A stretch of DNA of 64,000 bases, taken from the NCBI RefSeq assembly GCF_001676785.2, contig NZ_CP015910.2:868001-932000 (forward strand), written 5' to 3'. Source of the DNA: Brachyspira hyodysenteriae ATCC 27164 (GTDB taxonomy: Bacteria > Spirochaetota > Brachyspiria > Brachyspirales > Brachyspiraceae). Position numbers and translations under genes: made by a program. Shown piece after piece: positions 1 to 64,000 of this stretch (position 1 is its first letter; every line of letters begins with the position of its first letter). A model generated the notes under the pieces. That model had not been told where the DNA came from and did no database searches. It saw nothing but the letters and a program-made list of their open reading frames with translations.

Positions 1-155
1 AGACTTATTGGACGTCTTAAAAAAGTATTACTTTTAAGCATGAAGAATTGTCCTGCTTTGGCATGTTTATAGCTTTCTTTTGATTTTACTCTAATCAGAT
101 ATTTATCATTTGATATTTTTATATTATTTATTATTATGCAATCTTCTAAAAACAT
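1..155 (-). CDS. pyrK: PyrK-like dihydroorotate dehydrogenase electron-transfer subunit, N-terminal fragment
   Basis: Only the first 51 codons lie in the window; the gene runs off the left edge. The translation starts MFLEDCIIINN and contains GQFFMLK followed by LRRPIS, the FAD-binding RxxS-type signature of the PyrK/ferredoxin-reductase family near residue 48. PyrK passes electrons from dihydroorotate dehydrogenase (PyrD) to NAD in pyrimidine synthesis. An AAAGG Shine-Dalgarno sequence lies 8 bases before the ATG at 155. The family call rests on a short N-terminal fragment, so another flavin-dependent electron-transfer subunit is possible. Confidence 0.6.
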   Translation of the reverse strand, partial: MFLEDCIIINNIKISNDKYLIRVKSKESYKHAKAGQFFMLKSNTFLRRPIS

Positions 156-203
156 TTTATGAACCTTTCTTATTATAATAAATATTTTTATTTTTATATA
201 AAA

Positions 204-244
204 AAAGAATACTCCTTCTTATTTAAGAGAAGATAGTATTCTTT
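204..244 (-). terminator. Rho-independent terminator of the iron-sulfur protein gene
   Basis: Perfect 10-base arms AAAGAATACT (204-213) and AGTATTCTTT (235-244) with an inner CTTCT/AGAAG stem. On the minus strand the hairpin is followed by a run of seven T. It lies just downstream of the gene ending at 337. Confidence 0.75.
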
Positions 245-336
245 GAATTTTTTATTATAATTTTAATATAAATATATGCTTCATATAAAATTACTATATC
301 ATATATTTATAAAAATTCAAGATGTGAAAAAAATCA

Positions 337-1152
337 TTAAATTATATGGCCATCTATTGAAATTATATATTCCTTAATTATTATGTTCTTATTAGCAATT
401 TCAAGTGCTTTCTGAACTATCATTTCAACTCCTCCGCAGCAAGGAACTTCCATTCTTACTATGGATATAGATTTAATATTTTTGTTTGTAAATATGTTAA
501 CTAGTTTTTCTATATAACTGTCTATATCAGTATCTAATTTTGGGCAGAACATCAAAAGAGTTTTATTTTTCAAAAATCTAGAATGAAAATTCGGATAAGA
601 AAAAGGCACACAGTCAGCAGCTATAAGTAAGTCGGCATTATCTAAATAATTAGCATTAGGATTCATTAATTTTAATTGTATAGGCCAATTTCTTAATTCT
701 GAATTCATTTGTATATTGTTATTATTATTTTCTCCTCTGAATTGATTTCTCATATCTTTTTGCATGCTTCCTGGACATCCGCATTGTTTATTTTCTTCCA
801 TATTAGGAACCTCCATATTATGATCTTTTAAATATTTTACAGCTTCATTAAAGAGCTTATCTTCTCCATGATCTCTTAAATGTTCAAGATGTGCTTTTAT
901 AACATTTGCACCGCCTTTTACAATATTTTCCATTACTTTACTTTCATCATATTCTTCAGCTTCTCTTTCTTCTATCTCCATAGCATTTTCAGGACAAGCC
1001 TTTATACAAGCACCAAGCCCATCGCAGAATAAATCGCTTATAAGTCTTGCCTTTCCGTCTATTACCTGCAAAGCTCCTTCTGGGCAATCTGGTATGCATA
1101 TTCCGCAGCCTGTGCATTTATCTTCATCAATTTTTATTATTCTTCTTTTCAT
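337..1152 (-). CDS. 4Fe-4S ferredoxin-type iron-sulfur binding protein
   Basis: A 271-residue cytoplasmic protein. Residues about 5-60 hold two ferredoxin motifs: CTGCGICIPDCP and, in the second, CDGLGACIKACP. The middle carries CGCPGS, and the C-terminal half has CVPFSYPNFH and a PCCGG cysteine pair. This arrangement is typical of a family of stand-alone 4Fe-4S proteins in anaerobes, probably electron carriers whose partner is unknown. An AAAGGA ribosome site precedes the ATG. It is transcribed divergently from the Bat operon across a 216-base gap that contains the palindrome TTGCTAAAGCAA. The function beyond electron transfer cannot be told from sequence. Confidence 0.8.
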   Translation of the reverse strand: MKRRIIKIDEDKCTGCGICIPDCPEGALQVIDGKARLISDLFCDGLGACIKACPENAMEIEEREAEEYDESKVMENIVKGGANVIKAHLEHLRDHGEDKLFNEAVKYLKDHNMEVPNMEENKQCGCPGSMQKDMRNQFRGENNNNNIQMNSELRNWPIQLKLMNPNANYLDNADLLIAADCVPFSYPNFHSRFLKNKTLLMFCPKLDTDIDSYIEKLVNIFTNKNIKSISIVRMEVPCCGGVEMIVQKALEIANKNIIIKEYIISIDGHII

Positions 1153-1308
1153 TTATAAAATCCTTTATTATCTTCTAGTATCTTATGAAAAGAATGATAG
1201 AATATTTATATATAAAATTCTATTGCTAAAGCAACATTAATTGAAAATTGAAATATTGTTTTTAATATATTTTAAATATAATGGTTATTATTATGAAAGA
1301 TTAGCGTA

Positions 1309-1338
1309 TTGATATTATACCAAATATAGGTATAATAT
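1309..1338 (+). promoter_or_regulatory. Promoter of the Bat operon overlapped by a perfect inverted repeat
   Basis: A -35 box TTGATA (1309-1314), a 16-base spacer and a consensus -10 TATAAT (1331-1336) precede the VWA gene at 1369. A perfect inverted repeat, ATATTATACC (1312-1321) and GGTATAATAT (1329-1338) with a 7-base spacer, covers the -35 to -10 interval, as an operator would. No regulator gene is adjacent. Confidence 0.6.
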
Positions 1339-1368
1339 TAATAATATTTTATTTTAAATGGAAATGAT

Positions 1369-2412
1369 ATGTTTTTTGGAGATTTTAAATTTATTGTTTT
1401 ATATATATTTCTTCCTGTACTGATAATTTTATTTATTATGTCTAGAAGAAAAGTGCATAAAGTTTTATCAATATTTACTAAAAACTTGAATTTTCAAAAT
1501 GATAAAAATTATAAAAGAATATCAAATTTGAGAATATTTTCTATTATATTTATGATACTTGCATCTGCAAGCTTGGTATTTGCTTTGATGCAGCCTAAAT
1601 GGGGAATAATAGAGCAGAAAATTAAAACAGATAATTATATGGTAACGATCGCATTAGACTTATCAAGATCAATGGATGCTGACGATGTATGGCCTTCAAG
1701 ACTTGAAAGGGCAAAATTAGAAATAGAAAAATTTGTTAAAAAAACCGATAATTTATCTGTAGCATTGGTAGGTTTTGCAGGAACTAGTTTTATAGCTTCT
1801 CCTTTTACTCAGGATATGGAAACATTTACTTATATACTTGATAATTTGACAACTAAATCAGTTACTTTACAAGGTACTAGAATAGCAGATGCTTTAGTTA
1901 CAGCTAAGAATACTTTTAATGTTGATGCTGTAAGTAAAAAATCTATTATATTAATAACTGACGGTGAAGATCATGGCGGTTATTTTGATGATATATTAAA
2001 GCAATTAAATGAAATGAATGTCAGTGTATATACTGTTGGAGTTGGAACTGAGGTAGGGGCTACTATAAGTACAGATTTAGGAGTTAGAGAAAAATCAGTT
2101 GTTTCAAAAAGAGATGATAATACATTAAAATTAATAGCTGATTCTACTCATGGAAAAAGCTATATTGCAGAAAATGTTTCACTTGAAAGTATATTTGATG
2201 ATATGAAGCAGAGTATGGATAGTGTTTCAGCTGTTAGAAATAATAGAAGCTATAAAGAAAGATTTCAAATATTTTTGGCTATTTCTGCAGGTTTGATATT
2301 TTTGGCAAGTATATTTAATATTTTAACTCAAATAAAGGTGAGAGAAACAATTAAAGAAAAAATAATAAGAGAGAAAATACTTAATAGAAAGTCTGAAGTT
2401 AGGAATTATTAA
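1369..2412 (+). CDS. batA: BatA-like VWA-domain membrane protein
   Basis: 347 residues. Two N-terminal membrane segments (about 7-25 and 55-75) precede a von Willebrand factor A domain with the MIDAS motif DLSRS near residue 98 and a later TDGEDHG loop; a third membrane helix lies near 300-320. This is the layout of BatA/BatB, inner-membrane proteins of the Bat (aerotolerance/stress) system, which present the VWA domain to the periplasm. It is the first gene of a four-gene operon, 8 bases before the TPR gene. Only one VWA gene is present where many operons have both batA and batB, so it may cover both roles. Confidence 0.8.
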   Translation: MFFGDFKFIVLYIFLPVLIILFIMSRRKVHKVLSIFTKNLNFQNDKNYKRISNLRIFSIIFMILASASLVFALMQPKWGIIEQKIKTDNYMVTIALDLSRSMDADDVWPSRLERAKLEIEKFVKKTDNLSVALVGFAGTSFIASPFTQDMETFTYILDNLTTKSVTLQGTRIADALVTAKNTFNVDAVSKKSIILITDGEDHGGYFDDILKQLNEMNVSVYTVGVGTEVGATISTDLGVREKSVVSKRDDNTLKLIADSTHGKSYIAENVSLESIFDDMKQSMDSVSAVRNNRSYKERFQIFLAISAGLIFLASIFNILTQIKVRETIKEKIIREKILNRKSEVRNY

Positions 2413-2420
2413 GAGGTATT

Positions 2421-3326
2421 ATGAAAATGAAAAAAATCAGTTTATTGATTATAATATTTTTATTGAGCTTTATTTCAAATATATATGCTTTTTCATTCAA
2501 TGAGTTTACAGCAAAACTAGATGTTGACAGAGCAAACAGACTTATGAAGAAAGGCGATTATGACGGAGCTGTAAGTTTATATGAAAAGGCTTTAAGTAAA
2601 GTACCTAATTCCCCTGAAATATTTTATAATATGGGTACTACTATGTCATCTATAGGCGATATGAACAGTGCTGTACAATTATTTGATATGGCTAAAAAAA
2701 GCTTTACAGATAATACAAGTAAAGAAATGAAAAGCTCAGTACATTATAATGCAGGACTTAGTAGAATTGAAATGGAAGATTATCAGGGTGCTATAAATGA
2801 ATTAGTTGAATCTCTTGTTAATACTCCAGATGACAGCAATTCAAAAATGGCATTAGAATATGCACAGAAAAAATTAGAAGAACAAAAACAGAATAATAAT
2901 GCAGGTCCTAGTATGCAGCAGAATCAAGATCAAAATCAGCAAGGACAAAGCGATAATAATAACAGCGGTTCTGGAAATAATGATCAAAATAATCAAGATA
3001 ATCAGAATAATGATAATCAGGATAATCAAAATAATCAAAACGATCAAAATCAAGATAATCAAAATAATCAGAACAATCAAAACGATCAGAATAATAATAA
3101 TCAAGATAATCAAAATAATGATGGAAATAATGATAATCAGAATAACAATGGCGGAGACAATAATCAGGATAACCAAAATAATAATGGCGGAGATAATAAT
3201 CAAAATGACAATCAAGACAGTAAATCAGATATAGATAGATTATTAGAGTCTTTAAGACAGTATAGAAAAGATAAAGATAATGGAGATCAATATTACGGCG
3301 GAGGCAGAATTGATAAGGATTGGTAA
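2421..3326 (+). CDS. batC: BatC-like TPR protein with Asn/Gln/Asp-rich tail
   Basis: 301 residues: a signal peptide (about 1-24, ending near YAF), TPR repeats at about 30-155, then a very low-complexity region (about 155-265) made almost only of N, Q, D and G, and a charged C-terminus (RLLESLRQYRKDKDNG). The TPR part and gene position match BatC, a periplasmic scaffold of the Bat complex. The Asn/Gln tract comes from near-repeats of AAT, CAA, CAG and GAT codons and is a candidate for length variation between strains. The last 17 bases overlap the next gene. The long ORFs in other frames across the tract are artefacts of the repeats. Confidence 0.75.
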   Translation: MKMKKISLLIIIFLLSFISNIYAFSFNEFTAKLDVDRANRLMKKGDYDGAVSLYEKALSKVPNSPEIFYNMGTTMSSIGDMNSAVQLFDMAKKSFTDNTSKEMKSSVHYNAGLSRIEMEDYQGAINELVESLVNTPDDSNSKMALEYAQKKLEEQKQNNNAGPSMQQNQDQNQQGQSDNNNSGSGNNDQNNQDNQNNDNQDNQNNQNDQNQDNQNNQNNQNDQNNNNQDNQNNDGNNDNQNNNGGDNNQDNQNNNGGDNNQNDNQDSKSDIDRLLESLRQYRKDKDNGDQYYGGGRIDKDW

Positions 3327-5013
3327 TACAGCTTTAAAATATATATTGGCAGTATTTTTTATTGCTTGTTCATCTTTATTTTCTCAAACCAGCATCAATA
3401 CAAAAATATCAGATACTAAAGTTGGTGTAGGTGAGGTGTTCACTGTTTCTGTAACTATAGATAATAGTTCAGGAAGAGTTTTAATAGATGATATTCCAGG
3501 TCTTACATTAAGAGGCACATCTCAGTCAATTAATATGATGTATTCTTCAGGAACTTTCAAATCTATAAAAACATATAATTTTACTTATGTTGCAAATAGC
3601 GAAGGTAAATATAAATTTGATCATATAACTGTTAAAATTAATAATAGAACATATGTATCAAATCCTGTAGAGATAGAAGTTGTAAGTGCTCCTACTAGAA
3701 ATGATGATTCTTATACTCCAAGCGGAAACAGATTCAATGACTTTATGAATTATGCTGATGATATATATGTGGACAATAGTATTAACAAAAAAGAAGTATA
3801 TATGTATGAGCCTATATATATAACACAAAAGGCTTATACTCATATTCCTGTTACAGTTCTTGGATTTTCTAAGATACCAGACAGAACGGATTTTATTTCA
3901 TATTCGGATTCTTCAAAGTATAATACTTTCACTGAAATAATAGAAGGAAAAAGAGTAAGCAGTATACCATTAAAAAGAGAAGTTCTTTATCCGGTAAAAA
4001 CGGGTACTAAGGATATATTAACTACTCCTTTTGTATTTGAAAAAGACGGTATGTTTTATGACAGAGTACAATATGGAGAAGAGACTTTCTCTATAAAAGT
4101 GCTTCCTCTTCCTGATAAAAAAGGTTTTGAAAATTTTTCAGGAGGAGTTGGAAATTTTATTTTTACTACAAGAGTAAATAAAACTAATGTTGCTGTGGGA
4201 GAAGAGCTTCTAATTACAATGGAAGTTTCCGGCGAAGGTAATACTTCTATAATAACAATGCCTAATATTAATGATAATATTACGAATTATTTTTCTGTTT
4301 ATCAGCCTAAAATATATGAGACTAATTGGTTTGATGATAATAAAATGCTTGGAAGAAAAGTAAAAGAATATATTTTAGTAGCTAAAAATGAAGGTGCTTC
4401 TTCTATTGCTAGTATTAATTTCTGTTATTTTTCTCCTAATGATAAAACTTATACTAATATACATTCTAATCCTATAAGCTTAACAATATCAGGAAGTAAA
4501 ATTAATAATAATTCTTTTGTTAATAATGACGGTGAAGAAATAAATACTATAGCTATAAGAAATACATATCTTAAAGAAGATAAAAATTTCAAAGTATTAA
4601 GTATTAATATAATTTATATTTATATATTAATATTGATAATTGCTTCTTTGATTATTTATAATGCTAAAAGATTTAGTAATATAAAATTTTCATTTGCTAA
4701 AAAAGATAATAAAGATAATAGTATGGATGATATTTTAAATTATTATAATTCTAATAACAGAAAAGAGTATTGTAAATCTGTAGAAAATCTTTTACTTACT
4801 GCTGTAAAAAATAAATTTAATATACAAGATGATAATGTTTTGTATGATAAATTAAGAGATTATATTGATTATGAAAAAGCTAATGAGATAAAAAATATAA
4901 TTGATAAATGTAATTTTGAATTGTATTCAGGTAAATCATCAGGAAATGAAGATTATCATACAAAATCTATAGAATTAGTAAAATATATAAAAGAATTAAA
5001 AATTAAAAAGTAA
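3310..5013 (+). CDS. batD: BatD-like protein (oxygen-tolerance family)
   Basis: About 567 residues. A TTG start at 3310 is preferred over the upstream ATG at 3280: GGAGG (3300-3304) stands 5 bases before TTG, and the protein then opens with a clean signal peptide (MIRIGNTALKYILAVFFIAC, cleaved near LFSQ). A large beta-rich periplasmic region follows. One membrane helix lies about residues 432-448, with a cytoplasmic tail of about 110 residues. This is the BatD layout: a membrane-anchored periplasmic partner of the VWA proteins. It overlaps the TPR gene by 17 bases, which suggests translational coupling. Confidence 0.75.
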   Translation: MIRIGNTALKYILAVFFIACSSLFSQTSINTKISDTKVGVGEVFTVSVTIDNSSGRVLIDDIPGLTLRGTSQSINMMYSSGTFKSIKTYNFTYVANSEGKYKFDHITVKINNRTYVSNPVEIEVVSAPTRNDDSYTPSGNRFNDFMNYADDIYVDNSINKKEVYMYEPIYITQKAYTHIPVTVLGFSKIPDRTDFISYSDSSKYNTFTEIIEGKRVSSIPLKREVLYPVKTGTKDILTTPFVFEKDGMFYDRVQYGEETFSIKVLPLPDKKGFENFSGGVGNFIFTTRVNKTNVAVGEELLITMEVSGEGNTSIITMPNINDNITNYFSVYQPKIYETNWFDDNKMLGRKVKEYILVAKNEGASSIASINFCYFSPNDKTYTNIHSNPISLTISGSKINNNSFVNNDGEEINTIAIRNTYLKEDKNFKVLSINIIYIYILILIIASLIIYNAKRFSNIKFSFAKKDNKDNSMDDILNYYNSNNRKEYCKSVENLLLTAVKNKFNIQDDNVLYDKLRDYIDYEKANEIKNIIDKCNFELYSGKSSGNEDYHTKSIELVKYIKELKIKK

Positions 5014-5039
5014 TTTTATATGATAGGTTATATATTTAT

Positions 5040-5711
5040 ATGAAAAAATTAATTATAGTATTACTTTTGTTTCAATCATATTATTTATGCAGTGCAGCTG
5101 ATTTGGATAAATTAAATAATTTATTTGAATCTGCTAATAAACTTTATAATGACGGCAAATATTTAGAGGCTAATTATTTGTATAAAGATATTGCAGCATC
5201 TAATTTTGTTTCAAAAGATTTGTATTATAATTTAGCTTCATCTTATGCGGCTATTGGAAGCAATGGATATGCAGTTCTTTATTATGAAAAGGCTTTGAAT
5301 ATATCTCCTTTTGATAAGGAAACAAAAGTGATGATAAATTCATTAACAGGCAATAATGATTATGATTCACAGCTTATAATTATAATGTATGGATTTTTAA
5401 TGCTGTTTTTAATCTCTTTTACTTTAATGATAATAATGTTTATAAAGAGTAAAAAAATAAATAAATTTTTATTAATGCTTTCGATAGTTCTTTTAATACC
5501 TACTGCAATATTAAATAATAATATAAATTCTGATTATGTAATAACAATAGATAATGCCAATCTATACAGCGGAAGCAGTACAAAGTCATCTATAGTTTCA
5601 CAAATATCTGAAGGCGAGAAATTGAAAGTACTTGAAGAATATACTAATTGGTATTATGTTAAAGGTAATTTCAAAGGCTGGATAAGTAAAAGTTCTGCTG
5701 AAAAAATATAA
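5040..5711 (+). CDS. batE: BatE-like TPR and SH3b-domain membrane protein
   Basis: 223 residues: a signal peptide (about 1-19), TPR repeats around 25-95, two membrane helices (about 115-133 and 140-157) and a C-terminal bacterial SH3-like domain (about 165-221, with NANLYSG, GEKLKVLEE and GWI). TPR plus SH3b is typical of BatE, the last gene of Bat operons. It lies 26 bases after batD. No terminator hairpin is obvious directly after the stop; the GC-rich islands follow. SH3b domains often bind peptides or peptidoglycan, but the ligand here is unknown. Confidence 0.75.
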   Translation: MKKLIIVLLLFQSYYLCSAADLDKLNNLFESANKLYNDGKYLEANYLYKDIAASNFVSKDLYYNLASSYAAIGSNGYAVLYYEKALNISPFDKETKVMINSLTGNNDYDSQLIIIMYGFLMLFLISFTLMIIMFIKSKKINKFLLMLSIVLLIPTAILNNNINSDYVITIDNANLYSGSSTKSSIVSQISEGEKLKVLEEYTNWYYVKGNFKGWISKSSAEKI

Positions 5712-5752
5712 TATATTAAAAATATTTAAGTTTTTTTATTTTATTCAAGTTT

Positions 5753-6094
5753 TTCCCGCCGCACACCTACCTAAAGGTACTCCCTTCGGTCGCAGGTGGG
5801 CTTCCCAAAGTTGATGCCATCACCCCGCAGGTGGACTTCGTCGGCACGCTTCGCGAAAGTGTAAGTATAAAATTAGTACTAAATCATACTAAAATAGTCT
5901 TATATGTAAAATAATTTATTACATTTAAGTTCAAATATAGCCTTTCTCCTGCCGACACCATAGGTGGACAGCGAGGCGGGCTGTGCCTGCTTCTCGCCGA
6001 AGGCGGGCTGTGCCTTATACCAATACCGAAAGGTACCTACTCTGTAAAAGAACTGGGGTATGGTACGACTGTGTGCTTCGCAGCAAAGCCCCAG
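5753..6094. other. Two GC-rich non-coding islands
   Basis: The 523-base gap 5712-6234 holds two blocks (about 5753-5863 and 5940-6094) much richer in G+C than anything around them, split by AT-rich sequence. They contain small hairpins (CTTCGCGAAAG), a direct repeat GGCGGGCTGTGCC, AAAGGTAC in both blocks, and in the second block a hairpin closed by CTGGGG (6053-6058) and CCCCAG (6089-6094). No convincing ORF or Shine-Dalgarno sequence is present; the 68-codon minus-strand ORF here looks accidental. Candidates are a structured RNA or a dispersed intergenic repeat. Confidence 0.45.
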
Positions 6095-6122
6095 ATATAA
6101 AAACAAAAATATAAATTTATTT

Positions 6123-6152
6123 TTGACAAAATATAGTTGTTTAAGTCATATA
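6123..6152 (+). promoter_or_regulatory. Probable promoter of mnmA-like gene
   Basis: A perfect -35 TTGACA (6123-6128) is followed after 18 bases by CATATA (6147-6152). The leader to the ATG at 6235 would be about 75 bases. The -10 is weak, so the exact box is uncertain. Confidence 0.45.
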
Positions 6153-6234
6153 AAAAATTTAAAATGTTTTCTTATTTGTAATTTTTATTAAATTAAATAT
6201 TATAATATTATATAAAGAATAAAAGGAGAGTAGT

Positions 6235-7293
6235 ATGGCAAAAATAGCGGTTGGAATGAGTGCAGGAGTTGATTCTACTACTACAGCAAAACTTTTAAAA
6301 GAGCAAGGTAATGATGTATTCGGTGTTACTATGCTTTTATGGAATGGAGATGAAAGAGCACCTTTAAGCGGTTCATGTTATAGCCCTTATCAGAAAAATA
6401 TTGTAGAGGAATGCGAAAAATATGCAAAGGCAATAGGTATAGATTATTATGCATTCGATATAAGCGAGATGTTTCAGAAAAAAGTTATAGATTATGTTAC
6501 TGAATCTTATAAAAAAGGATTCACTCCAAACCCTTGTATAATGTGTAATAGTCAGATTAAATTTATGGCTTTATTTGAGGCTATAGAGAAACAAGGTTTA
6601 GAATTTGATAAATTTGCTACAGGACATTATGCTGGTGTAAAATACGATGAAAAAACTAAAAGATATCTTCTCTTAAGAGGGAAAAATTTAATAAAAGATC
6701 AGTCATATTTTTTGTATAGACTCACTCAAGATCAATTATCTAAAATAATGTTTCCAATGCATGAAAATACAAAAGAAGATACAAGAAACATTGCAAGAGA
6801 ATATAATTTAGATGTTGCAGAAAAGAGTGAGAGTCAGGATTTTTTTGCAGGCGAGTATCATAGATTATTTGATGAAGATAAAGAAGGCAGCATAATAAAT
6901 ATAGATACTAATGAAATATTAGGGCATCATAAAGGAATATGGCATTATACAGTAGGGCAGAGAAAAGGTTTGGGTATAGCTTATAAAGAACCTTTATTTA
7001 TAGTAGCATTAGACAGTGAGACTAATACTGTTTATGTTGGAAATAAAAATCATACATTTGTTAATGAAGTAAAAATATATGATGTTAATTGGATAGCAGA
7101 ACCTAAGCAAAAAGAATTTGAAGCATTAGTAAAAACTAGAAGTGCACATAAAGGTACTATGGCTGCTGTTATTCCTATAGATGAAAATACTATTAATATA
7201 AAATTTCATGAACCTACAGGTATTATAGCTAAAGGACAATCATGTGTATGTTATGATAATGATATAACTTTATGCGGAGGCATTGTTTATTGA
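6235..7293 (+). CDS. mnmA: MnmA-like tRNA 2-thiouridine synthase, variant lacking the second catalytic Cys
   Basis: 352 residues, a usual length for MnmA, which thiolates U34 of Lys, Glu and Gln tRNAs. Visible are the ATP-pyrophosphatase loop (MSAGVDST, normally SGGVDS), FTPNPCIMCNSQIKF with the first catalytic cysteine, ATGHYA, and GQRKGLGI. The usual second cysteine in SxxICF is absent: the aligned stretch reads SESQDFFAGE. Extra cysteines occur in GSCYSP and as a CxxC in NPCIMC, so an iron-sulfur variant of the thiolase is conceivable. AAAAGGAGAG precedes the ATG. Canonical function is likely but not proven, and a second copy elsewhere is possible. Confidence 0.8.
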   Translation: MAKIAVGMSAGVDSTTTAKLLKEQGNDVFGVTMLLWNGDERAPLSGSCYSPYQKNIVEECEKYAKAIGIDYYAFDISEMFQKKVIDYVTESYKKGFTPNPCIMCNSQIKFMALFEAIEKQGLEFDKFATGHYAGVKYDEKTKRYLLLRGKNLIKDQSYFLYRLTQDQLSKIMFPMHENTKEDTRNIAREYNLDVAEKSESQDFFAGEYHRLFDEDKEGSIINIDTNEILGHHKGIWHYTVGQRKGLGIAYKEPLFIVALDSETNTVYVGNKNHTFVNEVKIYDVNWIAEPKQKEFEALVKTRSAHKGTMAAVIPIDENTINIKFHEPTGIIAKGQSCVCYDNDITLCGGIVY

Positions 7294-7366
7294 TTTACAT
7301 TTATATAAATTGATTGTTTTTATATATAAAAATATAAATATAATATATAATTAAGGAAAATAAAAT

Positions 7367-8179
7367 ATGAATAAATTATATATAATTATTTTTAGCTTTG
7401 TATTGCTAGTATCATGTTCTAATGCTGGTAAAATAAATTGGGAAAGTGATTTTGATGTATCAGTTGAAAAATCAAAATCTGAAAATAAAATAATAATGAT
7501 GGATATATATACGGATTGGTGCGGTGCATGCAAAGAGATGGACAAAACTACTTTTAAAAATAAAACTGTAATTGATAGCAGCACAAATTTTATAGCATTA
7601 AAATTCAATCCTGAAAAAATGTCTAATGGTAAAGATATACTTAAAAAATATAATATATTAGGTTTTCCTACTATGCTTTTTATCAATAGTGATGGATTTA
7701 TTTTAAAAAGAATAGTTGGATATATTGAAAGCGATGAATTAATAAATGAAATGAATGGTATGAAGGAAAGAAATGATAGAGTAAAGGTTATATTCAAAGA
7801 TGATTCTGCTTCATTGGATAAATTAGATATTTATCTTGAGTCAGGTTATGATAATGAGGCTTTGGATATGTATAATAAATTAACATCAGAAAGTAAAATA
7901 CCTGAAGATAAAATGGCTAAATATATGTCAAGCATTGCTCTTTTGCTTTTAGATAACAATAAACTTGAAGAAGGAATGAAATATTTCGATGAGATAATAA
8001 GCAAATATAGTAATTATAATGAAGTTTATATAGCTCATTATTATAAAGCTTTGGATATGATAGTTAATAATGCTCAGACAAATGAGGGTATAAAATATAT
8101 AGAGAATCTTACAAATCAAGTACCAGACGGAATAAAAAATGAATATTTAGATTTTATAGATTATTTTAGTTCTAATTAA
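7367..8179 (+). CDS. Thioredoxin-fold lipoprotein (CGAC active site)
   Basis: 270 residues. An N-terminal lipobox (LLVSC, Cys17) predicts a lipoprotein outside the cytoplasm. Residues about 22-135 form a thioredoxin-like domain of the DsbD C-terminal/SoxW-like type, with DWCGACKEMD as redox motif and GFPTMLF carrying the cis-proline. The C-terminal half is alpha-helical and TPR-like. It probably reduces or exchanges disulfides in envelope proteins. The next gene is a close paralog with a different CxxC (CTWC), 58 bases downstream. AAGGAAAA lies before the ATG. Confidence 0.8.
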   Translation: MNKLYIIIFSFVLLVSCSNAGKINWESDFDVSVEKSKSENKIIMMDIYTDWCGACKEMDKTTFKNKTVIDSSTNFIALKFNPEKMSNGKDILKKYNILGFPTMLFINSDGFILKRIVGYIESDELINEMNGMKERNDRVKVIFKDDSASLDKLDIYLESGYDNEALDMYNKLTSESKIPEDKMAKYMSSIALLLLDNNKLEEGMKYFDEIISKYSNYNEVYIAHYYKALDMIVNNAQTNEGIKYIENLTNQVPDGIKNEYLDFIDYFSSN

Positions 8180-8184
8180 AGATA

Positions 8185-8212
8185 TTGTTTTATTATATAA
8201 ATACTTTATAAT
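8185..8212 (+). promoter_or_regulatory. Probable promoter of the second thioredoxin-fold lipoprotein
   Basis: A -35 TTGTTT (8185-8190), 16-base spacer and -10 TATAAT (8207-8212) lie in the gap between the two paralogs, followed by AAAAAGGAGAAA and the ATG at 8238. The second gene may therefore be expressed separately from the first. Confidence 0.5.
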
Positions 8213-8237
8213 AGTATAATTAAAAAAGGAGAAAACT

Positions 8238-9065
8238 ATGAATAAAAATATATTAATGATACTTTTTATAATGTTTACATCGATTATTTCATGCAATAAA
8301 GCAAGTGCCGAAATAAAATGGGAAAAAGATTTGGCTACTGCTATGAAGAAAGCTAAAGAAAAGAATTTGCCAATAATGATAGATGTTTATACTGATTGGT
8401 GTACTTGGTGTAAAGAATTAGATAAAAATACTTATTCACATAAAGATGTTATAGATGTTGCTAAGAAGATGGTTTCTGTTAAATTAAATCCTGAGACTTC
8501 AGAAGAAGGTGCAGAAATAGCTCAAAGATATGGAGTAAACGGATTTCCTACAATACTTTTTATAAGTGCTGACGGTTTTATATTAGAGAATGTAGGAGGA
8601 TATGTTGAGGGTGAAAAATTTGTACCTTATATGAAAAACGCTATAGAGAAATTGGATCGAGTAAATTCTGTATTGGCAAATAAAGAACCTACTTTAGAGA
8701 AATTAGATTTATATATGGAATCAGGTAATGAAGTAGAATCTCAAAAGATATATGATGCTTTAATGCAGAAAAAAGCTATATCTAAAGAAAAAATGCCTAA
8801 ATATTTACTTGGTTTTGGCTTGATAAAAGCTCAGAAAAAAGATTATGATAATGCTAATAAATATTTTGATGATATAATAAAAAATTATCCTAATTCTGAA
8901 GAGGTTTATATAGCTCATTATTATAAGGCTGTTATTATGGCATTAGCTGGTGAAAAAGATGAGCCTAAAAAATATTTAGAGAAACTTATTAATGATCCTA
9001 AAGTTCCTGAGGATATGAAAAATCAATACGAAAATCTATTATCATACATAAATGAAACTAATTAA
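8238..9065 (+). CDS. Thioredoxin-fold lipoprotein (CTWC active site)
   Basis: 275 residues, paralogous over its whole length to the gene before it. It has a lipobox at about residues 16-19 (SIISC), a thioredoxin-like domain with DWCTWCKELD, the cis-proline loop GFPTILF and a TPR-like C-terminal half (YYKAVIM, NYPNSEEVYIAHYY). It is predicted to be a membrane-anchored disulfide reductase or exchanger. The dipeptide inside CxxC, which sets redox potential, differs between the copies (GA versus TW), which suggests divided roles after duplication. A strong terminator follows. Confidence 0.8.
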   Translation: MNKNILMILFIMFTSIISCNKASAEIKWEKDLATAMKKAKEKNLPIMIDVYTDWCTWCKELDKNTYSHKDVIDVAKKMVSVKLNPETSEEGAEIAQRYGVNGFPTILFISADGFILENVGGYVEGEKFVPYMKNAIEKLDRVNSVLANKEPTLEKLDLYMESGNEVESQKIYDALMQKKAISKEKMPKYLLGFGLIKAQKKDYDNANKYFDDIIKNYPNSEEVYIAHYYKAVIMALAGEKDEPKKYLEKLINDPKVPEDMKNQYENLLSYINETN

Positions 9066-9086
9066 TTAATGTTAAATAATTTTTTT

Positions 9087-9117
9087 AAGAGAGGTATTTA
9101 TTAGCCTCTCTTTTTTT
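9087..9117 (+). terminator. Rho-independent terminator after the lipoprotein pair
   Basis: Arms AAGAGAGG (9087-9094) and CCTCTCTT (9105-9112), followed by a T run to 9117. Confidence 0.85.
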
Positions 9118-9199
9118 ATGTGATGTACTTTAAAAAATAATTTGTTATAATATAATAAATCAATATATGTAAATTGTAGTTTATACGGATATAAAGATT

Positions 9200-10198
9200 A
9201 TGATTAGTATAATAATACCTGTTTATAATGTTTCAAAATATTTAAGGGCTTGTCTAGATAGTGTAATTAATCAGACATACAAAGATTTAGAAATAATATG
9301 TATTAATGACGGTTCTACTGATGATTCTCTTGAAATATTAAAAGAATATGCTGATAAAGATAATAGAATAATTATAATAGATAAAAAAAATGCCGGAGTA
9401 TCTTCAGCAAGAAATGACGGAATAGATAGTGCGAAAGGCGAGTATTTATTTTGTATAGATAGTGATGATTATATTGATAGTAATTTTATTGAAGTTTTTT
9501 ATAATAATGCTAAAAATAATAGTAGTGATTTAGTGGTATTAAGCAGTTTCTGGAATTTAGATAAAAGAGTAAATAAAGATTATCATTCTGCACTTCCAAC
9601 TTGGTCAATGTTTATAAAAAGAAGCATATTAGATAATTATAAATATTTAAGATATCCTTTGAATGTTCAGCCTGGAGAAGATGGTATATTTTCACATGAA
9701 CTTTTAATGTATACTAAGAATGTGAGTTTTGAACATACTGTAAATTATCATTATGTAAAAAGGGCTGGACAGGATTCACAAAGAGCTGTTAAAGAACCTA
9801 AAATATTATTAGAAGCTATACCAAAATGGTTTGAGTTATTAGAGGAGTTTTATACTAAATATAATTTTTGGGAGAGTAAGTCTTTATCATTTGCTAAATA
9901 TATCGAGGGAGAAGCATTTCTTGCATTTAGAACAAAAAATTTCACTTCTGATGATGAGAGAAAGATTTTTGATATAATAAAAAATACTTTGAATAAAGTT
10001 GTAGAAAATATTAAAAAAGAAGATTATGATAAATATTTTTCTAAAGATTTTCTTATTTTTATAGATTCTAACACAATAAAAGAGTATTATAGCAAAATAA
10101 AATATAAATATAATTATATAAGATTTACATTATTTGGCAAGGATATATCTATACGATATAGGGAAAACAGGTATAAATATTATAAGAATGATAAATGA
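9200..10198 (+). CDS. Family 2 glycosyltransferase
   Basis: 332 residues. The N-terminal about 110 residues are a GT-A fold: IIPVYNVSKYLRACLDSV, then INDGSTDDS and the metal-binding DSDDY. The rest is less conserved and holds EDGIFSHELL, likely the catalytic-base region. No membrane helix, so cytoplasmic or peripheral. It transfers a sugar from a nucleotide donor, probably to a surface polysaccharide or lipooligosaccharide; donor and acceptor cannot be told. It stands alone between a terminator and a long gene-free stretch. Confidence 0.85.
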   Translation: MISIIIPVYNVSKYLRACLDSVINQTYKDLEIICINDGSTDDSLEILKEYADKDNRIIIIDKKNAGVSSARNDGIDSAKGEYLFCIDSDDYIDSNFIEVFYNNAKNNSSDLVVLSSFWNLDKRVNKDYHSALPTWSMFIKRSILDNYKYLRYPLNVQPGEDGIFSHELLMYTKNVSFEHTVNYHYVKRAGQDSQRAVKEPKILLEAIPKWFELLEEFYTKYNFWESKSLSFAKYIEGEAFLAFRTKNFTSDDERKIFDIIKNTLNKVVENIKKEDYDKYFSKDFLIFIDSNTIKEYYSKIKYKYNYIRFTLFGKDISIRYRENRYKYYKNDK

Positions 10199-10238
10199 TT
10201 TTGATTATAAAAATATTCTATAATTTAGTATTATTTAA

Positions 10239-10324
10239 CGCACGGTAAACCAATTTTAATTTTTTATTTATATTATAATTTTAATTCATTTTATATTTTA
10301 AATTTTACTCTGCGTGCGGTGAGG
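10239..10324. repeat. Imperfect spaced inverted repeat (CGCACG ... CGTGCG)
   Basis: CGCACGGTAAA (from 10239) is mirrored by TTTTACTCTGCGTGCGGTG (ending about 10320), enclosing almost pure A/T. It lies in the 936-base gap 10199-11134, which has no ORF I can support. It may be the edge of a dispersed palindromic element. Confidence 0.4.
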
Positions 10325-10425
10325 ATATTATAAATTTAATAAAAATTTTGCTGGGTGTTATAAATTCTAATTAGTCAATAGGAAAAATAAAAATTAAAAA
10401 TTCAAAATAAATTACAAAATATAAA

Positions 10426-10534
10426 GGGTGGGAATCAAAAATATATTTTAAAACTTTATTTACATGCCTGCCCTATAGTTTTTATTATTTTTATTTTTTT
10501 ACAAAGTTTTAATTGTTATTTTAGCTACCCACCC
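10426..10534. repeat. 109-bp palindromic element
   Basis: GGGTGGG (10426-10432) and CCCACCC (10528-10534) flank a second perfect pair TTAAAACTTT (10448-10457) and AAAGTTTTAA (10503-10512). The spacing between inner and outer arms is 15 bases on both sides, so these form one symmetric imperfect inverted repeat with arms of about 32 bases and a 45-base centre. No target duplication or ORF was noticed. Confidence 0.5.
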
Positions 10535-10785
10535 AAGTTTAAATAAATATTATAGCATTTATTTCCGCATCTTGAATAAAATTTAATATGTGAATTAAGT
10601 AATAATTGCAATTTTAATCTTGAATATAAATTTACTTACCATGTGTTAAATAAAAAATTTAATAATATTAATAATTTTAGCTATTTACAATTACACTAAT
10701 TTTTATATAATTTATATAAAGATTAATTTTTTGATACTGAAAATTTAAAATAGAAATTGTTAACGTATGATTATTTTACTTGTCA

Positions 10786-11124
10786 GAACAATTTTTATTA
10801 GCAATAATAAAAGTATTAAATTTAGATTATTAGAAGCTAACTATAAAAATTGTGAGCGTCCGGCAAGTTTACTTGTCGGAGTGTCTATGTGAACAATTTT
10901 TATTAGCAATAATAAAAGTATTAAATTTAGATTATTAGAAGCTAACTATAAAAATTGTGAGCGTCCGGCAAGTTTACTTGTCGGAGTATCTATGCGAACA
11001 ATTTTTATTAGCAATAATAAAAGTATTAAATTTAAAGCATTAGAAGCTAATTATAAAAATTGTGAGCGTCCGGCAAGTTTACTTGTCGGAGTATCTATGC
11101 GAACAATTTTTATTAGCAATAATA
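10786..11124 (+). repeat. 105-bp tandem repeat of a composite stem-loop, abutting the DUF362 gene
   Basis: Units start at 10786, 10891 and 10996, with a 24-base fourth start at 11101: an exact 105-base period. Each junction forms an outer helix ATAAAAATTGT/ACAATTTTTAT (10843-10853 with 10893-10903 in the first copy) enclosing an inner hairpin CCGGCAAGT-TT-ACTTGTCGG, followed by the tail TAGCAATAATA. The final tail is fused to GGATAG, the Shine-Dalgarno region of the gene at 11135. A truncated copy of the inner 3' arm precedes the array at about 10776. Confidence 0.85.
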
Positions 11125-11134
11125 GGATAGTTTT

Positions 11135-12265
11135 ATGAGTAAAGTTGCTGTAATAAAATGTGAAAATTATGATTTAGAAGAAGTTAAATCGTCTATTAAA
11201 AAAGCTATAGATTTGATTGGAGGAATAGATTTATTTGTTAAAGAAAATGATAAGGTATTGCTTAAACCTAATTTTTTAGCTGCAGAAACTGCCGAGAAAT
11301 CTGTAACAACTCATCCTGTGGTATTTGAGGCTATTGTATCTATACTTCAGGAAAAAACTAAAAACATTTCCTATGGTGATTCTCCTGGAATAGGTAAGGG
11401 AAGCAGTGTGGCACTGAAATCTGGTATAGATGAAATAGCAAATAAATTGAATGTTAAATATGCAGATTTTGAAGAACCTGTAGGGGTTACATATGAAGAT
11501 GGGGTTCAGGAGAAAAGTTTTACTATAGCAAAGCCTATACAGGAAGCCGATGTAATAATAAGTTTGCCGAAATTGAAGTCTCATGCACTTACAACTATGA
11601 CAGGGGCTGTAAAAAATCAATTCGGATGCATACCAGGATTTAGAAAAGCTGAATATCATTTGAAGCTTCCGGATTTTGAAGATTTTTCTACTATGCTTCT
11701 TGATTTGAATAAGCTTGTTAATCCTAAGCTTTATATAATGGATGGAATTTTAGCTATGGAAGGAAATGGTCCTAGAAATGGAAACCCTAGAAAAGTTAAT
11801 GCTTTAATAGTGTCATCGGATGCAGTTGCTTTGGATTATGTTGCTTCTCAAATAATATCATTCGATTATAACACTATACCAACTTTGAAAATGGGATTTA
11901 AACATGGTTTCTCAGATAAAGAAAAAATAGAAGTTGTAGGAGATGGTATAGAAAGTGTGAAAGTAACAGATTTCAAAAAGCCTCATAAAGGAATAGGTGT
12001 AGGAAGAAGTTTAATGAAGTTAAGCAGATTTCCTATCATTAAAAGACTTTTTGCAACTATAATACCGAAACCTGTGATAGAAAAAAATAAATGTGTAAAA
12101 TGCGGTGTCTGCGTAAAGGTTTGTCCTGTAACACCACTTGCGCTTAATTTTGATAAAAAAGGTAAAGACTATCCGCCGGAATATTATTATAAAAATTGTA
12201 TTTCTTGTTACTGCTGTCAGGAATTATGTCCTCATAAAGCTATAGTATTAAAAAGAAAGTTTTAA
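11135..12265 (+). CDS. DUF362 protein with C-terminal 2x[4Fe-4S] ferredoxin domain
   Basis: 376 residues. Residues about 1-290 are a DUF362 domain (KPNFLAA, SLPKLKSHALTTMTGAVKN, DGILAMEGNGP). The last about 60 residues bind two 4Fe-4S clusters: CVKCGVCVKVCP and CISCYCCQELCP. Such proteins are common in anaerobes and are thought to be redox proteins of unknown substrate. The ATG is preceded by GGATAG, contributed by the end of the 105-bp repeat array, so translation may depend on that leader. It converges on the 5'-nucleotidase gene with a shared terminator. Confidence 0.85.
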   Translation: MSKVAVIKCENYDLEEVKSSIKKAIDLIGGIDLFVKENDKVLLKPNFLAAETAEKSVTTHPVVFEAIVSILQEKTKNISYGDSPGIGKGSSVALKSGIDEIANKLNVKYADFEEPVGVTYEDGVQEKSFTIAKPIQEADVIISLPKLKSHALTTMTGAVKNQFGCIPGFRKAEYHLKLPDFEDFSTMLLDLNKLVNPKLYIMDGILAMEGNGPRNGNPRKVNALIVSSDAVALDYVASQIISFDYNTIPTLKMGFKHGFSDKEKIEVVGDGIESVKVTDFKKPHKGIGVGRSLMKLSRFPIIKRLFATIIPKPVIEKNKCVKCGVCVKVCPVTPLALNFDKKGKDYPPEYYYKNCISCYCCQELCPHKAIVLKRKF

Positions 12266-12271
12266 AATAAA

Positions 12272-12310
12272 AAATATCATACTTAAATCAAATAATTAAG
12301 TATGATATTT
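12272..12310. terminator. Bidirectional terminator between convergent genes
   Basis: Perfect 15-base arms AAATATCATACTTAA (12272-12286) and TTAAGTATGATATTT (12296-12310), loop of 9, with A- and T-rich flanks on both sides. Confidence 0.8.
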
Positions 12311-12317
12311 ATTTTAT

Positions 12318-13856
12318 TTATTGTACATTAATTCTTACAGTATTATCTATATAGCTACTATTTATATTTCCAAGTGATTTTATTTTTGATATCATATCAT
12401 CTCTGCAGTCTTTACCTGTCATATTGATATTTTGTCCTTTTTGAGCAATAGGTTTTCCAGAAGCATCAACATAATCACCTCCATTGTATATGTATGTAGA
12501 TAATGCTACTCTGTATGATCTAGATTCACTAATAGCAGAACCATTTAGTTTAGCAGATATTAAATCTCCGCTGCTATTATATAAAACTTCCATTCCTCTT
12601 GATGTTTGAAAAAAACCTCCTCCGGAATTTCCTTGTATTACTGCACTTTTTTTGCATGCTATCTTTAATAAATCAAGTATATCTTTTCCTGTTAATGTAA
12701 CTAATATTACTTCATTATCATATGGTGAAACAGAAATTATATTAGCTAATGTTATATTTCCTTTTGTTAATCCTGCTCGTATTCCTCCGGCATTAATGAA
12801 AACCATTTCTGCTTTATCTGTATCCTGATTGGAATCTAATATTAAATCGCATACTATATTTCCTAAAGATGTAGATTTAGATCTTATTGTTGTAACATTA
12901 TAATTTAAATCTTCAGATAAAGTACCTATTTTTTCACTTGATAACTGTACAGCCTCATCTTTTATTTCATTAACTAAAGCAAGCATATCAGGATCTTGTT
13001 TTATTTTTTGATCCATTGGTACTAATTTATAATCAAAGTTTAATATATTTCCATTATCAGTATATAAATTGATATTTCCTAAATATTGTCCGTAAGATCC
13101 CGCCTGCACTATAGGAGTACCATTTACTATGTTGGCATTATAAAGTACCGTATGAGTATGACCGCCTATTATAACATCAAAAGTATTAGGCATAGCATTA
13201 GCAATTTCTATATCAACATTATATCCTGCATGACTTAGAAGTATTGTAACGTCATTAGTGGTATTTAAAGGAATTTCAGATATAAATTTTTTCAATGATT
13301 GTATTTCATCTTCAAATACTAAATTTTGACTGTATTGAGGATTATATCCTGCATTTTTTACTGTTACTCCTACTATGGCAACTTTTATCCTGTTTATGTT
13401 TGTAACCATATAAGGTTTTGCATAATAACTATTATAGTATTTATTCTTTAAATTTACTGAAAGAGTAGGGAAATTTCTTTTTTCCATTATTTTATTAAAA
13501 TTATCAAGTCCATAATCTATAAAGTGATTTCCTACAGCAGCAGCAGCTACTCCAAGTTTATTCATAATTCTCACTTCATCATCACCTTTAAGCACAGCAG
13601 ATAGAATACTTCCTGTAATAGTATCTCCTGCATGTAGAATCAAAACATTATCATTAGTGGATTTTACTTGTTTAATGTAAGCGGCTCTTCTAGCAGCTCC
13701 ATATTTTCCGTTTTCTTCTTCATCTTTTCCATGTGTATCATTCATATGAATTATTATAAGATTTCCGCTTTCTTTAGGACTTAAAATATTATTTCTTTGA
13801 CATGATAAGATTATAATTAATACAAAAATTAAAACGGTATAATTATTTTTTATCAT
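12318..13856 (-). CDS. 5'-nucleotidase/UDP-sugar hydrolase family lipoprotein
   Basis: 512 residues with a lipobox (IILSC, Cys about 19). The calcineurin-like metallophosphatase domain shows HMNDTHGK, HAGDTITGS, VGNHFIDYG (canonically GNHEFD, so the Glu is replaced by Phe-Ile) and GGHTHT. The C-terminal 5'-nucleotidase domain (about 310-512) has NAGGIRAGL, ISVSPYDNEV and YNGGDYVDASG. It should hydrolyse extracellular nucleotides or related phosphoesters for nucleoside salvage, which fits the nearby purine enzyme. The natural substrate is not fixed by sequence. Confidence 0.85.
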   Translation of the reverse strand: MIKNNYTVLIFVLIIILSCQRNNILSPKESGNLIIIHMNDTHGKDEEENGKYGAARRAAYIKQVKSTNDNVLILHAGDTITGSILSAVLKGDDEVRIMNKLGVAAAAVGNHFIDYGLDNFNKIMEKRNFPTLSVNLKNKYYNSYYAKPYMVTNINRIKVAIVGVTVKNAGYNPQYSQNLVFEDEIQSLKKFISEIPLNTTNDVTILLSHAGYNVDIEIANAMPNTFDVIIGGHTHTVLYNANIVNGTPIVQAGSYGQYLGNINLYTDNGNILNFDYKLVPMDQKIKQDPDMLALVNEIKDEAVQLSSEKIGTLSEDLNYNVTTIRSKSTSLGNIVCDLILDSNQDTDKAEMVFINAGGIRAGLTKGNITLANIISVSPYDNEVILVTLTGKDILDLLKIACKKSAVIQGNSGGGFFQTSRGMEVLYNSSGDLISAKLNGSAISESRSYRVALSTYIYNGGDYVDASGKPIAQKGQNINMTGKDCRDDMISKIKSLGNINSSYIDNTVRINVQ

Positions 13857-13943
13857 AAAAATTATTATTCTCCTTTTTTATATACTATATCATATTATAT
13901 ATTTGTCAATTATATAGAAAATTGATTATACAAAAATAAAAAA

Positions 13944-13967
13944 CACGGCTCTATTAATAAAGCCGTG
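13944..13967 (-). terminator. Terminator of the deaminase-like amidohydrolase gene
   Basis: On the minus strand AGCACGGCT pairs with AGCCGTG (plus strand CACGGCT 13944-13950 and AGCCGTG 13961-13967) and is followed by six T. Confidence 0.75.
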
Positions 13968-14011
13968 CTTATATTTTGTATATTACAAGGAGTTAATTAC
14001 TTATTTTATTA

Positions 14012-15382
14012 TTATTTGGATTTACTGAGATATTTATTTTCTGTATCATCAGCAAGTTTATATATTTTTTCTTCATCTATAGTAATAATTTTTCCTTTTT
14101 CCACAACAACTTTTCCATTAACAACAGTATAATCAACAGTATTTTTCCAGCCTATAGTGCCGAATAAAGATTTAGGATCGAAATTAGCACCTACCATTTC
14201 TAATTTTCTCATATCTATCATGAATAAGTCTCCTGCTTTTCCAACTTCCAAACTTCCTATATCATCTCTGCCTAAAACTTTTGCACCTCCATTTGTTGCA
14301 ATTTTCAATATATCGTAGGCACTAGGAGCTTTATCGCTGGAATTGAGTCTATGAAGTAAATAGCATACTCTCATCTCTTCAAGTAGACTAGAACCGTCAT
14401 TGCTTGCACTTCCATCAACTGCCAAACCTACAGGCACTCCTAATTCAAGCATTTCAGGTATTCTGCAAACTCCTGAACTTAATTTCATGTTTGATATAGG
14501 ACAATGAGCTACACCTGTTTTTGTATCAGCCAAATATTTTAACTCTTTTTCATTAAAATGTATTCCATGAGCATACCATACATCTTCACCAACCCAGCCA
14601 AGAGATTCCATATATTCCAAAGGACGCATATTGAATTTTTCTCTTACAAAAACTTCTTCATCTTTAGTTTCGCATAAATGTGTATGAAGCCTTACTTTCA
14701 AATCTCTAGCCAAAACAGCTGACTGCTTTAATAATTCTCCTGTAACATTGAAAGGAGCACAAGGAGCTAATGCCACCATGTTCATAGAATATTTTGATGG
14801 ATCATGATATTTTTCAACTACTCTCTGACAGTCTTTTAGAATATCATCTATTGACTGAACCACAGAATCAGGAGGAAGTCCTCCGTCTTTTTTACTCAAA
14901 TCCATACTTCCTCTTGAAGCATACATTCTTATTCCCAAATCTTTAGCAGCAGCAAATTGAGAATCCAATATTCCTTCTGCATTGTTATTAGGAAATAAAT
15001 AATGATGATCAAAACATGTTGTGCAGCCTGTTTTTAGTAATTCGCCCATCGCTGTCATAGAACTATAATACACAACATCGTTATTTAAATTTTTCCATAT
15101 TTCGTATAGATTAGTAAGCCATTCAAATAATTCCATATTCTGAACCTGCGGAAGATTTCTAGTGAATATTTGAAATAAATGATGATGAGTATTTATAAGT
15201 CCCGGATATACAAAACAGCCTTCAGCGTCAATTACTTTATCTGCATTTTTTTCTTCTTTTGTTTCTTTACCTATATAAGTTATAACTCCGTTTTCTATAA
15301 ATAAATTACTAGAGCTATGAACCGTATCATTATTATCGCATGTAACTATAGAAGAAGCATTTTTGATAAATAGACTAGACAT
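14012..15382 (-). CDS. Amidohydrolase, probable 8-oxoguanine deaminase
   Basis: 456 residues, the size of the cytosine-deaminase-like amidohydrolases. Metal and active-site motifs: NTHHHLF (about 64-70), THLCET, YAHGIHF, AHCPISNMKL and VDGSASNDGS. The HHH-containing first motif and GCTTCFDHHY match 8-oxoguanine deaminases, which convert 8-oxoguanine to urate; chlorohydrolases and guanine deaminases are close relatives. A purine riboswitch lies directly upstream, which supports a purine substrate. A GGAGGT ribosome site precedes the ATG. Confidence 0.7.
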   Translation of the reverse strand: MSSLFIKNASSIVTCDNNDTVHSSSNLFIENGVITYIGKETKEEKNADKVIDAEGCFVYPGLINTHHHLFQIFTRNLPQVQNMELFEWLTNLYEIWKNLNNDVVYYSSMTAMGELLKTGCTTCFDHHYLFPNNNAEGILDSQFAAAKDLGIRMYASRGSMDLSKKDGGLPPDSVVQSIDDILKDCQRVVEKYHDPSKYSMNMVALAPCAPFNVTGELLKQSAVLARDLKVRLHTHLCETKDEEVFVREKFNMRPLEYMESLGWVGEDVWYAHGIHFNEKELKYLADTKTGVAHCPISNMKLSSGVCRIPEMLELGVPVGLAVDGSASNDGSSLLEEMRVCYLLHRLNSSDKAPSAYDILKIATNGGAKVLGRDDIGSLEVGKAGDLFMIDMRKLEMVGANFDPKSLFGTIGWKNTVDYTVVNGKVVVEKGKIITIDEEKIYKLADDTENKYLSKSK

Positions 15383-15416
15383 ATATTGATACCTCCGTTA
15401 ATTAAAATAAGGCACA

Positions 15417-15486
15417 AAAACTTATAGTCAATTATTGAGGTAATTGGTAGAAACGTTCAGCCATATTATGAACTTATATAAGCTGT
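15417..15486 (-). promoter_or_regulatory. Purine riboswitch, guanine type
   Basis: Read on the minus strand, the leader contains the conserved core of the purine riboswitch: TATAA, ATAATATGG, GTTTCTACC and TTGACTAT in the right order and spacing. P1 is AGCTTA/TAAGTT (15484-15479 with 15424-15419), P2 GTTCA/TGAAC, P3 CAATTA/TAATTG. GG in loop 2 can pair with CC in loop 3. The specificity base in GACTA is C (adenine switches have T). Loop 3 reads CCTCAA instead of the usual CCGTAAA. ACCTC there is complementary to the GGAGGT ribosome site 40 bases downstream, so control could be translational. Confidence 0.85.
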
Positions 15487-15547
15487 ATAGTTATTGCCTA
15501 ATTGCATTATAAAATATTTTATTTTTATGTCAATTCATAATTAATTT

Positions 15548-16822
15548 TTATTTAAATAATGAAAATAATACAGGTATTATAAAACATGCTATAAAAGCCC
15601 ATATACCATAGAGATATATATAAAATACTGATTTAGTATCTCCAATAGTGATTTCTTTTATATTTGGAATATCATCAGATTTTTTGAATATTATTAGTAT
15701 AGACTTTATATTAAAAAATGTTATAAAAATCAAATTACCTAGCATAACTAAATTTGTACCTATCAATGTTATTTTATTTGGGCTTATACCGTATTCTATT
15801 AATCTGTACAAAGAAGAAGTTAATACTAATATATCAAAAATAATAGCTATTATAGGAAGAATTAAATATACTGCTTTAGTAAATATACTTGATTTATAAT
15901 CTATTCTTATAAAGAACATATTTAATACAATTATAGCAAGCATAATATTATAAAGTATAAAACTAGCTCTGTTATCATAAGGTCTTATATCAGGCATTAA
16001 TAAAAGAATCAAAAGTATAAATATAAATAATAAACTAAAAGGCATTAATATTCTTGATAAATATATAGAAATATTAGTTTTCATGTTTTTATAAACTATA
16101 TATACCAAAAATGGAAATATTGAACTTAAGAATGATATTGATAATAATATTAATTTAAATATAATTTTTTCATCTAAACTACTGATAATATCTTGTATTA
16201 AAAATATAACTATCGCTGCAAATATCCCAAATACTGTTGATACTATGCCTGCTATTAAGACTGCAAATATTGATATATCTGCCGAGAATGTAAAGAACTC
16301 TGAAATAGTTTTGGAATTTAATACTTGAAATCCATTATATGATAAAGCTATTATTATAAAAAATATTATAACAGAAAATATATATTTTATAATAGAGATT
16401 TGTAGAAAAAAATCATTATTATCTATGGCAACACTTCTTATAAAAAAACTAGTACTTAAATCTACAATTAATATAAAAATAACTGATAGAAATGTTATCA
16501 ATATATTTTTTAAATTGAAATTTTTATTTATATAAAATATTAAACTAAAACATAAAAAATAAAATATATAAAAATAAAATATGTCTATAGAAAAAATATT
16601 AGAATTACTAGTGGAATAAATACCATCAATTAATTTAGCAATATTTACAATCTTTAAATAAAAATATATAGTCATTGCCAATGATGCGATAAAACCTATA
16701 GCAATAATAATTAAATTTGATATTAAATTATTTTCTAATATTTTGCCTATTTTATTGTTTATATCATTTATTGAATTTGTTTTTTCAGTTATAATATTAT
16801 CTTGAATATTGTTTTCTTTCAT
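15548..16822 (-). CDS. Polytopic membrane protein of unknown function
   Basis: 424 residues with about 11 hydrophobic segments spread from residue 35 to the C-terminus and a short hydrophilic N-terminal region (about 1-34, Asn-rich). GGGGG lies 7 bases before the ATG. I do not recognise the family; no transporter signature, cysteine cluster or catalytic motif stands out. It sits upstream of the riboswitch-controlled deaminase but is separated from it by the riboswitch leader, so a purine-transport role would be speculation. Confidence 0.6.
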   Translation of the reverse strand: MKENNIQDNIITEKTNSINDINNKIGKILENNLISNLIIIAIGFIASLAMTIYFYLKIVNIAKLIDGIYSTSNSNIFSIDIFYFYIFYFLCFSLIFYINKNFNLKNILITFLSVIFILIVDLSTSFFIRSVAIDNNDFFLQISIIKYIFSVIIFFIIIALSYNGFQVLNSKTISEFFTFSADISIFAVLIAGIVSTVFGIFAAIVIFLIQDIISSLDEKIIFKLILLSISFLSSIFPFLVYIVYKNMKTNISIYLSRILMPFSLLFIFILLILLLMPDIRPYDNRASFILYNIMLAIIVLNMFFIRIDYKSSIFTKAVYLILPIIAIIFDILVLTSSLYRLIEYGISPNKITLIGTNLVMLGNLIFITFFNIKSILIIFKKSDDIPNIKEITIGDTKSVFYIYLYGIWAFIACFIIPVLFSLFK

Positions 16823-16918
16823 AATTCAACCCCCAAAAATTATCATACCCTATAGTAGTAAATGAAAATCAAGAAAGATTATATAATAATAAATATAAAA
16901 GTCAATGAGAAAAACGGA

Positions 16919-17686
16919 TTAATCCCACCAGAAATACCAAACATCGGATTTTAATAATGTACCAGCCAATTTACCATGATCATAATTTTCACTATATTGA
17001 TCAACTCTGTCCAAGCAGAAATAATAATGTTCTATAGCAAGTTCTCTGGCTTCTTCTTCAGTTTGAGGATGTTTTTCTATCCAAAGCTCCCAAATATCAT
17101 AACCTACTACAGCAGGATAGGCATTATATTTTTCATACCAATACTTGAAAATTGCAGCCTGTGTTTCAGGATTAGGACAATCATTGAATCCGCCCATAGG
17201 GATATAGCATGCCAATTCATAAGGATTATTAGTAGTAATTTTCGCTAATATTAAATCAACTGTAACAGGATCATCTAAAGTATAATCATAATAAGAACCA
17301 AAACTATCAATTACTTCAAAACCTTCTACTATAGGTGCATTGAATGATTTTTTTATTTCTTCAATATATTCTTTATCATCATAAATATCTTCAATATTCT
17401 GATGCAAATAATCTTTATAGTTTACTTCTTTAGATTTTTCTATATATTCATTTATTAATTTTTTTGAATCTTCAATTTCTGCATCATTATCTTCCAAAAA
17501 TATTTCAATCGCTTCAGTAAGTGTATCTGTAGGAATTATTATTAAAGGAGTATATCCTTCTTTCTTGCCTTTTTCTAAATGTTCCTTGTAGCATTCCATT
17601 ATTTTAGTATCATCTTCAAGTCCACCTTCAAGTATTTCATAATCACATTTTAGAAAATCTGTTATAAATTTTATATCCTCGTTCAT
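16919..17686 (-). CDS. DUF4253 domain protein
   Basis: 255 residues, acidic and apparently cytoplasmic. The C-terminal about 110 residues (LACYIPMGGFNDCPNP, YPAVVGYDIWELWI, ending VWYFWWD) match my recollection of DUF4253, a domain seen in hypothetical and sometimes SUKH-like or toxin-immunity contexts. No toxin gene is adjacent. The function is unknown. Confidence 0.65.
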   Translation of the reverse strand: MNEDIKFITDFLKCDYEILEGGLEDDTKIMECYKEHLEKGKKEGYTPLIIIPTDTLTEAIEIFLEDNDAEIEDSKKLINEYIEKSKEVNYKDYLHQNIEDIYDDKEYIEEIKKSFNAPIVEGFEVIDSFGSYYDYTLDDPVTVDLILAKITTNNPYELACYIPMGGFNDCPNPETQAAIFKYWYEKYNAYPAVVGYDIWELWIEKHPQTEEEARELAIEHYYFCLDRVDQYSENYDHGKLAGTLLKSDVWYFWWD

Positions 17687-17716
17687 ATATACTCCTTAAG
17701 ATTAACTTTTTTATAA

Positions 17717-19159
17717 TTAATCTACGCTGTATTCTGCTTCACTGTCTCCGCTTATAACAAATCTGTAAGGATTAGTAGGAAGTATTTTAACTAAATAATT
17801 ATACAATAAAGTAGAGCTTTGAAGTACATTATTATTTGTATTATAATAAAAATATTTAGGATAGTCTAATACATATTTATAATAAGGATTATTTTTTGAA
17901 CTTACCAATTCTCCTATTTTGTTATTAACTTTCCATAAGAAATATACTGATTTATCTGTGAAATAGTTTGTCTGAGGATCATTAAGTATATAAGAGAAGA
18001 AGTCTGACGATTTTAAGTAGTCATAATTCTTATATGAATTCATAGCTGCTTTATAATTTTCAAATATATCTTCCATATTCTGAATATTATTTGTTATATA
18101 TCTTGAATAACTCCAACCAACTATAGGTCCGTAATATGTATCATATTTTACTAAAGCCCAATCTTCTCTTGCTCTCTCCTTAGGATTATATACATTTGTC
18201 TTATTAAGAACTGTTACAAAATCGTAATTATATAATGTATAAAGTTCTTTTTCTGTACCTGGGGTAATTGCTGGTATTCTGTCTCTTATTATTATTCCGT
18301 TTCCTATAACATAATATTCTTCTTCAAATGCAGCACTTATGGCATCGATTCTATTTTGTACAGTTTCTACAGTATCTTTATAATTTCTATTTTCTGCAGC
18401 AGTTAAAGTAAAAGGAAGAGTATCTGGGAAATATGATTGATTATGTAATATGCTGTCTTGTAATACGCTTGTTCTGTATCTGTCTGAGAATCTTTTTAAA
18501 TAAGTTATATTTGTAATAAATTTTGCTTTATCGTTTTCATTTTTTATATTGCTGAATCTATGTCTTATGCTGAAATAGTATGCAAAATCTTTTAAAGGAA
18601 AAACACTTTCTTCATCTTGAAGTATTCTGTCAAATACATATCCATTAAAAGAATATTGTCCGTCTTTTACTATGATTCCCATTTGGCTGTATATATTTTT
18701 TAATGAAGATTGTAAATTGGTAACAGCATCATCATTATTTTCTTCACCTTCAACTATACCTTCTGATAATAATTGAGTATAAAATTCTTCTATATAAGCA
18801 GGATCATTTTCAACCATGTATATTAATGCCTGTCCCAAAAGATATGAAGCCTCGCTTTCATAATAACTAGAAGGGTAGGTGAATAAGAATCTTGCTAAAG
18901 TTTCAAAACCTTCCTTATAGCTTGATGATAATATTTGATTTCTTCCTGTAATAAATGTTGTAAGTTCATTGTATGGAGATTGTGTATTTTCTTCTTCTGT
19001 TTTAGGCAATGTTTTTAAAAAGTCACCCAAAGGTCCGTAATCTTCAGTATTTTCTATATCTTTTAATTTTCTGTATTCGTTTATAGAGTCTGCCGCTTTG
19101 CATGAACTAAGCAGTATAATAGATATTAATATAACAACATTTAATAATTTCTTATTCAT
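17717..19159 (-). CDS. Lipoprotein with SH3-like domain, function unknown
   Basis: About 480 residues. The ATG at 19159 is preferred to the one at 19177: it gives a compact signal peptide with the lipobox LLSSC, and an AAGG lies just upstream. The N-terminal half is helical. A likely bacterial SH3-like domain is at about 290-355 (NGIIIRDR, TLYNYDFVTVL, WALVKYDTYYGPIVGWSYS). It follows ptsI with essentially no gap and is probably co-transcribed with it, though no functional link is known. Confidence 0.65.
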   Translation of the reverse strand: MNKKLLNVVILISIILLSSCKAADSINEYRKLKDIENTEDYGPLGDFLKTLPKTEEENTQSPYNELTTFITGRNQILSSSYKEGFETLARFLFTYPSSYYESEASYLLGQALIYMVENDPAYIEEFYTQLLSEGIVEGEENNDDAVTNLQSSLKNIYSQMGIIVKDGQYSFNGYVFDRILQDEESVFPLKDFAYYFSIRHRFSNIKNENDKAKFITNITYLKRFSDRYRTSVLQDSILHNQSYFPDTLPFTLTAAENRNYKDTVETVQNRIDAISAAFEEEYYVIGNGIIIRDRIPAITPGTEKELYTLYNYDFVTVLNKTNVYNPKERAREDWALVKYDTYYGPIVGWSYSRYITNNIQNMEDIFENYKAAMNSYKNYDYLKSSDFFSYILNDPQTNYFTDKSVYFLWKVNNKIGELVSSKNNPYYKYVLDYPKYFYYNTNNNVLQSSTLLYNYLVKILPTNPYRFVISGDSEAEYSVD

Positions 19160-19173
19160 ATTTACATTTACCT

Positions 19174-20925
19174 TCATTGATTAATTTTATATATTTTTCT
19201 TAAAAAACTTCTTAAAATTGACTTTGAAAAATTATTATCGCATTTCTCAAGCATTTTATTTACCAAATCTTCGCATTCTTCTATGCTGATATTTCTAATG
19301 ATATTTTTTACTTTAGCTACAGATGTTACGGACATAGAAAGCTCTCTTATTCCAAGTCCTAATAATACAGGAGTATATTCCGGAACTCCAGCCATTTCAC
19401 CGCATAATGTTACAGGCTTATTATTTTCATTTGCTATTTTTATTACTCTTTTTAATGTTCTTAAAACAGATATGTCTATAGGATTATATAAATACATTAG
19501 CTTTTCATTTGTTCTGTCGCATGCCATCATGTATTGAACTAAATCATTAGAGCCTATAGATAAGAAATCAGCTTCTTTTACTATTAAGTCTATAATTGCA
19601 GCAGCTGAAGGAGTTTCTATCAAAGCACCTATTTTTATTGATTCATTGAAATTTTTATTTTCATGTTTTAATTCATCTTTAATATATTCTATGAAATTTT
19701 TAGTTTCAATAAATTCTTCTATAGTGCTTATCATAGGAATCATTATCTCTATATTTCCATAATGAGAAGCTCTAAGCAATGCTTTTATCTGATCTTTAAA
19801 TAGTTGTTTATTAGATAAACAGAATCTTATGGCACGCCATCCTAAAAAAGGATTATCCTCTTTAAAATCTAATCCCAAAGCAGGGGATATTTTATCTCCT
19901 CCTATATCTAAAGTTCTTATTATTACTTTTCCTTTTATTTTAGATGCTATTTTTTTATATACTTGGAATTGTATTTCTTCGCTAGGAAGTTCAGTAGCTA
20001 TTCCTTCATCTGAAAATATATATAAAAATTCTGTTCTGTATAGGCCTATGGAATCAATACCGAATTTTAATAAACTTTCTGTTTCTTCCGGTATATCTAT
20101 ATTTGCATGTACTTTTATTTCAACATTATCTTTTGTTAATGCTGCTTCTTTAGCATCTAATATGGATTTTTCTTTTAATTTTTTTATATTTTCTGACAAT
20201 GCAGTATAATTATCTACATCCCTTTTACTAGGATTCATTATAACTATATTGCTTTTACAGTCTATTATTATTTTTTTCCCGTTTTTTATTTTGCTTGATA
20301 TATCAGCTATATTGAATATAGTTGTAATTCCGAAAGATTTTGCAAGTATTGCAGCATGTGAAGTATATCCGCCGCTTTCTACGATAAATCCTGAAACACC
20401 TATATTATTGAATTTTAAAACATCACTCGGTGTAAGATTTTTTGCTATTACAATACTATCTTTTGGAACTTGTGAATAATCTCCAGAATCCGGCTGTATC
20501 AAATTTCTTATTAACCTTGATTTTATATCAATAATATCTCCACTTCTTTCTGATAGCATTTTATTATTTATAGATGATAATTTATCAAGATATCCTGATA
20601 TAATTGTATCATATATATGTTCTATATTAAATAATTTTTCTTTTACTTCTTCTTTTACCTGCTTAGTTATTACTCTGTCTTGCAGCATTAATATATGAGT
20701 ATGCAAAATATTTTTTATATTATTGTCTACGTAATTTTGTAATAATTCTATTTCATTTATAGATTTTTTAACAGCTTCATCAAATCTTTTATATTCTTCT
20801 TCTATGTCAGATTCTTCTATTTTATATATAGGAGTACTTAAAGATGGAGTATAAAAAAAAGAATTTCCTATAGCTACATCATCTCCAACACCATTTCCAT
20901 TTAATATCGTTCTTTTATCAGGCAT
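19174..20925 (-). CDS. ptsI: PTS enzyme I (PEP-protein phosphotransferase)
   Basis: 583 residues, a typical length. Enzyme I takes phosphate from phosphoenolpyruvate and passes it to HPr in the sugar phosphotransferase system. Domains: an N-terminal HPr-binding/swivelling part with the phospho-histidine in GGYTSHAAI (about 185-193), then the PEP-binding barrel with GLYRTEFLY, RTLDIGGDK, GWRAIRF, IGSNDLVQY and the catalytic cysteine in CGEMAG. No HPr gene is in the window. The stop overlaps the upstream ATG of the following lipoprotein ORF. Confidence 0.95.
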   Translation of the reverse strand: MPDKRTILNGNGVGDDVAIGNSFFYTPSLSTPIYKIEESDIEEEYKRFDEAVKKSINEIELLQNYVDNNIKNILHTHILMLQDRVITKQVKEEVKEKLFNIEHIYDTIISGYLDKLSSINNKMLSERSGDIIDIKSRLIRNLIQPDSGDYSQVPKDSIVIAKNLTPSDVLKFNNIGVSGFIVESGGYTSHAAILAKSFGITTIFNIADISSKIKNGKKIIIDCKSNIVIMNPSKRDVDNYTALSENIKKLKEKSILDAKEAALTKDNVEIKVHANIDIPEETESLLKFGIDSIGLYRTEFLYIFSDEGIATELPSEEIQFQVYKKIASKIKGKVIIRTLDIGGDKISPALGLDFKEDNPFLGWRAIRFCLSNKQLFKDQIKALLRASHYGNIEIMIPMISTIEEFIETKNFIEYIKDELKHENKNFNESIKIGALIETPSAAAIIDLIVKEADFLSIGSNDLVQYMMACDRTNEKLMYLYNPIDISVLRTLKRVIKIANENNKPVTLCGEMAGVPEYTPVLLGLGIRELSMSVTSVAKVKNIIRNISIEECEDLVNKMLEKCDNNFSKSILRSFLRKIYKINQ

Positions 20926-21070
20926 GTATTCTCCGATATTATGTTAATTAATAATAAAGATTATATTATAAATGTAAAATATTTTCAATAGTAAATTAAT
21001 TGTAAATAGTATTATTTTTCAATATGAAAATCTTATTTTATTTATATACATGAAGTTTATAAAAAAATAT

Positions 21071-21091
21071 CTGACAACTTAAAGTTATCAG
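21071..21091 (-). terminator. Terminator after mtnN and its repeats
   Basis: On the minus strand CTGATAACTTTAAGTTGTCAG (one mismatch) folds as a hairpin and is followed by ATATTTTTTT. It lies beyond the repeat array, so an mtnN transcript would include the array in its 3' end. Confidence 0.6.
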
Positions 21092-21099
21092 CTTTTTTA

Positions 21100-21501
21100 T
21101 TTTTTATTATTACTATGCTCGTCGACGAAGTCTGCCTTGAGGTAAGGTGTAGCCTACAATAACCTTTGATGGCTACGACTTTTTATTATTGCTAGCGATA
21201 AACTCTCTAAAAAAACAGGTGATAACTTCCTTATGTCAGTTATCACCTGCTAGTTTATCGCTTTAAAACTATTTTTATATTTTATTTACTTCATATTCTC
21301 TAACATTTTTATTATTGCTATGCTCGTCTACGCCTATGATAAGCTAGTGAGTAAACTCACTAGCTGGCTACAACTCGCTTTTTATATTTTATTTACTTCA
21401 TATTCTCTAACATTTCTATTATTGCTATGCTCGTCTACGCCTATGATAAGCTAGTGAGTAAACTCACTAGCTGGCTACGACTCGCTTTTTATATTTTATT
21501 T
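21100..21501 (-). repeat. 107-bp tandem repeat and related composite stem-loops after mtnN
   Basis: Two full units with an exact 107-base period (21288-21394, 21395-21501). Each contains a copy of the mtnN 3' end (ATG TTA GAG AAT ATG AAG TAA on the minus strand), a perfect 11-base hairpin AGCTAGTGAGT/ACTCACTAGCT with a two-base loop (21449-21472 and 21342-21365), and the tail GAGCATAGCAATAATA. A third element (21194-21262) has an outer helix AGCGATAAACT/AGTTTATCGCT around an inner helix CAGGTGATAACT/AGTTATCACCTG and the same tail. A fourth, degenerate one lies at about 21100-21180. The gap 20926-21499 holds no gene. Confidence 0.85.
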
Positions 21502-22216
21502 ACTTCATATTCTCTAACATTTCAACAACGATTTTCATTGAGTTTTGGGCAGATTTCACAACAAATTTAGGAAAATCTACTACAGCATCACTGTCTGCTT
21601 TATCAGATAATGAACGTATAACTACAAAAGGTACTTTATACATTAAAGCAGCATGAGCAACAGCAGCACCTTCCATTTCTATAGCACCGGCTTTGAATTT
21701 ATTATGTATTTGTTTAACCTTATTATTATCACCTACAAACTGATCGCCTGTAGCTATTGTATCAACATATACTTTATTTTCAGTTATTACTTTTTGAGCA
21801 GATTCTTTTGCTAATTGTATCAAAGAAGCATCTGCAGGATAATAATTTTTATCATAACCTTTAACTAGTACAGTAAGTTCATCTCCGTCTAAAGCACTTG
21901 TATCAAAGTCATGTTCTATTAAATCTTTAGAAATAACTATATCAGATATATCATAATCAGGATTTCCAGATCCGGCAACACCTGTAAATATTATTTTTTC
22001 TACATTAAATCTTTCTATGGCTATAGTTGTAGCAATAGCAGCATTAACTTTACCGATTCCTGATTTTAACAATACTATATTTTTACCGCATAATGTACCT
22101 TTATAGTAAGTAATATTTGCTATTTCAATTTCTTCTATATTTTCAATCATACCTTTAAAATTAGTAATTTCTGAATCCATAGCACCTATTATGGCAATTC
22201 TTTTTATATCAGACAT
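21500..22216 (-). CDS. mtnN: 5'-methylthioadenosine/S-adenosylhomocysteine nucleosidase
   Basis: 238 residues. It cleaves adenine from methylthioadenosine and S-adenosylhomocysteine, recycling products of methyl transfer and polyamine synthesis. Signatures: IIGAMDSEI at the N-terminus, KSGIGKVNAAIAT, FTGVAGSG, the catalytic region AIEMEGAAVAHAA and RSLSDKAD with the base Asp. GGAGG precedes the ATG. The last seven codons, including the stop, form part of the downstream 107-bp repeat unit, so the gene end has been duplicated twice outside the gene. Confidence 0.95.
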   Translation of the reverse strand: MSDIKRIAIIGAMDSEITNFKGMIENIEEIEIANITYYKGTLCGKNIVLLKSGIGKVNAAIATTIAIERFNVEKIIFTGVAGSGNPDYDISDIVISKDLIEHDFDTSALDGDELTVLVKGYDKNYYPADASLIQLAKESAQKVITENKVYVDTIATGDQFVGDNNKVKQIHNKFKAGAIEMEGAAVAHAALMYKVPFVVIRSLSDKADSDAVVDFPKFVVKSAQNSMKIVVEMLENMK

Positions 22217-22261
22217 ATATCAGCCTCCAAAATAATTTAAAATAATAATCTAGAAAATTAT

Positions 22262-22297
22262 ACATTAAAAAGTTATTTTTATAAACTTTTTTAATGT
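22262..22297 (-). terminator. Hairpin between aldo/keto reductase and mtnN
   Basis: ACATTAAAAAGTT (22262-22274) pairs with AACTTTTTTAATGT (22284-22297). It is very AT-rich; it may terminate the aldo/keto reductase transcript. Confidence 0.45.
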
Positions 22298-22345
22298 AAT
22301 TTTATTATATAAAAATTAATATATTTATTTATATTAAAAAATATT

Positions 22346-23167
22346 TTAGAAATCAAAAGTTAAAGGATCCGGACCTACTCTGAATCCATTTTCTAATGAA
22401 TTTATTTTTTCAATATCATTTTTATCTAATTGAAAATCAAATACATTTATATTTTCTTCTATTCTTTCTTTATTAGAAGATTTTGGTATTACTGATATAT
22501 TATTTTCTATATTCCATCTTAATATTATTTGAGATGGGGTTTTATTATATTTTTGTGCTATATCAATAATCGTTTTATTATCAAATAATTTTCCTCTTGC
22601 TAGAGGAGACCATGCTTCTACAACTATATTATGGCTCTTACAAAATTCTATTAATTCATTTCTTTGTAAATTAGGATGTCTTTCTATTTGATTTATTACT
22701 GGAGCTATATTGCAATGTGCAAATATATCTTTTAAATTTTTTATTTCAAAGTTGCTAAGTCCTATAGATTTTGCTTTTTTACTTTGGCATATATTTTCTA
22801 ATGCTCTGTATGTATCTAAATATCTTTCTTTATTCTGACCAGGCCAGTGAATAAGAACTAAATCTACATAATCCATATTAAGCTTTTCCAAACTTTCTTC
22901 AAATGATTTTCTTGTAGAATTATAACCTTGCTTTGTATTCCATATTTTAGTAGTGATGAATATTTCTTCTCTTTTTATACCAATTTGTTTTATAGCTTCT
23001 CCTAATTCTTTTTCATTATTATAAAACTGAGCGGTATCAAATTTTCTATATCCTGCTTCTATTGCCCATCTTATTGTATTTTCTAATTCTTTTTTATCTG
23101 TTATTTTATATAGTCCGAGTCCTAATATAGGCATTTTTATACCGTTATTAAAATTTATATTGAGCAT
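22346..23167 (-). CDS. Aldo/keto reductase
   Basis: 273 residues, full length for the family. Motifs: GLGLYKI, FDTAQFYNNEKELGEA (active-site Asp and Tyr), TKIWN with the catalytic Lys, VDLVLIHWP with the His, GLSNFEIKNL, and the NADPH-binding IPKSSNKERIEEN. This subgroup resembles 2,5-diketo-gluconate reductases and reduces carbonyls with NADPH; the physiological substrate is unknown. An AAAGGAA site precedes the ATG. Confidence 0.9.
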   Translation of the reverse strand: MLNINFNNGIKMPILGLGLYKITDKKELENTIRWAIEAGYRKFDTAQFYNNEKELGEAIKQIGIKREEIFITTKIWNTKQGYNSTRKSFEESLEKLNMDYVDLVLIHWPGQNKERYLDTYRALENICQSKKAKSIGLSNFEIKNLKDIFAHCNIAPVINQIERHPNLQRNELIEFCKSHNIVVEAWSPLARGKLFDNKTIIDIAQKYNKTPSQIILRWNIENNISVIPKSSNKERIEENINVFDFQLDKNDIEKINSLENGFRVGPDPLTFDF

Positions 23168-23323
23168 AATTTATTCCTTTATTATGGTATTAATTTTATT
23201 ATATGATATAATAAATATAATTACAGCTATATATTTGTTTTATCTTAAAAAATGTTTTATGCTTTTTATGATTTTCCGATAATATTTAGTAATTAACATA
23301 ATAATACAAATGGGGGGATTCAA

Positions 23324-23800
23324 TTGTCAAGCAATAACGGTTACGAAAAATATAAAAAAGTAGATGTGAGTACCGCTTCTCAAAACAGACTTATAGTTAT
23401 GCTCTATGACGGGGCTATTAAGTTTTTAGAAACTGCTTGTGCTGCTATGGATAAAAAACATGGTACTGAAGAAGCACATAATAATATAGTAAAAGCACAG
23501 GAGATCATATATGAGCTATTATCTTCTCTTAATTATGAAGCCGGAGATATAGCACATAGACTTGCTTCTATATATACATATATGAATCAAAAACTTACAG
23601 AAGGAAATATATCCAAAACTAAGCCTCCTCTATTAGAAGTTATAAGGTATCTTAAAGAACTTAAAACAGCTTGGGAAGGTGTTGAAGAGCAAATGTCTAG
23701 GGCTAATACTGAAAATAAAACATCAGCTAATAATAATAATAGCAAAGATAATTCTTCATCTTCATCAAACACTGATAGTAAATTAAATATAACAGGTTGA
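23324..23800 (+). CDS. fliS: Flagellar export chaperone FliS
   Basis: 158 residues; FliS is usually about 130. It binds the C-terminus of flagellin in the cytoplasm and prevents premature assembly. The conserved core is NRLIVMLYDGAIKFLETA, then NNIVKAQEIIYELLSSLNYE and a helix around YLKELKTAWEGVEEQM. The extra length is an Asn/Ser-rich tail from about residue 130. The start is TTG at 23324, preceded by GGGGGG. A CCGATAA box about 42 bases upstream resembles a sigma-28 -10 element, but no convincing -35 was seen. The next gene starts 7 bases after the stop. Confidence 0.9.
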   Translation: MSSNNGYEKYKKVDVSTASQNRLIVMLYDGAIKFLETACAAMDKKHGTEEAHNNIVKAQEIIYELLSSLNYEAGDIAHRLASIYTYMNQKLTEGNISKTKPPLLEVIRYLKELKTAWEGVEEQMSRANTENKTSANNNNSKDNSSSSSNTDSKLNITG

Positions 23801-23807
23801 ATAAGCA

Positions 23808-24557
23808 ATGAAAAAAGTATATAAATTAATAGCATTATTTATAATTTCTAGTGTAGTTCTATTGTCATGCGGAGAAAAAGATACTGAAACTATAGAACAG
23901 TATGAAGCTAGAATGAATAGGTTGGAAATTTTAAAATATTATAATATACAAGATGTTATGCCTCCAAGAATTGTAAATGACGGCGTATTATTTACATTTG
24001 CTGAAAACTATGATTCTGTAGAAATATCAGGTGATTTTAATAATTGGGAGGATAGCATACCGCTTATAAAAAGCTCTTATGGAGTTTATTATTATCTTTG
24101 GCAGTATCCTCTTAAATCTGGTAAATATTCATATAGATATAGAGTGAATGGAGTTTGGATCAATGATCCTGTTAATCCTAATATTGAATACGATAATAAT
24201 AATCAGGTTGTAAGCTATTTCGTTTTAACTAATGATATAGGATTCTATGAGAAAAATCCTATTTATAACTCTGATGGAACAGTTACATTTTTCTACAGTA
24301 ATGATACTGCAAAAGAAGTTATGTTTACTTCAGATAAATTGGGTTTTGACAGCTTGAGATATCCTATGACTTATTCTAATAATTTATGGGTTATAACTTT
24401 AAGAGCTGAAGTTGGCAATTACTATTATAATTTTGTTGTAGATAGAATATGGGAAGTTGATCCTTTAAATATGAATGTTTATAAGGGAAGTGACGGAAGA
24501 CTTCATTCATATACATTGATAAATTATAATCAAACTAATAAAAGAATGGTATATTAA
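23808..24557 (+). CDS. Lipoprotein with glycogen-binding (CBM48/AMPK-like) domain
   Basis: 249 residues with a lipobox (VVLLSC, Cys about 21). Residues about 60-125 form a CBM48/AMPK-type module: VEISGDFNNWED, YYYLWQYPLKSGKYSYRYRVNG and WINDPVNPN. A second, weaker copy seems to cover about 150-235 (EVMFTSDKLGF, WEVDPLNMNVY). Such modules bind alpha-glucans, or serve as protein-interaction domains when surface-exposed. It lies 7 bases after fliS and is probably co-transcribed with it, but no flagellar role is known. Confidence 0.7.
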   Translation: MKKVYKLIALFIISSVVLLSCGEKDTETIEQYEARMNRLEILKYYNIQDVMPPRIVNDGVLFTFAENYDSVEISGDFNNWEDSIPLIKSSYGVYYYLWQYPLKSGKYSYRYRVNGVWINDPVNPNIEYDNNNQVVSYFVLTNDIGFYEKNPIYNSDGTVTFFYSNDTAKEVMFTSDKLGFDSLRYPMTYSNNLWVITLRAEVGNYYYNFVVDRIWEVDPLNMNVYKGSDGRLHSYTLINYNQTNKRMVY

Positions 24558-24590
24558 TAAGTTCTAATATGGAATTTATGTAAATATAAT

Positions 24591-24626
24591 AAAAAAGGAT
24601 GACTATTAAATAGTGCATCCTTTTTT
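24591..24626. terminator. Bidirectional terminator between convergent genes
   Basis: AAAAAAGGATG (24591-24601) pairs with CATCC and the following T run (24616-24626), with an inner ACTA/TAGT stem. Confidence 0.85.
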
Positions 24627-24642
24627 TATTGCATTTTATTAA

Positions 24643-25341
24643 TTACTTATTATTTTGATCATCTTCATTATTATTTATTGTAGGATTTTCAGCATTTAAA
24701 TCATGAAGTCTTTCTCTTATTTCAGAAGTTGTTTTTAATGGATCTTTTTCTTTCATTTTTGGTTGTTTAAATACAGATAATGTTTGATTGAAAATATTTT
24801 TAAAACTATCATCTACAGTATTATTTTTAGAATTAATATACATCATTTTTATTTGATCTTTAGTTTCTTTATCTTCAATCTTTGATAATAAATTGATATT
24901 ATGATCTGAAATAGAAACCAAATACATATCTTCAACAATCTCTATTATAGATATATATCTGTTTGTAGCTACCGGAGTAGTGGCAAGCACTTTAATAATG
25001 TCGCTTGATCCTGATACTTTTTTAGACTTATTTTTCAAATATATAAATACAAGATATATACCAACCAAAGTAACTATAAAACCAATAATAGCTCTTATAA
25101 ACATCCATCCATTACTTACTTCGGCTCTATCTTGAATATTTCTAATATCCTGTAATATAGCAGGTTCATTTGCATTGTTAGTATTATCTATAGTGGCATT
25201 AAAAAAATTAGTTTCTGCTGCTGTATTATTTGTATTTTCTTCTGTTGCTGCTGCATTGTTTGTATCATTATAATTTGTATTTTCTTGAGTAAGTGCTATG
25301 CTGAAAATAATTAAGAATATGACAGAAATTTTTTTAATCAT
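24643..25341 (-). CDS. fliO: FliO-like flagellar biosynthesis protein
   Basis: 232 residues. Order: signal-like hydrophobic N-terminus (1-18), an Asn/Thr-rich periplasmic stretch to about 75, one membrane helix (about 82-104), then a cytoplasmic domain of FliO type (SDIIKVLATTPVATNRYISIIEIVEDMYLVSISDHNI) and a hydrophilic tail. FliO assists assembly of the flagellar export gate with FliP, FliQ and FliR, which are not in the window. The ATG lies 13 bases after the tRNA-Ser 3' end and has no Shine-Dalgarno sequence. Confidence 0.7.
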   Translation of the reverse strand: MIKKISVIFLIIFSIALTQENTNYNDTNNAAATEENTNNTAAETNFFNATIDNTNNANEPAILQDIRNIQDRAEVSNGWMFIRAIIGFIVTLVGIYLVFIYLKNKSKKVSGSSDIIKVLATTPVATNRYISIIEIVEDMYLVSISDHNINLLSKIEDKETKDQIKMMYINSKNNTVDDSFKNIFNQTLSVFKQPKMKEKDPLKTTSEIRERLHDLNAENPTINNNEDDQNNK

Positions 25342-25354
25342 ATATAAACCGATG

Positions 25355-25440
25355 CGGAGAGAGCGGGATTCGAACCCGCGGTAGGGGATACCTACGACAG
25401 TTTAGCAAACTGCTCCCTTCGGCCTCTCGGGCATCTCTCC
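25355..25440 (-). tRNA. tRNA-Ser (anticodon GCT)
   Basis: The minus strand reads GGAGAGATGCCCGAGAGG and so on, with a 7-base acceptor helix GGAGAGA/TCTCTCC, an anticodon stem GCAGT/ACTGT with loop TTGCTAA (anticodon GCT, reading AGC and AGT), a long variable arm typical of class II tRNAs (GTAGG/CCTAC) and the T-arm GCGGGTTCGAATCCCGC. The CCA end is not encoded. Confidence 0.95.
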
Positions 25441-25562
25441 ATAACTATATATTTTTCTAAATAGTTGTATTATGATAACATATATAGGATTTTTAGTCAA
25501 GTTTATATTTGATTAAAGTTTATTTTTATTAATTAAAATTGAGAACATTTTATTAAACAATA

Positions 25563-25599
25563 AAAGGCTTTAACTAAAATAAATTTAATTAAAGCCTTT
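25563..25599 (-). terminator. Terminator of the nagA-like operon
   Basis: AAAGGCTTTAA (25563-25573) pairs with TTAAAGCCTTT (25589-25599). It lies 28 bases beyond the stop of the gene ending at 25628. Confidence 0.75.
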
Positions 25600-25627
25600 A
25601 TAATATTATTTTACATTAATATGTTAT

Positions 25628-27592
25628 TTATGCATGAGTTACCCATTCATGGTCATAATTATATTCTTTGTAATTTCCTTTGAAAACTACTCCTTTTACT
25701 ATTAAGTTTTCATCTAATACTACTAAATCAGCAATATATCCTTCTTTTATTCTGCCGTATTTATCATCTATACCCATAACTTTAGCAGGGTAGAGTGAAG
25801 CCATTTTCAAAGCCTCCTCTACTGTAGCACCAACTTCATTAACTACATTTCTTACAGACTGACTCATAGTTATAGATGAACCTCCTAAAGTTCCATTATC
25901 ATCTATAAGTCTGTTTCCGTCTCTATGTATTTTTTTACCAGCCCAAATATATTCTTTTATATCCGGAGCGGCAGCTGGAGCTATAGCATCAGTTACTATA
26001 CATATATGACCTGTTTTAAGTTTATATGCAAGCTCTACAGATGCAAAATCACAATGCACACCATCACATATTAAACCCGCATACATATCTTTAGTTTCAA
26101 GTACAGCACCAACAGCACCTGGCTCTCTTGAACCCCAAGGACGCATAGCATTGAATAAATGAGTTGCAAAAGTGATTCCGTAAGGTATTTTATCTTTTAT
26201 TTCTGCATAAGTACCGTTAGTATGTCCTACAGATACTACTTTACCTGCCATAGCAAATTCTTCTATTACTTCGCCGTTAACCATTTCAGGTGCTACTGTT
26301 ACCATTACACATTTTGAGGCATTGATTTTAGATATCATATCCATATTAGGCTCTCTTATGAACTTGTCATTATGAATACCTCTCTTTTCATGCGATATAT
26401 AAGGTCCTTCAAAATGTATTCCTAATACGCCGATTACTGATAAATCTTCTATACTGTTAAACAAATCTATGATTTTTATCATATATTCATCGCCGTTTGT
26501 AATAACAGTTGGTAAATATGAAGTACATCCGTATCTTTGACAAACTTCATTCATATTTTTTAATGTTTCTACAGAAGGATCGGCATTAATATCATATCCT
26601 CCTATACCATTAACCTGTAAGTCTATATATCCAGGAGCAACTATCTTTCCTCCCAAATCTATTCTTGTAATAACAGCATCAACATCAATTTCTTTTTCTA
26701 CACTTTTTATAACATTATTTTCTATAACAATACAATGTCCTTCTATGAACTTTTCACCGTCAAATATTTTAATGTTTGTAAGTGCATAATAAGATTTATA
26801 AAGTCCTTTAATAAGTTCTTTAGGATGCAAACTTTTGCTTTCCAAACTCTTAGCATATTTATAAGTTTTTACTTTTAAATCGCTGCTTGATTCTTCATCA
26901 GCAACAATTATAAGTTTTTTATGTTCCTGTAGTACAGAAGTAGGGTAGAATTGACTTATAGCCCCTTCAACACAATGAGCTAAAGCATCAGATACATCAT
27001 ATCCGTTTGCCATAACAAGTATATATTTTGCATTAAATGCTTCTTCAAAACCTAATGTAAAACCTTCTCTAGGGAATGTTTCTATAGGCATATTAAATTT
27101 TTTAGATTCATAGCTTCTTATTATTTCGCTTATCTTTTTATCTCTTACGCTTCCTTCTAATGATGAACTTGGAGTATTTAGTAGGAAACTTCCGTCTTCA
27201 GCTAAATTATCTATTAATAAAGTAATATTGCCTAATTCTTTTATTAAATTAGCCATTCTCCTTGCTTCTTCTTTTCTGTTTGCTACATTACTGTCAAATA
27301 AGTGAACATTTTCTTTAGGTATATCTATAAATTTTAAGAAATTATCTTCTAAATATTTCTGTGATATATTTGAATCTATATATTCACCAGATGAAACTAT
27401 ATGAATATTTTTGAAAGATACTATATTATCATTGTAGAAAGATAGTAATTTTTGATAATATGATTTATTGACATATCTTAAAGGAAAAGATAACACAAAA
27501 GGCTTGTCTTTATCTGAATAGTCCAATATACATTTTACAGTATAATAAGCAGCCCATTCATAAACGCTTTCATTTGTAATAATGATTCTCAT
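25628..27592 (-). CDS. nagA: Fusion of a degenerate NagB-like domain with N-acetylglucosamine-6-phosphate deacetylase
   Basis: 654 residues. About 275-654 is a complete NagA with metal and active-site motifs HFEGPYI, VGHTNGTYAE, THLFNAMRP and VTDAIAPA; it removes acetate from GlcNAc-6-phosphate. About 1-260 aligns with glucosamine-6-phosphate deaminase (NagB) but lacks its catalytic residues: the NMDEY region reads SSGEY, the DGH of DGHIAFNEP reads DGS, and the phosphate loop GLPTGGTP reads SFPLRYVN. The N-terminal domain is therefore probably not an active deaminase and may bind a sugar phosphate or act structurally. The gene lies 13 bases after a second degenerate NagB. Confidence 0.85.
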   Translation of the reverse strand: MRIIITNESVYEWAAYYTVKCILDYSDKDKPFVLSFPLRYVNKSYYQKLLSFYNDNIVSFKNIHIVSSGEYIDSNISQKYLEDNFLKFIDIPKENVHLFDSNVANRKEEARRMANLIKELGNITLLIDNLAEDGSFLLNTPSSSLEGSVRDKKISEIIRSYESKKFNMPIETFPREGFTLGFEEAFNAKYILVMANGYDVSDALAHCVEGAISQFYPTSVLQEHKKLIIVADEESSSDLKVKTYKYAKSLESKSLHPKELIKGLYKSYYALTNIKIFDGEKFIEGHCIVIENNVIKSVEKEIDVDAVITRIDLGGKIVAPGYIDLQVNGIGGYDINADPSVETLKNMNEVCQRYGCTSYLPTVITNGDEYMIKIIDLFNSIEDLSVIGVLGIHFEGPYISHEKRGIHNDKFIREPNMDMISKINASKCVMVTVAPEMVNGEVIEEFAMAGKVVSVGHTNGTYAEIKDKIPYGITFATHLFNAMRPWGSREPGAVGAVLETKDMYAGLICDGVHCDFASVELAYKLKTGHICIVTDAIAPAAAPDIKEYIWAGKKIHRDGNRLIDDNGTLGGSSITMSQSVRNVVNEVGATVEEALKMASLYPAKVMGIDDKYGRIKEGYIADLVVLDENLIVKGVVFKGNYKEYNYDHEWVTHA

Positions 27593-27605
27593 GTATATTC
27601 TCCTT

Positions 27606-28379
27606 TTATTTTATATTTTTTTCTATTTTCATAAATACGGTTTGACTTGATAATCTTAAAGATGATTCATAATCAGCTATAACAGTAACATCGCTATGTT
27701 TTTGTAATTTGCTTAAAGGTGAAGAATTACTTATGCCATATTCCAAACAATCTCTTAATGAGCATGAATTATTTATTCCAGATGATGTTAATAAAACAGT
27801 ATCAACCATATCTATAAATCCCATACCCATACTAAATACAGTTGTTGGTACTTTGCTTTCATCTTCAAATTTATTTTTAATTTCACTTATAGAGTGTTCG
27901 CTTAAAGTTTTTATTCTGAATAATGAAGATAATGATGACATTCTTTCATTTCCAGCAGAAGTGGAATCAGCAGTAAGCGAATACCATATAACATCGAATC
28001 TTCCTATTTTTTTGATGATATCAAGCTGTTTATCCATTTGAGATTCATCACCGCTGCCGTCAAATAAAAATACATTTTCTTCCGGTATATCTATTTTTGA
28101 AAGCAAATTTTCTTTTAAGAAATATGCTTTGCTATTTTTATCTGTCGGAGGAAGTCCTATGTACTCAGATTGCTGAAATATAAATATATTTTTGAAATTA
28201 ATTTTATAGTTTTTAACATTTTCTATTATTTCTTTGTATATATCTTTAGTATCATCCTGACTCGAAACAGAAATATAAAGCTTTTCTTTTTTTTCCTGCT
28301 TTTTCTCTAAGAAATTTAGAATATGTTTTGCTGTGAATACAGTATAATCTTGATATGAATCAGCTATATATATATTCAT
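27606..28379 (-). CDS. Degenerate NagB-like (glucosamine-6-phosphate deaminase fold) protein
   Basis: 257 residues, similar in length and fold order to NagB: QQSEYIGLP corresponds to NMDEYVGLP (catalytic Asp lost), IDIPEENVFLFDG to the helix before the active site, TADSTSAGNE to NDGHIAFNE (His lost), and FSMGMGFIDMVDTVLL to TVGVGTLLDAEEVMIL. It is a paralog of the N-terminal domain of the next gene, and both have lost the active site. It is probably a non-catalytic sugar-phosphate binder or partner of NagA. It is in a tight operon (26-base gap upstream, 13 downstream). Confidence 0.7.
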   Translation of the reverse strand: MNIYIADSYQDYTVFTAKHILNFLEKKQEKKEKLYISVSSQDDTKDIYKEIIENVKNYKINFKNIFIFQQSEYIGLPPTDKNSKAYFLKENLLSKIDIPEENVFLFDGSGDESQMDKQLDIIKKIGRFDVIWYSLTADSTSAGNERMSSLSSLFRIKTLSEHSISEIKNKFEDESKVPTTVFSMGMGFIDMVDTVLLTSSGINNSCSLRDCLEYGISNSSPLSKLQKHSDVTVIADYESSLRLSSQTVFMKIEKNIK

Positions 28380-28406
28380 TAATAAGTCCTTTATAATTAA
28401 TTAAAA

Positions 28407-31166
28407 TTAATCTGAACTTATTATAACACTTTCCCTATTTTCTGTATATAGTATATTGTTTATTTTATTTGTATTATCTGAAGTATTTATATAACTATTA
28501 TCTATACTTATTCTATATTCTTTATTTCCAGCAATGAAATTTAAATTTGTGCTATCAAAATTTACAATAGCTGTATTAGGATTTAAAATATTTCTTCTCA
28601 TAGCTATTGGAACATTATTTTTAGGCATTGTACTTACTATTATCCAAGGTTCAAATTTCTTTACATTTTCTCTAGTTGCTGCTTGTGCTGTATATAATTT
28701 ATTCTGTCCTATATTAGTTTGAACTACATTATATTCTAACTCATTTGAAGATAGTATTTGTATATATGTGTAAGAATAAGCTCCATCTATTATAAATCTA
28801 TTTGATTCATTATCAAAAGTTATAGGAAGTTTTGAGTTTACATTCCATTTATATTTATATCCGTAAACATGATATTCTCTTGTTATATCAGGCAATGCTT
28901 CTATATCTTCTTTTATTACCAAAATATTAGGTTTTAGATAGTAGAATCTTCTATCATAATTTTTAAGATTTATTGGGTATGTATATCTTTGATTTGCTTT
29001 AGCATGAGCATAAAACATTTTATAATAATTTGTTATATTTTCTATATATGAGTAACTTCCCATATTTTCTTCTATTTTATTTCCATCTATTGATATGCCG
29101 TTATGAAAATCAGCATCTTTGAAAATAGTATAATTATTAGAATCAAAATTATAACCTAATTCATCTATTATAGAATCACCATAATTATAGTATACAAAAC
29201 TCATTCTATCATTATGATTAAGTCCTAAAGAATTGTCTGTATTTCTTCCCTTAGCATAAACAGCCAAATAAGGTGCATTTAAAGTTTTTATATTTTCATT
29301 GTAAATGGCAGTTTGTATTTTTTTTAAAAGCAAAGTTTCGTATTGGAAATCAACATTAGAATTTACATTGTCTCTGAGATAGTAATTATTCCACATTAAA
29401 GCATAAGGAAGATATCTTATGTCTGCAGCTTCACTCTGTGCAAATACAGCATAATTTTTATATAATGGATCAGCACACATTTTGCTTAAAAGTTCCATAA
29501 CCGCATTTCTAGCACCTGTATCAAATCTTAATTTGCTTCTATTGTATACTGCTGTATATCCTATAGGCAATGTGTAGCCTGAAGGATATCCTACTATTGA
29601 TAAATATTTTCCTATATTTCTGAATGATTCTAAAGAGAAAGCATCAAATATACCTACATTTTTTAACGATAATGCATAAGTTAGTATAGGCATAATAGTA
29701 TCAAATGCTTCGCTTATTGAAGATTTAAAACTTCCGTCACTTTCAAACATAGAAAATACCATACTGTTTATATAATTCATAGAAAAATAATGCCAATTTC
29801 TAATTTGATCCTGATTAACATTTTCATTAAGCATGTTAATTGCTATTAAGCCTAATGTTGTAACATATTTGATTGTATTTTTATTTCTGTATTCTGATGG
29901 ATTTTCTATTATATAATTATAAAGTGTTTCTCCGTATTTTATAAATTCCTGCTTCATTAATACTATTTCTTCAGGAGAGAATTCATCATACATCAAATCA
30001 AAAGGCATAAGTAAAGAATTAGCTAATATATTTACTGCATCTATAATATTATAATTTTCTATTTTTGTTTCATCTAAATTTACTATATCCCTTATCATCT
30101 GCTTGATTTCATATTTCAATAAATTATTATTAGGTTCAAAAGCTGCCTTCAATGACATAACCATAGTATGAGAAGGAAGATTCTCAAAATATAATTTATT
30201 AGTATCATCAGTTAATGAATATGATATATTATTTACAGACCATTTTCCCATATTTTCTGCAGTGTATGATCTGAATGCATTTATATTTCTTAGAAGTACA
30301 GAAGGCTGAAGTCTGTTTGCTTTATATAGTAAATTATATAAAACTTCAAATGTCTGTTTATCTATAAATACAAAAGGTCTTGGTATATTGAAAGTTTTAT
30401 TTGTTATAGGTATTATTTTTGTACTGCTGTCATCTATAAAGAAATGATAAATTTTTCTTAAATTTGTATCTCCGTTTTCATCGAAAGCTATATACCATTT
30501 TCCGTTTTCTAATGTATTAGTTACAGAGAAGAAACTATTATTTCTCAATGTATATTCATAACGAGTTGTAAATGAAAGCTCTTTAGATATTGATATTCTT
30601 GTAAGTGTTGTTCTTTTATTTATCATAACGAAAGGCGGATTACTTTTTGCTATATGTCCGCTTTCAGGAAGTATCAATGCTATATTTTCTCTAGGCTTTC
30701 TTTTATCATCATATTCATTTATTGCAATTTTTACTGTATCTTTTGTATCAATATTTCCTATAGTTTCTATACTTATAGATAATTTATCCAATTTATCTTT
30801 TTCTAATGGAGGATTAAAATTTGTAGCATATAATGTAAGATTTATATTTCTATTAACTAATGGATTTTCTATAGTAAGTTTTTTTATTGTATTATTTTCT
30901 TCTACTTCTATATTTAATTGTATAGGTATATTATCAGAGTCTATATTATAAGTTAATGATATTCCTTCATTTATTTTTACGCTTTTTCCGTATTTTAAAT
31001 TTATAAATTTAGGATACTGCTTATTATATTCAGGATATGTAATAGTATAAGAATTATCTTTTTTATCATAAACTGCTTCTATTTCCATATTGATTATTTT
31101 TTTCTGCGAACATGATAATATAGGTATTATCAATAATGTTAATATAATTCTTATAAGTTTTTTCAT
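28407..31166 (-). CDS. Large lipoprotein related to heparinase II/III-type polysaccharide lyases
   Basis: 919 residues with a lipobox (IPILSC, Cys about 19). The first about 250 residues are beta-rich. The middle (about 260-620) looks like an alpha/alpha toroid. The C-terminal part has GLNHNDRMSFVYYNYGDSI and DADFHNGISIDG, which resemble the HND and H-N-T-V-DG elements of heparinase II/III enzymes. It would be surface- or periplasm-exposed and could cleave uronic-acid polysaccharides. Overall similarity is by eye and weak, so a non-enzymatic relative is possible. Together with nagA it suggests amino-sugar glycan use. Confidence 0.5.
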   Translation of the reverse strand: MKKLIRIILTLLIIPILSCSQKKIINMEIEAVYDKKDNSYTITYPEYNKQYPKFINLKYGKSVKINEGISLTYNIDSDNIPIQLNIEVEENNTIKKLTIENPLVNRNINLTLYATNFNPPLEKDKLDKLSISIETIGNIDTKDTVKIAINEYDDKRKPRENIALILPESGHIAKSNPPFVMINKRTTLTRISISKELSFTTRYEYTLRNNSFFSVTNTLENGKWYIAFDENGDTNLRKIYHFFIDDSSTKIIPITNKTFNIPRPFVFIDKQTFEVLYNLLYKANRLQPSVLLRNINAFRSYTAENMGKWSVNNISYSLTDDTNKLYFENLPSHTMVMSLKAAFEPNNNLLKYEIKQMIRDIVNLDETKIENYNIIDAVNILANSLLMPFDLMYDEFSPEEIVLMKQEFIKYGETLYNYIIENPSEYRNKNTIKYVTTLGLIAINMLNENVNQDQIRNWHYFSMNYINSMVFSMFESDGSFKSSISEAFDTIMPILTYALSLKNVGIFDAFSLESFRNIGKYLSIVGYPSGYTLPIGYTAVYNRSKLRFDTGARNAVMELLSKMCADPLYKNYAVFAQSEAADIRYLPYALMWNNYYLRDNVNSNVDFQYETLLLKKIQTAIYNENIKTLNAPYLAVYAKGRNTDNSLGLNHNDRMSFVYYNYGDSIIDELGYNFDSNNYTIFKDADFHNGISIDGNKIEENMGSYSYIENITNYYKMFYAHAKANQRYTYPINLKNYDRRFYYLKPNILVIKEDIEALPDITREYHVYGYKYKWNVNSKLPITFDNESNRFIIDGAYSYTYIQILSSNELEYNVVQTNIGQNKLYTAQAATRENVKKFEPWIIVSTMPKNNVPIAMRRNILNPNTAIVNFDSTNLNFIAGNKEYRISIDNSYINTSDNTNKINNILYTENRESVIISSD

Positions 31167-31187
31167 TATTATTTTTTATCCTGTTAT

Positions 31188-32783
31188 TTATTCCATTCTA
31201 ACTCTATGTAATCCTCTTAAATAGTAAGTGATATCTTGTATATTTTTATCTATCATCTGCTTATATTCATCAGGTATATTCTGATCTCTTATAAGTTTGA
31301 ACATTTCAAGTCCTTCCTGTAAATTACCAAATAAACTTATTCTTGCAGCATTTCTTAATATTCTTTTGTATTTAGAATAATAAGTATTTTCAGGCATATT
31401 ATCAAAACCATAAGTGATTACAAGTTTCTTTTCATAATCATCTATATCATCTAAGAGCTTCATTCTCATAGTAGGTGTTTCACTGGCTGGTCTTAATTGT
31501 GATTCAGGCTTAGCCAATTTAGCACTTTCTTTAGGAGCTTCAACTTTAACAGTGATATTAGGCTGCTGAGCTTGAGGAGCTTGTCCTATTTGCTGAGTAG
31601 AGTCAGGAGATCCTACTATAGATTGTCCTCCTGGAGGAGGGGTATATCCTTCATTAATTTCTACACGGCTGTTTTCTATTTTATCGATGATAGTGAAAGG
31701 TCTTTTACTTAAATTCTCATCTTTTGTGCTTTCTGAATCTTCCAATCTGTTTTCAACAAGAGTTTCTAATTCTTCAGAAGCTTTATTTAATCTGTCTTCT
31801 CCTTCAGATAAAACGGATACAACTTCTGATTTTTCTTCAAGTTCAGCTTCTTCTCTTTCTTTTTCTTTCTGCTCTCTATAATCATCCATAGCAGCACATA
31901 ATAAAGTAGCTAATTTAGTAATACCTTCTTCTGTTTTGGCATCCATATTTGATAATAAATTGCCGCTACCGCCTTCTTCATCTTCATCTTCAGCAGATAT
32001 ATAACTTTTTCTCATTGTAGAAGCTATATCTTTAGCAGAACTTTTTATGTCGCCTCTTATCTCTTTGAGTTTTTCTTCTTCTTTTTTTAGAAGTTCTCTT
32101 TTTCTATCTAATGCTTTTGATTCTTTTTCTATCTGTTTTAATATTTTTAGATTTTCTTTATACTGTTCTTTATCTTCTTTTGATAGTTTATTTGTATTTT
32201 TCTTAGCATTTTTTAAATCTGCTACAGCTTCTTTTAATTTTGCTCTTAATTCTTTCTTTTCCTGTTCTGATTCTAATAATTGTTCTTTTAATGCTTTTAT
32301 TTCTTTTAGAGCTTCTCTGTCTGTTTTAGCAGTTTTTGAAGAAATTTCGCTTTTTGATTTTAATGCTTCTCTTGCTTTTTGTTTTAATTCTTCATTTTTT
32401 AATTCTATTTTTCTTTTTTCTTCTTCCAATTTCTGATTGGTTTTTTCTAATTTTTCCAATCTTTTTTGAAGTTTATTTATTTCAGCATTATTACTTTGTG
32501 TTCTAGCAGGTATGGATTTTTTTGATTCTAAATCTTCTATTATTTTTTTATATTTGTCTTCTATTTTCTTTTTTTGTATATCTACTACTTTTTTATATTT
32601 TTTATTAAGTTCAGCTATTTTCTCTTCGGATTGCTGTAATTTTAATTTCAATTCTTCAGACAATTCTTTATATGAAATTCTGCCTGTTGTTTTTTCCTCT
32701 TCTGCTTTTTTTGATGCAGTTTTTTTAGTGTCTAAAGTTTTTTTAGTAGTCTGTTTTTTAATATCTGTCTTTTTTACAGCCAT
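31188..32783 (-). CDS. Long coiled-coil protein, function unknown
   Basis: 531 residues. It opens with a Lys/Thr-rich basic stretch (about 1-32), followed by an almost continuous Lys/Glu coiled coil (about 35-265), an acidic segment, a Pro/Gln-rich linker (about 385-430) and a compact helical end (about 435-531, DDYEKKLVITYGFDNMPENT and YLRGLHRVRME). No signal peptide or membrane helix, so cytoplasmic. It lies 21 bases before the heparinase-like gene and is the first gene of the minus-strand run. A filament or scaffold role is possible; no family is recognised. Confidence 0.6.
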   Translation of the reverse strand: MAVKKTDIKKQTTKKTLDTKKTASKKAEEEKTTGRISYKELSEELKLKLQQSEEKIAELNKKYKKVVDIQKKKIEDKYKKIIEDLESKKSIPARTQSNNAEINKLQKRLEKLEKTNQKLEEEKRKIELKNEELKQKAREALKSKSEISSKTAKTDREALKEIKALKEQLLESEQEKKELRAKLKEAVADLKNAKKNTNKLSKEDKEQYKENLKILKQIEKESKALDRKRELLKKEEEKLKEIRGDIKSSAKDIASTMRKSYISAEDEDEEGGSGNLLSNMDAKTEEGITKLATLLCAAMDDYREQKEKEREEAELEEKSEVVSVLSEGEDRLNKASEELETLVENRLEDSESTKDENLSKRPFTIIDKIENSRVEINEGYTPPPGGQSIVGSPDSTQQIGQAPQAQQPNITVKVEAPKESAKLAKPESQLRPASETPTMRMKLLDDIDDYEKKLVITYGFDNMPENTYYSKYKRILRNAARISLFGNLQEGLEMFKLIRDQNIPDEYKQMIDKNIQDITYYLRGLHRVRME

Positions 32784-32915
32784 TATAAAGTACCTGCCAT
32801 TATATGTATTATAATCCTTATTAGTATTAACGGAAAAAATTTAAATTTACTAATAAAAATATTTTTTTTATTTACATAATATCATGTTTCTCAAATAAAA
32901 TTAAGAGTTTTATGC

Positions 32916-32944
32916 TTGAAAAATATTTTGTATAATGATATAAT
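32916..32944 (+). promoter_or_regulatory. Probable secG promoter
   Basis: TTGAAA (32916-32921), 17-base spacer, TATAAT (32939-32944), 57 bases before the secG start. Confidence 0.6.
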
Positions 32945-33000
32945 TTTTAGCAACAAAATCGTATTTATGATATAAGAAATTAATTTTAAGGAAAATATAT

Positions 33001-33363
33001 ATGAACGCTTTACTAACTTTAGGAATCATAGTTTATTCTATAATATGTGTATTATTAATATTGATAATCATTATACAAGGCGGTAAAGCAGAAGGTTTAT
33101 TTTCAAGTGCTCAGGCTAATGTTTTGGGCAGTCAAAGAGGAAATGCTTTAAGCAAGGCTACTACTTTTCTTTCTACTATATTTGTAGTAGGAGCATTGCT
33201 TATATCTGTTGCTATAAGTACTCAGAAAACTGCTTTTGAAAATGTTACAAATACTCCAGCAAATACTACTACTACTCAGCAACAGCAGCCTGCAGCTCCA
33301 TTAACAGCTCCTACTAATACTGCTGCTCCTATAGAAAATACAAATACTGTTTCTAATCAATAA
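33001..33363 (+). CDS. secG: Preprotein translocase subunit SecG
   Basis: 120 residues: two membrane helices (about 4-26 and 55-75) separated by the conserved loop QGGKAEGLFSS and LGSQRGNALSKAT, characteristic of SecG, the small subunit of the SecYEG channel. The C-terminal about 45 residues are Thr/Pro/Gln/Ala-rich and low-complexity, longer than in many SecG proteins. TTTTAAGGAAAA precedes the ATG. Single-gene unit between divergent and convergent neighbours. Confidence 0.9.
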   Translation: MNALLTLGIIVYSIICVLLILIIIIQGGKAEGLFSSAQANVLGSQRGNALSKATTFLSTIFVVGALLISVAISTQKTAFENVTNTPANTTTTQQQQPAAPLTAPTNTAAPIENTNTVSNQ

Positions 33364-33448
33364 ATAGAATTTTATTAGATTAAATAGAATATTAGAATGT
33401 CTCAGCTCATTTGCAGAATATTATTTTTTTAATTATTTGTTAATTATA

Positions 33449-34000
33449 TTACTGTTTTACTTTAATTTTTCTGGTATTTATACTATTTGTTTTGACTAGA
33501 TTATTGTCAAATTGCAGTATTATTTCTAGTTTATTAGCTTCTTTCCAATAATTTTTATCAAAGCTTAAATTGAATCCTATTCTTTGACCTACTGGGAATC
33601 TTATATTATTAAAAGAACGATTACCTGTAAATATTAATTTTCTATTTTTGTACAATGAAAAATAACTTCTTAGTGTTTCTATACTTTCAGAATTAGTATA
33701 ATTTGAATTTTCGAGTTCTATAGTTGTAATTACTGCATCATTAACGAATTCAGCATTATTAATTTTTACTATAACATCTGTTTTAGGCTTTAAAGCTTCA
33801 AATAATGGTATATTATTAAAGAATCCTTTTTTATATAAAAGCATACCAATTACAACTAATGTGAGGAAAGTTCCGTATAAAAACATAAACCATCTTCTAG
33901 CAAATATGCTTACCTCTCTTTTAGGAGCAGGGGGCTTTACCTCTCTTTTAGCGTAGAATTCTAATTCTTTTTGTTTAGGGTCGTAAACTTCTCTAGGCAA
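33449..34000 (-). CDS. Single-pass membrane protein of unknown function
   Basis: 183 residues with one membrane helix at about 36-57 after a basic, Pro-containing N-terminus (KPPAPKREVSIFARRWF), then a beta-rich domain predicted outside the membrane. The start is TTG at 34000, with AAGGAT 5 bases upstream inside the end of the preceding nnr gene; only 2 bases separate the genes, so they are probably coupled. No family recognised. Confidence 0.6.
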   Translation of the reverse strand: MPREVYDPKQKELEFYAKREVKPPAPKREVSIFARRWFMFLYGTFLTLVVIGMLLYKKGFFNNIPLFEALKPKTDVIVKINNAEFVNDAVITTIELENSNYTNSESIETLRSYFSLYKNRKLIFTGNRSFNNIRFPVGQRIGFNLSFDKNYWKEANKLEIILQFDNNLVKTNSINTRKIKVKQ

Positions 34001-34002
34001 AT

Positions 34003-35544
34003 TTATATCCTTTTTAGTATTTTATATGAAATATTTGCCAAATCTTTAGGCTGAATATAATCATTTCCGAATTTTTTTGATAATATATTAAAAGATTTAG
34101 CCTGTATTATCAATGCTAGTTTTGAAGCATCTAATATATTTAGTTTTCTAGCGAGCAAAGCACCTATAAATCCAGCAAAAACATCACCCATACCTGCTTT
34201 TCCCATAGATTCTCTAGGGTTATAATTTATATATATATCATTTTCATACATTAGGAAACTTACAGCATCTTTTAATACTATTGAGGCATTAGTTTTTTCT
34301 CTGTATATTAATAATGCCTGATAAGGATTTTCTAAAACCTCTATATGATTTATCTGTGTAAGTTTTTCAAATTCATATATATGAGGAGTGATTATAAAAT
34401 TATTATTAAGTTCATTAAGAGTGCTTTCAAACATTAAATATAAAGCATCAGCATCAATAACAGTAGGTATATTTATTTGCTTTAATATAGTATTTACAAA
34501 AATTTCTGTAGACATATCTCTGCCTATACCAGAACCTATTATACAAGCATCGCTTTTATTAATATCATTTACTATTTCAATGTCATTTTCTGTGAAGAAT
34601 TTTTGATTTTCTTCTCCAACTCCTATAATAACAATTTCAGGCATAGAAGGCATTATGGCGTCTCTTATATTTTTTATTATGCCTTTAGGTACATATAATC
34701 TTATGTATCCTACACCCAATCTATAAGCAGCATTTACAGCTAGAACAGCAGCCCCTATGTAATTATCACTTCCTGCTACTATAGCAAGCATTCCTTGTTC
34801 TCTTTTGCTGTATAGAGAGTTTCTATTTATATTTATTTTTTCATTATAATCTATAAGTTTAGCTTTATATCCCCAATTATCTAATATTTCATCTGGGAAT
34901 ATTGATTTTATTATGAATAATTTTCCTATATATTCTCTTGTTCTGTATAAAAAGAATATATCTTTAGCGAAGCATATAGTATATGTTTCATGTGCTTTAA
35001 AACAAGTATATACATTGTCATTATCATTTATTTTTGAAACTAATCCTGAAGGTATATCTATTGCTATTCTAAGAACATCTAATTTATTCAAACTATCTAT
35101 AAGAGCTTTTTGTATTCCTTCTAAAGGTCTGTTTCCGCCTGTACCAAATAATGAATCTAATACTATTGATTTTCTTTCTATATTTTCTGCAGCTGATACG
35201 GCATCTTCTTCGCTTCCTAAATAATTAATATCTATATTCATAGATTTTAATATATTAAAGTTAGAGTATGTATCTTTATTAACTCTGTCAAGATTTCCTG
35301 TGATATATATTTTTACATCATAGCCATTTTTTATTAAATATCTAGCTATAGCAAGTCCGTCTCCTCCATTTCCTCCGACAGATGAGAAAATATAAACAGT
35401 TTTTGTATATAATAATTTTCTATGTCTTTTAACAAGCAGATAGAAAATTTCACTAGCAACATGCTCCATAAGAAGTATGGAAGGAATTTTTTCTATTGTT
35501 TTTTTATCTATATTAATTATATCCTCTGTAGTTACAACTTTCAT
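34003..35544 (-). CDS. nnrD: Bifunctional NAD(P)H-hydrate epimerase/ADP-dependent dehydratase
   Basis: 513 residues, the usual size of the fused NnrE-NnrD repair enzyme that restores hydrated NADH and NADPH. The N-terminal epimerase part (about 1-215) shows GGNGGDGLAIARYL and DSLFGTGGNRPL. The C-terminal kinase-like dehydratase (about 235-513) shows GSDNYIGAAVLA, GSGIGRD, VIDADALYL and the catalytic GMGDVFAGFIGALLA. The start ATG overlaps the stop of the upstream gene (ATGA), so the two are translationally coupled. Confidence 0.92.
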   Translation of the reverse strand: MKVVTTEDIINIDKKTIEKIPSILLMEHVASEIFYLLVKRHRKLLYTKTVYIFSSVGGNGGDGLAIARYLIKNGYDVKIYITGNLDRVNKDTYSNFNILKSMNIDINYLGSEEDAVSAAENIERKSIVLDSLFGTGGNRPLEGIQKALIDSLNKLDVLRIAIDIPSGLVSKINDNDNVYTCFKAHETYTICFAKDIFFLYRTREYIGKLFIIKSIFPDEILDNWGYKAKLIDYNEKININRNSLYSKREQGMLAIVAGSDNYIGAAVLAVNAAYRLGVGYIRLYVPKGIIKNIRDAIMPSMPEIVIIGVGEENQKFFTENDIEIVNDINKSDACIIGSGIGRDMSTEIFVNTILKQINIPTVIDADALYLMFESTLNELNNNFIITPHIYEFEKLTQINHIEVLENPYQALLIYREKTNASIVLKDAVSFLMYENDIYINYNPRESMGKAGMGDVFAGFIGALLARKLNILDASKLALIIQAKSFNILSKKFGNDYIQPKDLANISYKILKRI

Positions 35545-37160
35545 TTTTTTATTCCTAATGTTTCCTTTATTATATCAAATAATGATAAAACCATATTTTC
35601 ATTTAATTGACCGTATTTTATAAGCTCATTATATGTAGTAGTTATTGTATTATTATTATTTAATATTTCTGTATATGTTTCTTCTGGTATTATATTTGAA
35701 TTGTTTTTAAATACATTCAAATCATAATATGCAGACAATTTTAAAGCCCATAAAGCATGATTATATTTATTATCATTTGTTAATATAGGATAAACATATA
35801 TATAAGATTTTGACAATGTATTATTTAAGTATCTTATCTCTCTTATAGAGTAAAAATCTGGAATATTTCTATATGATATAGTACTTCCTTTTCTTATAAC
35901 ATTGCTTATTTTGAATTTATCATTATTATAAGCATATATTAAAGGCCAATATGTAGCATCTCCGTATAAAGTTTTTGCTATATCCCAATAATACATATCT
36001 TTTGAAGTAACATATGATAAGTTGGCAGAATCTATTTCATTGAAATATTCATTAACTATATCATAAAGCTTTCTATTTTCTATACGATTACTTGATATTA
36101 TTTTATTGCTGTTATAGTATATTGATGATGCTATTCCAATTATAAATATTACTATTATTATTATAATTACTCTTATAATACCTACAAGTAATACATTTTT
36201 TCTTTTTACATTGTTTTTATCCATAGTGTTCTTTCCTGATTTTTTAATATTAGTGTTTAGTGTTTCTTTATTATTTAATAATTCTTTCTGTATATTTGCT
36301 TCTAATAATATATTTTCTGTTTCTTTTTTATCCTCCTCATTATTAACGGAAATGTTAGATTCTAAATCTTCCTTATCAAAATGATTAATATCTAATAATT
36401 CTTCTTTAGAATATTCCTTCATTTCAGGATAACCGTTATTTTTATTATCGGATATATTATCTTTTTCTTCTTTCTCTTCTTTTTTTTCTACTACTGTTTC
36501 TTCTGAGTCGTTTTTCTTATCTTCTTTTTCATTTAAATTTTTTATCATACTATTTAAATCTATTGAATTATAATTTTTCCATATGTTTCCTACAACATTG
36601 TTATCTATAGATTTATTTTCTTCTTCTTTATTTTCTTCATCAGTAACTTCAACTATTTCTTCAATTTCTTCTTTTTCATCTTGATAATTAATTTTTTTAT
36701 TTTTTATTTGAGAATCCAATTCATCCAATATATCTTCTGTTATTTCATTATTATCTAATTCTTTTATTTTATTTTTTAGATAACTATCTGCTTCAAAATT
36801 ATTCTTTGAAAAAGTTCCGAAATTTTTTATATATATATCTTCTTCTTTTAATATATCTGCTATATTTTTACATATGCTTTTATATATTGATTTTTCCAAA
36901 AAAATATTTTTTATATTATTATTTGTAACATTAAGAGATTCTAATGATTCATCAAAATTTTCATCTTCAGTATTCAATGTAATATTGTTGTTTTGATCTA
37001 AGCTTAAAATACCAACTTTATAAATATAGAATCTGTTTTTATCTAGAATAGATGATGTTATTTTTGAGAATAATTTTTGAATGATGTTTTCAGCTTCATC
37101 ATTTTCTATATTGAATTCACTTGATATATTTTCTAGCAATTTATTATTAGTTCCTAACAT
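35541..37160 (-). CDS. HU-like domain/transmembrane/LysM-like protein
   Basis: 539 residues in an unusual order. The N-terminus (about 1-145) looks like two HU/IHF-type halves (FSKITSSILDKNRFYIYKVG and ILKEEDIYIKNFGTF). An acidic Glu/Asn-rich disordered stretch follows (about 145-320), then one membrane helix (about 324-348) and an outer part with a LysM-like motif (DMYYWDIAKTLYGDATYWPL, about 387-406). This would place a nucleoid-protein-like domain inside and a peptidoglycan-binding-like domain outside. It is the first gene of a coupled trio with nnrD and the single-pass protein. Domain calls are by eye. Confidence 0.6.
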   Translation of the reverse strand: MLGTNNKLLENISSEFNIENDEAENIIQKLFSKITSSILDKNRFYIYKVGILSLDQNNNITLNTEDENFDESLESLNVTNNNIKNIFLEKSIYKSICKNIADILKEEDIYIKNFGTFSKNNFEADSYLKNKIKELDNNEITEDILDELDSQIKNKKINYQDEKEEIEEIVEVTDEENKEEENKSIDNNVVGNIWKNYNSIDLNSMIKNLNEKEDKKNDSEETVVEKKEEKEEKDNISDNKNNGYPEMKEYSKEELLDINHFDKEDLESNISVNNEEDKKETENILLEANIQKELLNNKETLNTNIKKSGKNTMDKNNVKRKNVLLVGIIRVIIIIIVIFIIGIASSIYYNSNKIISSNRIENRKLYDIVNEYFNEIDSANLSYVTSKDMYYWDIAKTLYGDATYWPLIYAYNNDKFKISNVIRKGSTISYRNIPDFYSIREIRYLNNTLSKSYIYVYPILTNDNKYNHALWALKLSAYYDLNVFKNNSNIIPEETYTEILNNNNTITTTYNELIKYGQLNENMVLSLFDIIKETLGIKK

Positions 37161-37223
37161 ATATTATACCTTGAAATTTTTATAATATAATTGCGAATTA
37201 TATATCAATTTAGAATAAATAAA

Positions 37224-37249
37224 AGCCTAATTTTTAATAAAATTAGGCT
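37224..37249 (-). terminator. trxA terminator
   Basis: Perfect 11-base arms AGCCTAATTTT (37224-37234) and AAAATTAGGCT (37239-37249) with a 4-base loop, followed on the minus strand by TTTATTTATT. Confidence 0.85.
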
Positions 37250-37267
37250 AAAAACGAAATATTTTAT

Positions 37268-37585
37268 TTATAGATATTCTTTTAACCATTCTTTTAATTG
37301 AGCTTCATTTTTCATACCTTCAGCTCTTTTAACAAGTTCTCCGCCTTTGAATACCATTAAAGTAGGTATAGACTGAACACCGTATTTAGCAGCAACTTCC
37401 TCTGCTTCATCAACGTTAACAGCACCAAAATTCATTTTATCAGCATATTGATCTGCTACTTTATGTAATACAGGAGTCTGCATTTTACAAGGTCCGCACC
37501 ATTCAGCGAAAAAATCAACTAATATGGCTTTATCTCCGCCTATAGCTGCTTCAAAATTATCTGTTTTTAATTCTTGTACTGACAT
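37268..37585 (-). CDS. trxA: Thioredoxin
   Basis: 105 residues, standard thioredoxin length. The active site is AEWCGPCK (Cys about 30 and 33) and the cis-proline loop is GVQSIPTLMVF. It reduces cytoplasmic disulfides with NADPH via thioredoxin reductase, which is not in the window. Single-gene unit with its own terminator, transcribed divergently from the MarR-type gene. Confidence 0.95.
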   Translation of the reverse strand: MSVQELKTDNFEAAIGGDKAILVDFFAEWCGPCKMQTPVLHKVADQYADKMNFGAVNVDEAEEVAAKYGVQSIPTLMVFKGGELVKRAEGMKNEAQLKEWLKEYL

Positions 37586-37702
37586 ATTTGTTTTACCTCG
37601 CTTATTTTATGATTTGTTTATATGATTAGTATACTCTAACTTTATTAAAAGTCAATAACTTTTTTAATTTTTTTAAATATACTTATATAGGGTATATTTA
37701 GT

Positions 37703-37760
37703 TTGACTTTTTTGTATATTGATATATAATGAGTATTATTATAATAAGTTTACTCATTAT
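37703..37760 (+). promoter_or_regulatory. marR-type promoter with overlapping inverted-repeat operator
   Basis: TTGACT (37703-37708), 16-base spacer, TATAAT (37725-37730). A perfect 10-base inverted repeat, ATAATGAGTA (37726-37735) and TACTCATTAT (37751-37760), begins inside the -10 box and covers the start of transcription. This is the position expected for autorepression by the MarR-family protein encoded just downstream. Confidence 0.7.
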
Positions 37761-37774
37761 AAGGATACTTACTA

Positions 37775-38200
37775 TTGGAAGATTTACATTATTTATTAAT
37801 GAAAACTAATTCTATATTTGCACGTAGAGTAATGCATGAGGCAAATAAAATAGGACTTACATCGGGACAGCCTAAAGTCTTGTATTTTTTATCTAAATTT
37901 AAAGAAGCAGATCAAAAAACTATAGCAAATTATCTTGAAATAGAGCAGACTACAGTTGGAAGTATATTATTAGGTATGGAAAAATCAGGACTTATAGAAA
38001 GAAAACAGCATGAAGGAAATAGAAGATCCCTTTATGTTTCTTTGACCGAGAAAGGTAAAGAGTATTCAAAGTGTATGTTAGAAATTTTTGATAGAATAGA
38101 AAATAAAGCAATAAAAAATATACCAAAAGATAAACAGGAAGAACTTAAAAGTTTATTAATAGAAATATCTAAATCACTTACAGATAACGGAGTCGAATAA
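37775..38200 (+). CDS. MarR-family transcriptional regulator
   Basis: 141 residues, the usual MarR length. A winged helix-turn-helix lies at about 33-100: LTSGQPKVLYFLSKF, TIANYLEIEQTTVGSILLGMEKSGLIER and the wing EGNRRSLYVSLTEKG. The start is TTG at 37775 with AAGGAT upstream. It probably represses its own promoter through the inverted repeat at 37726-37760. The stop codon overlaps the start of the membrane-protein gene, so both are one operon and the regulator likely controls that transporter-like protein in response to a small ligand. Confidence 0.85.
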   Translation: MEDLHYLLMKTNSIFARRVMHEANKIGLTSGQPKVLYFLSKFKEADQKTIANYLEIEQTTVGSILLGMEKSGLIERKQHEGNRRSLYVSLTEKGKEYSKCMLEIFDRIENKAIKNIPKDKQEELKSLLIEISKSLTDNGVE

Positions 38201-38868
38201 TGAAAAAAGAAATTTTTAAAAATCATTTTATTGAGAGATGTATTATATTTTTGATAGGGCTTTATATGATGTCTTTGGGAATAGCATTTTCAATTAAAGC
38301 ATCATTAGGTACTTCTCCAATTTCAAGCGTACCTTATGTTACAAGCTATATATCAGGACTTTCTGTTGGAGAAACTACAATTATTATTAATATTTTATTT
38401 ATAATATTGCAAATAGTTATTTTAAGAAAGGAATATGATTTATTTCAGCTTTTTCAAATACCTGCTCTTATTTTATTTGGTATAATGATAGATTTTTCTC
38501 AATATTTAATAAAAGACATAGCATATACAAATTATTTTCAGCAATGGATTTTATGTATTATAGGTATATTATTGGTTGGTTTGGGAGTAAGTATAGAGGT
38601 TATGGCAAAATTGGTTACTACTCCAGGTGAAGGTTTGGTGCTTGCTATATCTAAAATATTTAATCTTAAATTTGGAAATACAAAAATAGCTTTTGATGTT
38701 ACATTAGTATTAATTTCTTTAACTACTATTTTAATATATTTAGGACATTTAGAAGGGGTTAGGGAAGGTACTATAATAGCAGCAATCTTTGTAGGTTTTA
38801 TAGCGAAATTAGCCAGCAAGCCTTTGAAAGTTTTGGAAGATAAATATTTAATTGAAAAAAGTGTTTAA
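38200..38868 (+). CDS. YczE/DUF6198-type integral membrane protein
   Basis: 222 residues with five to six membrane helices. The N-terminal motif GIAFSIKASLGTSPISSVPY and the later TTPGEGLVLAISK resemble the YczE/YitT-like membrane proteins, whose function is not firmly known. It overlaps the MarR gene by one base (TAATG), indicating translational coupling and joint control. It may export or sense the ligand of the regulator; this is inference from gene order. Confidence 0.7.
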   Translation: MKKEIFKNHFIERCIIFLIGLYMMSLGIAFSIKASLGTSPISSVPYVTSYISGLSVGETTIIINILFIILQIVILRKEYDLFQLFQIPALILFGIMIDFSQYLIKDIAYTNYFQQWILCIIGILLVGLGVSIEVMAKLVTTPGEGLVLAISKIFNLKFGNTKIAFDVTLVLISLTTILIYLGHLEGVREGTIIAAIFVGFIAKLASKPLKVLEDKYLIEKSV

Positions 38869-38933
38869 ATATAAAATTTATTAGTTTTTAAACGAGTATA
38901 ATACATTTCTACTATTAAAAAAATGTTAAAATA

Positions 38934-38965
38934 AAAAGCCCCATTTATAATTAAATAGGGCTTTT
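38934..38965. terminator. Bidirectional terminator between the membrane protein and fabF
   Basis: AAAAGCCCCATTTA (38934-38947) pairs with TAAATAGGGCTTTT (38952-38965) apart from one mismatch, with T-rich and A-rich flanks. Confidence 0.8.
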
Positions 38966-38986
38966 CTTTTATTATTAAAATATTAA

Positions 38987-40240
38987 TTATATTCTTTTGA
39001 ATACTATAGAAGCATTATGACCGCCGAATCCAAAAGAATTGCTTATAGCATATTCTATTTTATAATCCTGAGCAGTGTTAGCAACAACATCTAAATCACA
39101 TTGAGGATCTTGTTCTTCTACATTGATAGTAGGGTGAACTTTACCTTCAATCATACTCATAATAGTGGCAATAGCTTCTATACCGCCTGCAGCTCCTAAA
39201 GCATGTCCTGTCATAGATTTTGTTGAATTAATTTTTATTTTTTTAGCATGATCTTCGCCTAAAGCCTTTTTAATAGCTTTGATTTCAGCAATATCTCCAA
39301 CAGGAGTAGAAGTACCATGAGTATTAACATAGCTGATTTTATCAGGTGAAATCTTAGCACTTTCAATAGCTAAAGACATAGCTCTTGCTCCCATAGCACC
39401 ATCCTCTAAAGGTGCAGTGATATGATTAGCATCTGCAGTAAATCCATAACCGCAAACTTCAGCAAGTATATTAGCATTTCTTTTCTTAGCATGTTCATAC
39501 TCTTCAAGTATTAATATACCAGCACCTTCAGCTATAACAAATCCGTCTCTTCCTTTATCAAAAGGTCTTGATGCTTTAGCAGGATCATCATTTCTAGTAG
39601 ATAAAGCTCTAGCATTATTGAAACCAGCTATAGTAAGAGGATTTATAGTAGCTTCAGAACCTCCAACTACCATAATATCAGCTTCATTATCTTTAATATG
39701 TTTATAACCTAAACCTATAGAGTGGTTTGAAGAAGCACATGCAGTAACTGTACTGTAGTTAGGTCCGTTCATACCATATTCCATAGATATTAAACCAGGT
39801 GTCATATTGATTATTTGCATAGGTACAAAGAAAGGTGATACTCTGCCAGGTCCGTCATTAAGTAAAACTTGATGGTTAGATAAAAGAGTAGTCATACCGC
39901 CAATACCGCTACCAAGAACACAACCGGCTCTTAAAGGATCAAAGCCTGTTTTCGGTTCTATACCAGCCTGCTTAAATGCATGATGAGCGGCATATATTCC
40001 AAAATTAATAAAAGGGTCTAATCTTCTTAACATTTTTTTATCAGAATAATAGTCGCCCTCAACTGGTAAAGCTTCAGCACCGATTTTGGTAATAAGCTGC
40101 TCTTTTTCAGGATCGAAATATTTACTTAATGTTTTGATACCTGAAACACCATTAAGCAAATTATCCCAAAATGTTTTTACATCATTTCCTAGCGAACTTA
40201 CTATTCCAAGCCCCGTAATTACAACTCTACGTTCACTCAT
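38987..40240 (-). CDS. fabF: Beta-ketoacyl-ACP synthase II
   Basis: 417 residues, normal for FabF, which condenses malonyl-ACP with the growing acyl chain. The Cys-His-His triad is visible in TACASSNHSIG (about 163), NTHGTSTPVGD (about 305) and SFGFGGHNAS (about 405). It follows acpP on the minus strand but is separated from it by a strong hairpin (40275-40315), which could lower its expression relative to acpP. Confidence 0.95.
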   Translation of the reverse strand: MSERRVVITGLGIVSSLGNDVKTFWDNLLNGVSGIKTLSKYFDPEKEQLITKIGAEALPVEGDYYSDKKMLRRLDPFINFGIYAAHHAFKQAGIEPKTGFDPLRAGCVLGSGIGGMTTLLSNHQVLLNDGPGRVSPFFVPMQIINMTPGLISMEYGMNGPNYSTVTACASSNHSIGLGYKHIKDNEADIMVVGGSEATINPLTIAGFNNARALSTRNDDPAKASRPFDKGRDGFVIAEGAGILILEEYEHAKKRNANILAEVCGYGFTADANHITAPLEDGAMGARAMSLAIESAKISPDKISYVNTHGTSTPVGDIAEIKAIKKALGEDHAKKIKINSTKSMTGHALGAAGGIEAIATIMSMIEGKVHPTINVEEQDPQCDLDVVANTAQDYKIEYAISNSFGFGGHNASIVFKRI

Positions 40241-40274
40241 ATATAAAACTCCTATGATTTTGAACTATATCGAA

Positions 40275-40315
40275 AAATTTCCCGTAAAAGACATAATTCT
40301 ATTTACGGGAAATTT
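40275..40315 (-). terminator. Perfect 14-base hairpin between acpP and fabF
   Basis: AAATTTCCCGTAAA (40275-40288) and TTTACGGGAAATTT (40302-40315) pair without mismatch around a 13-base loop. On the minus strand the 3' arm ends in TTTTT and CG. It lies inside the fab operon, so it probably acts as a partial terminator or 3'-end stabiliser. Confidence 0.65.
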
Positions 40316-40326
40316 AAATAGTATAA

Positions 40327-40563
40327 TTATTTTTTATGTTCTTCAATGTATTTAGCAGCATCAGCTACATTTTTGATTTTTTCTTGATCTTCTTGAGGAA
40401 TTTTGATTTCATAACGTTTTTCTAATTCCATGATTAATTCTACTAAATCAAGTGAATCAGCGTTTAAATCATCTACGAAAGAAGCTGTATCAGTGATTTT
40501 ACTTTTGTCTGAGATGTTTAATTGATTAGCAACAACATCTTTAATTTCATCGATTAATGCCAT
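40327..40563 (-). CDS. acpP: Acyl carrier protein
   Basis: 78 residues, acidic. The phosphopantetheine attachment serine is Ser37 in LNADSLDLVELIMELE. ACP carries acyl intermediates between the fatty-acid synthesis enzymes encoded on both sides. A TTAAGGAGAATT ribosome site precedes the ATG, one of the strongest in the window, in keeping with high expression. Confidence 0.97.
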   Translation of the reverse strand: MALIDEIKDVVANQLNISDKSKITDTASFVDDLNADSLDLVELIMELEKRYEIKIPQEDQEKIKNVADAAKYIEEHKK

Positions 40564-40635
40564 TTTTAATTCTCCTTAAATTGTATATTGTTTATTAATA
40601 AAGTGTTTTTAAACACATTATATACTTTTTTATAA

Positions 40636-41385
40636 TTACATTGACATTCCGCCGTCAACAGCTATTACTTCTCCTGTGATATAACTGCTCATATCTGAGG
40701 CTAAAAATAATACTAAGTTAGATACATCTTCAGGAGTACCTAATCTTTTTAATGGTGTAATGCTCATAATTCCTTTTACTGTATCTTCAGGTAAAACTCC
40801 TGTCATATCAGTTTGTATGAATCCTGGAGCAATTGCATTTACACATATATTTCTAGGTGCAAATTCTTTAGCCATAGATTTTGTCATTCCTATAATACCA
40901 GCCTTAGCAGCAGAATAATTAACCTGTCCGGCATTTCCCATTTTTCCAATAACGCTTGATATATTTATTATTTTGCCTTTTCTTGCTCTAAGCATAGATT
41001 TAGCTGCTTCTCTAGACATATAGAAAGTACCTGAAAGATTTGTTGATATTACATCATTCCAAGCATTATCTTCCATTTGTAGAACTAACATATCTTTAGT
41101 AATACCTGCATTATTTACAAGTATATCTATAGAACCAAATTTTTCTATTGTTTTAGCAATTACTTCTTTGCATGATTCGCTTGATTTTGCATCATGCTGT
41201 AATGCTAAGGTTTCTACATTGAAAGATGATTTTATTTCTTCAGCAACTTGAGAGGCTTTTTCAAAGTTTGTAGCAGTGATTACAACATTAACTCCTTCTT
41301 TAGCAAGAGTTTCTGCTATTTTCTTTCCTATTCCTCTGCTTGAACCTGTTACTATAGCTGTTTTATTTTTAAGATTTAAGTCCAT
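40636..41385 (-). CDS. fabG: 3-oxoacyl-ACP reductase
   Basis: About 249 residues from the ATG at 41385, chosen because AAAGGG stands 5 bases upstream and the protein then begins MDLNLKNKTAIVTG as in other FabG proteins; the longer ORF from 41427 adds an unrelated 14-residue lead. Motifs: the NADPH loop TGSSRGIG, NNAG, and the Ser-Tyr-Lys triad in NISSVIG and YSAAKAG. It reduces 3-ketoacyl-ACP. First gene of the fabG-acpP-fabF run. Confidence 0.95.
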   Translation of the reverse strand: MDLNLKNKTAIVTGSSRGIGKKIAETLAKEGVNVVITATNFEKASQVAEEIKSSFNVETLALQHDAKSSESCKEVIAKTIEKFGSIDILVNNAGITKDMLVLQMEDNAWNDVISTNLSGTFYMSREAAKSMLRARKGKIINISSVIGKMGNAGQVNYSAAKAGIIGMTKSMAKEFAPRNICVNAIAPGFIQTDMTGVLPEDTVKGIMSITPLKRLGTPEDVSNLVLFLASDMSSYITGEVIAVDGGMSM

Positions 41386-41510
41386 ATTTACCCTTTTTGA
41401 AGTATATAAAGATATAAAATATAACAAAAAAAAATTTTATCAGTTAAATATATGATATATTAAAACAAAATATATTGAATTTGTCAAGCTAAAAATATCA
41501 TTTTAAAATT

Positions 41511-41537
41511 TTCGACTTTTTTGGTTTAAAAGTCGAA
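41511..41537. other. Hairpin in the glmM-fabG gap
   Basis: Perfect 10-base arms TTCGACTTTT (41511-41520) and AAAAGTCGAA (41528-41537). It lies about 125 bases upstream of the fabG start; it could be part of the fab leader or an operator. Confidence 0.45.
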
Positions 41538-41608
41538 GTATGTAATTTTTATTTTATAAGGTAAAAATTATTTAAATAATGTTATCGTTTATATTAGCTT
41601 TATAAAAA

Positions 41609-41636
41609 AACTCTGGAATGATAATTTTCCAGAGTT
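41609..41636 (-). terminator. Terminator of the phosphohexomutase gene
   Basis: AACTCTGGAA (41609-41618) and TTCCAGAGTT (41627-41636), followed on the minus strand by TTTTTTATAAA. Confidence 0.85.
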
Positions 41637-41661
41637 CTTTATTTTATTAAATTAATAGTAT

Positions 41662-43089
41662 TTATTTTTTAGTTTTTTTGCTTACTTCTTTTTTAGGTTT
41701 GACTTCTTTAGATTTTGTTTCTTTTGCAGGCTTAACAGCAGTTTTTACTCCCTTTATCATATTCATAGCAGAAGTAATTAATTCCTTAGCTTCTTTTTTA
41801 CTTTTAGCTTCAGCAATAATTCTTACTATAGGCTCTGTATTTGATGAGCGTACATGAAGCCACCCCTCTTCCAAATCTATTTTTATACCGTCAATAGTTG
41901 TGATTTTAGCTTTAGGATACTCTTCTTTAACTTGTTTTAAGAATTTATCTTCATCTATCTTAGATACTTCCAATTTTTCTTTAACTATTTCATATTTTGG
42001 TATTTCATTTACAAGTTCAGTAATAGTTTTTCCTGTTTTAGCCATTAATTCTAATATTAATGCTATACCCAAAAGAGAATCTCTTCCAGGAGTTACAGCA
42101 GGAACTATTATTCCTCCATTTCCTTCTCCGCCGAAGTATAATTTATTTTTTACAACATGAGAAGAAACATTTATTTCTCCTATTTTTGTACGATCAACAG
42201 AATATCCTTTTTCCTTAGCTAAATCATCTATCATTCTTGAAGTAGATAAGTTTACAGCAGCATTTCCTTTGCCAACAAGCCATAAATATTTAGCACATAA
42301 AGCCAAAGTATATTCCTCGCTTACAATAGTACCGTCATCAAGAACTAATGCAAGTCTGTCAGCATCTGGGTCCTGAGTGAATCCTATATTAACTTTATTT
42401 TTTTTAACTAAATCAGATAAATTTTTCATACTTGCTGCAGAAGGCTCAGCAATATGAGCGAATTTTCCTGTATGTTCTTTGTTTATAGAAACTTCTTTTA
42501 CTCCTAATGCTTTAAGTAGGGGAGGAGTAGCAAATAATCCTGTACCATTAACATAATCGCATGCAACTTTGAAATTAGCCTTTTTTATTTTATCAGCATC
42601 TATCCATCTTAATATTCTTTTAATATGTTCTTCTATAGCATTATCTATCTTTTCATAAGTACCTGTTTCTAATGCTTTAACGAATCTTGATGCTTTTTTA
42701 TCATAAAGTTTAATAACTTCATTAACTGATTTTTCATCTAAGAAATGTCCGCCTTTTCCTATAAGTTTTAATGCATTCCATTCTATAGGATTATGACTTG
42801 CAGATATCATTATACCGCCATGTATTTTTAATTTTTCTACCATATATAGAGCTGTAGGTGTAGGAGTTATACCTATATCTATTACATTTATACCGGATGC
42901 AGTTAATGTTGATACAACTGCATTTAATATAGATTCTCCTGTTATTCTTGTGTCTCTTGCTACTAAAATTTTTGCTTTTTTTGGAAAAAGACATGCAAAT
43001 GCTGAAGTATAATCAACTACAGCTTTTATATCTAAACCATCTCCTATTATTCCTCTGATTCCTGATATGCTTGTTTTTAAAGTAGGCAT
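41662..43089 (-). CDS. glmM: Phosphohexomutase (phosphoglucosamine/phosphomannomutase family)
   Basis: 475 residues. Features of the alpha-D-phosphohexomutase superfamily: TSISGIRGI at the N-terminus, the phosphoserine loop ISASHNPIEWNALK (about 97), the metal-binding DPDADRLA (about 241-248), a sugar-specificity loop GEGNGGI and the phosphate-binding RSSNTEPIVRIIAEA. The extra C-terminal about 30 residues are Lys-rich. The most likely role is interconversion of glucosamine-6- and -1-phosphate for peptidoglycan, but mannose or glucose phosphates cannot be excluded. AGGAGTTTT precedes the ATG. Confidence 0.8.
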   Translation of the reverse strand: MPTLKTSISGIRGIIGDGLDIKAVVDYTSAFACLFPKKAKILVARDTRITGESILNAVVSTLTASGINVIDIGITPTPTALYMVEKLKIHGGIMISASHNPIEWNALKLIGKGGHFLDEKSVNEVIKLYDKKASRFVKALETGTYEKIDNAIEEHIKRILRWIDADKIKKANFKVACDYVNGTGLFATPPLLKALGVKEVSINKEHTGKFAHIAEPSAASMKNLSDLVKKNKVNIGFTQDPDADRLALVLDDGTIVSEEYTLALCAKYLWLVGKGNAAVNLSTSRMIDDLAKEKGYSVDRTKIGEINVSSHVVKNKLYFGGEGNGGIIVPAVTPGRDSLLGIALILELMAKTGKTITELVNEIPKYEIVKEKLEVSKIDEDKFLKQVKEEYPKAKITTIDGIKIDLEEGWLHVRSSNTEPIVRIIAEAKSKKEAKELITSAMNMIKGVKTAVKPAKETKSKEVKPKKEVSKKTKK

Positions 43090-43201
43090 TTAAAACTCCT
43101 AAAATGTATTCTATTCTTTAATTATAAAAATTATAAATATATAAAAAGTAAAATATTATTTTAATTATTTTAACAATACTGAAATAATTTTTCAATTATT
43201 T

Positions 43202-44386
43202 TTATGTATGATGATACATGTTTGTTACTCTGTTAATAGCATTTTTATATTCTATCATAAAGCTTTTTATATCTGTTACATTTATATGGTCATCATCTGA
43301 TATTGATATTGCTTTTATTTTATTTAATTCTTTCTTTATAATTTCATCATTCTTCAGATTCAGTATAGTTTTTATATCATTTATTTTATACGGCAGGTTC
43401 ATATAATCAATATTTTTAGGTAATTTCTCTGTTTTAACAATATAATATAATGTTATTAATAATTTGGCAGATATATCATCTGTATTAATTGCTATTATTT
43501 TTAATATTGTATTTCTAATCTTCATGCTTAACATTTTTATATAATAAAGTTTTATAGAATTATCATTTTCTATTATACTTAATAATTCTTCCTTTTTTAA
43601 AACTTTTATTACAGAGTCTTCAAGTACAATTGCAGAAGTGGATAAAGGCTGATATTCCAAAACAGGATTATATCCATCTATTATATTATTTTTAGAGTAT
43701 ATACTTCTTGTGATTTGATGTAGATTGACAACATTATATATACCTATTTTTCCGGATTTTATTATATATAATTTATCGCTTCCTTCTAATTCTGTATATA
43801 AACAATATCCTTTTTTATAATGAAATACATTGTCTTTTTTTTCTAAAGGTTCATCAATAGGTTCTATATTGGATAATTCTTCTTTTATATCATTAATATT
43901 TTCATCATCATCATCTGGAAATCTTTTTAGGTATTCATTATATAGTTTATATGCCGCATGATCAAATCCGTTTTTTCTGTAAACATGTGCCATATTAAGT
44001 ATTTCTTCTTTTGTTTTTCCTTTAATAATCTCTTTACTTTCTGATATTAGTAAATAATATCTTCCAAGCCAAGTTTCTAATGATGCATTTAAATATTTAT
44101 ATATTTTTACTGTTAAATCTTTATTTTTTGTATTAATTATTTCATTTAAATTTAATTCCATAACTTCCATATCTTCCAATGCTTTAATATTATAGAAGTA
44201 AGGTTCATTGAGTACAGTATTTATTAAACCTAATATATCACCTTTTTTGAACTCTACACTATAATTTAAAGCTCCATAAGATATAGCTTTACCTTTTGTT
44301 ATTATATAAAAAGTATTTTTGGGACTTTGGTCTTTTATAAAAATTATAGATGATTTTTTAAAATTTAAATTACTATATTTGTTCAT
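43202..44386 (-). CDS. Protein with two cyclic-nucleotide-binding-like domains
   Basis: About 394 residues from the ATG at 44386; a TTG at 44398 is an alternative start. The first cNMP-binding-like beta roll spans about 5-110 (IFIKDQSPKNTFYIITKGKA, FKKGDILGLI). A helical linker carries YRKNGFDHAAYKLYNEYLKRFPDD, and a second roll lies about 195-290 (GYCLYTELEGSDKLYIIKSGKIGIY). The C-terminal about 90 residues are helical and may be a degenerate winged helix as in Crp/Fnr proteins. The typical Arg of the cAMP phosphate cassette was not identified, so ligand binding is uncertain. Confidence 0.65.
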   Translation of the reverse strand: MNKYSNLNFKKSSIIFIKDQSPKNTFYIITKGKAISYGALNYSVEFKKGDILGLINTVLNEPYFYNIKALEDMEVMELNLNEIINTKNKDLTVKIYKYLNASLETWLGRYYLLISESKEIIKGKTKEEILNMAHVYRKNGFDHAAYKLYNEYLKRFPDDDDENINDIKEELSNIEPIDEPLEKKDNVFHYKKGYCLYTELEGSDKLYIIKSGKIGIYNVVNLHQITRSIYSKNNIIDGYNPVLEYQPLSTSAIVLEDSVIKVLKKEELLSIIENDNSIKLYYIKMLSMKIRNTILKIIAINTDDISAKLLITLYYIVKTEKLPKNIDYMNLPYKINDIKTILNLKNDEIIKKELNKIKAISISDDDHINVTDIKSFMIEYKNAINRVTNMYHHT

Positions 44387-44456
44387 AATTTTACTCAAAT
44401 AATACTTTTATTCTAGCTTTTTTTACATTATTAGTCAATATTTTAATTAATTTTTA

Positions 44457-45011
44457 TTATTTGTTACGGTAGCTGCAATTAATTGAATGATCATTTACAA
44501 TTCCTATAGCCTGCATATAACTGTAAATTATTATACTTCCTGTAAATTTAAATCCTCTTTTTATCATATCTTTACTTATAGTATCTGATAATTCATTTCT
44601 TGCCGGAAGCGGGCTTTCATCATCTAATTTATTATCTATTTGTTTTCCTTCAGTAAAAGACCAAATATATTTATCAAAACTTCCAAACTCTTTTTGTACT
44701 TCTATAAATTTATTTGCATTTACTATAAGAGCATTGATTTTTCTTTTATTTCTTATAATACATTTATCATTTAAAAGTTCTTCTATTTTTTTATTATCGT
44801 ATTTAGATATTTTTTTATAATCGAAATTATCAAATGCCTTTCTCATATTTTCTCTTTTATCTAATATACATTTCCAACTTAATCCTGCCTGCATATTTTC
44901 AAGTATCAGCATTTCAAATAATTTTCTTTCATCATGGCAAATTTTACACCATTCTTCATTATGATATTTAATTTCTATTTCGCTTTTAGCCCATTTGCAT
45001 ATTTCTGACAT
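44457..45011 (-). CDS. tag: DNA-3-methyladenine glycosylase I
   Basis: 184 residues, family length. It removes 3-methyladenine from alkylated DNA. Matches to Tag: CKWAKSE near the N-terminus with the first zinc cysteine, YHNEEWC, FEMLILENMQAGLSWKCILDKRENMRKAF and the zinc-binding C-terminal NDHSINCSYR. Single gene next to the cNMP-domain protein; no repair operon is visible. Confidence 0.92.
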   Translation of the reverse strand: MSEICKWAKSEIEIKYHNEEWCKICHDERKLFEMLILENMQAGLSWKCILDKRENMRKAFDNFDYKKISKYDNKKIEELLNDKCIIRNKRKINALIVNANKFIEVQKEFGSFDKYIWSFTEGKQIDNKLDDESPLPARNELSDTISKDMIKRGFKFTGSIIIYSYMQAIGIVNDHSINCSYRNK

Positions 45012-45059
45012 AATTAAAATATTTCCTATTTTTATATGATATATTTAGTATTATTTAAT

Positions 45060-45560
45060 TTACTCTATATTTATTGACACTTCATTATTATCAACTTTTA
45101 TATTATAATTTCCGTTTTTTAATTCTGAAGAGTAGTTATCTTTTTGTCCGAATATATTTATTATTTTCTCACCATTATATTCTATTACACACCAATTTTT
45201 TATATTACTTATATTAATATAGTATCCGTCATTATTTTTATATATCTCTATATTTTTATAAACATAAATATCTTTGACTTTACTATCATCTTCTCCTCTA
45301 GAAGCTAATGGAGTTAATTTACTGAAATAAATCATATAATCAATTATACTGTCTTTTATATTGATAATTGGTTTTATTTTGGATTCTTTAAACATATCTG
45401 AATCTTCTATATTTTCCATAAGAAATAAATCATTTTTAAGGGAAGTTACTTCTCTTTGCAAATCGGCATTCGATTCCAACTCTTGTAAAAAGTCATCAGA
45501 TACTTTAATACCATTAACATAGTTTATAATTTCTTCTTCTGTATAATTATATTTGCCCAT
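45060..45560 (-). CDS. Hypothetical protein, candidate anti-sigma partner
   Basis: 166 residues. The N-terminus (TEEEIINYVNGIKVSDDFLQELES) resembles the start of anti-sigma factors but lacks the zinc-binding Cys/His set. No clear membrane helix. The C-terminal half is beta-rich (NIEIYKNNDGYYINIS). It begins one base after the stop of the sigma-like gene, the usual place for an anti-sigma factor. The role is inferred from position and weak similarity only. Confidence 0.4.
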   Translation of the reverse strand: MGKYNYTEEEIINYVNGIKVSDDFLQELESNADLQREVTSLKNDLFLMENIEDSDMFKESKIKPIINIKDSIIDYMIYFSKLTPLASRGEDDSKVKDIYVYKNIEIYKNNDGYYINISNIKNWCVIEYNGEKIINIFGQKDNYSSELKNGNYNIKVDNNEVSINIE

Positions 45561-45561
45561 A

Positions 45562-46440
45562 TTATAAATCCGATAAATTATTAAAATGTTCTTTTAAGCT
45601 AGCTTTTATTTTATTTATAATTTTTGTAACTGCATTGTTTGTAATATTTAAAAGTTTTGCTATAAACTCATAAGGAACATTTATTTTTATAGAATGCAGT
45701 TTCTTAATATAATTTTGTTTTTTACTTGCTAAATGCACGGTGAAAAGTCCTCTTTTATTATTGATTTCTATTTGTGCATTTATTTTTGCTATTTTATCCT
45801 GCTGTTTTATTATTTCATTATATTTTTTTATATATGTTGCTCTTGCTTTTTCTATTATTGAATATGCTTCTTCATAATTTATATTAAAATATTTCATTAA
45901 TGGCTGTATTATAAGATTTATAAATAATTCTAGATTATGTATAAAAAATGCTATTGAATCTCTGTCGCTGAATTCTTTTTCTATATAGTTAAACATATTG
46001 AGTGAAAGTTTTTCAATATTACTTTCATTATAATTATTTGAATATTCATTCATAACATAAGATTTACTGTCATAAAGTACATCATGTAAGGTTAATGCAT
46101 CTTTACCGCATAATGGGGCATCTATTGATATTTCCTGTTTTTTATATTTATCTTTTCTTTTTTTATGATCTATGAAATTTAAATAATTACTTCTTAATGT
46201 ATATGTGAACCAAGTGATAAATTTAGCATCTGTTTCATTATATTTTATTATTATATTATCTATTCTTTCTATATAATATGAGTAAAATTCTAAAGCATCA
46301 TCATGAAATACTCCGAAAACTTTTCTAGGATAATTATAAATATAATTAGATAAATGTTCATTAATCTCTTTTAAAGCCTCAATACTTCTTGTAGCTTTAT
46401 ATTCAAGAACAAGCTTCTTTATAAATACATCATCTATCAT
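45562..46440 (-). CDS. Divergent sigma-70-family-like protein
   Basis: About 292 residues; of the adjacent ATGs at 46443 and 46440 the second has the better spacing to GAGGAT. The region KFITWFTYTLRSNYLNFIDHKKRK resembles sigma region 2 (core and -10 binding), and the C-terminus VPYEFIAKLLNITNNAVTKIINKIKASLKE looks like a region-4 helix-turn-helix. A long unusual helical insert (about 125-245) separates them. It overlaps the DciA-like gene upstream and touches the candidate anti-sigma gene downstream. It could also be a non-sigma HTH protein. Confidence 0.5.
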   Translation of the reverse strand: MIDDVFIKKLVLEYKATRSIEALKEINEHLSNYIYNYPRKVFGVFHDDALEFYSYYIERIDNIIIKYNETDAKFITWFTYTLRSNYLNFIDHKKRKDKYKKQEISIDAPLCGKDALTLHDVLYDSKSYVMNEYSNNYNESNIEKLSLNMFNYIEKEFSDRDSIAFFIHNLELFINLIIQPLMKYFNINYEEAYSIIEKARATYIKKYNEIIKQQDKIAKINAQIEINNKRGLFTVHLASKKQNYIKKLHSIKINVPYEFIAKLLNITNNAVTKIINKIKASLKEHFNNLSDL

Positions 46441-46894
46441 CATTATCCTCGTATTTCAATATATTAGCAAATATTTCTTTCATTCTTTCATCTTTTATTC
46501 CGGATTCTTTTATTGTATTATCTATCCATTCCTTATGTTCTTTAGTTAATTCTTTTTCTTCTTTTTTAATTTCTTTATTATTTGTATTTTCTACTGTTCT
46601 ATTGTTAACTTCGCCTATTCTAGTTTTTAATTCTACTACTTCTATATTAGTTTCTTTTTTAATATTTTTGAATATATTATTCCTATTCATAAATATTTCA
46701 TTAGCCCATACACTATCTGTTATTGTTACTGTAAGAACGGCATTTCTATAAAATGAAGGGTAGCATATTTTTGAGAGAACTTCTCCCATGATATCATCCC
46801 ATTTTTGAGATATTTTTATGTAATTGGCTAAATTAATATTTTGATATAGTTTCCTGTCAGAATATTCTTCTAATGTATTTTTTATAGTATGCAT
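46430..46894 (-). CDS. DciA-like (DUF721) protein
   Basis: About 154 residues from the ATG at 46894, which has GAGG 7 bases upstream; the TTG at 46900 is too close to it. The N-terminal about 95 residues match DUF721/DciA: KISQKWDDIMGEVLSKICYPSF and AVLTVTITDSVWANEIFMNR. DciA loads the replicative helicase in bacteria that lack DnaC, as spirochaetes do. A Lys/Glu-rich tail follows. It overlaps the sigma-like gene by about 11 bases; it is not next to dnaA, gyrA or recF here. Confidence 0.65.
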   Translation of the reverse strand: MHTIKNTLEEYSDRKLYQNINLANYIKISQKWDDIMGEVLSKICYPSFYRNAVLTVTITDSVWANEIFMNRNNIFKNIKKETNIEVVELKTRIGEVNNRTVENTNNKEIKKEEKELTKEHKEWIDNTIKESGIKDERMKEIFANILKYEDNDDR

Positions 46895-46958
46895 TATCAA
46901 TCCTCATAATATAATCATACAATAATTTGTTATATAATCAATATCATCAATTATAATA

Positions 46959-47900
46959 TTAATTATTATTTTGCTGTGCATTGGTTTGGGCAGCTGTATT
47001 GTTTGTTTCTATTATAGCTGAGGTATTTGTTATTATATTATTTGTATTGATTATGTTATTAGTATTTATGATATCATTTGTTATAACGGAGTTTGTGTTT
47101 ATTATATCATTTGTAATTGAAGTATTTGTTGCTGCTAATTCCATTATATCTATTTCTATTGGTTTAGCTTCTACATCTTCATCATAAGTTATATTAGTCT
47201 GATTTGTATTTATTTGAAGTTTGTCTTCAATAGCTATATTTGTATTTCCTGATATTCTTGCTAATATATTTTTATTTCTGGTTATTGAATCTTTTAATCC
47301 TCTGTAATTAGGATTTATTTTATATGCCTCTTCATAGGTATTAAGTGCTGAACTGAAATTTTTATCTCTTTCATAGGTAGCTGCAAGATTTACCATATAA
47401 ACTACATTATTCGGACTGTACACTGTAGCTTTTAAAAATGATGATTCAGCCTGTTTATAATCTTCAACATATAAATATAAAAGCCCTAGAAAATTATTCA
47501 TATAAGCATCATTTGGTTTTAAACTTAAAGAATATCTTATAGAATCTATAGCCTTATTGGTATCTCCTAATTTGTAAAGAGCATATCCCTTTTGAAAATG
47601 CAGTTTAGGAGAAAAATTGTTTACTATTATACCATTTCTTGCTGCTCTAAGCATATTGGTATAATCTTTAAGATTCATATAAGAATTAGCTAAATTCTCA
47701 AAATATTCTATTTTAAGAATAGGGGAGTTTGCAATTTCATATTCAAATAATTCAGCAGCTTTTTTGTAGTTTTTAGCATTATAATACCTATAGGCATTAG
47801 ATAAATTTTTTCTATCATATTTGAAAGTATCATTTGTTTGAGAATACAATGATAATGCAAATAATGAAAAAAGTATAAGAATTATCTTATTAACGTGCAT
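46959..47900 (-). CDS. Secreted TPR protein with Asn/Thr/Ile-rich tail
   Basis: About 313 residues from the ATG at 47900, which gives a proper signal peptide (MHVNKIILILFSLFALSLYS); the longer ORF from 47930 has no ribosome site. TPR repeats cover about 30-205 (YYNAKNYKKAAELFEYEI, LYKLGDTNKAIDSIRYSL, YEEAYKINPNYRGL). The last about 70 residues are repeats of Ile-Thr-Asn (NDIINTNSVITN), low complexity. It should be periplasmic and act in protein-protein contacts. The start overlaps the end of the preceding gene by 11 bases. Confidence 0.65.
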   Translation of the reverse strand: MHVNKIILILFSLFALSLYSQTNDTFKYDRKNLSNAYRYYNAKNYKKAAELFEYEIANSPILKIEYFENLANSYMNLKDYTNMLRAARNGIIVNNFSPKLHFQKGYALYKLGDTNKAIDSIRYSLSLKPNDAYMNNFLGLLYLYVEDYKQAESSFLKATVYSPNNVVYMVNLAATYERDKNFSSALNTYEEAYKINPNYRGLKDSITRNKNILARISGNTNIAIEDKLQINTNQTNITYDEDVEAKPIEIDIMELAATNTSITNDIINTNSVITNDIINTNNIINTNNIITNTSAIIETNNTAAQTNAQQNNN

Positions 47901-48732
47901 CTTTTTTGAAACTTTGCAGCCTGAAATCATTTATCATAGCATTAGCATAAGCTATAGTAGCATCATACATTTCTTCTTTAGTTTTTCCTTTAAAGAATTT
48001 ATATACTCTAGGTGATTGTACATTTAAATAATCAGGAAGTACTATTTCTCCATCACTGCTTGCTTTAAGAGCTAATTGTTTTATATTAGTCAATTTTTCA
48101 ATGAATGCATGCAAGAAGAAACCTGATTCTTTAAGTATGAATTGTTCAGCTCTGCTTGAATTGTCTCCGTTATTTAATGCGAAAACGTAATCAGAAAATA
48201 TTTGAGGTACTTTATTTTCTCCTACAGGAATTATGAATTTTTGGAATTGATTATCATAATCTTTTATTGCAGTTTCTACTACATAATCACTAGCAGGTCC
48301 GCATGAAAAGAACCTTATAACAGAAAAACAATTATATAATTCTTTGAAAGCTCCGTATAAATGACAAATTTCCTGGTCTGCTTTAGGATGCATATCTTCC
48401 AAAGGATACTTTTCTGTGGCACTTTTGAATTTTTCTATCATATTATCTACTTTATTCATGAAAGAATTTTCTTTAGCTTTTTCTTCTTCAGCTTTTTTTC
48501 TTTGTCTTTCTAATTCTCTGTCTCTTAAAGTAGTTTTTATATCTTCTAAAATTTTTATTTCAACAATTAAAAAATTTGATAAATCTTGTCTATTTTGTAA
48601 TGCTTCTCTATATCTATCATTAAAACTGCTTACATTATATATTTTACTTCCATATTTTTCAGCACCTTTTTCATACTCTGTTCTTATTTTTGTTAAAGTT
48701 GCATTAATTTCTTTGTCACTTAAACTAGCCAT
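47890..48732 (-). CDS. Hypothetical cytoplasmic protein
   Basis: 280 residues from the ATG at 48732, which has GGGGGG 6 bases upstream; a TTG lies directly before it. No signal peptide or membrane helix. A Lys/Glu/Arg coiled coil covers about 75-95; the rest is helical, with LPDYLNVQSPRVYKFFKGKT near the C-terminus. No family recognised. It overlaps the TPR gene by 11 bases, so the two are likely coupled. Confidence 0.55.
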   Translation of the reverse strand: MASLSDKEINATLTKIRTEYEKGAEKYGSKIYNVSSFNDRYREALQNRQDLSNFLIVEIKILEDIKTTLRDRELERQRKKAEEEKAKENSFMNKVDNMIEKFKSATEKYPLEDMHPKADQEICHLYGAFKELYNCFSVIRFFSCGPASDYVVETAIKDYDNQFQKFIIPVGENKVPQIFSDYVFALNNGDNSSRAEQFILKESGFFLHAFIEKLTNIKQLALKASSDGEIVLPDYLNVQSPRVYKFFKGKTKEEMYDATIAYANAMINDFRLQSFKKDAR

Positions 48733-48787
48733 CAAAGACCCCCCTTATGAAAAATATTTCTTTATATGTAAAAAACTATTACAAATT

Positions 48788-48827
48788 ATCTATTATCATA
48801 ATATATCGAAAACTAATGATAATAGAT
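48788..48827. other. Inverted repeat upstream of the hypothetical gene
   Basis: Perfect 12-base arms ATCTATTATCAT (48788-48799) and ATGATAATAGAT (48816-48827), 56 bases upstream of the start at 48732. Candidate operator or leader hairpin. Most of the rest of the gap 48733-49126 is plain A/T, apart from the terminator at 48991-49027. Confidence 0.4.
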
Positions 48828-48990
48828 TATACAATTTTTTAAAAATAAATCTAGTATTAAAAAATATTGCTGTTTTATTATTATATATATTATTATTATA
48901 TATATATTAAAGAAAATCAATATTTAATACATATATTTCTATTAGTTGTTTGTTAAAACTATGTATTTTAAAGAAATTAATTTGGAAATA

Positions 48991-49027
48991 TATAAAAGGT
49001 ATAATAATTAATATTATACCTTTTATA
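48991..49027 (-). terminator. Perfect 16-base hairpin after the cysteine desulfidase gene
   Basis: TATAAAAGGTATAATA (48991-49006) and TATTATACCTTTTATA (49012-49027) with a 5-base loop. It is a likely terminator for the gene ending at 49127, although 100 bases beyond its stop. Confidence 0.6.
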
Positions 49028-49126
49028 TAAAATAAAATTCTTATGCAAAATATATGTTAAAGTTGTATTTTTTAACATATATAAAATATTGTAAAAATGA
49101 TATAAATGTTTTGATGATTATTTTTA

Positions 49127-50395
49127 TCATTTATCTATCATTATATTAAGTATTTCTACATCTGTACTTTTCATACCTTCTTTAGCCATTCTTCCTATAC
49201 TGTCAATGGTAGCTTCTATATCATCCTTAACAAGTCCGTCTCCAGCTTTAAATACTTTTCCATCTCTAGCTAAATTGAAAGCTAATATTCCGCAATCAAC
49301 AGCCTCGGCAATCTTTGAAGCACAAGAAGACTTAGCTCCGTCACAAACCATACCGCCTATTGTACATAAAGCATTTGTAATAGTATCGCATATAACTTGA
49401 TAGTCGCAGTCATGTAAATATGCTATGCCTGAAGCAGAACCTGTAGCAGCACATACAACTCCGCAAAATGCTGATAATTTACCTATATGTTTTTTTTGTA
49501 GTATAGCTATTAAATTTGAAAGTACCAAAGCTCTGTATAATTTTTCTTCAGATACTTTCATATTTTCTGCATATTTTATTACAGGGATTGATACTGTTAT
49601 TCCTTGATTTCCGCTTCCGGAGTTAGTTACCACAGGCATAGAACAACCGCCCATTCTAGCATCGGAACCAGCAGAAGCATAAGCTCTAGCTTTGTTTCTT
49701 ATATCATCGCCATAATATTTTATTAATGTTTTACCAACACTAGACCCATAATCATTTTTTAAGCCTTCTTCAGCAATATTACAGTTAAGTTCTATTTGTC
49801 TTTTTATAATATCTTTAATATCATCTATATTAACTTCATTAGCAAAATTTAGTATATCTTTTATATTTAATGTTTCTCTTAAATCTTCTTCTTTTTTACT
49901 AGAAGAATTATCAGAATTTAATAATTCTTCATTATTCTTGGTAATTCTTGTAATATTAGTATGTGCATTTTTTATTTCTACTAAAGCATTTGTATCTTTA
50001 TATTTTGCTTCTATTATGATATGTAAATTTTCATCTCCTTCTATTAATTCGCAAGTACAAAATTTGCTATTTAAAAGTTCTTTAGTTTTTTCTATATCTT
50101 CTTGTTTTACGGTTGATAATACTTCAAGATTTTTGTTGGCATCTCCGCCCACCAATCCTAAAATTGCAGCAGTATCTATTCCTTTTAATCCTCCTGAATT
50201 TGGTACAGTTACACCTTTTACATTTTTTATTATATTCCCGCTGCATTTTACAGTGATATGTTCAGGCATATTTCCTATTACTTCCCTGATTTTAGCTCCT
50301 GCAAAAGCTATTGCTATAGGTTCTGTGCATCCTAATGCTGGTATTAATTCTTCTTTTAATATATTTATATAATTACTGTATAAAGTTTTATCCAT
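49127..50395 (-). CDS. cyuA: L-cysteine desulfidase family protein
   Basis: 422 residues, the size of the CyuA/UPF0597 family, related to the alpha chain of iron-sulfur serine dehydratases. It degrades L-cysteine to pyruvate, ammonia and sulfide. Cluster-binding region: CGVVCAATGSASGIAYL, CTIGGMVCDGAKSSC. N-terminal ALGCTEPIAIAFAGAK and GSDARMGGCSMPVVTNSGSGNQG are also typical. GGAGTTAATCTC precedes the ATG. No cysteine transporter gene is next to it. Confidence 0.9.
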   Translation of the reverse strand: MDKTLYSNYINILKEELIPALGCTEPIAIAFAGAKIREVIGNMPEHITVKCSGNIIKNVKGVTVPNSGGLKGIDTAAILGLVGGDANKNLEVLSTVKQEDIEKTKELLNSKFCTCELIEGDENLHIIIEAKYKDTNALVEIKNAHTNITRITKNNEELLNSDNSSSKKEEDLRETLNIKDILNFANEVNIDDIKDIIKRQIELNCNIAEEGLKNDYGSSVGKTLIKYYGDDIRNKARAYASAGSDARMGGCSMPVVTNSGSGNQGITVSIPVIKYAENMKVSEEKLYRALVLSNLIAILQKKHIGKLSAFCGVVCAATGSASGIAYLHDCDYQVICDTITNALCTIGGMVCDGAKSSCASKIAEAVDCGILAFNLARDGKVFKAGDGLVKDDIEATIDSIGRMAKEGMKSTDVEILNIMIDK

Positions 50396-50616
50396 GAGAT
50401 TAACTCCTGCTGTATTTATATTTTGTACATTATATTATTGTTTTTTATCAAAATCAATGATTTTAACAATTATTTATTTCAGTTTTAAAAAAAATTTACG
50501 ATTTATAGTCTGTATGGTTTAATTAAAATATTATTTTTTTACAATAACTGTATTTATACTATTGATTTTTTTTTATTTTATGATATTTATAACAGATAAT
50601 TTTTGAGAGATTTAGT

Positions 50617-51798
50617 ATGATACCTAGATTACATTTAAAAATAGTAGCGAGATTTAGAGAAGTTTTCGGACATAAAGGTGATACAAAACTTTATTTTGCT
50701 CCGGGAAGAGTTACAGTTATAGGAGAACTTATAGATTATTCAGACTGAGATACTATAACTTCAGCTGTAGATAGAGGAACATATATAGTAGCTAGAAAAA
50801 GACCTGATAATAAAGTTAATATATATGCACATTCTTTTAAAGCTAGAAAATCATTTACATTAGATGATTTAGAAAAGAATAAAGAAGATGAATGGGCTAT
50901 TTACTTTAAGGGTGTTTATTCTGTGATTTTAGAAAAAGGCTATAAAATACATGGTATGGATATATTTGTATATACCGATTTGCCTTTTAATACATCTTTG
51001 GCTTCATCTAGTTCATTATGTGCTTGTTTGACTTTTGCCACTTTGGATATAAACAATATTAAAGATGTTGATAGTATAGAAATGGCAAAATTGTCATATG
51101 AAGGTGAAATAAAATATGCATCACATAGAACATCTTTAAGCGATCATGTTACAATATTCTTAGCTAAAGAAAATACATTATTTTTCTTTAATATGAAAAC
51201 ACTTAAATATGAATATTTTGATTTTAATTTAGGTGATTATTGTATGGCTGTTGTTAACAGTAATAAGAAGAGAACTTCTAGTGATGGTGAATATAATGCA
51301 AGAAAAAGAGAATGTGAAAATGCATTAAAAAAACTCAAAGAGAAGAAAAGCAGTTTAAAATCATTATCCGATTTAAAAGTTAAAGATGCTGATTTTATTA
51401 AAGAGACTTTACAAAACAAAGAGCAGAGACGTGCTTTATATGTTTCTGGCGAACAGGATAGAGTTAATCAGGCAGTTAAAGCTATTAAAAAAGGTTCTGT
51501 TAAGGATTTGGCTAATTTGATACTTAAAACTCATGATGGTTTGAGCAAATTATATGAAGTTTCTACTGCAGAATTGGATATTTTAGTTGAAGAAGCTATG
51601 AATATGGATGGCGTTTTGGGTGCTAGAATGATAGGTACAGGTTTTGGCGGAGGAGTTTTGTTATTTCTTAAGAAAACTGAAGTTGAAAATGTTATAGAAA
51701 ATTTATACACCCATTATAAGGAAAGAACTAGAAGAGATGCTGATGTTTATATATTGAAATTATCTAGCGGTACTAGAATTTTACCTACAGAAGAATAA
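50617..51798 (+). pseudogene. galK: Galactokinase-like GHMP kinase with in-frame TGA at codon 44
   Basis: Reading from the ATG at 50617 gives MIPRLHLKIVARFREVFG, then APGRVTVIGELIDYSD, a TGA at 50746-50748, and continuing in the same frame DTITSAVDRGT and a full-length kinase to 51798 (about 393 codons, the GalK size). Motifs present: ASSSSLCACL (GHMP ATP loop) and GTGFGGGV. The TGA replaces a conserved glycine (GGA in relatives), a one-base change. The sugar-binding GEHTDY is GELIDY, so the substrate may not be galactose. The rest of the frame is intact, so the mutation is recent, a sequence error, or read through. Confidence 0.75.
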
Positions 51799-51845
51799 TT
51801 TTTAATAAAAAATTTTATTATATATAAAAAATAATTGTATTTTGG

Positions 51846-52002
51846 TACAATTCATTAATAAAAATTAGATTATAACTTATTAAAACTATTGTAAGTTATA
51901 ATCTAATTAATTTATATTGTAATAATAACCCAAGATATAAACAAGCAGATTATAACTTTAGTTATAATCTATTTTCTGCGAGTTTATATCGTAATAACAA
52001 TA
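51846..52002 (+). repeat. Two diverged composite stem-loops in the prfB leader
   Basis: Copy 1: outer TACAAT/ATTGTA (51846-51851, 51916-51921) around a perfect 17-base hairpin (51863-51879 with 51892-51908), tail AATAATAACC. Copy 2: outer GATATAAAC/GTTTATATC (51934-51942, 51982-51990) around AGATTATAAC/GTTATAATCT (51947-51956, 51961-51970), tail GTAATAACAATA ending at 52002. GGA of the prfB ribosome site follows at once. The two inner stems share AGATTATAAC, so one copy arose from the other about 80 bases apart. Confidence 0.75.
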
Positions 52003-52011
52003 GGACGTTTT

Positions 52012-53116
52012 ATGACATTATCAGAAATTAAAGGTATAGTATCTAATATTAAAGAACAATCAGAAATATTAAGGGGGTATCTTTGACCCGGATTCTATTT
52101 ACAAAAGGGTTAAAGAGATAGACGAAATATCAGCTAAAGATGATTTTTGGAATGATAATATAGCAGCTCAGAAACTTATGAAGGAGAGAATGCTTCTTCT
52201 TGATAAAATAGAGCCTGTAGAAAATCTAATAAAAAATTCTAATAATATTTATGAACTTGTGGAAATGGCTATAGAGTCAAATGATTCTGAAATGGAAAAA
52301 GAATTGGAAACAGAATGCTTAGAATTGCAGAAAGTTTTTGATGAATTGGAAACAAAGAATTTGTTTTCAGGAGAATTTGATAGTAAGAATGCATATTTAA
52401 CTTTGAATGCAGGAGCAGGCGGTACAGAGAGCTGCGATTGGGCTTCTATGCTTTCAAGAATGTATGTAAGATTCTGTGAAAGACATGGTTTTACAGTTGA
52501 AACTACAGATGAATTACCAGGTGATGAAGCAGGAATAAAACAGATAAGTTTTTATGTTCAGGGTCTTTATGCTTATGGGTATCTACGTTCAGAAATAGGT
52601 GTTCATAGACTAGTTAGAATATCTCCTTTTGATGCTAATGCTAAAAGACATACTTCATTTGTTGCAGTTAGTGTTATGCCTGATATAGATGAAGATATAG
52701 AAATAGAAATAAATCCAGCTGATTTGAGAATAGATACTTACAGAGCTTCAGGAGCAGGCGGACAGCACGTTAATAAAACTTCATCAGCTATTAGAATAAC
52801 ACATATACCTACTAATATAGTTGTTCAATGTCAGGCAGAAAGAAGTCAGCATAACAATAAAGATATGGCTATGAAAATGCTTAAAGCTAAACTTTATCAA
52901 TTAGAGAAAGAGAAATTGGATAAAGAGAAGCAGAAAATAGCAGGTGAGAAAACTGATATAGCTTGGGGCAATCAGATTAGAAGTTATGTATTCCAACCTT
53001 ATCAGATGGTAAAAGATTTAAGAACCGGATGTGAGAGCGGAAATATGAACTCTGTAATGGACGGAAATATTGATGAATTTATATCAGCGTATCTTAAACA
53101 GCAAATAAAAAAATAA
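52012..53116 (+). CDS. prfB: Peptide chain release factor 2 (programmed +1 frameshift)
   Basis: The first frame runs from ATG 52012 through 24 codons to TGA at 52084-52086; after a +1 shift the second frame reads from GAC at 52085 to 53116, giving about 367 residues, the RF2 size. RF2 ends translation at TGA and TAA. Visible are SPF (stop-codon recognition, in VRISPFDANAKRH) and GGQ (peptidyl-tRNA hydrolysis, in ASGAGGQHVNKT). Because RF2 reads TGA, low RF2 favours the shift and so autoregulates synthesis. GGA follows the repeat tail just before the start. Confidence 0.96.
52071..52087 (+). promoter_or_regulatory. prfB +1 frameshift site
   Basis: AAGGGGGTATCTTTGAC: the AGGGGG internal Shine-Dalgarno-like element, the slippery CTT codon, and the TGA followed by C match the canonical bacterial RF2 recoding site exactly. 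Confidence 0.97.
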
Positions 53117-53235
53117 AATATTTAATGTAATTTTTCTTATTATCTATATATAAAAGTTTTAATAATATTATGTTACTTATTGACATTTTTAGACATAAAT
53201 AGTATAGTCTAGATATATTAAAGATGGAGAATATT

Positions 53236-53805
53236 ATGTTAAAAAAGTTTACACTTATATCTCTCATGATAGCTGTTTTAGTGGTTGCTATGCCGAAAAA
53301 AGCTCAAGCTGCTTATTCTGATGGAGCTGCAATAGGAGCTTCTTTATTTTTTGGATATCCAAACCAAGGTTTAACATTAGTAGGTCAATTTGACGGAGTA
53401 CCTTTGATGTTTGGAGTTCAGGCAGTAGCTAATATTTTTGATACTCGCTATTTATATTTTGGTGTAGGACTCACTATGGATTGGTGGGGATTAAAAATAC
53501 CTTTGGGACAAGCTGGAGAGTCTGATGTACATTTCTATTTAGGACCTGGACTTGCTGCTGATTTTGCAATAGGTTCTCATGGTTTATGGTCTCTTAATGC
53601 TGGTTTAAGAATGCCTATAGGTTTTTCATTCTTAATTAAGAATCAGTGGGAAATCTTCTTAGAACCTGCTCCTGTAGTTAATGTTATACATGCTGATGGT
53701 AATGGTTTTTCTATATTAGGACTTCATTTCGGTGATGAGAAACATTGGTATATTGAGCATTTCTTACACTTAACATTCCAAGTAGGATTCAGATATTGGT
53801 TCTAA
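53236..53805 (+). CDS. Small outer-membrane beta-barrel-like protein
   Basis: 189 residues from the ATG at 53236 (GGAG 6 bases upstream; the ATG at 53224 overlaps that site). A signal peptide ends near KKAQA|AYSDG. The rest consists of Gly- and aromatic-rich alternating strands (FYLGPGLAADFAIG, LNAGLRMPIGFSFLI) and ends FRYWF, a terminal-Phe signal for BAM-dependent outer-membrane insertion. Spirochaetes have related small barrels of unknown function. The next gene is a paralog. Confidence 0.7.
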   Translation: MLKKFTLISLMIAVLVVAMPKKAQAAYSDGAAIGASLFFGYPNQGLTLVGQFDGVPLMFGVQAVANIFDTRYLYFGVGLTMDWWGLKIPLGQAGESDVHFYLGPGLAADFAIGSHGLWSLNAGLRMPIGFSFLIKNQWEIFLEPAPVVNVIHADGNGFSILGLHFGDEKHWYIEHFLHLTFQVGFRYWF

Positions 53806-53932
53806 TGATATTTGTTTAGAATATTTATAGCTCCGTTATTATATTAGCGGGGCTTTTATTTTTTATAATAATTTTTTCACTTTTTTATATTATTTTTTAT
53901 ATTTATATAAAGTAAAATTAGGTTTTGTTTAT

Positions 53933-54505
53933 ATGTTTAAAAGAGTAATCATTTACAGTTTATTTTGTACTATTTTAATTTCTTTTTTCTCTATTGAATC
54001 TAAATTGTATGCTGATTATCCTAATGGTGCTGCTGCAGGACTTTTTTTGAGATTTAGTTTTCCAAGTCAAGCTTCTTTGGGAGTAACAGGAAAAATTGAT
54101 AATTTTCCATTGATGTTCAGCGGTATATTGAATATAGGTATATCAACTAAAGGCTGGGCTTGGTTTGGGCTTAGTGCTAATGCTGATTGGTGGGCATTAA
54201 AATATAGAATAGGTAAGGCAGGTGAGTCTGATGCTTGGCTTTATTTTGGTCCGGGAGCTGAGGCAGTTGCAGAATTTGGTAATAATTATTGGAATTTAGG
54301 TTTGGGTTTCAGACTTCCTTTAGGAGTTTCTTTTATAGTTGATAGAGATTGGGAAATATTTTTACAAATTTCTCCAGGACTTAATGTAATCGCTATAGGC
54401 AGTGATGGTTTTGGAACTTTCGGTTGGTATCCTAGTCATACAGGATGGACTTTTGCTAAATTCTTTAGATTCTCAGGAGATTTTGGATTTAGGTATTGGT
54501 TCTAA
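53933..54505 (+). CDS. Small outer-membrane beta-barrel-like protein, paralog
   Basis: 190 residues with a signal peptide (about 1-28, ending near LYA|DYPNG). It shares with its neighbour the patterns PNGAAAG, GKAGESDAWLYFGPGAEAVAEF, LGFRLPLGVSFIVDRDWEIFL and the identical end FRYWF. The two paralogs are 127 bases apart. A Trp-rich region (GWAWFGLSANADWWALKY) lies mid-protein. Predicted to be an outer-membrane protein; function unknown. Confidence 0.7.
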   Translation: MFKRVIIYSLFCTILISFFSIESKLYADYPNGAAAGLFLRFSFPSQASLGVTGKIDNFPLMFSGILNIGISTKGWAWFGLSANADWWALKYRIGKAGESDAWLYFGPGAEAVAEFGNNYWNLGLGFRLPLGVSFIVDRDWEIFLQISPGLNVIAIGSDGFGTFGWYPSHTGWTFAKFFRFSGDFGFRYWF

Positions 54506-54543
54506 TTATTTTTTATATGATTATAGTTTTCTATTATAATAAA

Positions 54544-54575
54544 AATGGGTATTCAAATATTTATGAATACCCATT
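54544..54575. terminator. Bidirectional terminator
   Basis: Perfect arms AATGGGTATTCA (54544-54555) and TGAATACCCATT (54564-54575) between convergent genes, with A- and T-runs outside. Confidence 0.85.
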
Positions 54576-54612
54576 ATTTTTTAATGAAGTCTATTATTAT
54601 CAATAATACAAA

Positions 54613-55170
54613 TTATTTTTTGTTTGCTTTTCCTGTTATTAAAGGCATATAATCAAAGAATGAGTATATTGTTATTATAGTAACCACTAATAAACTGTAA
54701 TATGTTATTTGCTCATAAGGAAGAACTATATCTGTATATTTTAATATTTTTAGAAGGAATATTATAACTACAGCAGCTGCTCTTGATGCGGTTTTTAATT
54801 TACCGCTGAATTTAGCGGCAACAGCAAAACCTCTTAATCCTCCTAATATTCTTATAAACATTGAAAACATATCTCTATAAAGTGAGATTATATACATCCA
54901 TATAGGCATAGAGCCTTCATATAGAAATATTGTAAACATAGTTATATGAAATACAGTATCAGCAAAAGGATCAAGTACTTTTCCTAAATCACTTACAAGA
55001 TTAAATTTTCTAGCCATAGCACCGTCTAAGGCATCTGTTATTTCTAGTATTATCAGAAATATTAATGCCAATACTGCACTTATCATAGAATTATAAAAGT
55101 ACAGAAATATAACAAGAGGTGATAAAACTATTCTGCTTATACTTAGTAAATTAGGTATTTGCTGTTTCAT
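54613..55170 (-). CDS. pgsA: CDP-diacylglycerol-glycerol-3-phosphate 3-phosphatidyltransferase
   Basis: 185 residues with four or more membrane helices. The CDP-alcohol phosphotransferase motif is complete: DALDGAMARKFNLVSDLGKV then LDPFADT (DxxDGxxARxxxxxxxxGxxxDxxxD). It makes phosphatidylglycerol-phosphate in the inner membrane. N-terminal IPNLLSISRIVLSPLVIF is typical of PgsA. It lies 37 bases after the DUF4340 gene on the same strand. Confidence 0.9.
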   Translation of the reverse strand: MKQQIPNLLSISRIVLSPLVIFLYFYNSMISAVLALIFLIILEITDALDGAMARKFNLVSDLGKVLDPFADTVFHITMFTIFLYEGSMPIWMYIISLYRDMFSMFIRILGGLRGFAVAAKFSGKLKTASRAAAVVIIFLLKILKYTDIVLPYEQITYYSLLVVTIITIYSFFDYMPLITGKANKK

Positions 55171-55207
55171 AAATTACTTCCTTAAAAATATATTAAATTT
55201 TATTAAT

Positions 55208-56230
55208 TTATTGCTGCAAATTTTCATCTAATCTCATACCATCTTCAGTCATATCCATATAAGGATCATTTTCATTATTTGTTTCTTTTTCATCATCTTC
55301 GGTTTTTATATAATAGCTTCTGTCACGCATAGCAGCAGAATATATATTATAATCAACTTCATATATTATACCGCTTTGAGGTTTTACATATACTCTGTTA
55401 TCATTATTATCATATACTATTTCATACTGTGTTTTGGTATTATCTTCCATATATATTGTAATAACAGCATCAGGTATTCTGAATAATCTATTTAAATATT
55501 TTATCATATTCTCATCGTATACGAATCCTGTAGCTTTAACTAATGATAATGCTTCAAAATCTCTGTAAGCTTTATCTAAACTAATTTCTTCATCTACACC
55601 ATCAACAACCCAATTAGTTCTATTTTCTTTTCTTATAGTATTTGTATAATCTCTTATATTACTTTCAGTTTTTACTACAGAATCTATATATATAGTTTTA
55701 TCAAATATTTGCTTATCTCTAAGCATATCAATAGTTTTCTTTAATGCTTCTATATAAATAAGCTCTACACTGAAATATTCATCATTATATTTTACATAAT
55801 ATTTTTCTTCATCAGCTGTTTTATTTCCAACGAATACTTTATATTCTTTATCGCCTTCCCAAACTGTAAATTCATTGCTTGGGTTTTCTAAACCAAATGA
55901 ATCTAATTCAGCAAGATTTGTTATTGTGCTGTCAATATTCAAAGTATTAAAGTTTTTAACATTTGCAAATGCCTCTAACTGATCTATTTTATAATCGTTA
56001 GAAGGAGCTATTACTTTCCAAGTTTCATCTATTTTTTCTACAATTATTGGTTCTTCAGCATATCTTAATTCATATTTTGTAACATTTGTTTCATTAAGTT
56101 CAAAAAGCTGAGTTCTAGGTTTGTTTGCCTCTATTTTTTTACGGCTTTGTTTAGTTGTTAGAAATGCTGCAACACTTATTACTGCTAATGCTATAAGCAA
56201 AACTATTATTTTTGTAACATTTTTATTCAT
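55208..56230 (-). CDS. DUF4340 membrane-anchored protein
   Basis: 340 residues with an N-terminal membrane helix (about 7-24) and repeated beta-rich modules outside (YAEEPIIVEKIDETWKVIAP, FTVWEGDKEYKVFVGNK, TNWVVDGV). DUF4340 proteins usually accompany ABC-2 exporters of the GldA/GldF type. It follows the permease and ATPase genes on the same strand, so the three probably form one complex. An acidic C-terminal tail closes the protein. The exported substrate is unknown. Confidence 0.75.
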   Translation of the reverse strand: MNKNVTKIIVLLIALAVISVAAFLTTKQSRKKIEANKPRTQLFELNETNVTKYELRYAEEPIIVEKIDETWKVIAPSNDYKIDQLEAFANVKNFNTLNIDSTITNLAELDSFGLENPSNEFTVWEGDKEYKVFVGNKTADEEKYYVKYNDEYFSVELIYIEALKKTIDMLRDKQIFDKTIYIDSVVKTESNIRDYTNTIRKENRTNWVVDGVDEEISLDKAYRDFEALSLVKATGFVYDENMIKYLNRLFRIPDAVITIYMEDNTKTQYEIVYDNNDNRVYVKPQSGIIYEVDYNIYSAAMRDRSYYIKTEDDEKETNNENDPYMDMTEDGMRLDENLQQ

Positions 56231-56280
56231 TTTATTTATCCTATAAGTTTATAATTTATTTTGGTTTTTAATATCGTAAA

Positions 56281-57006
56281 TTATTTTCTGTTTTCAAGCA
56301 TAATATTTGCTAAATAAAGGAATATTACTGTAACTGATAAGAAGTATATAATGTCCCTTAAATCCAATACTCCTCTTGCTATATTAGCAAAATGATAATC
56401 GCCGCTTATAACTTCTATAAAATTAACAGAAGCAGGGAAAAGTAATGTTAAATATCTTAAAAACATGTTTAATGATATCATGATAGCAAGCCCTACAATT
56501 AAAGCTACTATCTGATTTTTTGTAGTAGATGAAGCAAATATACCTATAGCACATAATGCCATAATAAGAAATACGCTTCCTATATATCCGGTAATAACAG
56601 GTCCTATATCTAATCTTCCTAAAAAAGTTAATGTCATAGGGTAGAGTATAGTAGGTATTAATGCAAAAAGCATAAATATTACAGCGGAAAAGAATTTACC
56701 CAATATAATTTCTAAAGTAGAAACTGACTGTGTACTTATAAGCTCATAAGAACCGCTTGAAAACTCACTTGATAATAGCCCCATAGTGATAGGCGGAATT
56801 ATAAGCGATAGTATTAAAGGCAGAATACTGAAAAAATCCTGCATATCATTCTGCTGAAGTATAAAAAATCTTGAAAAGAAATATACTCCGCTGACAATTA
56901 AAAATATTGCTGAAAATATATATGCTATAGGCGAGAAAAAAATATGCCTCAATTCTTTTTTTAATATAACATTCGATTTATTTATAGTATAACTTATAGA
57001 CTGCAC
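56281..57006 (-). CDS. ABC-2 type transporter permease
   Basis: 241 residues with six membrane helices and LSSEFSSGSYELISTQSVS, the conserved loop of GldF/NosY-like permeases. The start is GTG at 57006 directly after the stop of the ATPase gene, with AAAGGAG 8 bases upstream inside that gene, so the two are translationally coupled. A GldG-like protein that often sits between permease and DUF4340 is missing. Confidence 0.85.
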   Translation of the reverse strand: MQSISYTINKSNVILKKELRHIFFSPIAYIFSAIFLIVSGVYFFSRFFILQQNDMQDFFSILPLILSLIIPPITMGLLSSEFSSGSYELISTQSVSTLEIILGKFFSAVIFMLFALIPTILYPMTLTFLGRLDIGPVITGYIGSVFLIMALCAIGIFASSTTKNQIVALIVGLAIMISLNMFLRYLTLLFPASVNFIEVISGDYHFANIARGVLDLRDIIYFLSVTVIFLYLANIMLENRK

Positions 57007-57957
57007 TTACTTATCTCCTTTTGTTAATGTATGGAATACTTCTTCTAGATTTTCTCTTTCTCTAAACATTTCATATATTATCCAATCTGTACTCTTGATA
57101 AATGAATAAATCTTTTCTCTAGGCTCTTCTTCATTAGAGTATATTGTAATATCTTTTAAATCTCCGTTATCTTCCGATTTAACATCATAAATATTTTCTA
57201 TCTTCTTTAGTTTTTCTATTATTTTATTTTTATCATCATTAGTTTTGATAGATAATTTTATTCTTACAGATACTTTATTTTCTTTGCTGTTATTATTCAA
57301 ACTTAAATGTTTAGGGTCAGCATCTGCAATAACATTACCTTGATTGATAATTATAGCCCTTGAACAAGTAGCCTCAACTTCGCTTAATATATGTGTAGAT
57401 ATGAGAACTGTTTTTTCTTTTCCTAATTCTTTTATAAGCTCTCTAATTTCTACTATTTGGTTAGGGTCAAGTCCGTTAGTAGGTTCATCTAATATAAGTA
57501 TTTTAGGATCATGTATAATGGCTCCTGCAATTCCTACTCTCTGTTTATAACCTTTTGAAAGCTCACCGATTGATTTTGATATAACATCTTTAAGACTGCA
57601 GGCATTTACAACATAATGAAGTCTTTCGCTTAATCTGCTTCTTTCAAGTTCCTGAATTTCAGCCATATAAATAAGATAATCAAATACGCTCATATCATCA
57701 TAAAGAGGTGCTGATTCAGGCAAATATCCTATAACCTTTTTTACTTCTCTTTCATTATTTAATATGCTTTTTCCGTCAATAATAGCATTTCCGCTAGTAG
57801 GCGAAAGGTAGCAAGTGAGTATTCTTAAAGTAGTTGATTTTCCTGCTCCGTTTGGTCCTAATATTCCTACAATTTCTCCGGCATTTATTTCAAAACTTAC
57901 GCCTTTTAAAGCATGAAAATCACCGTAATATTTGTTTAAATTTTCTACTGATATCAT
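57007..57957 (-). CDS. ABC transporter ATP-binding protein (GldA-like)
   Basis: 316 residues. Walker A GPNGAGKS (about 34-41), Q-loop region GYLPESAPLYDDMSVFDYL, signature LSKGYKQRVG (about 133), Walker B ILILDEPTNGLDP and the H-loop STHIL. The C-terminal about 90 residues form the extra domain common in ABC-2 ATPases. It energises the downstream permease. First gene of the operon ATPase-permease-DUF4340, possibly running on to pgsA. Confidence 0.92.
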   Translation of the reverse strand: MISVENLNKYYGDFHALKGVSFEINAGEIVGILGPNGAGKSTTLRILTCYLSPTSGNAIIDGKSILNNEREVKKVIGYLPESAPLYDDMSVFDYLIYMAEIQELERSRLSERLHYVVNACSLKDVISKSIGELSKGYKQRVGIAGAIIHDPKILILDEPTNGLDPNQIVEIRELIKELGKEKTVLISTHILSEVEATCSRAIIINQGNVIADADPKHLSLNNNSKENKVSVRIKLSIKTNDDKNKIIEKLKKIENIYDVKSEDNGDLKDITIYSNEEEPREKIYSFIKSTDWIIYEMFRERENLEEVFHTLTKGDK

Positions 57958-58171
57958 TTTGTTCCTTTTTTGTTTTGTGTATTGCTAAAAATTAAATCAT
58001 TATTAAAAAATTAAAATCTAAAAATATATAAGTAGAAAAACATTATAATATATATAAGGTAAAAAAACAATTATAAAAATCACAAAAGATGTATGTTTGA
58101 AATGTGTTATATAAATTTTACTTCCCTATGGGGATATATTAAATATTGTATTATTTAATGTATATATTATG

Positions 58172-58199
58172 TTGTAAATTAGCGTCTAGTAATTATAAT
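58172..58199 (+). promoter_or_regulatory. Probable promoter of the RavA/ViaA-like operon
   Basis: TTGTAA (58172-58177), 16-base spacer, TATAAT (58194-58199), 36 bases before the ATG at 58235. The rest of the divergent gap 57958-58234 holds nothing else I can support. Confidence 0.45.
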
Positions 58200-58234
58200 A
58201 TTTATTATAACTAAATATATTAGAGGTATTAAAT

Positions 58235-59800
58235 ATGGAATTAAATAAGGAAAAAATAAATTATATTATTAAAAAACTTTCAGAAGGTTTATATGAAAAA
58301 GAAGAAGTAATAGGATTAACACTGTTATGTGCTTTGGCTGGAAAGTCAGTATTTTTGTATGGGCTTCCTGGCACTGCTAAAAGTTTAATCGTAAGAAGAA
58401 TAGCCTCAGTTTTTAATGATTCTAAATATTTCGGTCAGCTTATGAGCAGGTTTACAACTCCTGAAGATGTTTTTGGTCCTGTAAGCTTATCTAAATTAAA
58501 AGAAGATAAATTTGAAAGACAGATTGAAGGCTATTTACCAAAAGCAGATTTCGTATTTTTAGATGAAATTTGGAAAAGCAGTCCTGCAATATTAAATACA
58601 TTATTAACTATAATAAATGAAAAAGTATACAGAAACGGAAGTCAGGAAGAGAAAGTACCATTAAAGGCATTAATTGCAGCAAGCAATGAAACTCCTCCAA
58701 AAGGTCAGGGACTTGAGGCAATGTATGACAGATTTATAATGCGTTTATTGGTTGATCCTGCTAAAGATGTAAATAATTTTAAATCTTTAATAGTTGATAA
58801 AGATGTTTCTTTTAATGCTAGCTTTAATAACGATGAAAAAATATCTACACAATATTGGGAAGATTTAAAAAGTATTATAGAAGAGATAAAAGTGCCTGAA
58901 AATGTACTTAATATAATATGCTCTATAAAATCTGAAATAGATGAATACAATAAAGGCAATAATGAGAAAATATATATTTCAGACAGAAGATGGAAAAACA
59001 TTGTTTATATATTAAAAACAGCAGCATATTTTTGCGATAGGGAAGAAATACTTCCTGTAGATTGTTTTTTAATATCTCATTGTATATGGACGCTTGAAGA
59101 AAATATTGATGATGTAAAGAAGATAGTTCAAAAATCTATTGAAAGTTTTTCTCAAATAAGCAGAAAAGATTTTGAAAGCTTATCAAGTGAAGTTAATGAG
59201 TTAAAAAAGGATATAGAATCTGAATGTATAAATGATAAAAATGTTTATAATACTGAAGATATAAATGGCAAAGAATGTATAAAAATACCATTAAATTATT
59301 ACTATAATGGAAATAAAAAAATAGATTTATATGTGCCTCTTAATAAACTTAATACAAGTTCTGATTTTTATGCTTTGGATATAAATGGCAATCCATATGA
59401 ATATTTTAATTTTTCTTTCAATGGCGGATCCAGCTTAAAAATTACTAAGAATTCATCTTATTATCTTCTTAACAGTAATAATGAAACTGTTACTGAAATT
59501 GCAAAAAGATTACCTATAAAGTCAGAAAAAGGTACATATAAAACAATTACTTCAAGAACAAAAGATAATTATATTAAAAGCTGCAACGAATTGATAGAAA
59601 AGATAGATGAGGCAGTAAAAAAATCTGAAGAAGATTTAAAAAAGCAAAAAGAAAAGATAAATTCTCCTTTTATTGCTGAATGCTATAGTGATATAATATT
59701 AAAAAGTCATAATGATTATATAGCTGATTTTAAATCTAAAAGATTTGAAGTAGAGCAGGAAAAAAATAAAGTAGAGCAGTGTCAGACTATAAATAATTAA
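58235..59800 (+). CDS. ravA: MoxR-family AAA+ ATPase, RavA-like
   Basis: 521 residues. Walker A GLPGTAKS (about 46-53), FTTPEDVFGPVSLSKLKED typical of MoxR proteins, Walker B FVFLDEIWK (about 108), sensor AASNE, and the lid region ISDRRWKN. The C-terminal about 200 residues include a beta segment (YYYNGNKKIDLYVPL) and a coiled coil, as in RavA. RavA and ViaA act as a chaperone-like pair on membrane or respiratory complexes in enterobacteria. The next gene is the VWA partner, 27 bases away. Confidence 0.8.
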   Translation: MELNKEKINYIIKKLSEGLYEKEEVIGLTLLCALAGKSVFLYGLPGTAKSLIVRRIASVFNDSKYFGQLMSRFTTPEDVFGPVSLSKLKEDKFERQIEGYLPKADFVFLDEIWKSSPAILNTLLTIINEKVYRNGSQEEKVPLKALIAASNETPPKGQGLEAMYDRFIMRLLVDPAKDVNNFKSLIVDKDVSFNASFNNDEKISTQYWEDLKSIIEEIKVPENVLNIICSIKSEIDEYNKGNNEKIYISDRRWKNIVYILKTAAYFCDREEILPVDCFLISHCIWTLEENIDDVKKIVQKSIESFSQISRKDFESLSSEVNELKKDIESECINDKNVYNTEDINGKECIKIPLNYYYNGNKKIDLYVPLNKLNTSSDFYALDINGNPYEYFNFSFNGGSSLKITKNSSYYLLNSNNETVTEIAKRLPIKSEKGTYKTITSRTKDNYIKSCNELIEKIDEAVKKSEEDLKKQKEKINSPFIAECYSDIILKSHNDYIADFKSKRFEVEQEKNKVEQCQTINN

Positions 59801-59827
59801 TTTATTAAAAAATGGAAGTTTTTTATT

Positions 59828-61453
59828 ATGTTTGAAAATATTTTTAACAGTATAAAAGCCACTAAAGATGAATTTATAAAAAGGTTTTCTAATACCTTTA
59901 ATTTTCTTAATGATTCTAATGTTAGTAAAGAAATAGACGGAAGAATAGAAGAGTTTGAAAATAAAATAAAATCTCATATAGAAGATAACAGTCCTTTTGA
60001 AAAGGATTATAGGGATTTTAGAAAGTCTTATAATGATTTTAAGTATAATGGTGCTGATGAAAAGTCTATTTTAGAAGATCTTAATCATTATAATAAAATA
60101 AATCCAAATGCTGATATTAAATTTTTTAAAAGCAAATTGGAAGATTTTAAAAATAAATATTATAAAAAGCCCAAAATTGAAAAAACTCAAATTAATCAAA
60201 CAGAGATAAAAACAAAAATAGAAAAAGAAGAGTCATATATTAATAAAGATTCTGATAATAAATCTGTTAATGATAATATTGATAATATTAATAATATTGA
60301 AGAGTCAGAAGATATAAAAAATCAAAAGGATACTGATATAAAAGCTATAAGAAAATCTGTTTTGGATAATTGGAAAAAGTCTTTAGATGATAAATATATT
60401 GACTGGTCTTTAAAAGAGATAGATAAATTTAGAGAAGAGTTTTTTAAAAAAACAAAGGAGTTTCTTGATTATTTAAAAGATATAATGGAGCTTGAGAATG
60501 CTTTAGGTGAGGAAACAGGAAGTTTATTTGATTTAAGTTTAGGCAATTTATTAAAAAGGGATATTGAATATATAAAACAGCTTGCTCAGCTCATAAAAAG
60601 CAATGAAAATATAAAAAAATTATGCGATATGCTAGGAAGATTTGTAAAGGAAGAAGAAAGTTATAGGATAGAAAAAGTTTTAAGAAAGGAGACTTTTCAT
60701 ACAACTGTAAGAGATATTAATTCAGAAGAAGAGATTGTAGGCATAACTTATTCTAGGGATATACATAATATACTTCCTCAGGAGAAGCTGCTTTTAGCTG
60801 AAGGAGTGCTTGAAACATTATTTGGTATTAAATATTTTGAGAATAGACTTTTAACTTTTAAGAAAGAGGGTTATACTGATTATTCTTATGATGAAATGGT
60901 TGAAGATGAGATGCAGGTTATAGAAGATGATAAAAAAGGTCCTATTATAATATGCGTTGATACAAGCGGTTCTATGAGTGGAGTTCCTGAAACTGTAGCA
61001 AAGGCTGTTACATTATATTTAGCAGCTAGGGCAATGAAGCAGAAAAGAAATTGCTATCTTATAAATTTCAGTACTCAAATAGAAACTATGGATTTAACAT
61101 ATCCTAATACTATGGATAATTTAATAGAATTTTTGAGATTAAGTTTTAATGGAGGAACTGATGCTGTACCTGCATTAAGGCATGCTATAAAAACTATGAA
61201 TACTGAGAATTATAAAAAATCTGATTTGCTTTTTGTTTCTGACTTTGTATTCAATGAATTTACAGAAGAAGATTATAAATTGGCTGAAGTACAAAAGAAA
61301 AATGAAAATAGATTTTATTCTCTTATAATAGGAAGTACTCCTATGTTTAATGTTGAAAACAGTATATTTGATTATAATTGGTGTTATGATTCTTCAAAAG
61401 GTTCAGTTAAGGAGATTACAGGAAATATGTATTCAAGTATATTCGGACATTAA
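59828..61453 (+). CDS. viaA: VWA-domain protein, ViaA-like
   Basis: 541 residues, no signal peptide, so cytoplasmic. The N-terminal half is helical and Lys/Asp/Asn-rich. From about 370 a VWA domain carries the full MIDAS motif DTSGSMSG, then FNGGTDAVPAL and LLFVSDFVF. The central YSRDIHNILPQEKLLLAEG is typical of ViaA and other MoxR-partner proteins. It should work with the upstream AAA+ ATPase. A second VWA system (Bat) lies at 1.4 kb, but it has membrane anchors and no MoxR gene in this window. Confidence 0.8.
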   Translation: MFENIFNSIKATKDEFIKRFSNTFNFLNDSNVSKEIDGRIEEFENKIKSHIEDNSPFEKDYRDFRKSYNDFKYNGADEKSILEDLNHYNKINPNADIKFFKSKLEDFKNKYYKKPKIEKTQINQTEIKTKIEKEESYINKDSDNKSVNDNIDNINNIEESEDIKNQKDTDIKAIRKSVLDNWKKSLDDKYIDWSLKEIDKFREEFFKKTKEFLDYLKDIMELENALGEETGSLFDLSLGNLLKRDIEYIKQLAQLIKSNENIKKLCDMLGRFVKEEESYRIEKVLRKETFHTTVRDINSEEEIVGITYSRDIHNILPQEKLLLAEGVLETLFGIKYFENRLLTFKKEGYTDYSYDEMVEDEMQVIEDDKKGPIIICVDTSGSMSGVPETVAKAVTLYLAARAMKQKRNCYLINFSTQIETMDLTYPNTMDNLIEFLRLSFNGGTDAVPALRHAIKTMNTENYKKSDLLFVSDFVFNEFTEEDYKLAEVQKKNENRFYSLIIGSTPMFNVENSIFDYNWCYDSSKGSVKEITGNMYSSIFGH

Positions 61454-61560
61454 TAATATATTAATATATAATAAAATCACAAAAAATATCAAAAAATTAT
61501 ATTTATTTCTTGACTGTTATTTTATTCATTGTATTATAAATACAATACTGTTAGGCAGAT

Positions 61561-62298
61561 ATGGTTATGAATATAGATAAAATCTTAAATAATTGTCAGA
61601 CGGCTTTAAAATATGAGTTTAGAAATAAAGATCATCTACTAGAGGCTATAACTCATAGAACTTATGCTAATGAATCAAAAAAGAAGATGAAATATAATCA
61701 GAGATTGGAATTTTTAGGTGACTCTGTACTATCTCTTATTATTTCAGATTATCTATTCAAAAAATACAGTAGCAGTAAAGAAGGTTTATTATCTAAAGTA
61801 AAATCGTCTTTGGTATCACAGAAGAGTTTGGCAGATATTTCTAAAGAGCTTAAGCTTGGAGATTTTTTACTTCTTGGGCATGGAGAAGAAGCTTCAGGCG
61901 GAAGATATAGAGATAATATGCTTGAAGATTTATTTGAGGCAATAGTCGGTGCTATATATTTAGATTCTGGCATTACAAGTGCATCTAAATTTGTTATGAG
62001 GGCTTATAAAGAAAGACTTAAGAATTTGGATATTGAAAACTTTGATAAAGACTATAAAACTATATTTCAAGAGCTTATACAGAAAAAACATAAAACAAGT
62101 CCTATTTATAAATCTTATGAATATTATGACAATAATCATGAGATGTTTAAATCAGAAGTTTATGTAAATGATAAAAATTTTGCTTTGGGTGTTGGTAAAA
62201 GTAAGAAAGAAGCCGAAACTAATGCAGCAAAAAAGGCGTTAGATAAAATAGAAATGGCTAGTATAGCAATAAAGAAAAATAAAAAAGCTAATAAATAA
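61561..62298 (+). CDS. rnc: Ribonuclease III
   Basis: 245 residues. The nuclease domain shows the signature NQRLEFLGDSVLSLIISDYL (metal-binding Glu and Asp) and EDLFEAIVGAIYLDSG. A C-terminal double-stranded RNA-binding domain (about 160-232) ends GKSKKEAETNAAKKALDKI. It cuts structured RNA, including rRNA precursors, and is relevant here because several leaders in this window have long helices. The gene is followed by the 69-bp repeat array. Confidence 0.95.
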   Translation: MVMNIDKILNNCQTALKYEFRNKDHLLEAITHRTYANESKKKMKYNQRLEFLGDSVLSLIISDYLFKKYSSSKEGLLSKVKSSLVSQKSLADISKELKLGDFLLLGHGEEASGGRYRDNMLEDLFEAIVGAIYLDSGITSASKFVMRAYKERLKNLDIENFDKDYKTIFQELIQKKHKTSPIYKSYEYYDNNHEMFKSEVYVNDKNFALGVGKSKKEAETNAAKKALDKIEMASIAIKKNKKANK

Positions 62299-62352
62299 TA
62301 ATTTAAATGCAAAGATATCAAATAAAAAATATAAATTTGATTATTTTTGTTA

Positions 62353-62846
62353 AGCGTACATAGTAATAAATAAGTATGTTCATTTGGTTGTAATCTATTA
62401 ATAGCGTAGGCGAGCATAACAATAAACAAGTAAGCCGAAATAGTTGATAACTTCAGTCGGCATCTATTAATAGCGTAGGTGAGCATAACAATAAACAAGT
62501 AAGCCGAAATAGTTGATAACTTCAGTCGGCATCTATTAATAGTGTAGGCTAGCATAACAATAAATAAGCGAGCCGAAGCAGATGACAACTTTAGTTGGCA
62601 TCTATTAATAGTGTAGGCGAGCATAACAATAAATAAGCGAGCCGAAGCAGATGACAACTTTAGTTGGCATCTATTAATAGCGTAGGCGAGCATAACAATA
62701 AATAAGCGAGCCGAAGCAGATGACAACTTTAGTTGGCATCTATTAATAGTGTAGGCGAGCATAACAATAAATAAGCGAGCCGAAGCAGATGACAACTTTA
62801 GTTGGCATCTATTTATAGTGTAGGCGAGCATAACAATAAAGGAAAG
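62353..62846 (+). repeat. 69-bp tandem repeat of hairpins abutting rpe
   Basis: Six full units of exactly 69 bases begin at 62403, 62472, 62541, 62610, 62679 and 62748, with a partial seventh at 62817 and a degenerate lead copy from about 62353. Each has AGCC, an inner hairpin (in units 3-6 AGATG-A-CAACT-TT-AGTTG-G-CATCT), GTAGGCGAGC and the tail ATAACAATAA. Units 1-2 carry a mismatched form of the hairpin. The final tail is fused to AGGAAAG, the rpe ribosome site. The gap 62299-62849 contains no gene; the long minus-strand ORF is open only because 69 is a multiple of 3. Confidence 0.9.
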
Positions 62847-62849
62847 ATT

Positions 62850-63503
62850 ATGAGTAAAATTAATATAGCTCCTTCAATATTAACAGCATCATTTTCAAAT
62901 TTGGATGCTACTATAAAAGAACTTGAAGAAGCAGGAAGCGATTATTTGCATTTAGATGTAATGGACGGAGTATTCGTTCCGCAGATTACATTCGGTGCTA
63001 AAGTAATTTCAGATATAAAAAAGATAAGCAGTATTCCTCTTGATGCTCATCTTATGATAGTTAATCCTGAAAAGCATATTGATGATTTTGCTAAGGCAGG
63101 ATGCGATATTATAAGTGTACATTTTGAGGGTAATATTCATATACATAGATTGATTTATCTGATAAAGGCACATAATATCAAAGCTGGTATTGTACTTAAT
63201 CCGCATACTAGGGTAGATGTAATAGAACCTATTATTGATGATATTGATTATTTACTTTTAATGAGTGTTAATCCTGGATTCGGCGGACAGAAGTTTATAG
63301 AATCATCTGTAAGCAAAATAAAAGAGGCAAAAAAATTAATAGGAAATAGAGATATAATTCTTGCTGTTGACGGCGGAGTTAATCTTAATACTTGTAATAG
63401 AGTAGTTGAGGCTGGTGCTAATTTTCTTGTAGCTGGAAGTGCTATAATTGACAGCGATAATAAAAAAGATACTATTAATAAATTAAGATGCGGTAAATTA
63501 TAA
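62850..63503 (+). CDS. rpe: Ribulose-phosphate 3-epimerase
   Basis: 217 residues from the ATG at 62850, chosen because GGAAAG lies just upstream and the protein then starts INIAPSILTASFSNL as in other Rpe proteins; the longer ORF from 62802 runs back into the repeats. TIM-barrel signatures: HLDVMDGVFVPQITFG, DAHLMI, MSVNPGFGGQKF and VDGGVN. It interconverts ribulose- and xylulose-5-phosphate in the pentose phosphate pathway. Its leader is the end of the 69-bp array. Confidence 0.95.
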   Translation: MSKINIAPSILTASFSNLDATIKELEEAGSDYLHLDVMDGVFVPQITFGAKVISDIKKISSIPLDAHLMIVNPEKHIDDFAKAGCDIISVHFEGNIHIHRLIYLIKAHNIKAGIVLNPHTRVDVIEPIIDDIDYLLLMSVNPGFGGQKFIESSVSKIKEAKKLIGNRDIILAVDGGVNLNTCNRVVEAGANFLVAGSAIIDSDNKKDTINKLRCGKL

Positions 63504-63592
63504 ATTTATTTTTAAATTATTAAATCTCATATTGAAAATATTTTTATTAAATTTTATTATTATGTCCAAAAAAAATTGTATTGGATATATTT

Positions 63593-64000
63593 ATGTCAGA
63601 TAATAATAATAATAAATCTATTTTGCTAGCTTCGGCTGCATATATAATTTGGGGGCTTTTGCCTCTTTATTGGAAATCTGTTCAGAATTTTGATTCGGCT
63701 TTTGTTTTGGGTTTAAGGGTTATAACTACTTTTATATTTACTTTAATAATCATAATATACAAAAAAGCAAATTTATATAGAGGTATTAAGCCTTTAATAT
63801 CTATAATAATAGCTGGAATTTTTTTAGGACTTAATTGGTATTTATATATTTACACCGTTAATTCAGGACATGTTCTCGAGGCAGGACTTGCTTATTATAT
63901 AGCACCTATTTTAAGTATATTAGTAGGTATTATAGTTTTTAGAGAGAAAAAAACTCCATTGGAATATGCAGCAATTATTTTAATGTTTATAGGAATGATT
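63593..64000 (+). CDS. rarD: RarD/EamA-family transporter, N-terminal part
   Basis: The first 136 codons; the gene runs off the right edge. After a short Asn-rich start the protein reads LLASAAYIIWGLLPLYWKSV, typical of RarD proteins, then LNWYLYIYTVNSGHVLEAGLAYYIAPI, the conserved RarD second half of the first EamA repeat. At least four membrane helices are visible. RarD-type permeases are drug/metabolite-superfamily exporters of uncertain substrate. Confidence 0.85.
   Translation, partial: MSDNNNNKSILLASAAYIIWGLLPLYWKSVQNFDSAFVLGLRVITTFIFTLIIIIYKKANLYRGIKPLISIIIAGIFLGLNWYLYIYTVNSGHVLEAGLAYYIAPILSILVGIIVFREKKTPLEYAAIILMFIGMI

Follow-up and report, generated by a model that had tools for sequence, protein, structure and literature searches.

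The window analysed here, a 64,000-nucleotide stretch of a Brachyspira hyodysenteriae ATCC 27164 contig, carries on its minus strand a deaminase gene of the PRK08203 8-oxoguanine deaminase family, preceded by a purine riboswitch and a promoter (Table 1). The deaminase exceeds the curated cut-off of NCBIfam model NF006055, which bears out the original prediction, made from the sequence alone, that a probable 8-oxoguanine deaminase is the target. A perfect sigma-70 promoter (TTGACA-16-TATAAT, 15533-15506) lies 5' of the aptamer and, judging from its spacing, transcription would begin at about position 15499. The riboswitch itself is real: it matches Rfam model RF00167 over the full model length (1-102) at 15501-15405 of the minus strand, with P1, P2 and P3 all present and a score of 59.2 bits (gathering threshold 37, E 1.1e-07). 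It is the only purine riboswitch above cut-off in the 3.07-Mb genome, where a search for a second one returned only sub-threshold matches (E 1.35 and 4.67). The aptamer match ends 22 nt 5' of the deaminase start, and the end of P1 is separated from the start codon by 38 nt that include the Shine-Dalgarno (SD) sequence GGAGG.

Table 1. Features of the deaminase gene and its riboswitch leader, in window positions, ordered along the transcript
Feature	Position	Strand	Basis
-35 box TTGACA	15528..15533	-	12/12 consensus together with the -10 box, spacer 16; kept in 17/17 Brachyspira leaders
-10 box TATAAT	15506..15511	-	consensus match
P0 5' strand AGGC, inferred transcript 5' end	15496..15499	-	in all main-type leaders; missing with its partner in L014/L019
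P1 5' strand CUUAUA	15477..15482	-	Rfam alignment
P2 5' strand GUUCA	15469..15473	-	Rfam alignment
Loop 2 UAAUAUGGC, its GG kissing loop 3	15460..15468	-	Rfam alignment
P2 3' strand UGAAC	15455..15459	-	Rfam alignment
J2-3 GUUUCUAC, guanine-I pocket (U47, U48, U51 equivalents)	15447..15454	-	RF00167 alignment; comparison with Paenibacillaceae GCUCUAC
P3 5' strand CAAUUA	15441..15446	-	RF00167 alignment
OFF-hairpin helix A, 5' strand UACCUC (P3 end and loop 3)	15437..15442	-	folds, leader comparison
Loop 3 CCUCAA	15435..15440	-	RF00167 alignment; leader comparison
P3 3' strand UAAUUG, re-pairs with leader in OFF hairpin	15429..15434	-	RF00167 alignment; folds
J3-1 AC, C74 equivalent at 15427	15427..15428	-	RF00167 alignment
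P1 3' strand UAUAAG; its AUAAG re-pairs with CUUAU in OFF hairpin	15421..15426	-	RF00167 alignment; folds
P0 3' strand GCCU, overlaps helix C (P0 and helix C mutually exclusive)	15410..15413	-	leader comparison; folds
OFF-hairpin helix C, 3' strand CUUAU (copies part of P1 5' strand)	15407..15411	-	folds
OFF-hairpin helix B, 3' strand UUAAUUA, partner UAAUUGA 15434-15428	15399..15405	-	folds
Shine-Dalgarno GGAGG, 9 nt 5' of AUG	15392..15396	-	sequence
OFF-hairpin helix A, 3' strand GAGGUA, overlaps SD	15390..15395	-	folds, leader comparison
Deaminase, 456 aa, PRK08203 8-oxoguanine deaminase family	14012..15382	-	NCBIfam NF006055 590.9 bits, cut-off 532; 48% identical to PDB 3hpa

The aptamer recurs in 16 of 26 Brachyspira genomes, as 17 copies that each lie at a deaminase start, a recurrence that places its link to the deaminase beyond chance. 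A deaminase above cut-off is present in 17 of these genomes. One genome (G021) has an intact deaminase and promoter and no riboswitch, an apparent loss, and in another (G011) the riboswitch and first codons (L013) lie on one contig while the remainder of the deaminase lies on a second, fused to other sequence, indicating an interrupted gene.

All pocket positions of the window aptamer are of the guanine-I type. In the Rfam alignment J2-3 reads GUUUCUAC, the specificity C lies in GACUA, the equivalents of C74, U22, U47 and U51 are present, and J2-3 and J3-1 have no insertions (roles of U22, U51 and C74 in the pocket are described in PMC9295807). The original prediction had called the aptamer guanine-type from the C in GACTA and the U51-type position, and both the RF00167 match and the pocket letters agree. 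Xanthine-II and guanine-II riboswitches are marked by J2-3 insertions, accompanied in xanthine-II by J3-1 insertions and U51G; the window aptamer has no J2-3 insertion and keeps U51. Guanine is the expected ligand from these pocket letters, as the window also does not carry the J2-3 signature GCUCUAC of the 8-oxoguanine class. Guanine would fit the enzyme as well, since the same deaminase family acts on guanine as well as 8-oxoguanine (PMC6186785) and since no other guanine deaminase scored above a curated cut-off in the 26 Brachyspira genomes. Outside the window, at 996549-1011230 of the same genome, large subunits of molybdenum-cofactor dehydrogenases, two in all, lie on either side of an SsnA-like aminohydrolase in a possible purine-catabolism cluster.

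The identity of the target raises the alternative that the window riboswitch senses 8-oxoguanine despite its guanine-type pocket. The 8-oxoguanine riboswitches described so far occur, to our knowledge, only in Paenibacillaceae, are always found 5' of this deaminase family and are ON switches; this shared target, together with the NCBIfam equivalog call of the deaminase, would favour 8-oxoguanine. So would the reports that guanine is a poor substrate of AtzB-cluster enzymes and that the Pseudomonas enzyme has 8-oxoguanine as its native substrate (PMC13054789). We rebuilt the 8-oxoguanine signature from Paenibacillaceae genomes, taking deaminase loci from 28 of 346 and scanning them with our own covariance model. 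The signature, GCUCUAC in J2-3 (a one-base deletion plus a U to C change), occupies the place of the window's GUUUCUAC in all eight Paenibacillaceae deaminase leaders. These leaders evidently represent the published 8-oxoguanine class. That class is mentioned in PMC9295807 and PMC9971707. The absence of the signature from the window, together with the activity of the family on guanine and the want of another guanine deaminase in the genus, leads us to regard 8-oxoguanine as an unlikely ligand here.

Loop 3 of the window aptamer, CCUCAA, departs from the Rfam consensus CCGUAAA, as had been noted in the original prediction, and CCUC is found in loop 3 of none of the 30 aptamers listed from outside Brachyspira. 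The segment UACCUC is exactly complementary to GAGGUA, which overlaps the SD. That loop 3 would complement the SD (ACCTC with GAGGT) had also been anticipated; the complementarity is indeed exact, but the U and A of UACCUC sit in the 5' strand of P3. By itself a 6-nt match between loop 3 and the SD is weak evidence, as loop 3 needs CC and the SD needs GG.

In order to place this match in a structural context, we folded each transcript from its inferred start to codon 10, using nearest-neighbour calculations without kissing loops, ligand, Mg2+ or co-transcriptional folding. In 14 of the 15 main-type Brachyspira leaders the free minimum-free-energy (MFE) fold is a single three-helix hairpin, here termed the OFF hairpin, composed of UACCUC/GAGGUA (helix A), UAAUUGA/UUAAUUA (helix B, in which the P3 3' strand is extended by one base) and AUAAG/CUUAU (helix C, formed by the P1 3' strand). 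This hairpin excludes P1 and P3 of the aptamer. Helix A lowers its calculated energy from -3.8 to -11.5 kcal/mol, so that in these models the predicted ACCTC pairing is energetically central to the OFF state and provides most of its energy, consistent with the translational control originally proposed. Two further elements of that proposal are not supported. A separate expression platform does exist 5' of the AUG, where the stretch after P1 contains three segments complementary to the P1 3' strand, the P3 3' strand and loop 3. The predicted pairing of loop 3 with the SD lies at one extremity of an extended stem whose formation breaks up P3 and P1, and does not represent a contact made by the intact aptamer. 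A switch in which loop 3 of the intact aptamer pairs with the SD until loop 2-loop 3 docking releases it, with no further platform, would draw on the exact match of UACCUC and GAGGUA in 13 of the 17 leaders and on the use of the loop 3 CC for kissing and SD pairing alike. We nevertheless consider it very unlikely, as helix A requires the end of P3 to open and is worth -4.2 kcal/mol alone, compared with -11.5 kcal/mol with helices B and C, both of which retain their leader strand in every, or almost every, main-type leader.

Compared with shuffled leaders, the hairpin gave z scores of -2.8 to -3.3 (p 0.005-0.013) in six of eight main-type leaders tested (L001, L011, L015 and L016-L018) and weaker values in L010 (z -2.2) and L013 (z -1.6). 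When the SD was kept and the spacer alone was shuffled, the signal was weaker (p 0.007-0.07). The spacer thus provides modest evidence per sequence, and the case for the OFF hairpin rests on its recurrence in diverged leaders. In L010 and L013 the pairing of loop 3 with the SD is kept with other letters (AAUUACCU/GGGUGAUU); L010, with loop 3 CCUAAA and SD GGGGUGAUU, still has 8 paired positions. In L015, which has a different spacer, helix B still forms 7 pairs as UAAUUGA/UCAAUUG, with G-U and G-C exchanges, and in L016 it reads UAAUUGA/UUAGUUA. Because the aptamer constrains the hairpin's 5' strands, strict double-sided covariation is absent. The RNA covariance model used an RNAalifold consensus structure. 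Pair counting on a MAFFT alignment (A3) was dropped in favour of per-sequence folds, with L015 lying in a different register near the SD. The global fold of L013, the leader of the interrupted gene, is not the OFF hairpin. Two leaders, L014 and L019, have loop 3 CCAAAAAA, no match between loop 3 and the SD, and no OFF hairpin. Their SD is predicted to lie in a local hairpin (UUUUUAU.../...AUAAAAA), which is perhaps the other platform that these leaders would need.

From the aptamer, the promoter, the target gene family, the conservation, the complementarities and the calculated folds we infer the ligand, the direction of the switch and its effect in vivo. With a probability of about 0.72, the guanine-family riboswitch turns translation of a guanine/8-oxoguanine deaminase ON, with the OFF hairpin masking the SD and guanine as ligand. 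In the ligand-free RNA, the aptamer's 3' half (the end of P3 with loop 3, the P3 3' strand and the P1 3' strand) would pair with the leader to form three stacked helices in one hairpin, with loop 3 covering the SD. Ligand would stabilise P1, P3 and the contact between loops 2 and 3, and the outer helix P0, in which the 5' AGGC pairs with GCCU and which overlaps helix C, would help the aptamer state. Because aptamer and hairpin are mutually exclusive, aptamer formation would remove the hairpin and free the SD, and the predicted outcome of ligand binding is therefore translation ON. The unusual loop 3 would then be explained, as part of the kissing loop would double as an anti-Shine-Dalgarno strand.

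It is in the calculated folds that the SD is hidden in the ligand-free state by a structure exclusive with the aptamer. Where the gene is intact, the ligand-free ensemble of main-type leaders is calculated to be more stable, by 2.7 to 7.6 kcal/mol, than the aptamer state without kissing; the corresponding gap in L013, the leader of the broken gene, stands apart at 13.7 kcal/mol. Guanine-I aptamers bind with nanomolar affinity, which could in principle invert a gap of 2.7-7.6 kcal/mol. For the window, the cost of opening the SD falls from 6.4 kcal/mol in the ligand-free state to 4.9 kcal/mol in the aptamer state, in which the SD is still calculated as partly paired. This gain in accessibility is modest because the SD is also able to pair with GCCUU or with early codons.

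In a different switch, GCCUU would mask the SD unless the 5' AGGC captures it on formation of P1. AGGC (GGGC in L010 and L013) and GCCU occur together in 15 leaders and are both missing from the other two (L014 and L019), and the pairing AUGCCUU/GGAGGUAU is predicted in constrained folds of L005 and L012. However, most main-type leaders do not pair GCCUU with the SD in their free MFE fold, and helix B and loop 3 would be left unexplained. P0 is thus quite unlikely to be the real switch, and it may act alongside the OFF hairpin.

The exchange of strands that we propose for the OFF hairpin has parallels in other bacteria. Read from their sequences, three clostridial leaders (L092, L191 and L182) and the Paenibacillaceae leaders pair the same aptamer segments (the P1 3' strand, J3-1 and, in several, also the P3 3' strand) with the 3' side of a hairpin that is followed by a U run. 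Termination would occur there without ligand, and these riboswitches would thus also switch genes of the same enzyme family ON. In Brachyspira the strand swap appears to be retained, with SD masking in place of the terminator. The clear terminators of these relatives, and the shared strand swap, raise the alternative that the window hairpin AUAAG/CUUAU, followed by UUUU, attenuates transcription. We give this alternative hardly any credence, as the window stem has 5 pairs with one G-C, a terminator scan found no terminator-like site in the window leader, and the U run is interrupted in L015.

In a tree of the deaminases, the Brachyspira enzymes and those of L092, L191 and L182 form one clade (support 100/97), and the riboswitch-bearing Paenibacillaceae enzymes fall in a separate clade (100/99). 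This topology suggests that gene and switch were inherited or transferred together. The riboswitch was rejected as a general feature of this deaminase, as it lies directly upstream only in L092 among 79 public-genome loci.

With regard to known systems, the aptamer belongs to a known family. It shares with the guanine-I riboswitches of the xpt type (RF00167) the three-stem junction, the pocket letters of J1-2, J2-3 and J3-1, and the GG/CC kissing loops, and differs from them in its 6-nt loop 3, its translational platform, its deaminase target and its predicted ON direction. The Paenibacillaceae 8-oxoguanine riboswitches have the same target family and the same logic of re-pairing the 3' half of the aptamer downstream to give an ON switch, whereas they combine GCUCUAC with a terminator and the window combines GUUUCUAC with SD masking. 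We know of no role of loop 3 as an anti-SD in the add adenine riboswitch of Vibrio vulnificus, whose logic the window switch resembles. As a purine aptamer that sequesters the SD without ligand, add is a precedent for translational ON control (PMC8342710), but its pocket is adenine-specific and the sequences of its masking helix are different. A full-text search for Brachyspira and riboswitch returned five papers, none of which deals with purines judging from title or abstract. As far as we found, what is new is that Brachyspira uses the riboswitch for this deaminase, that loop 3 would serve as an anti-SD in a strand-swap hairpin, and that a sister copy has an 8-oxoguanine-type pocket. If our reading is correct, it adds a guanine riboswitch that turns translation ON and uses a portion of its kissing loop as the anti-Shine-Dalgarno strand. 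It would also connect guanine- and 8-oxoguanine-pocket sensors that serve a single enzyme family, the strand swap following one logic across three bacterial groups.

The sister copy lies in genome G013, where L019 (aptamer at 1501-1598 of that locus, plus strand) is located 1.6 kb upstream of L015, each 5' of its own deaminase. J2-3 of L019 reads GCUCUACC, the Paenibacillaceae signature, which no other Brachyspira copy has; L014, from another species and otherwise near-identical in its aptamer, has GUUUCUACC. The L019 enzyme is placed inside the Brachyspira clade. It also lacks all residues characteristic of the Paenibacillaceae enzymes, and enzyme differences were on this ground rejected as an explanation of the L019 pocket. 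These two observations make the pocket change look independent, and the L019 pocket, seen in one genome, apparently arose separately from that of Paenibacillaceae. We tentatively suggest, at a little under even odds, that Brachyspira holds guanine- and 8-oxoguanine-sensing versions of one riboswitch before tandem, closely similar deaminases, the 8-oxoguanine pocket having arisen independently by the same J2-3 change. An 8-oxoguanine pocket would then exist beyond the one family from which it has been reported, and the tandem copies of a single Brachyspira species would offer a ready natural experiment on riboswitch ligand change.

Purine riboswitches were also seen near other amidohydrolase genes. 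In another spirochaete family they lie directly 5' of a distant amidohydrolase (22-25% identity; L036:1501-1599 and L037:1501-1598), and in L036 a CCAUCG/CGAUGG hairpin reaching the SD could form. In Evansella, one lies 5' of a second amidohydrolase that is about 30% identical to the window deaminase (L072:1468-1567). Two divergent purine riboswitches stand back to back, about 70 nt apart, at L034:1501-1767, and an ssnA RNA motif (RF03031; L044:4509-4556) lies about 150 nt 3' of a clostridial gene belonging to this deaminase family.
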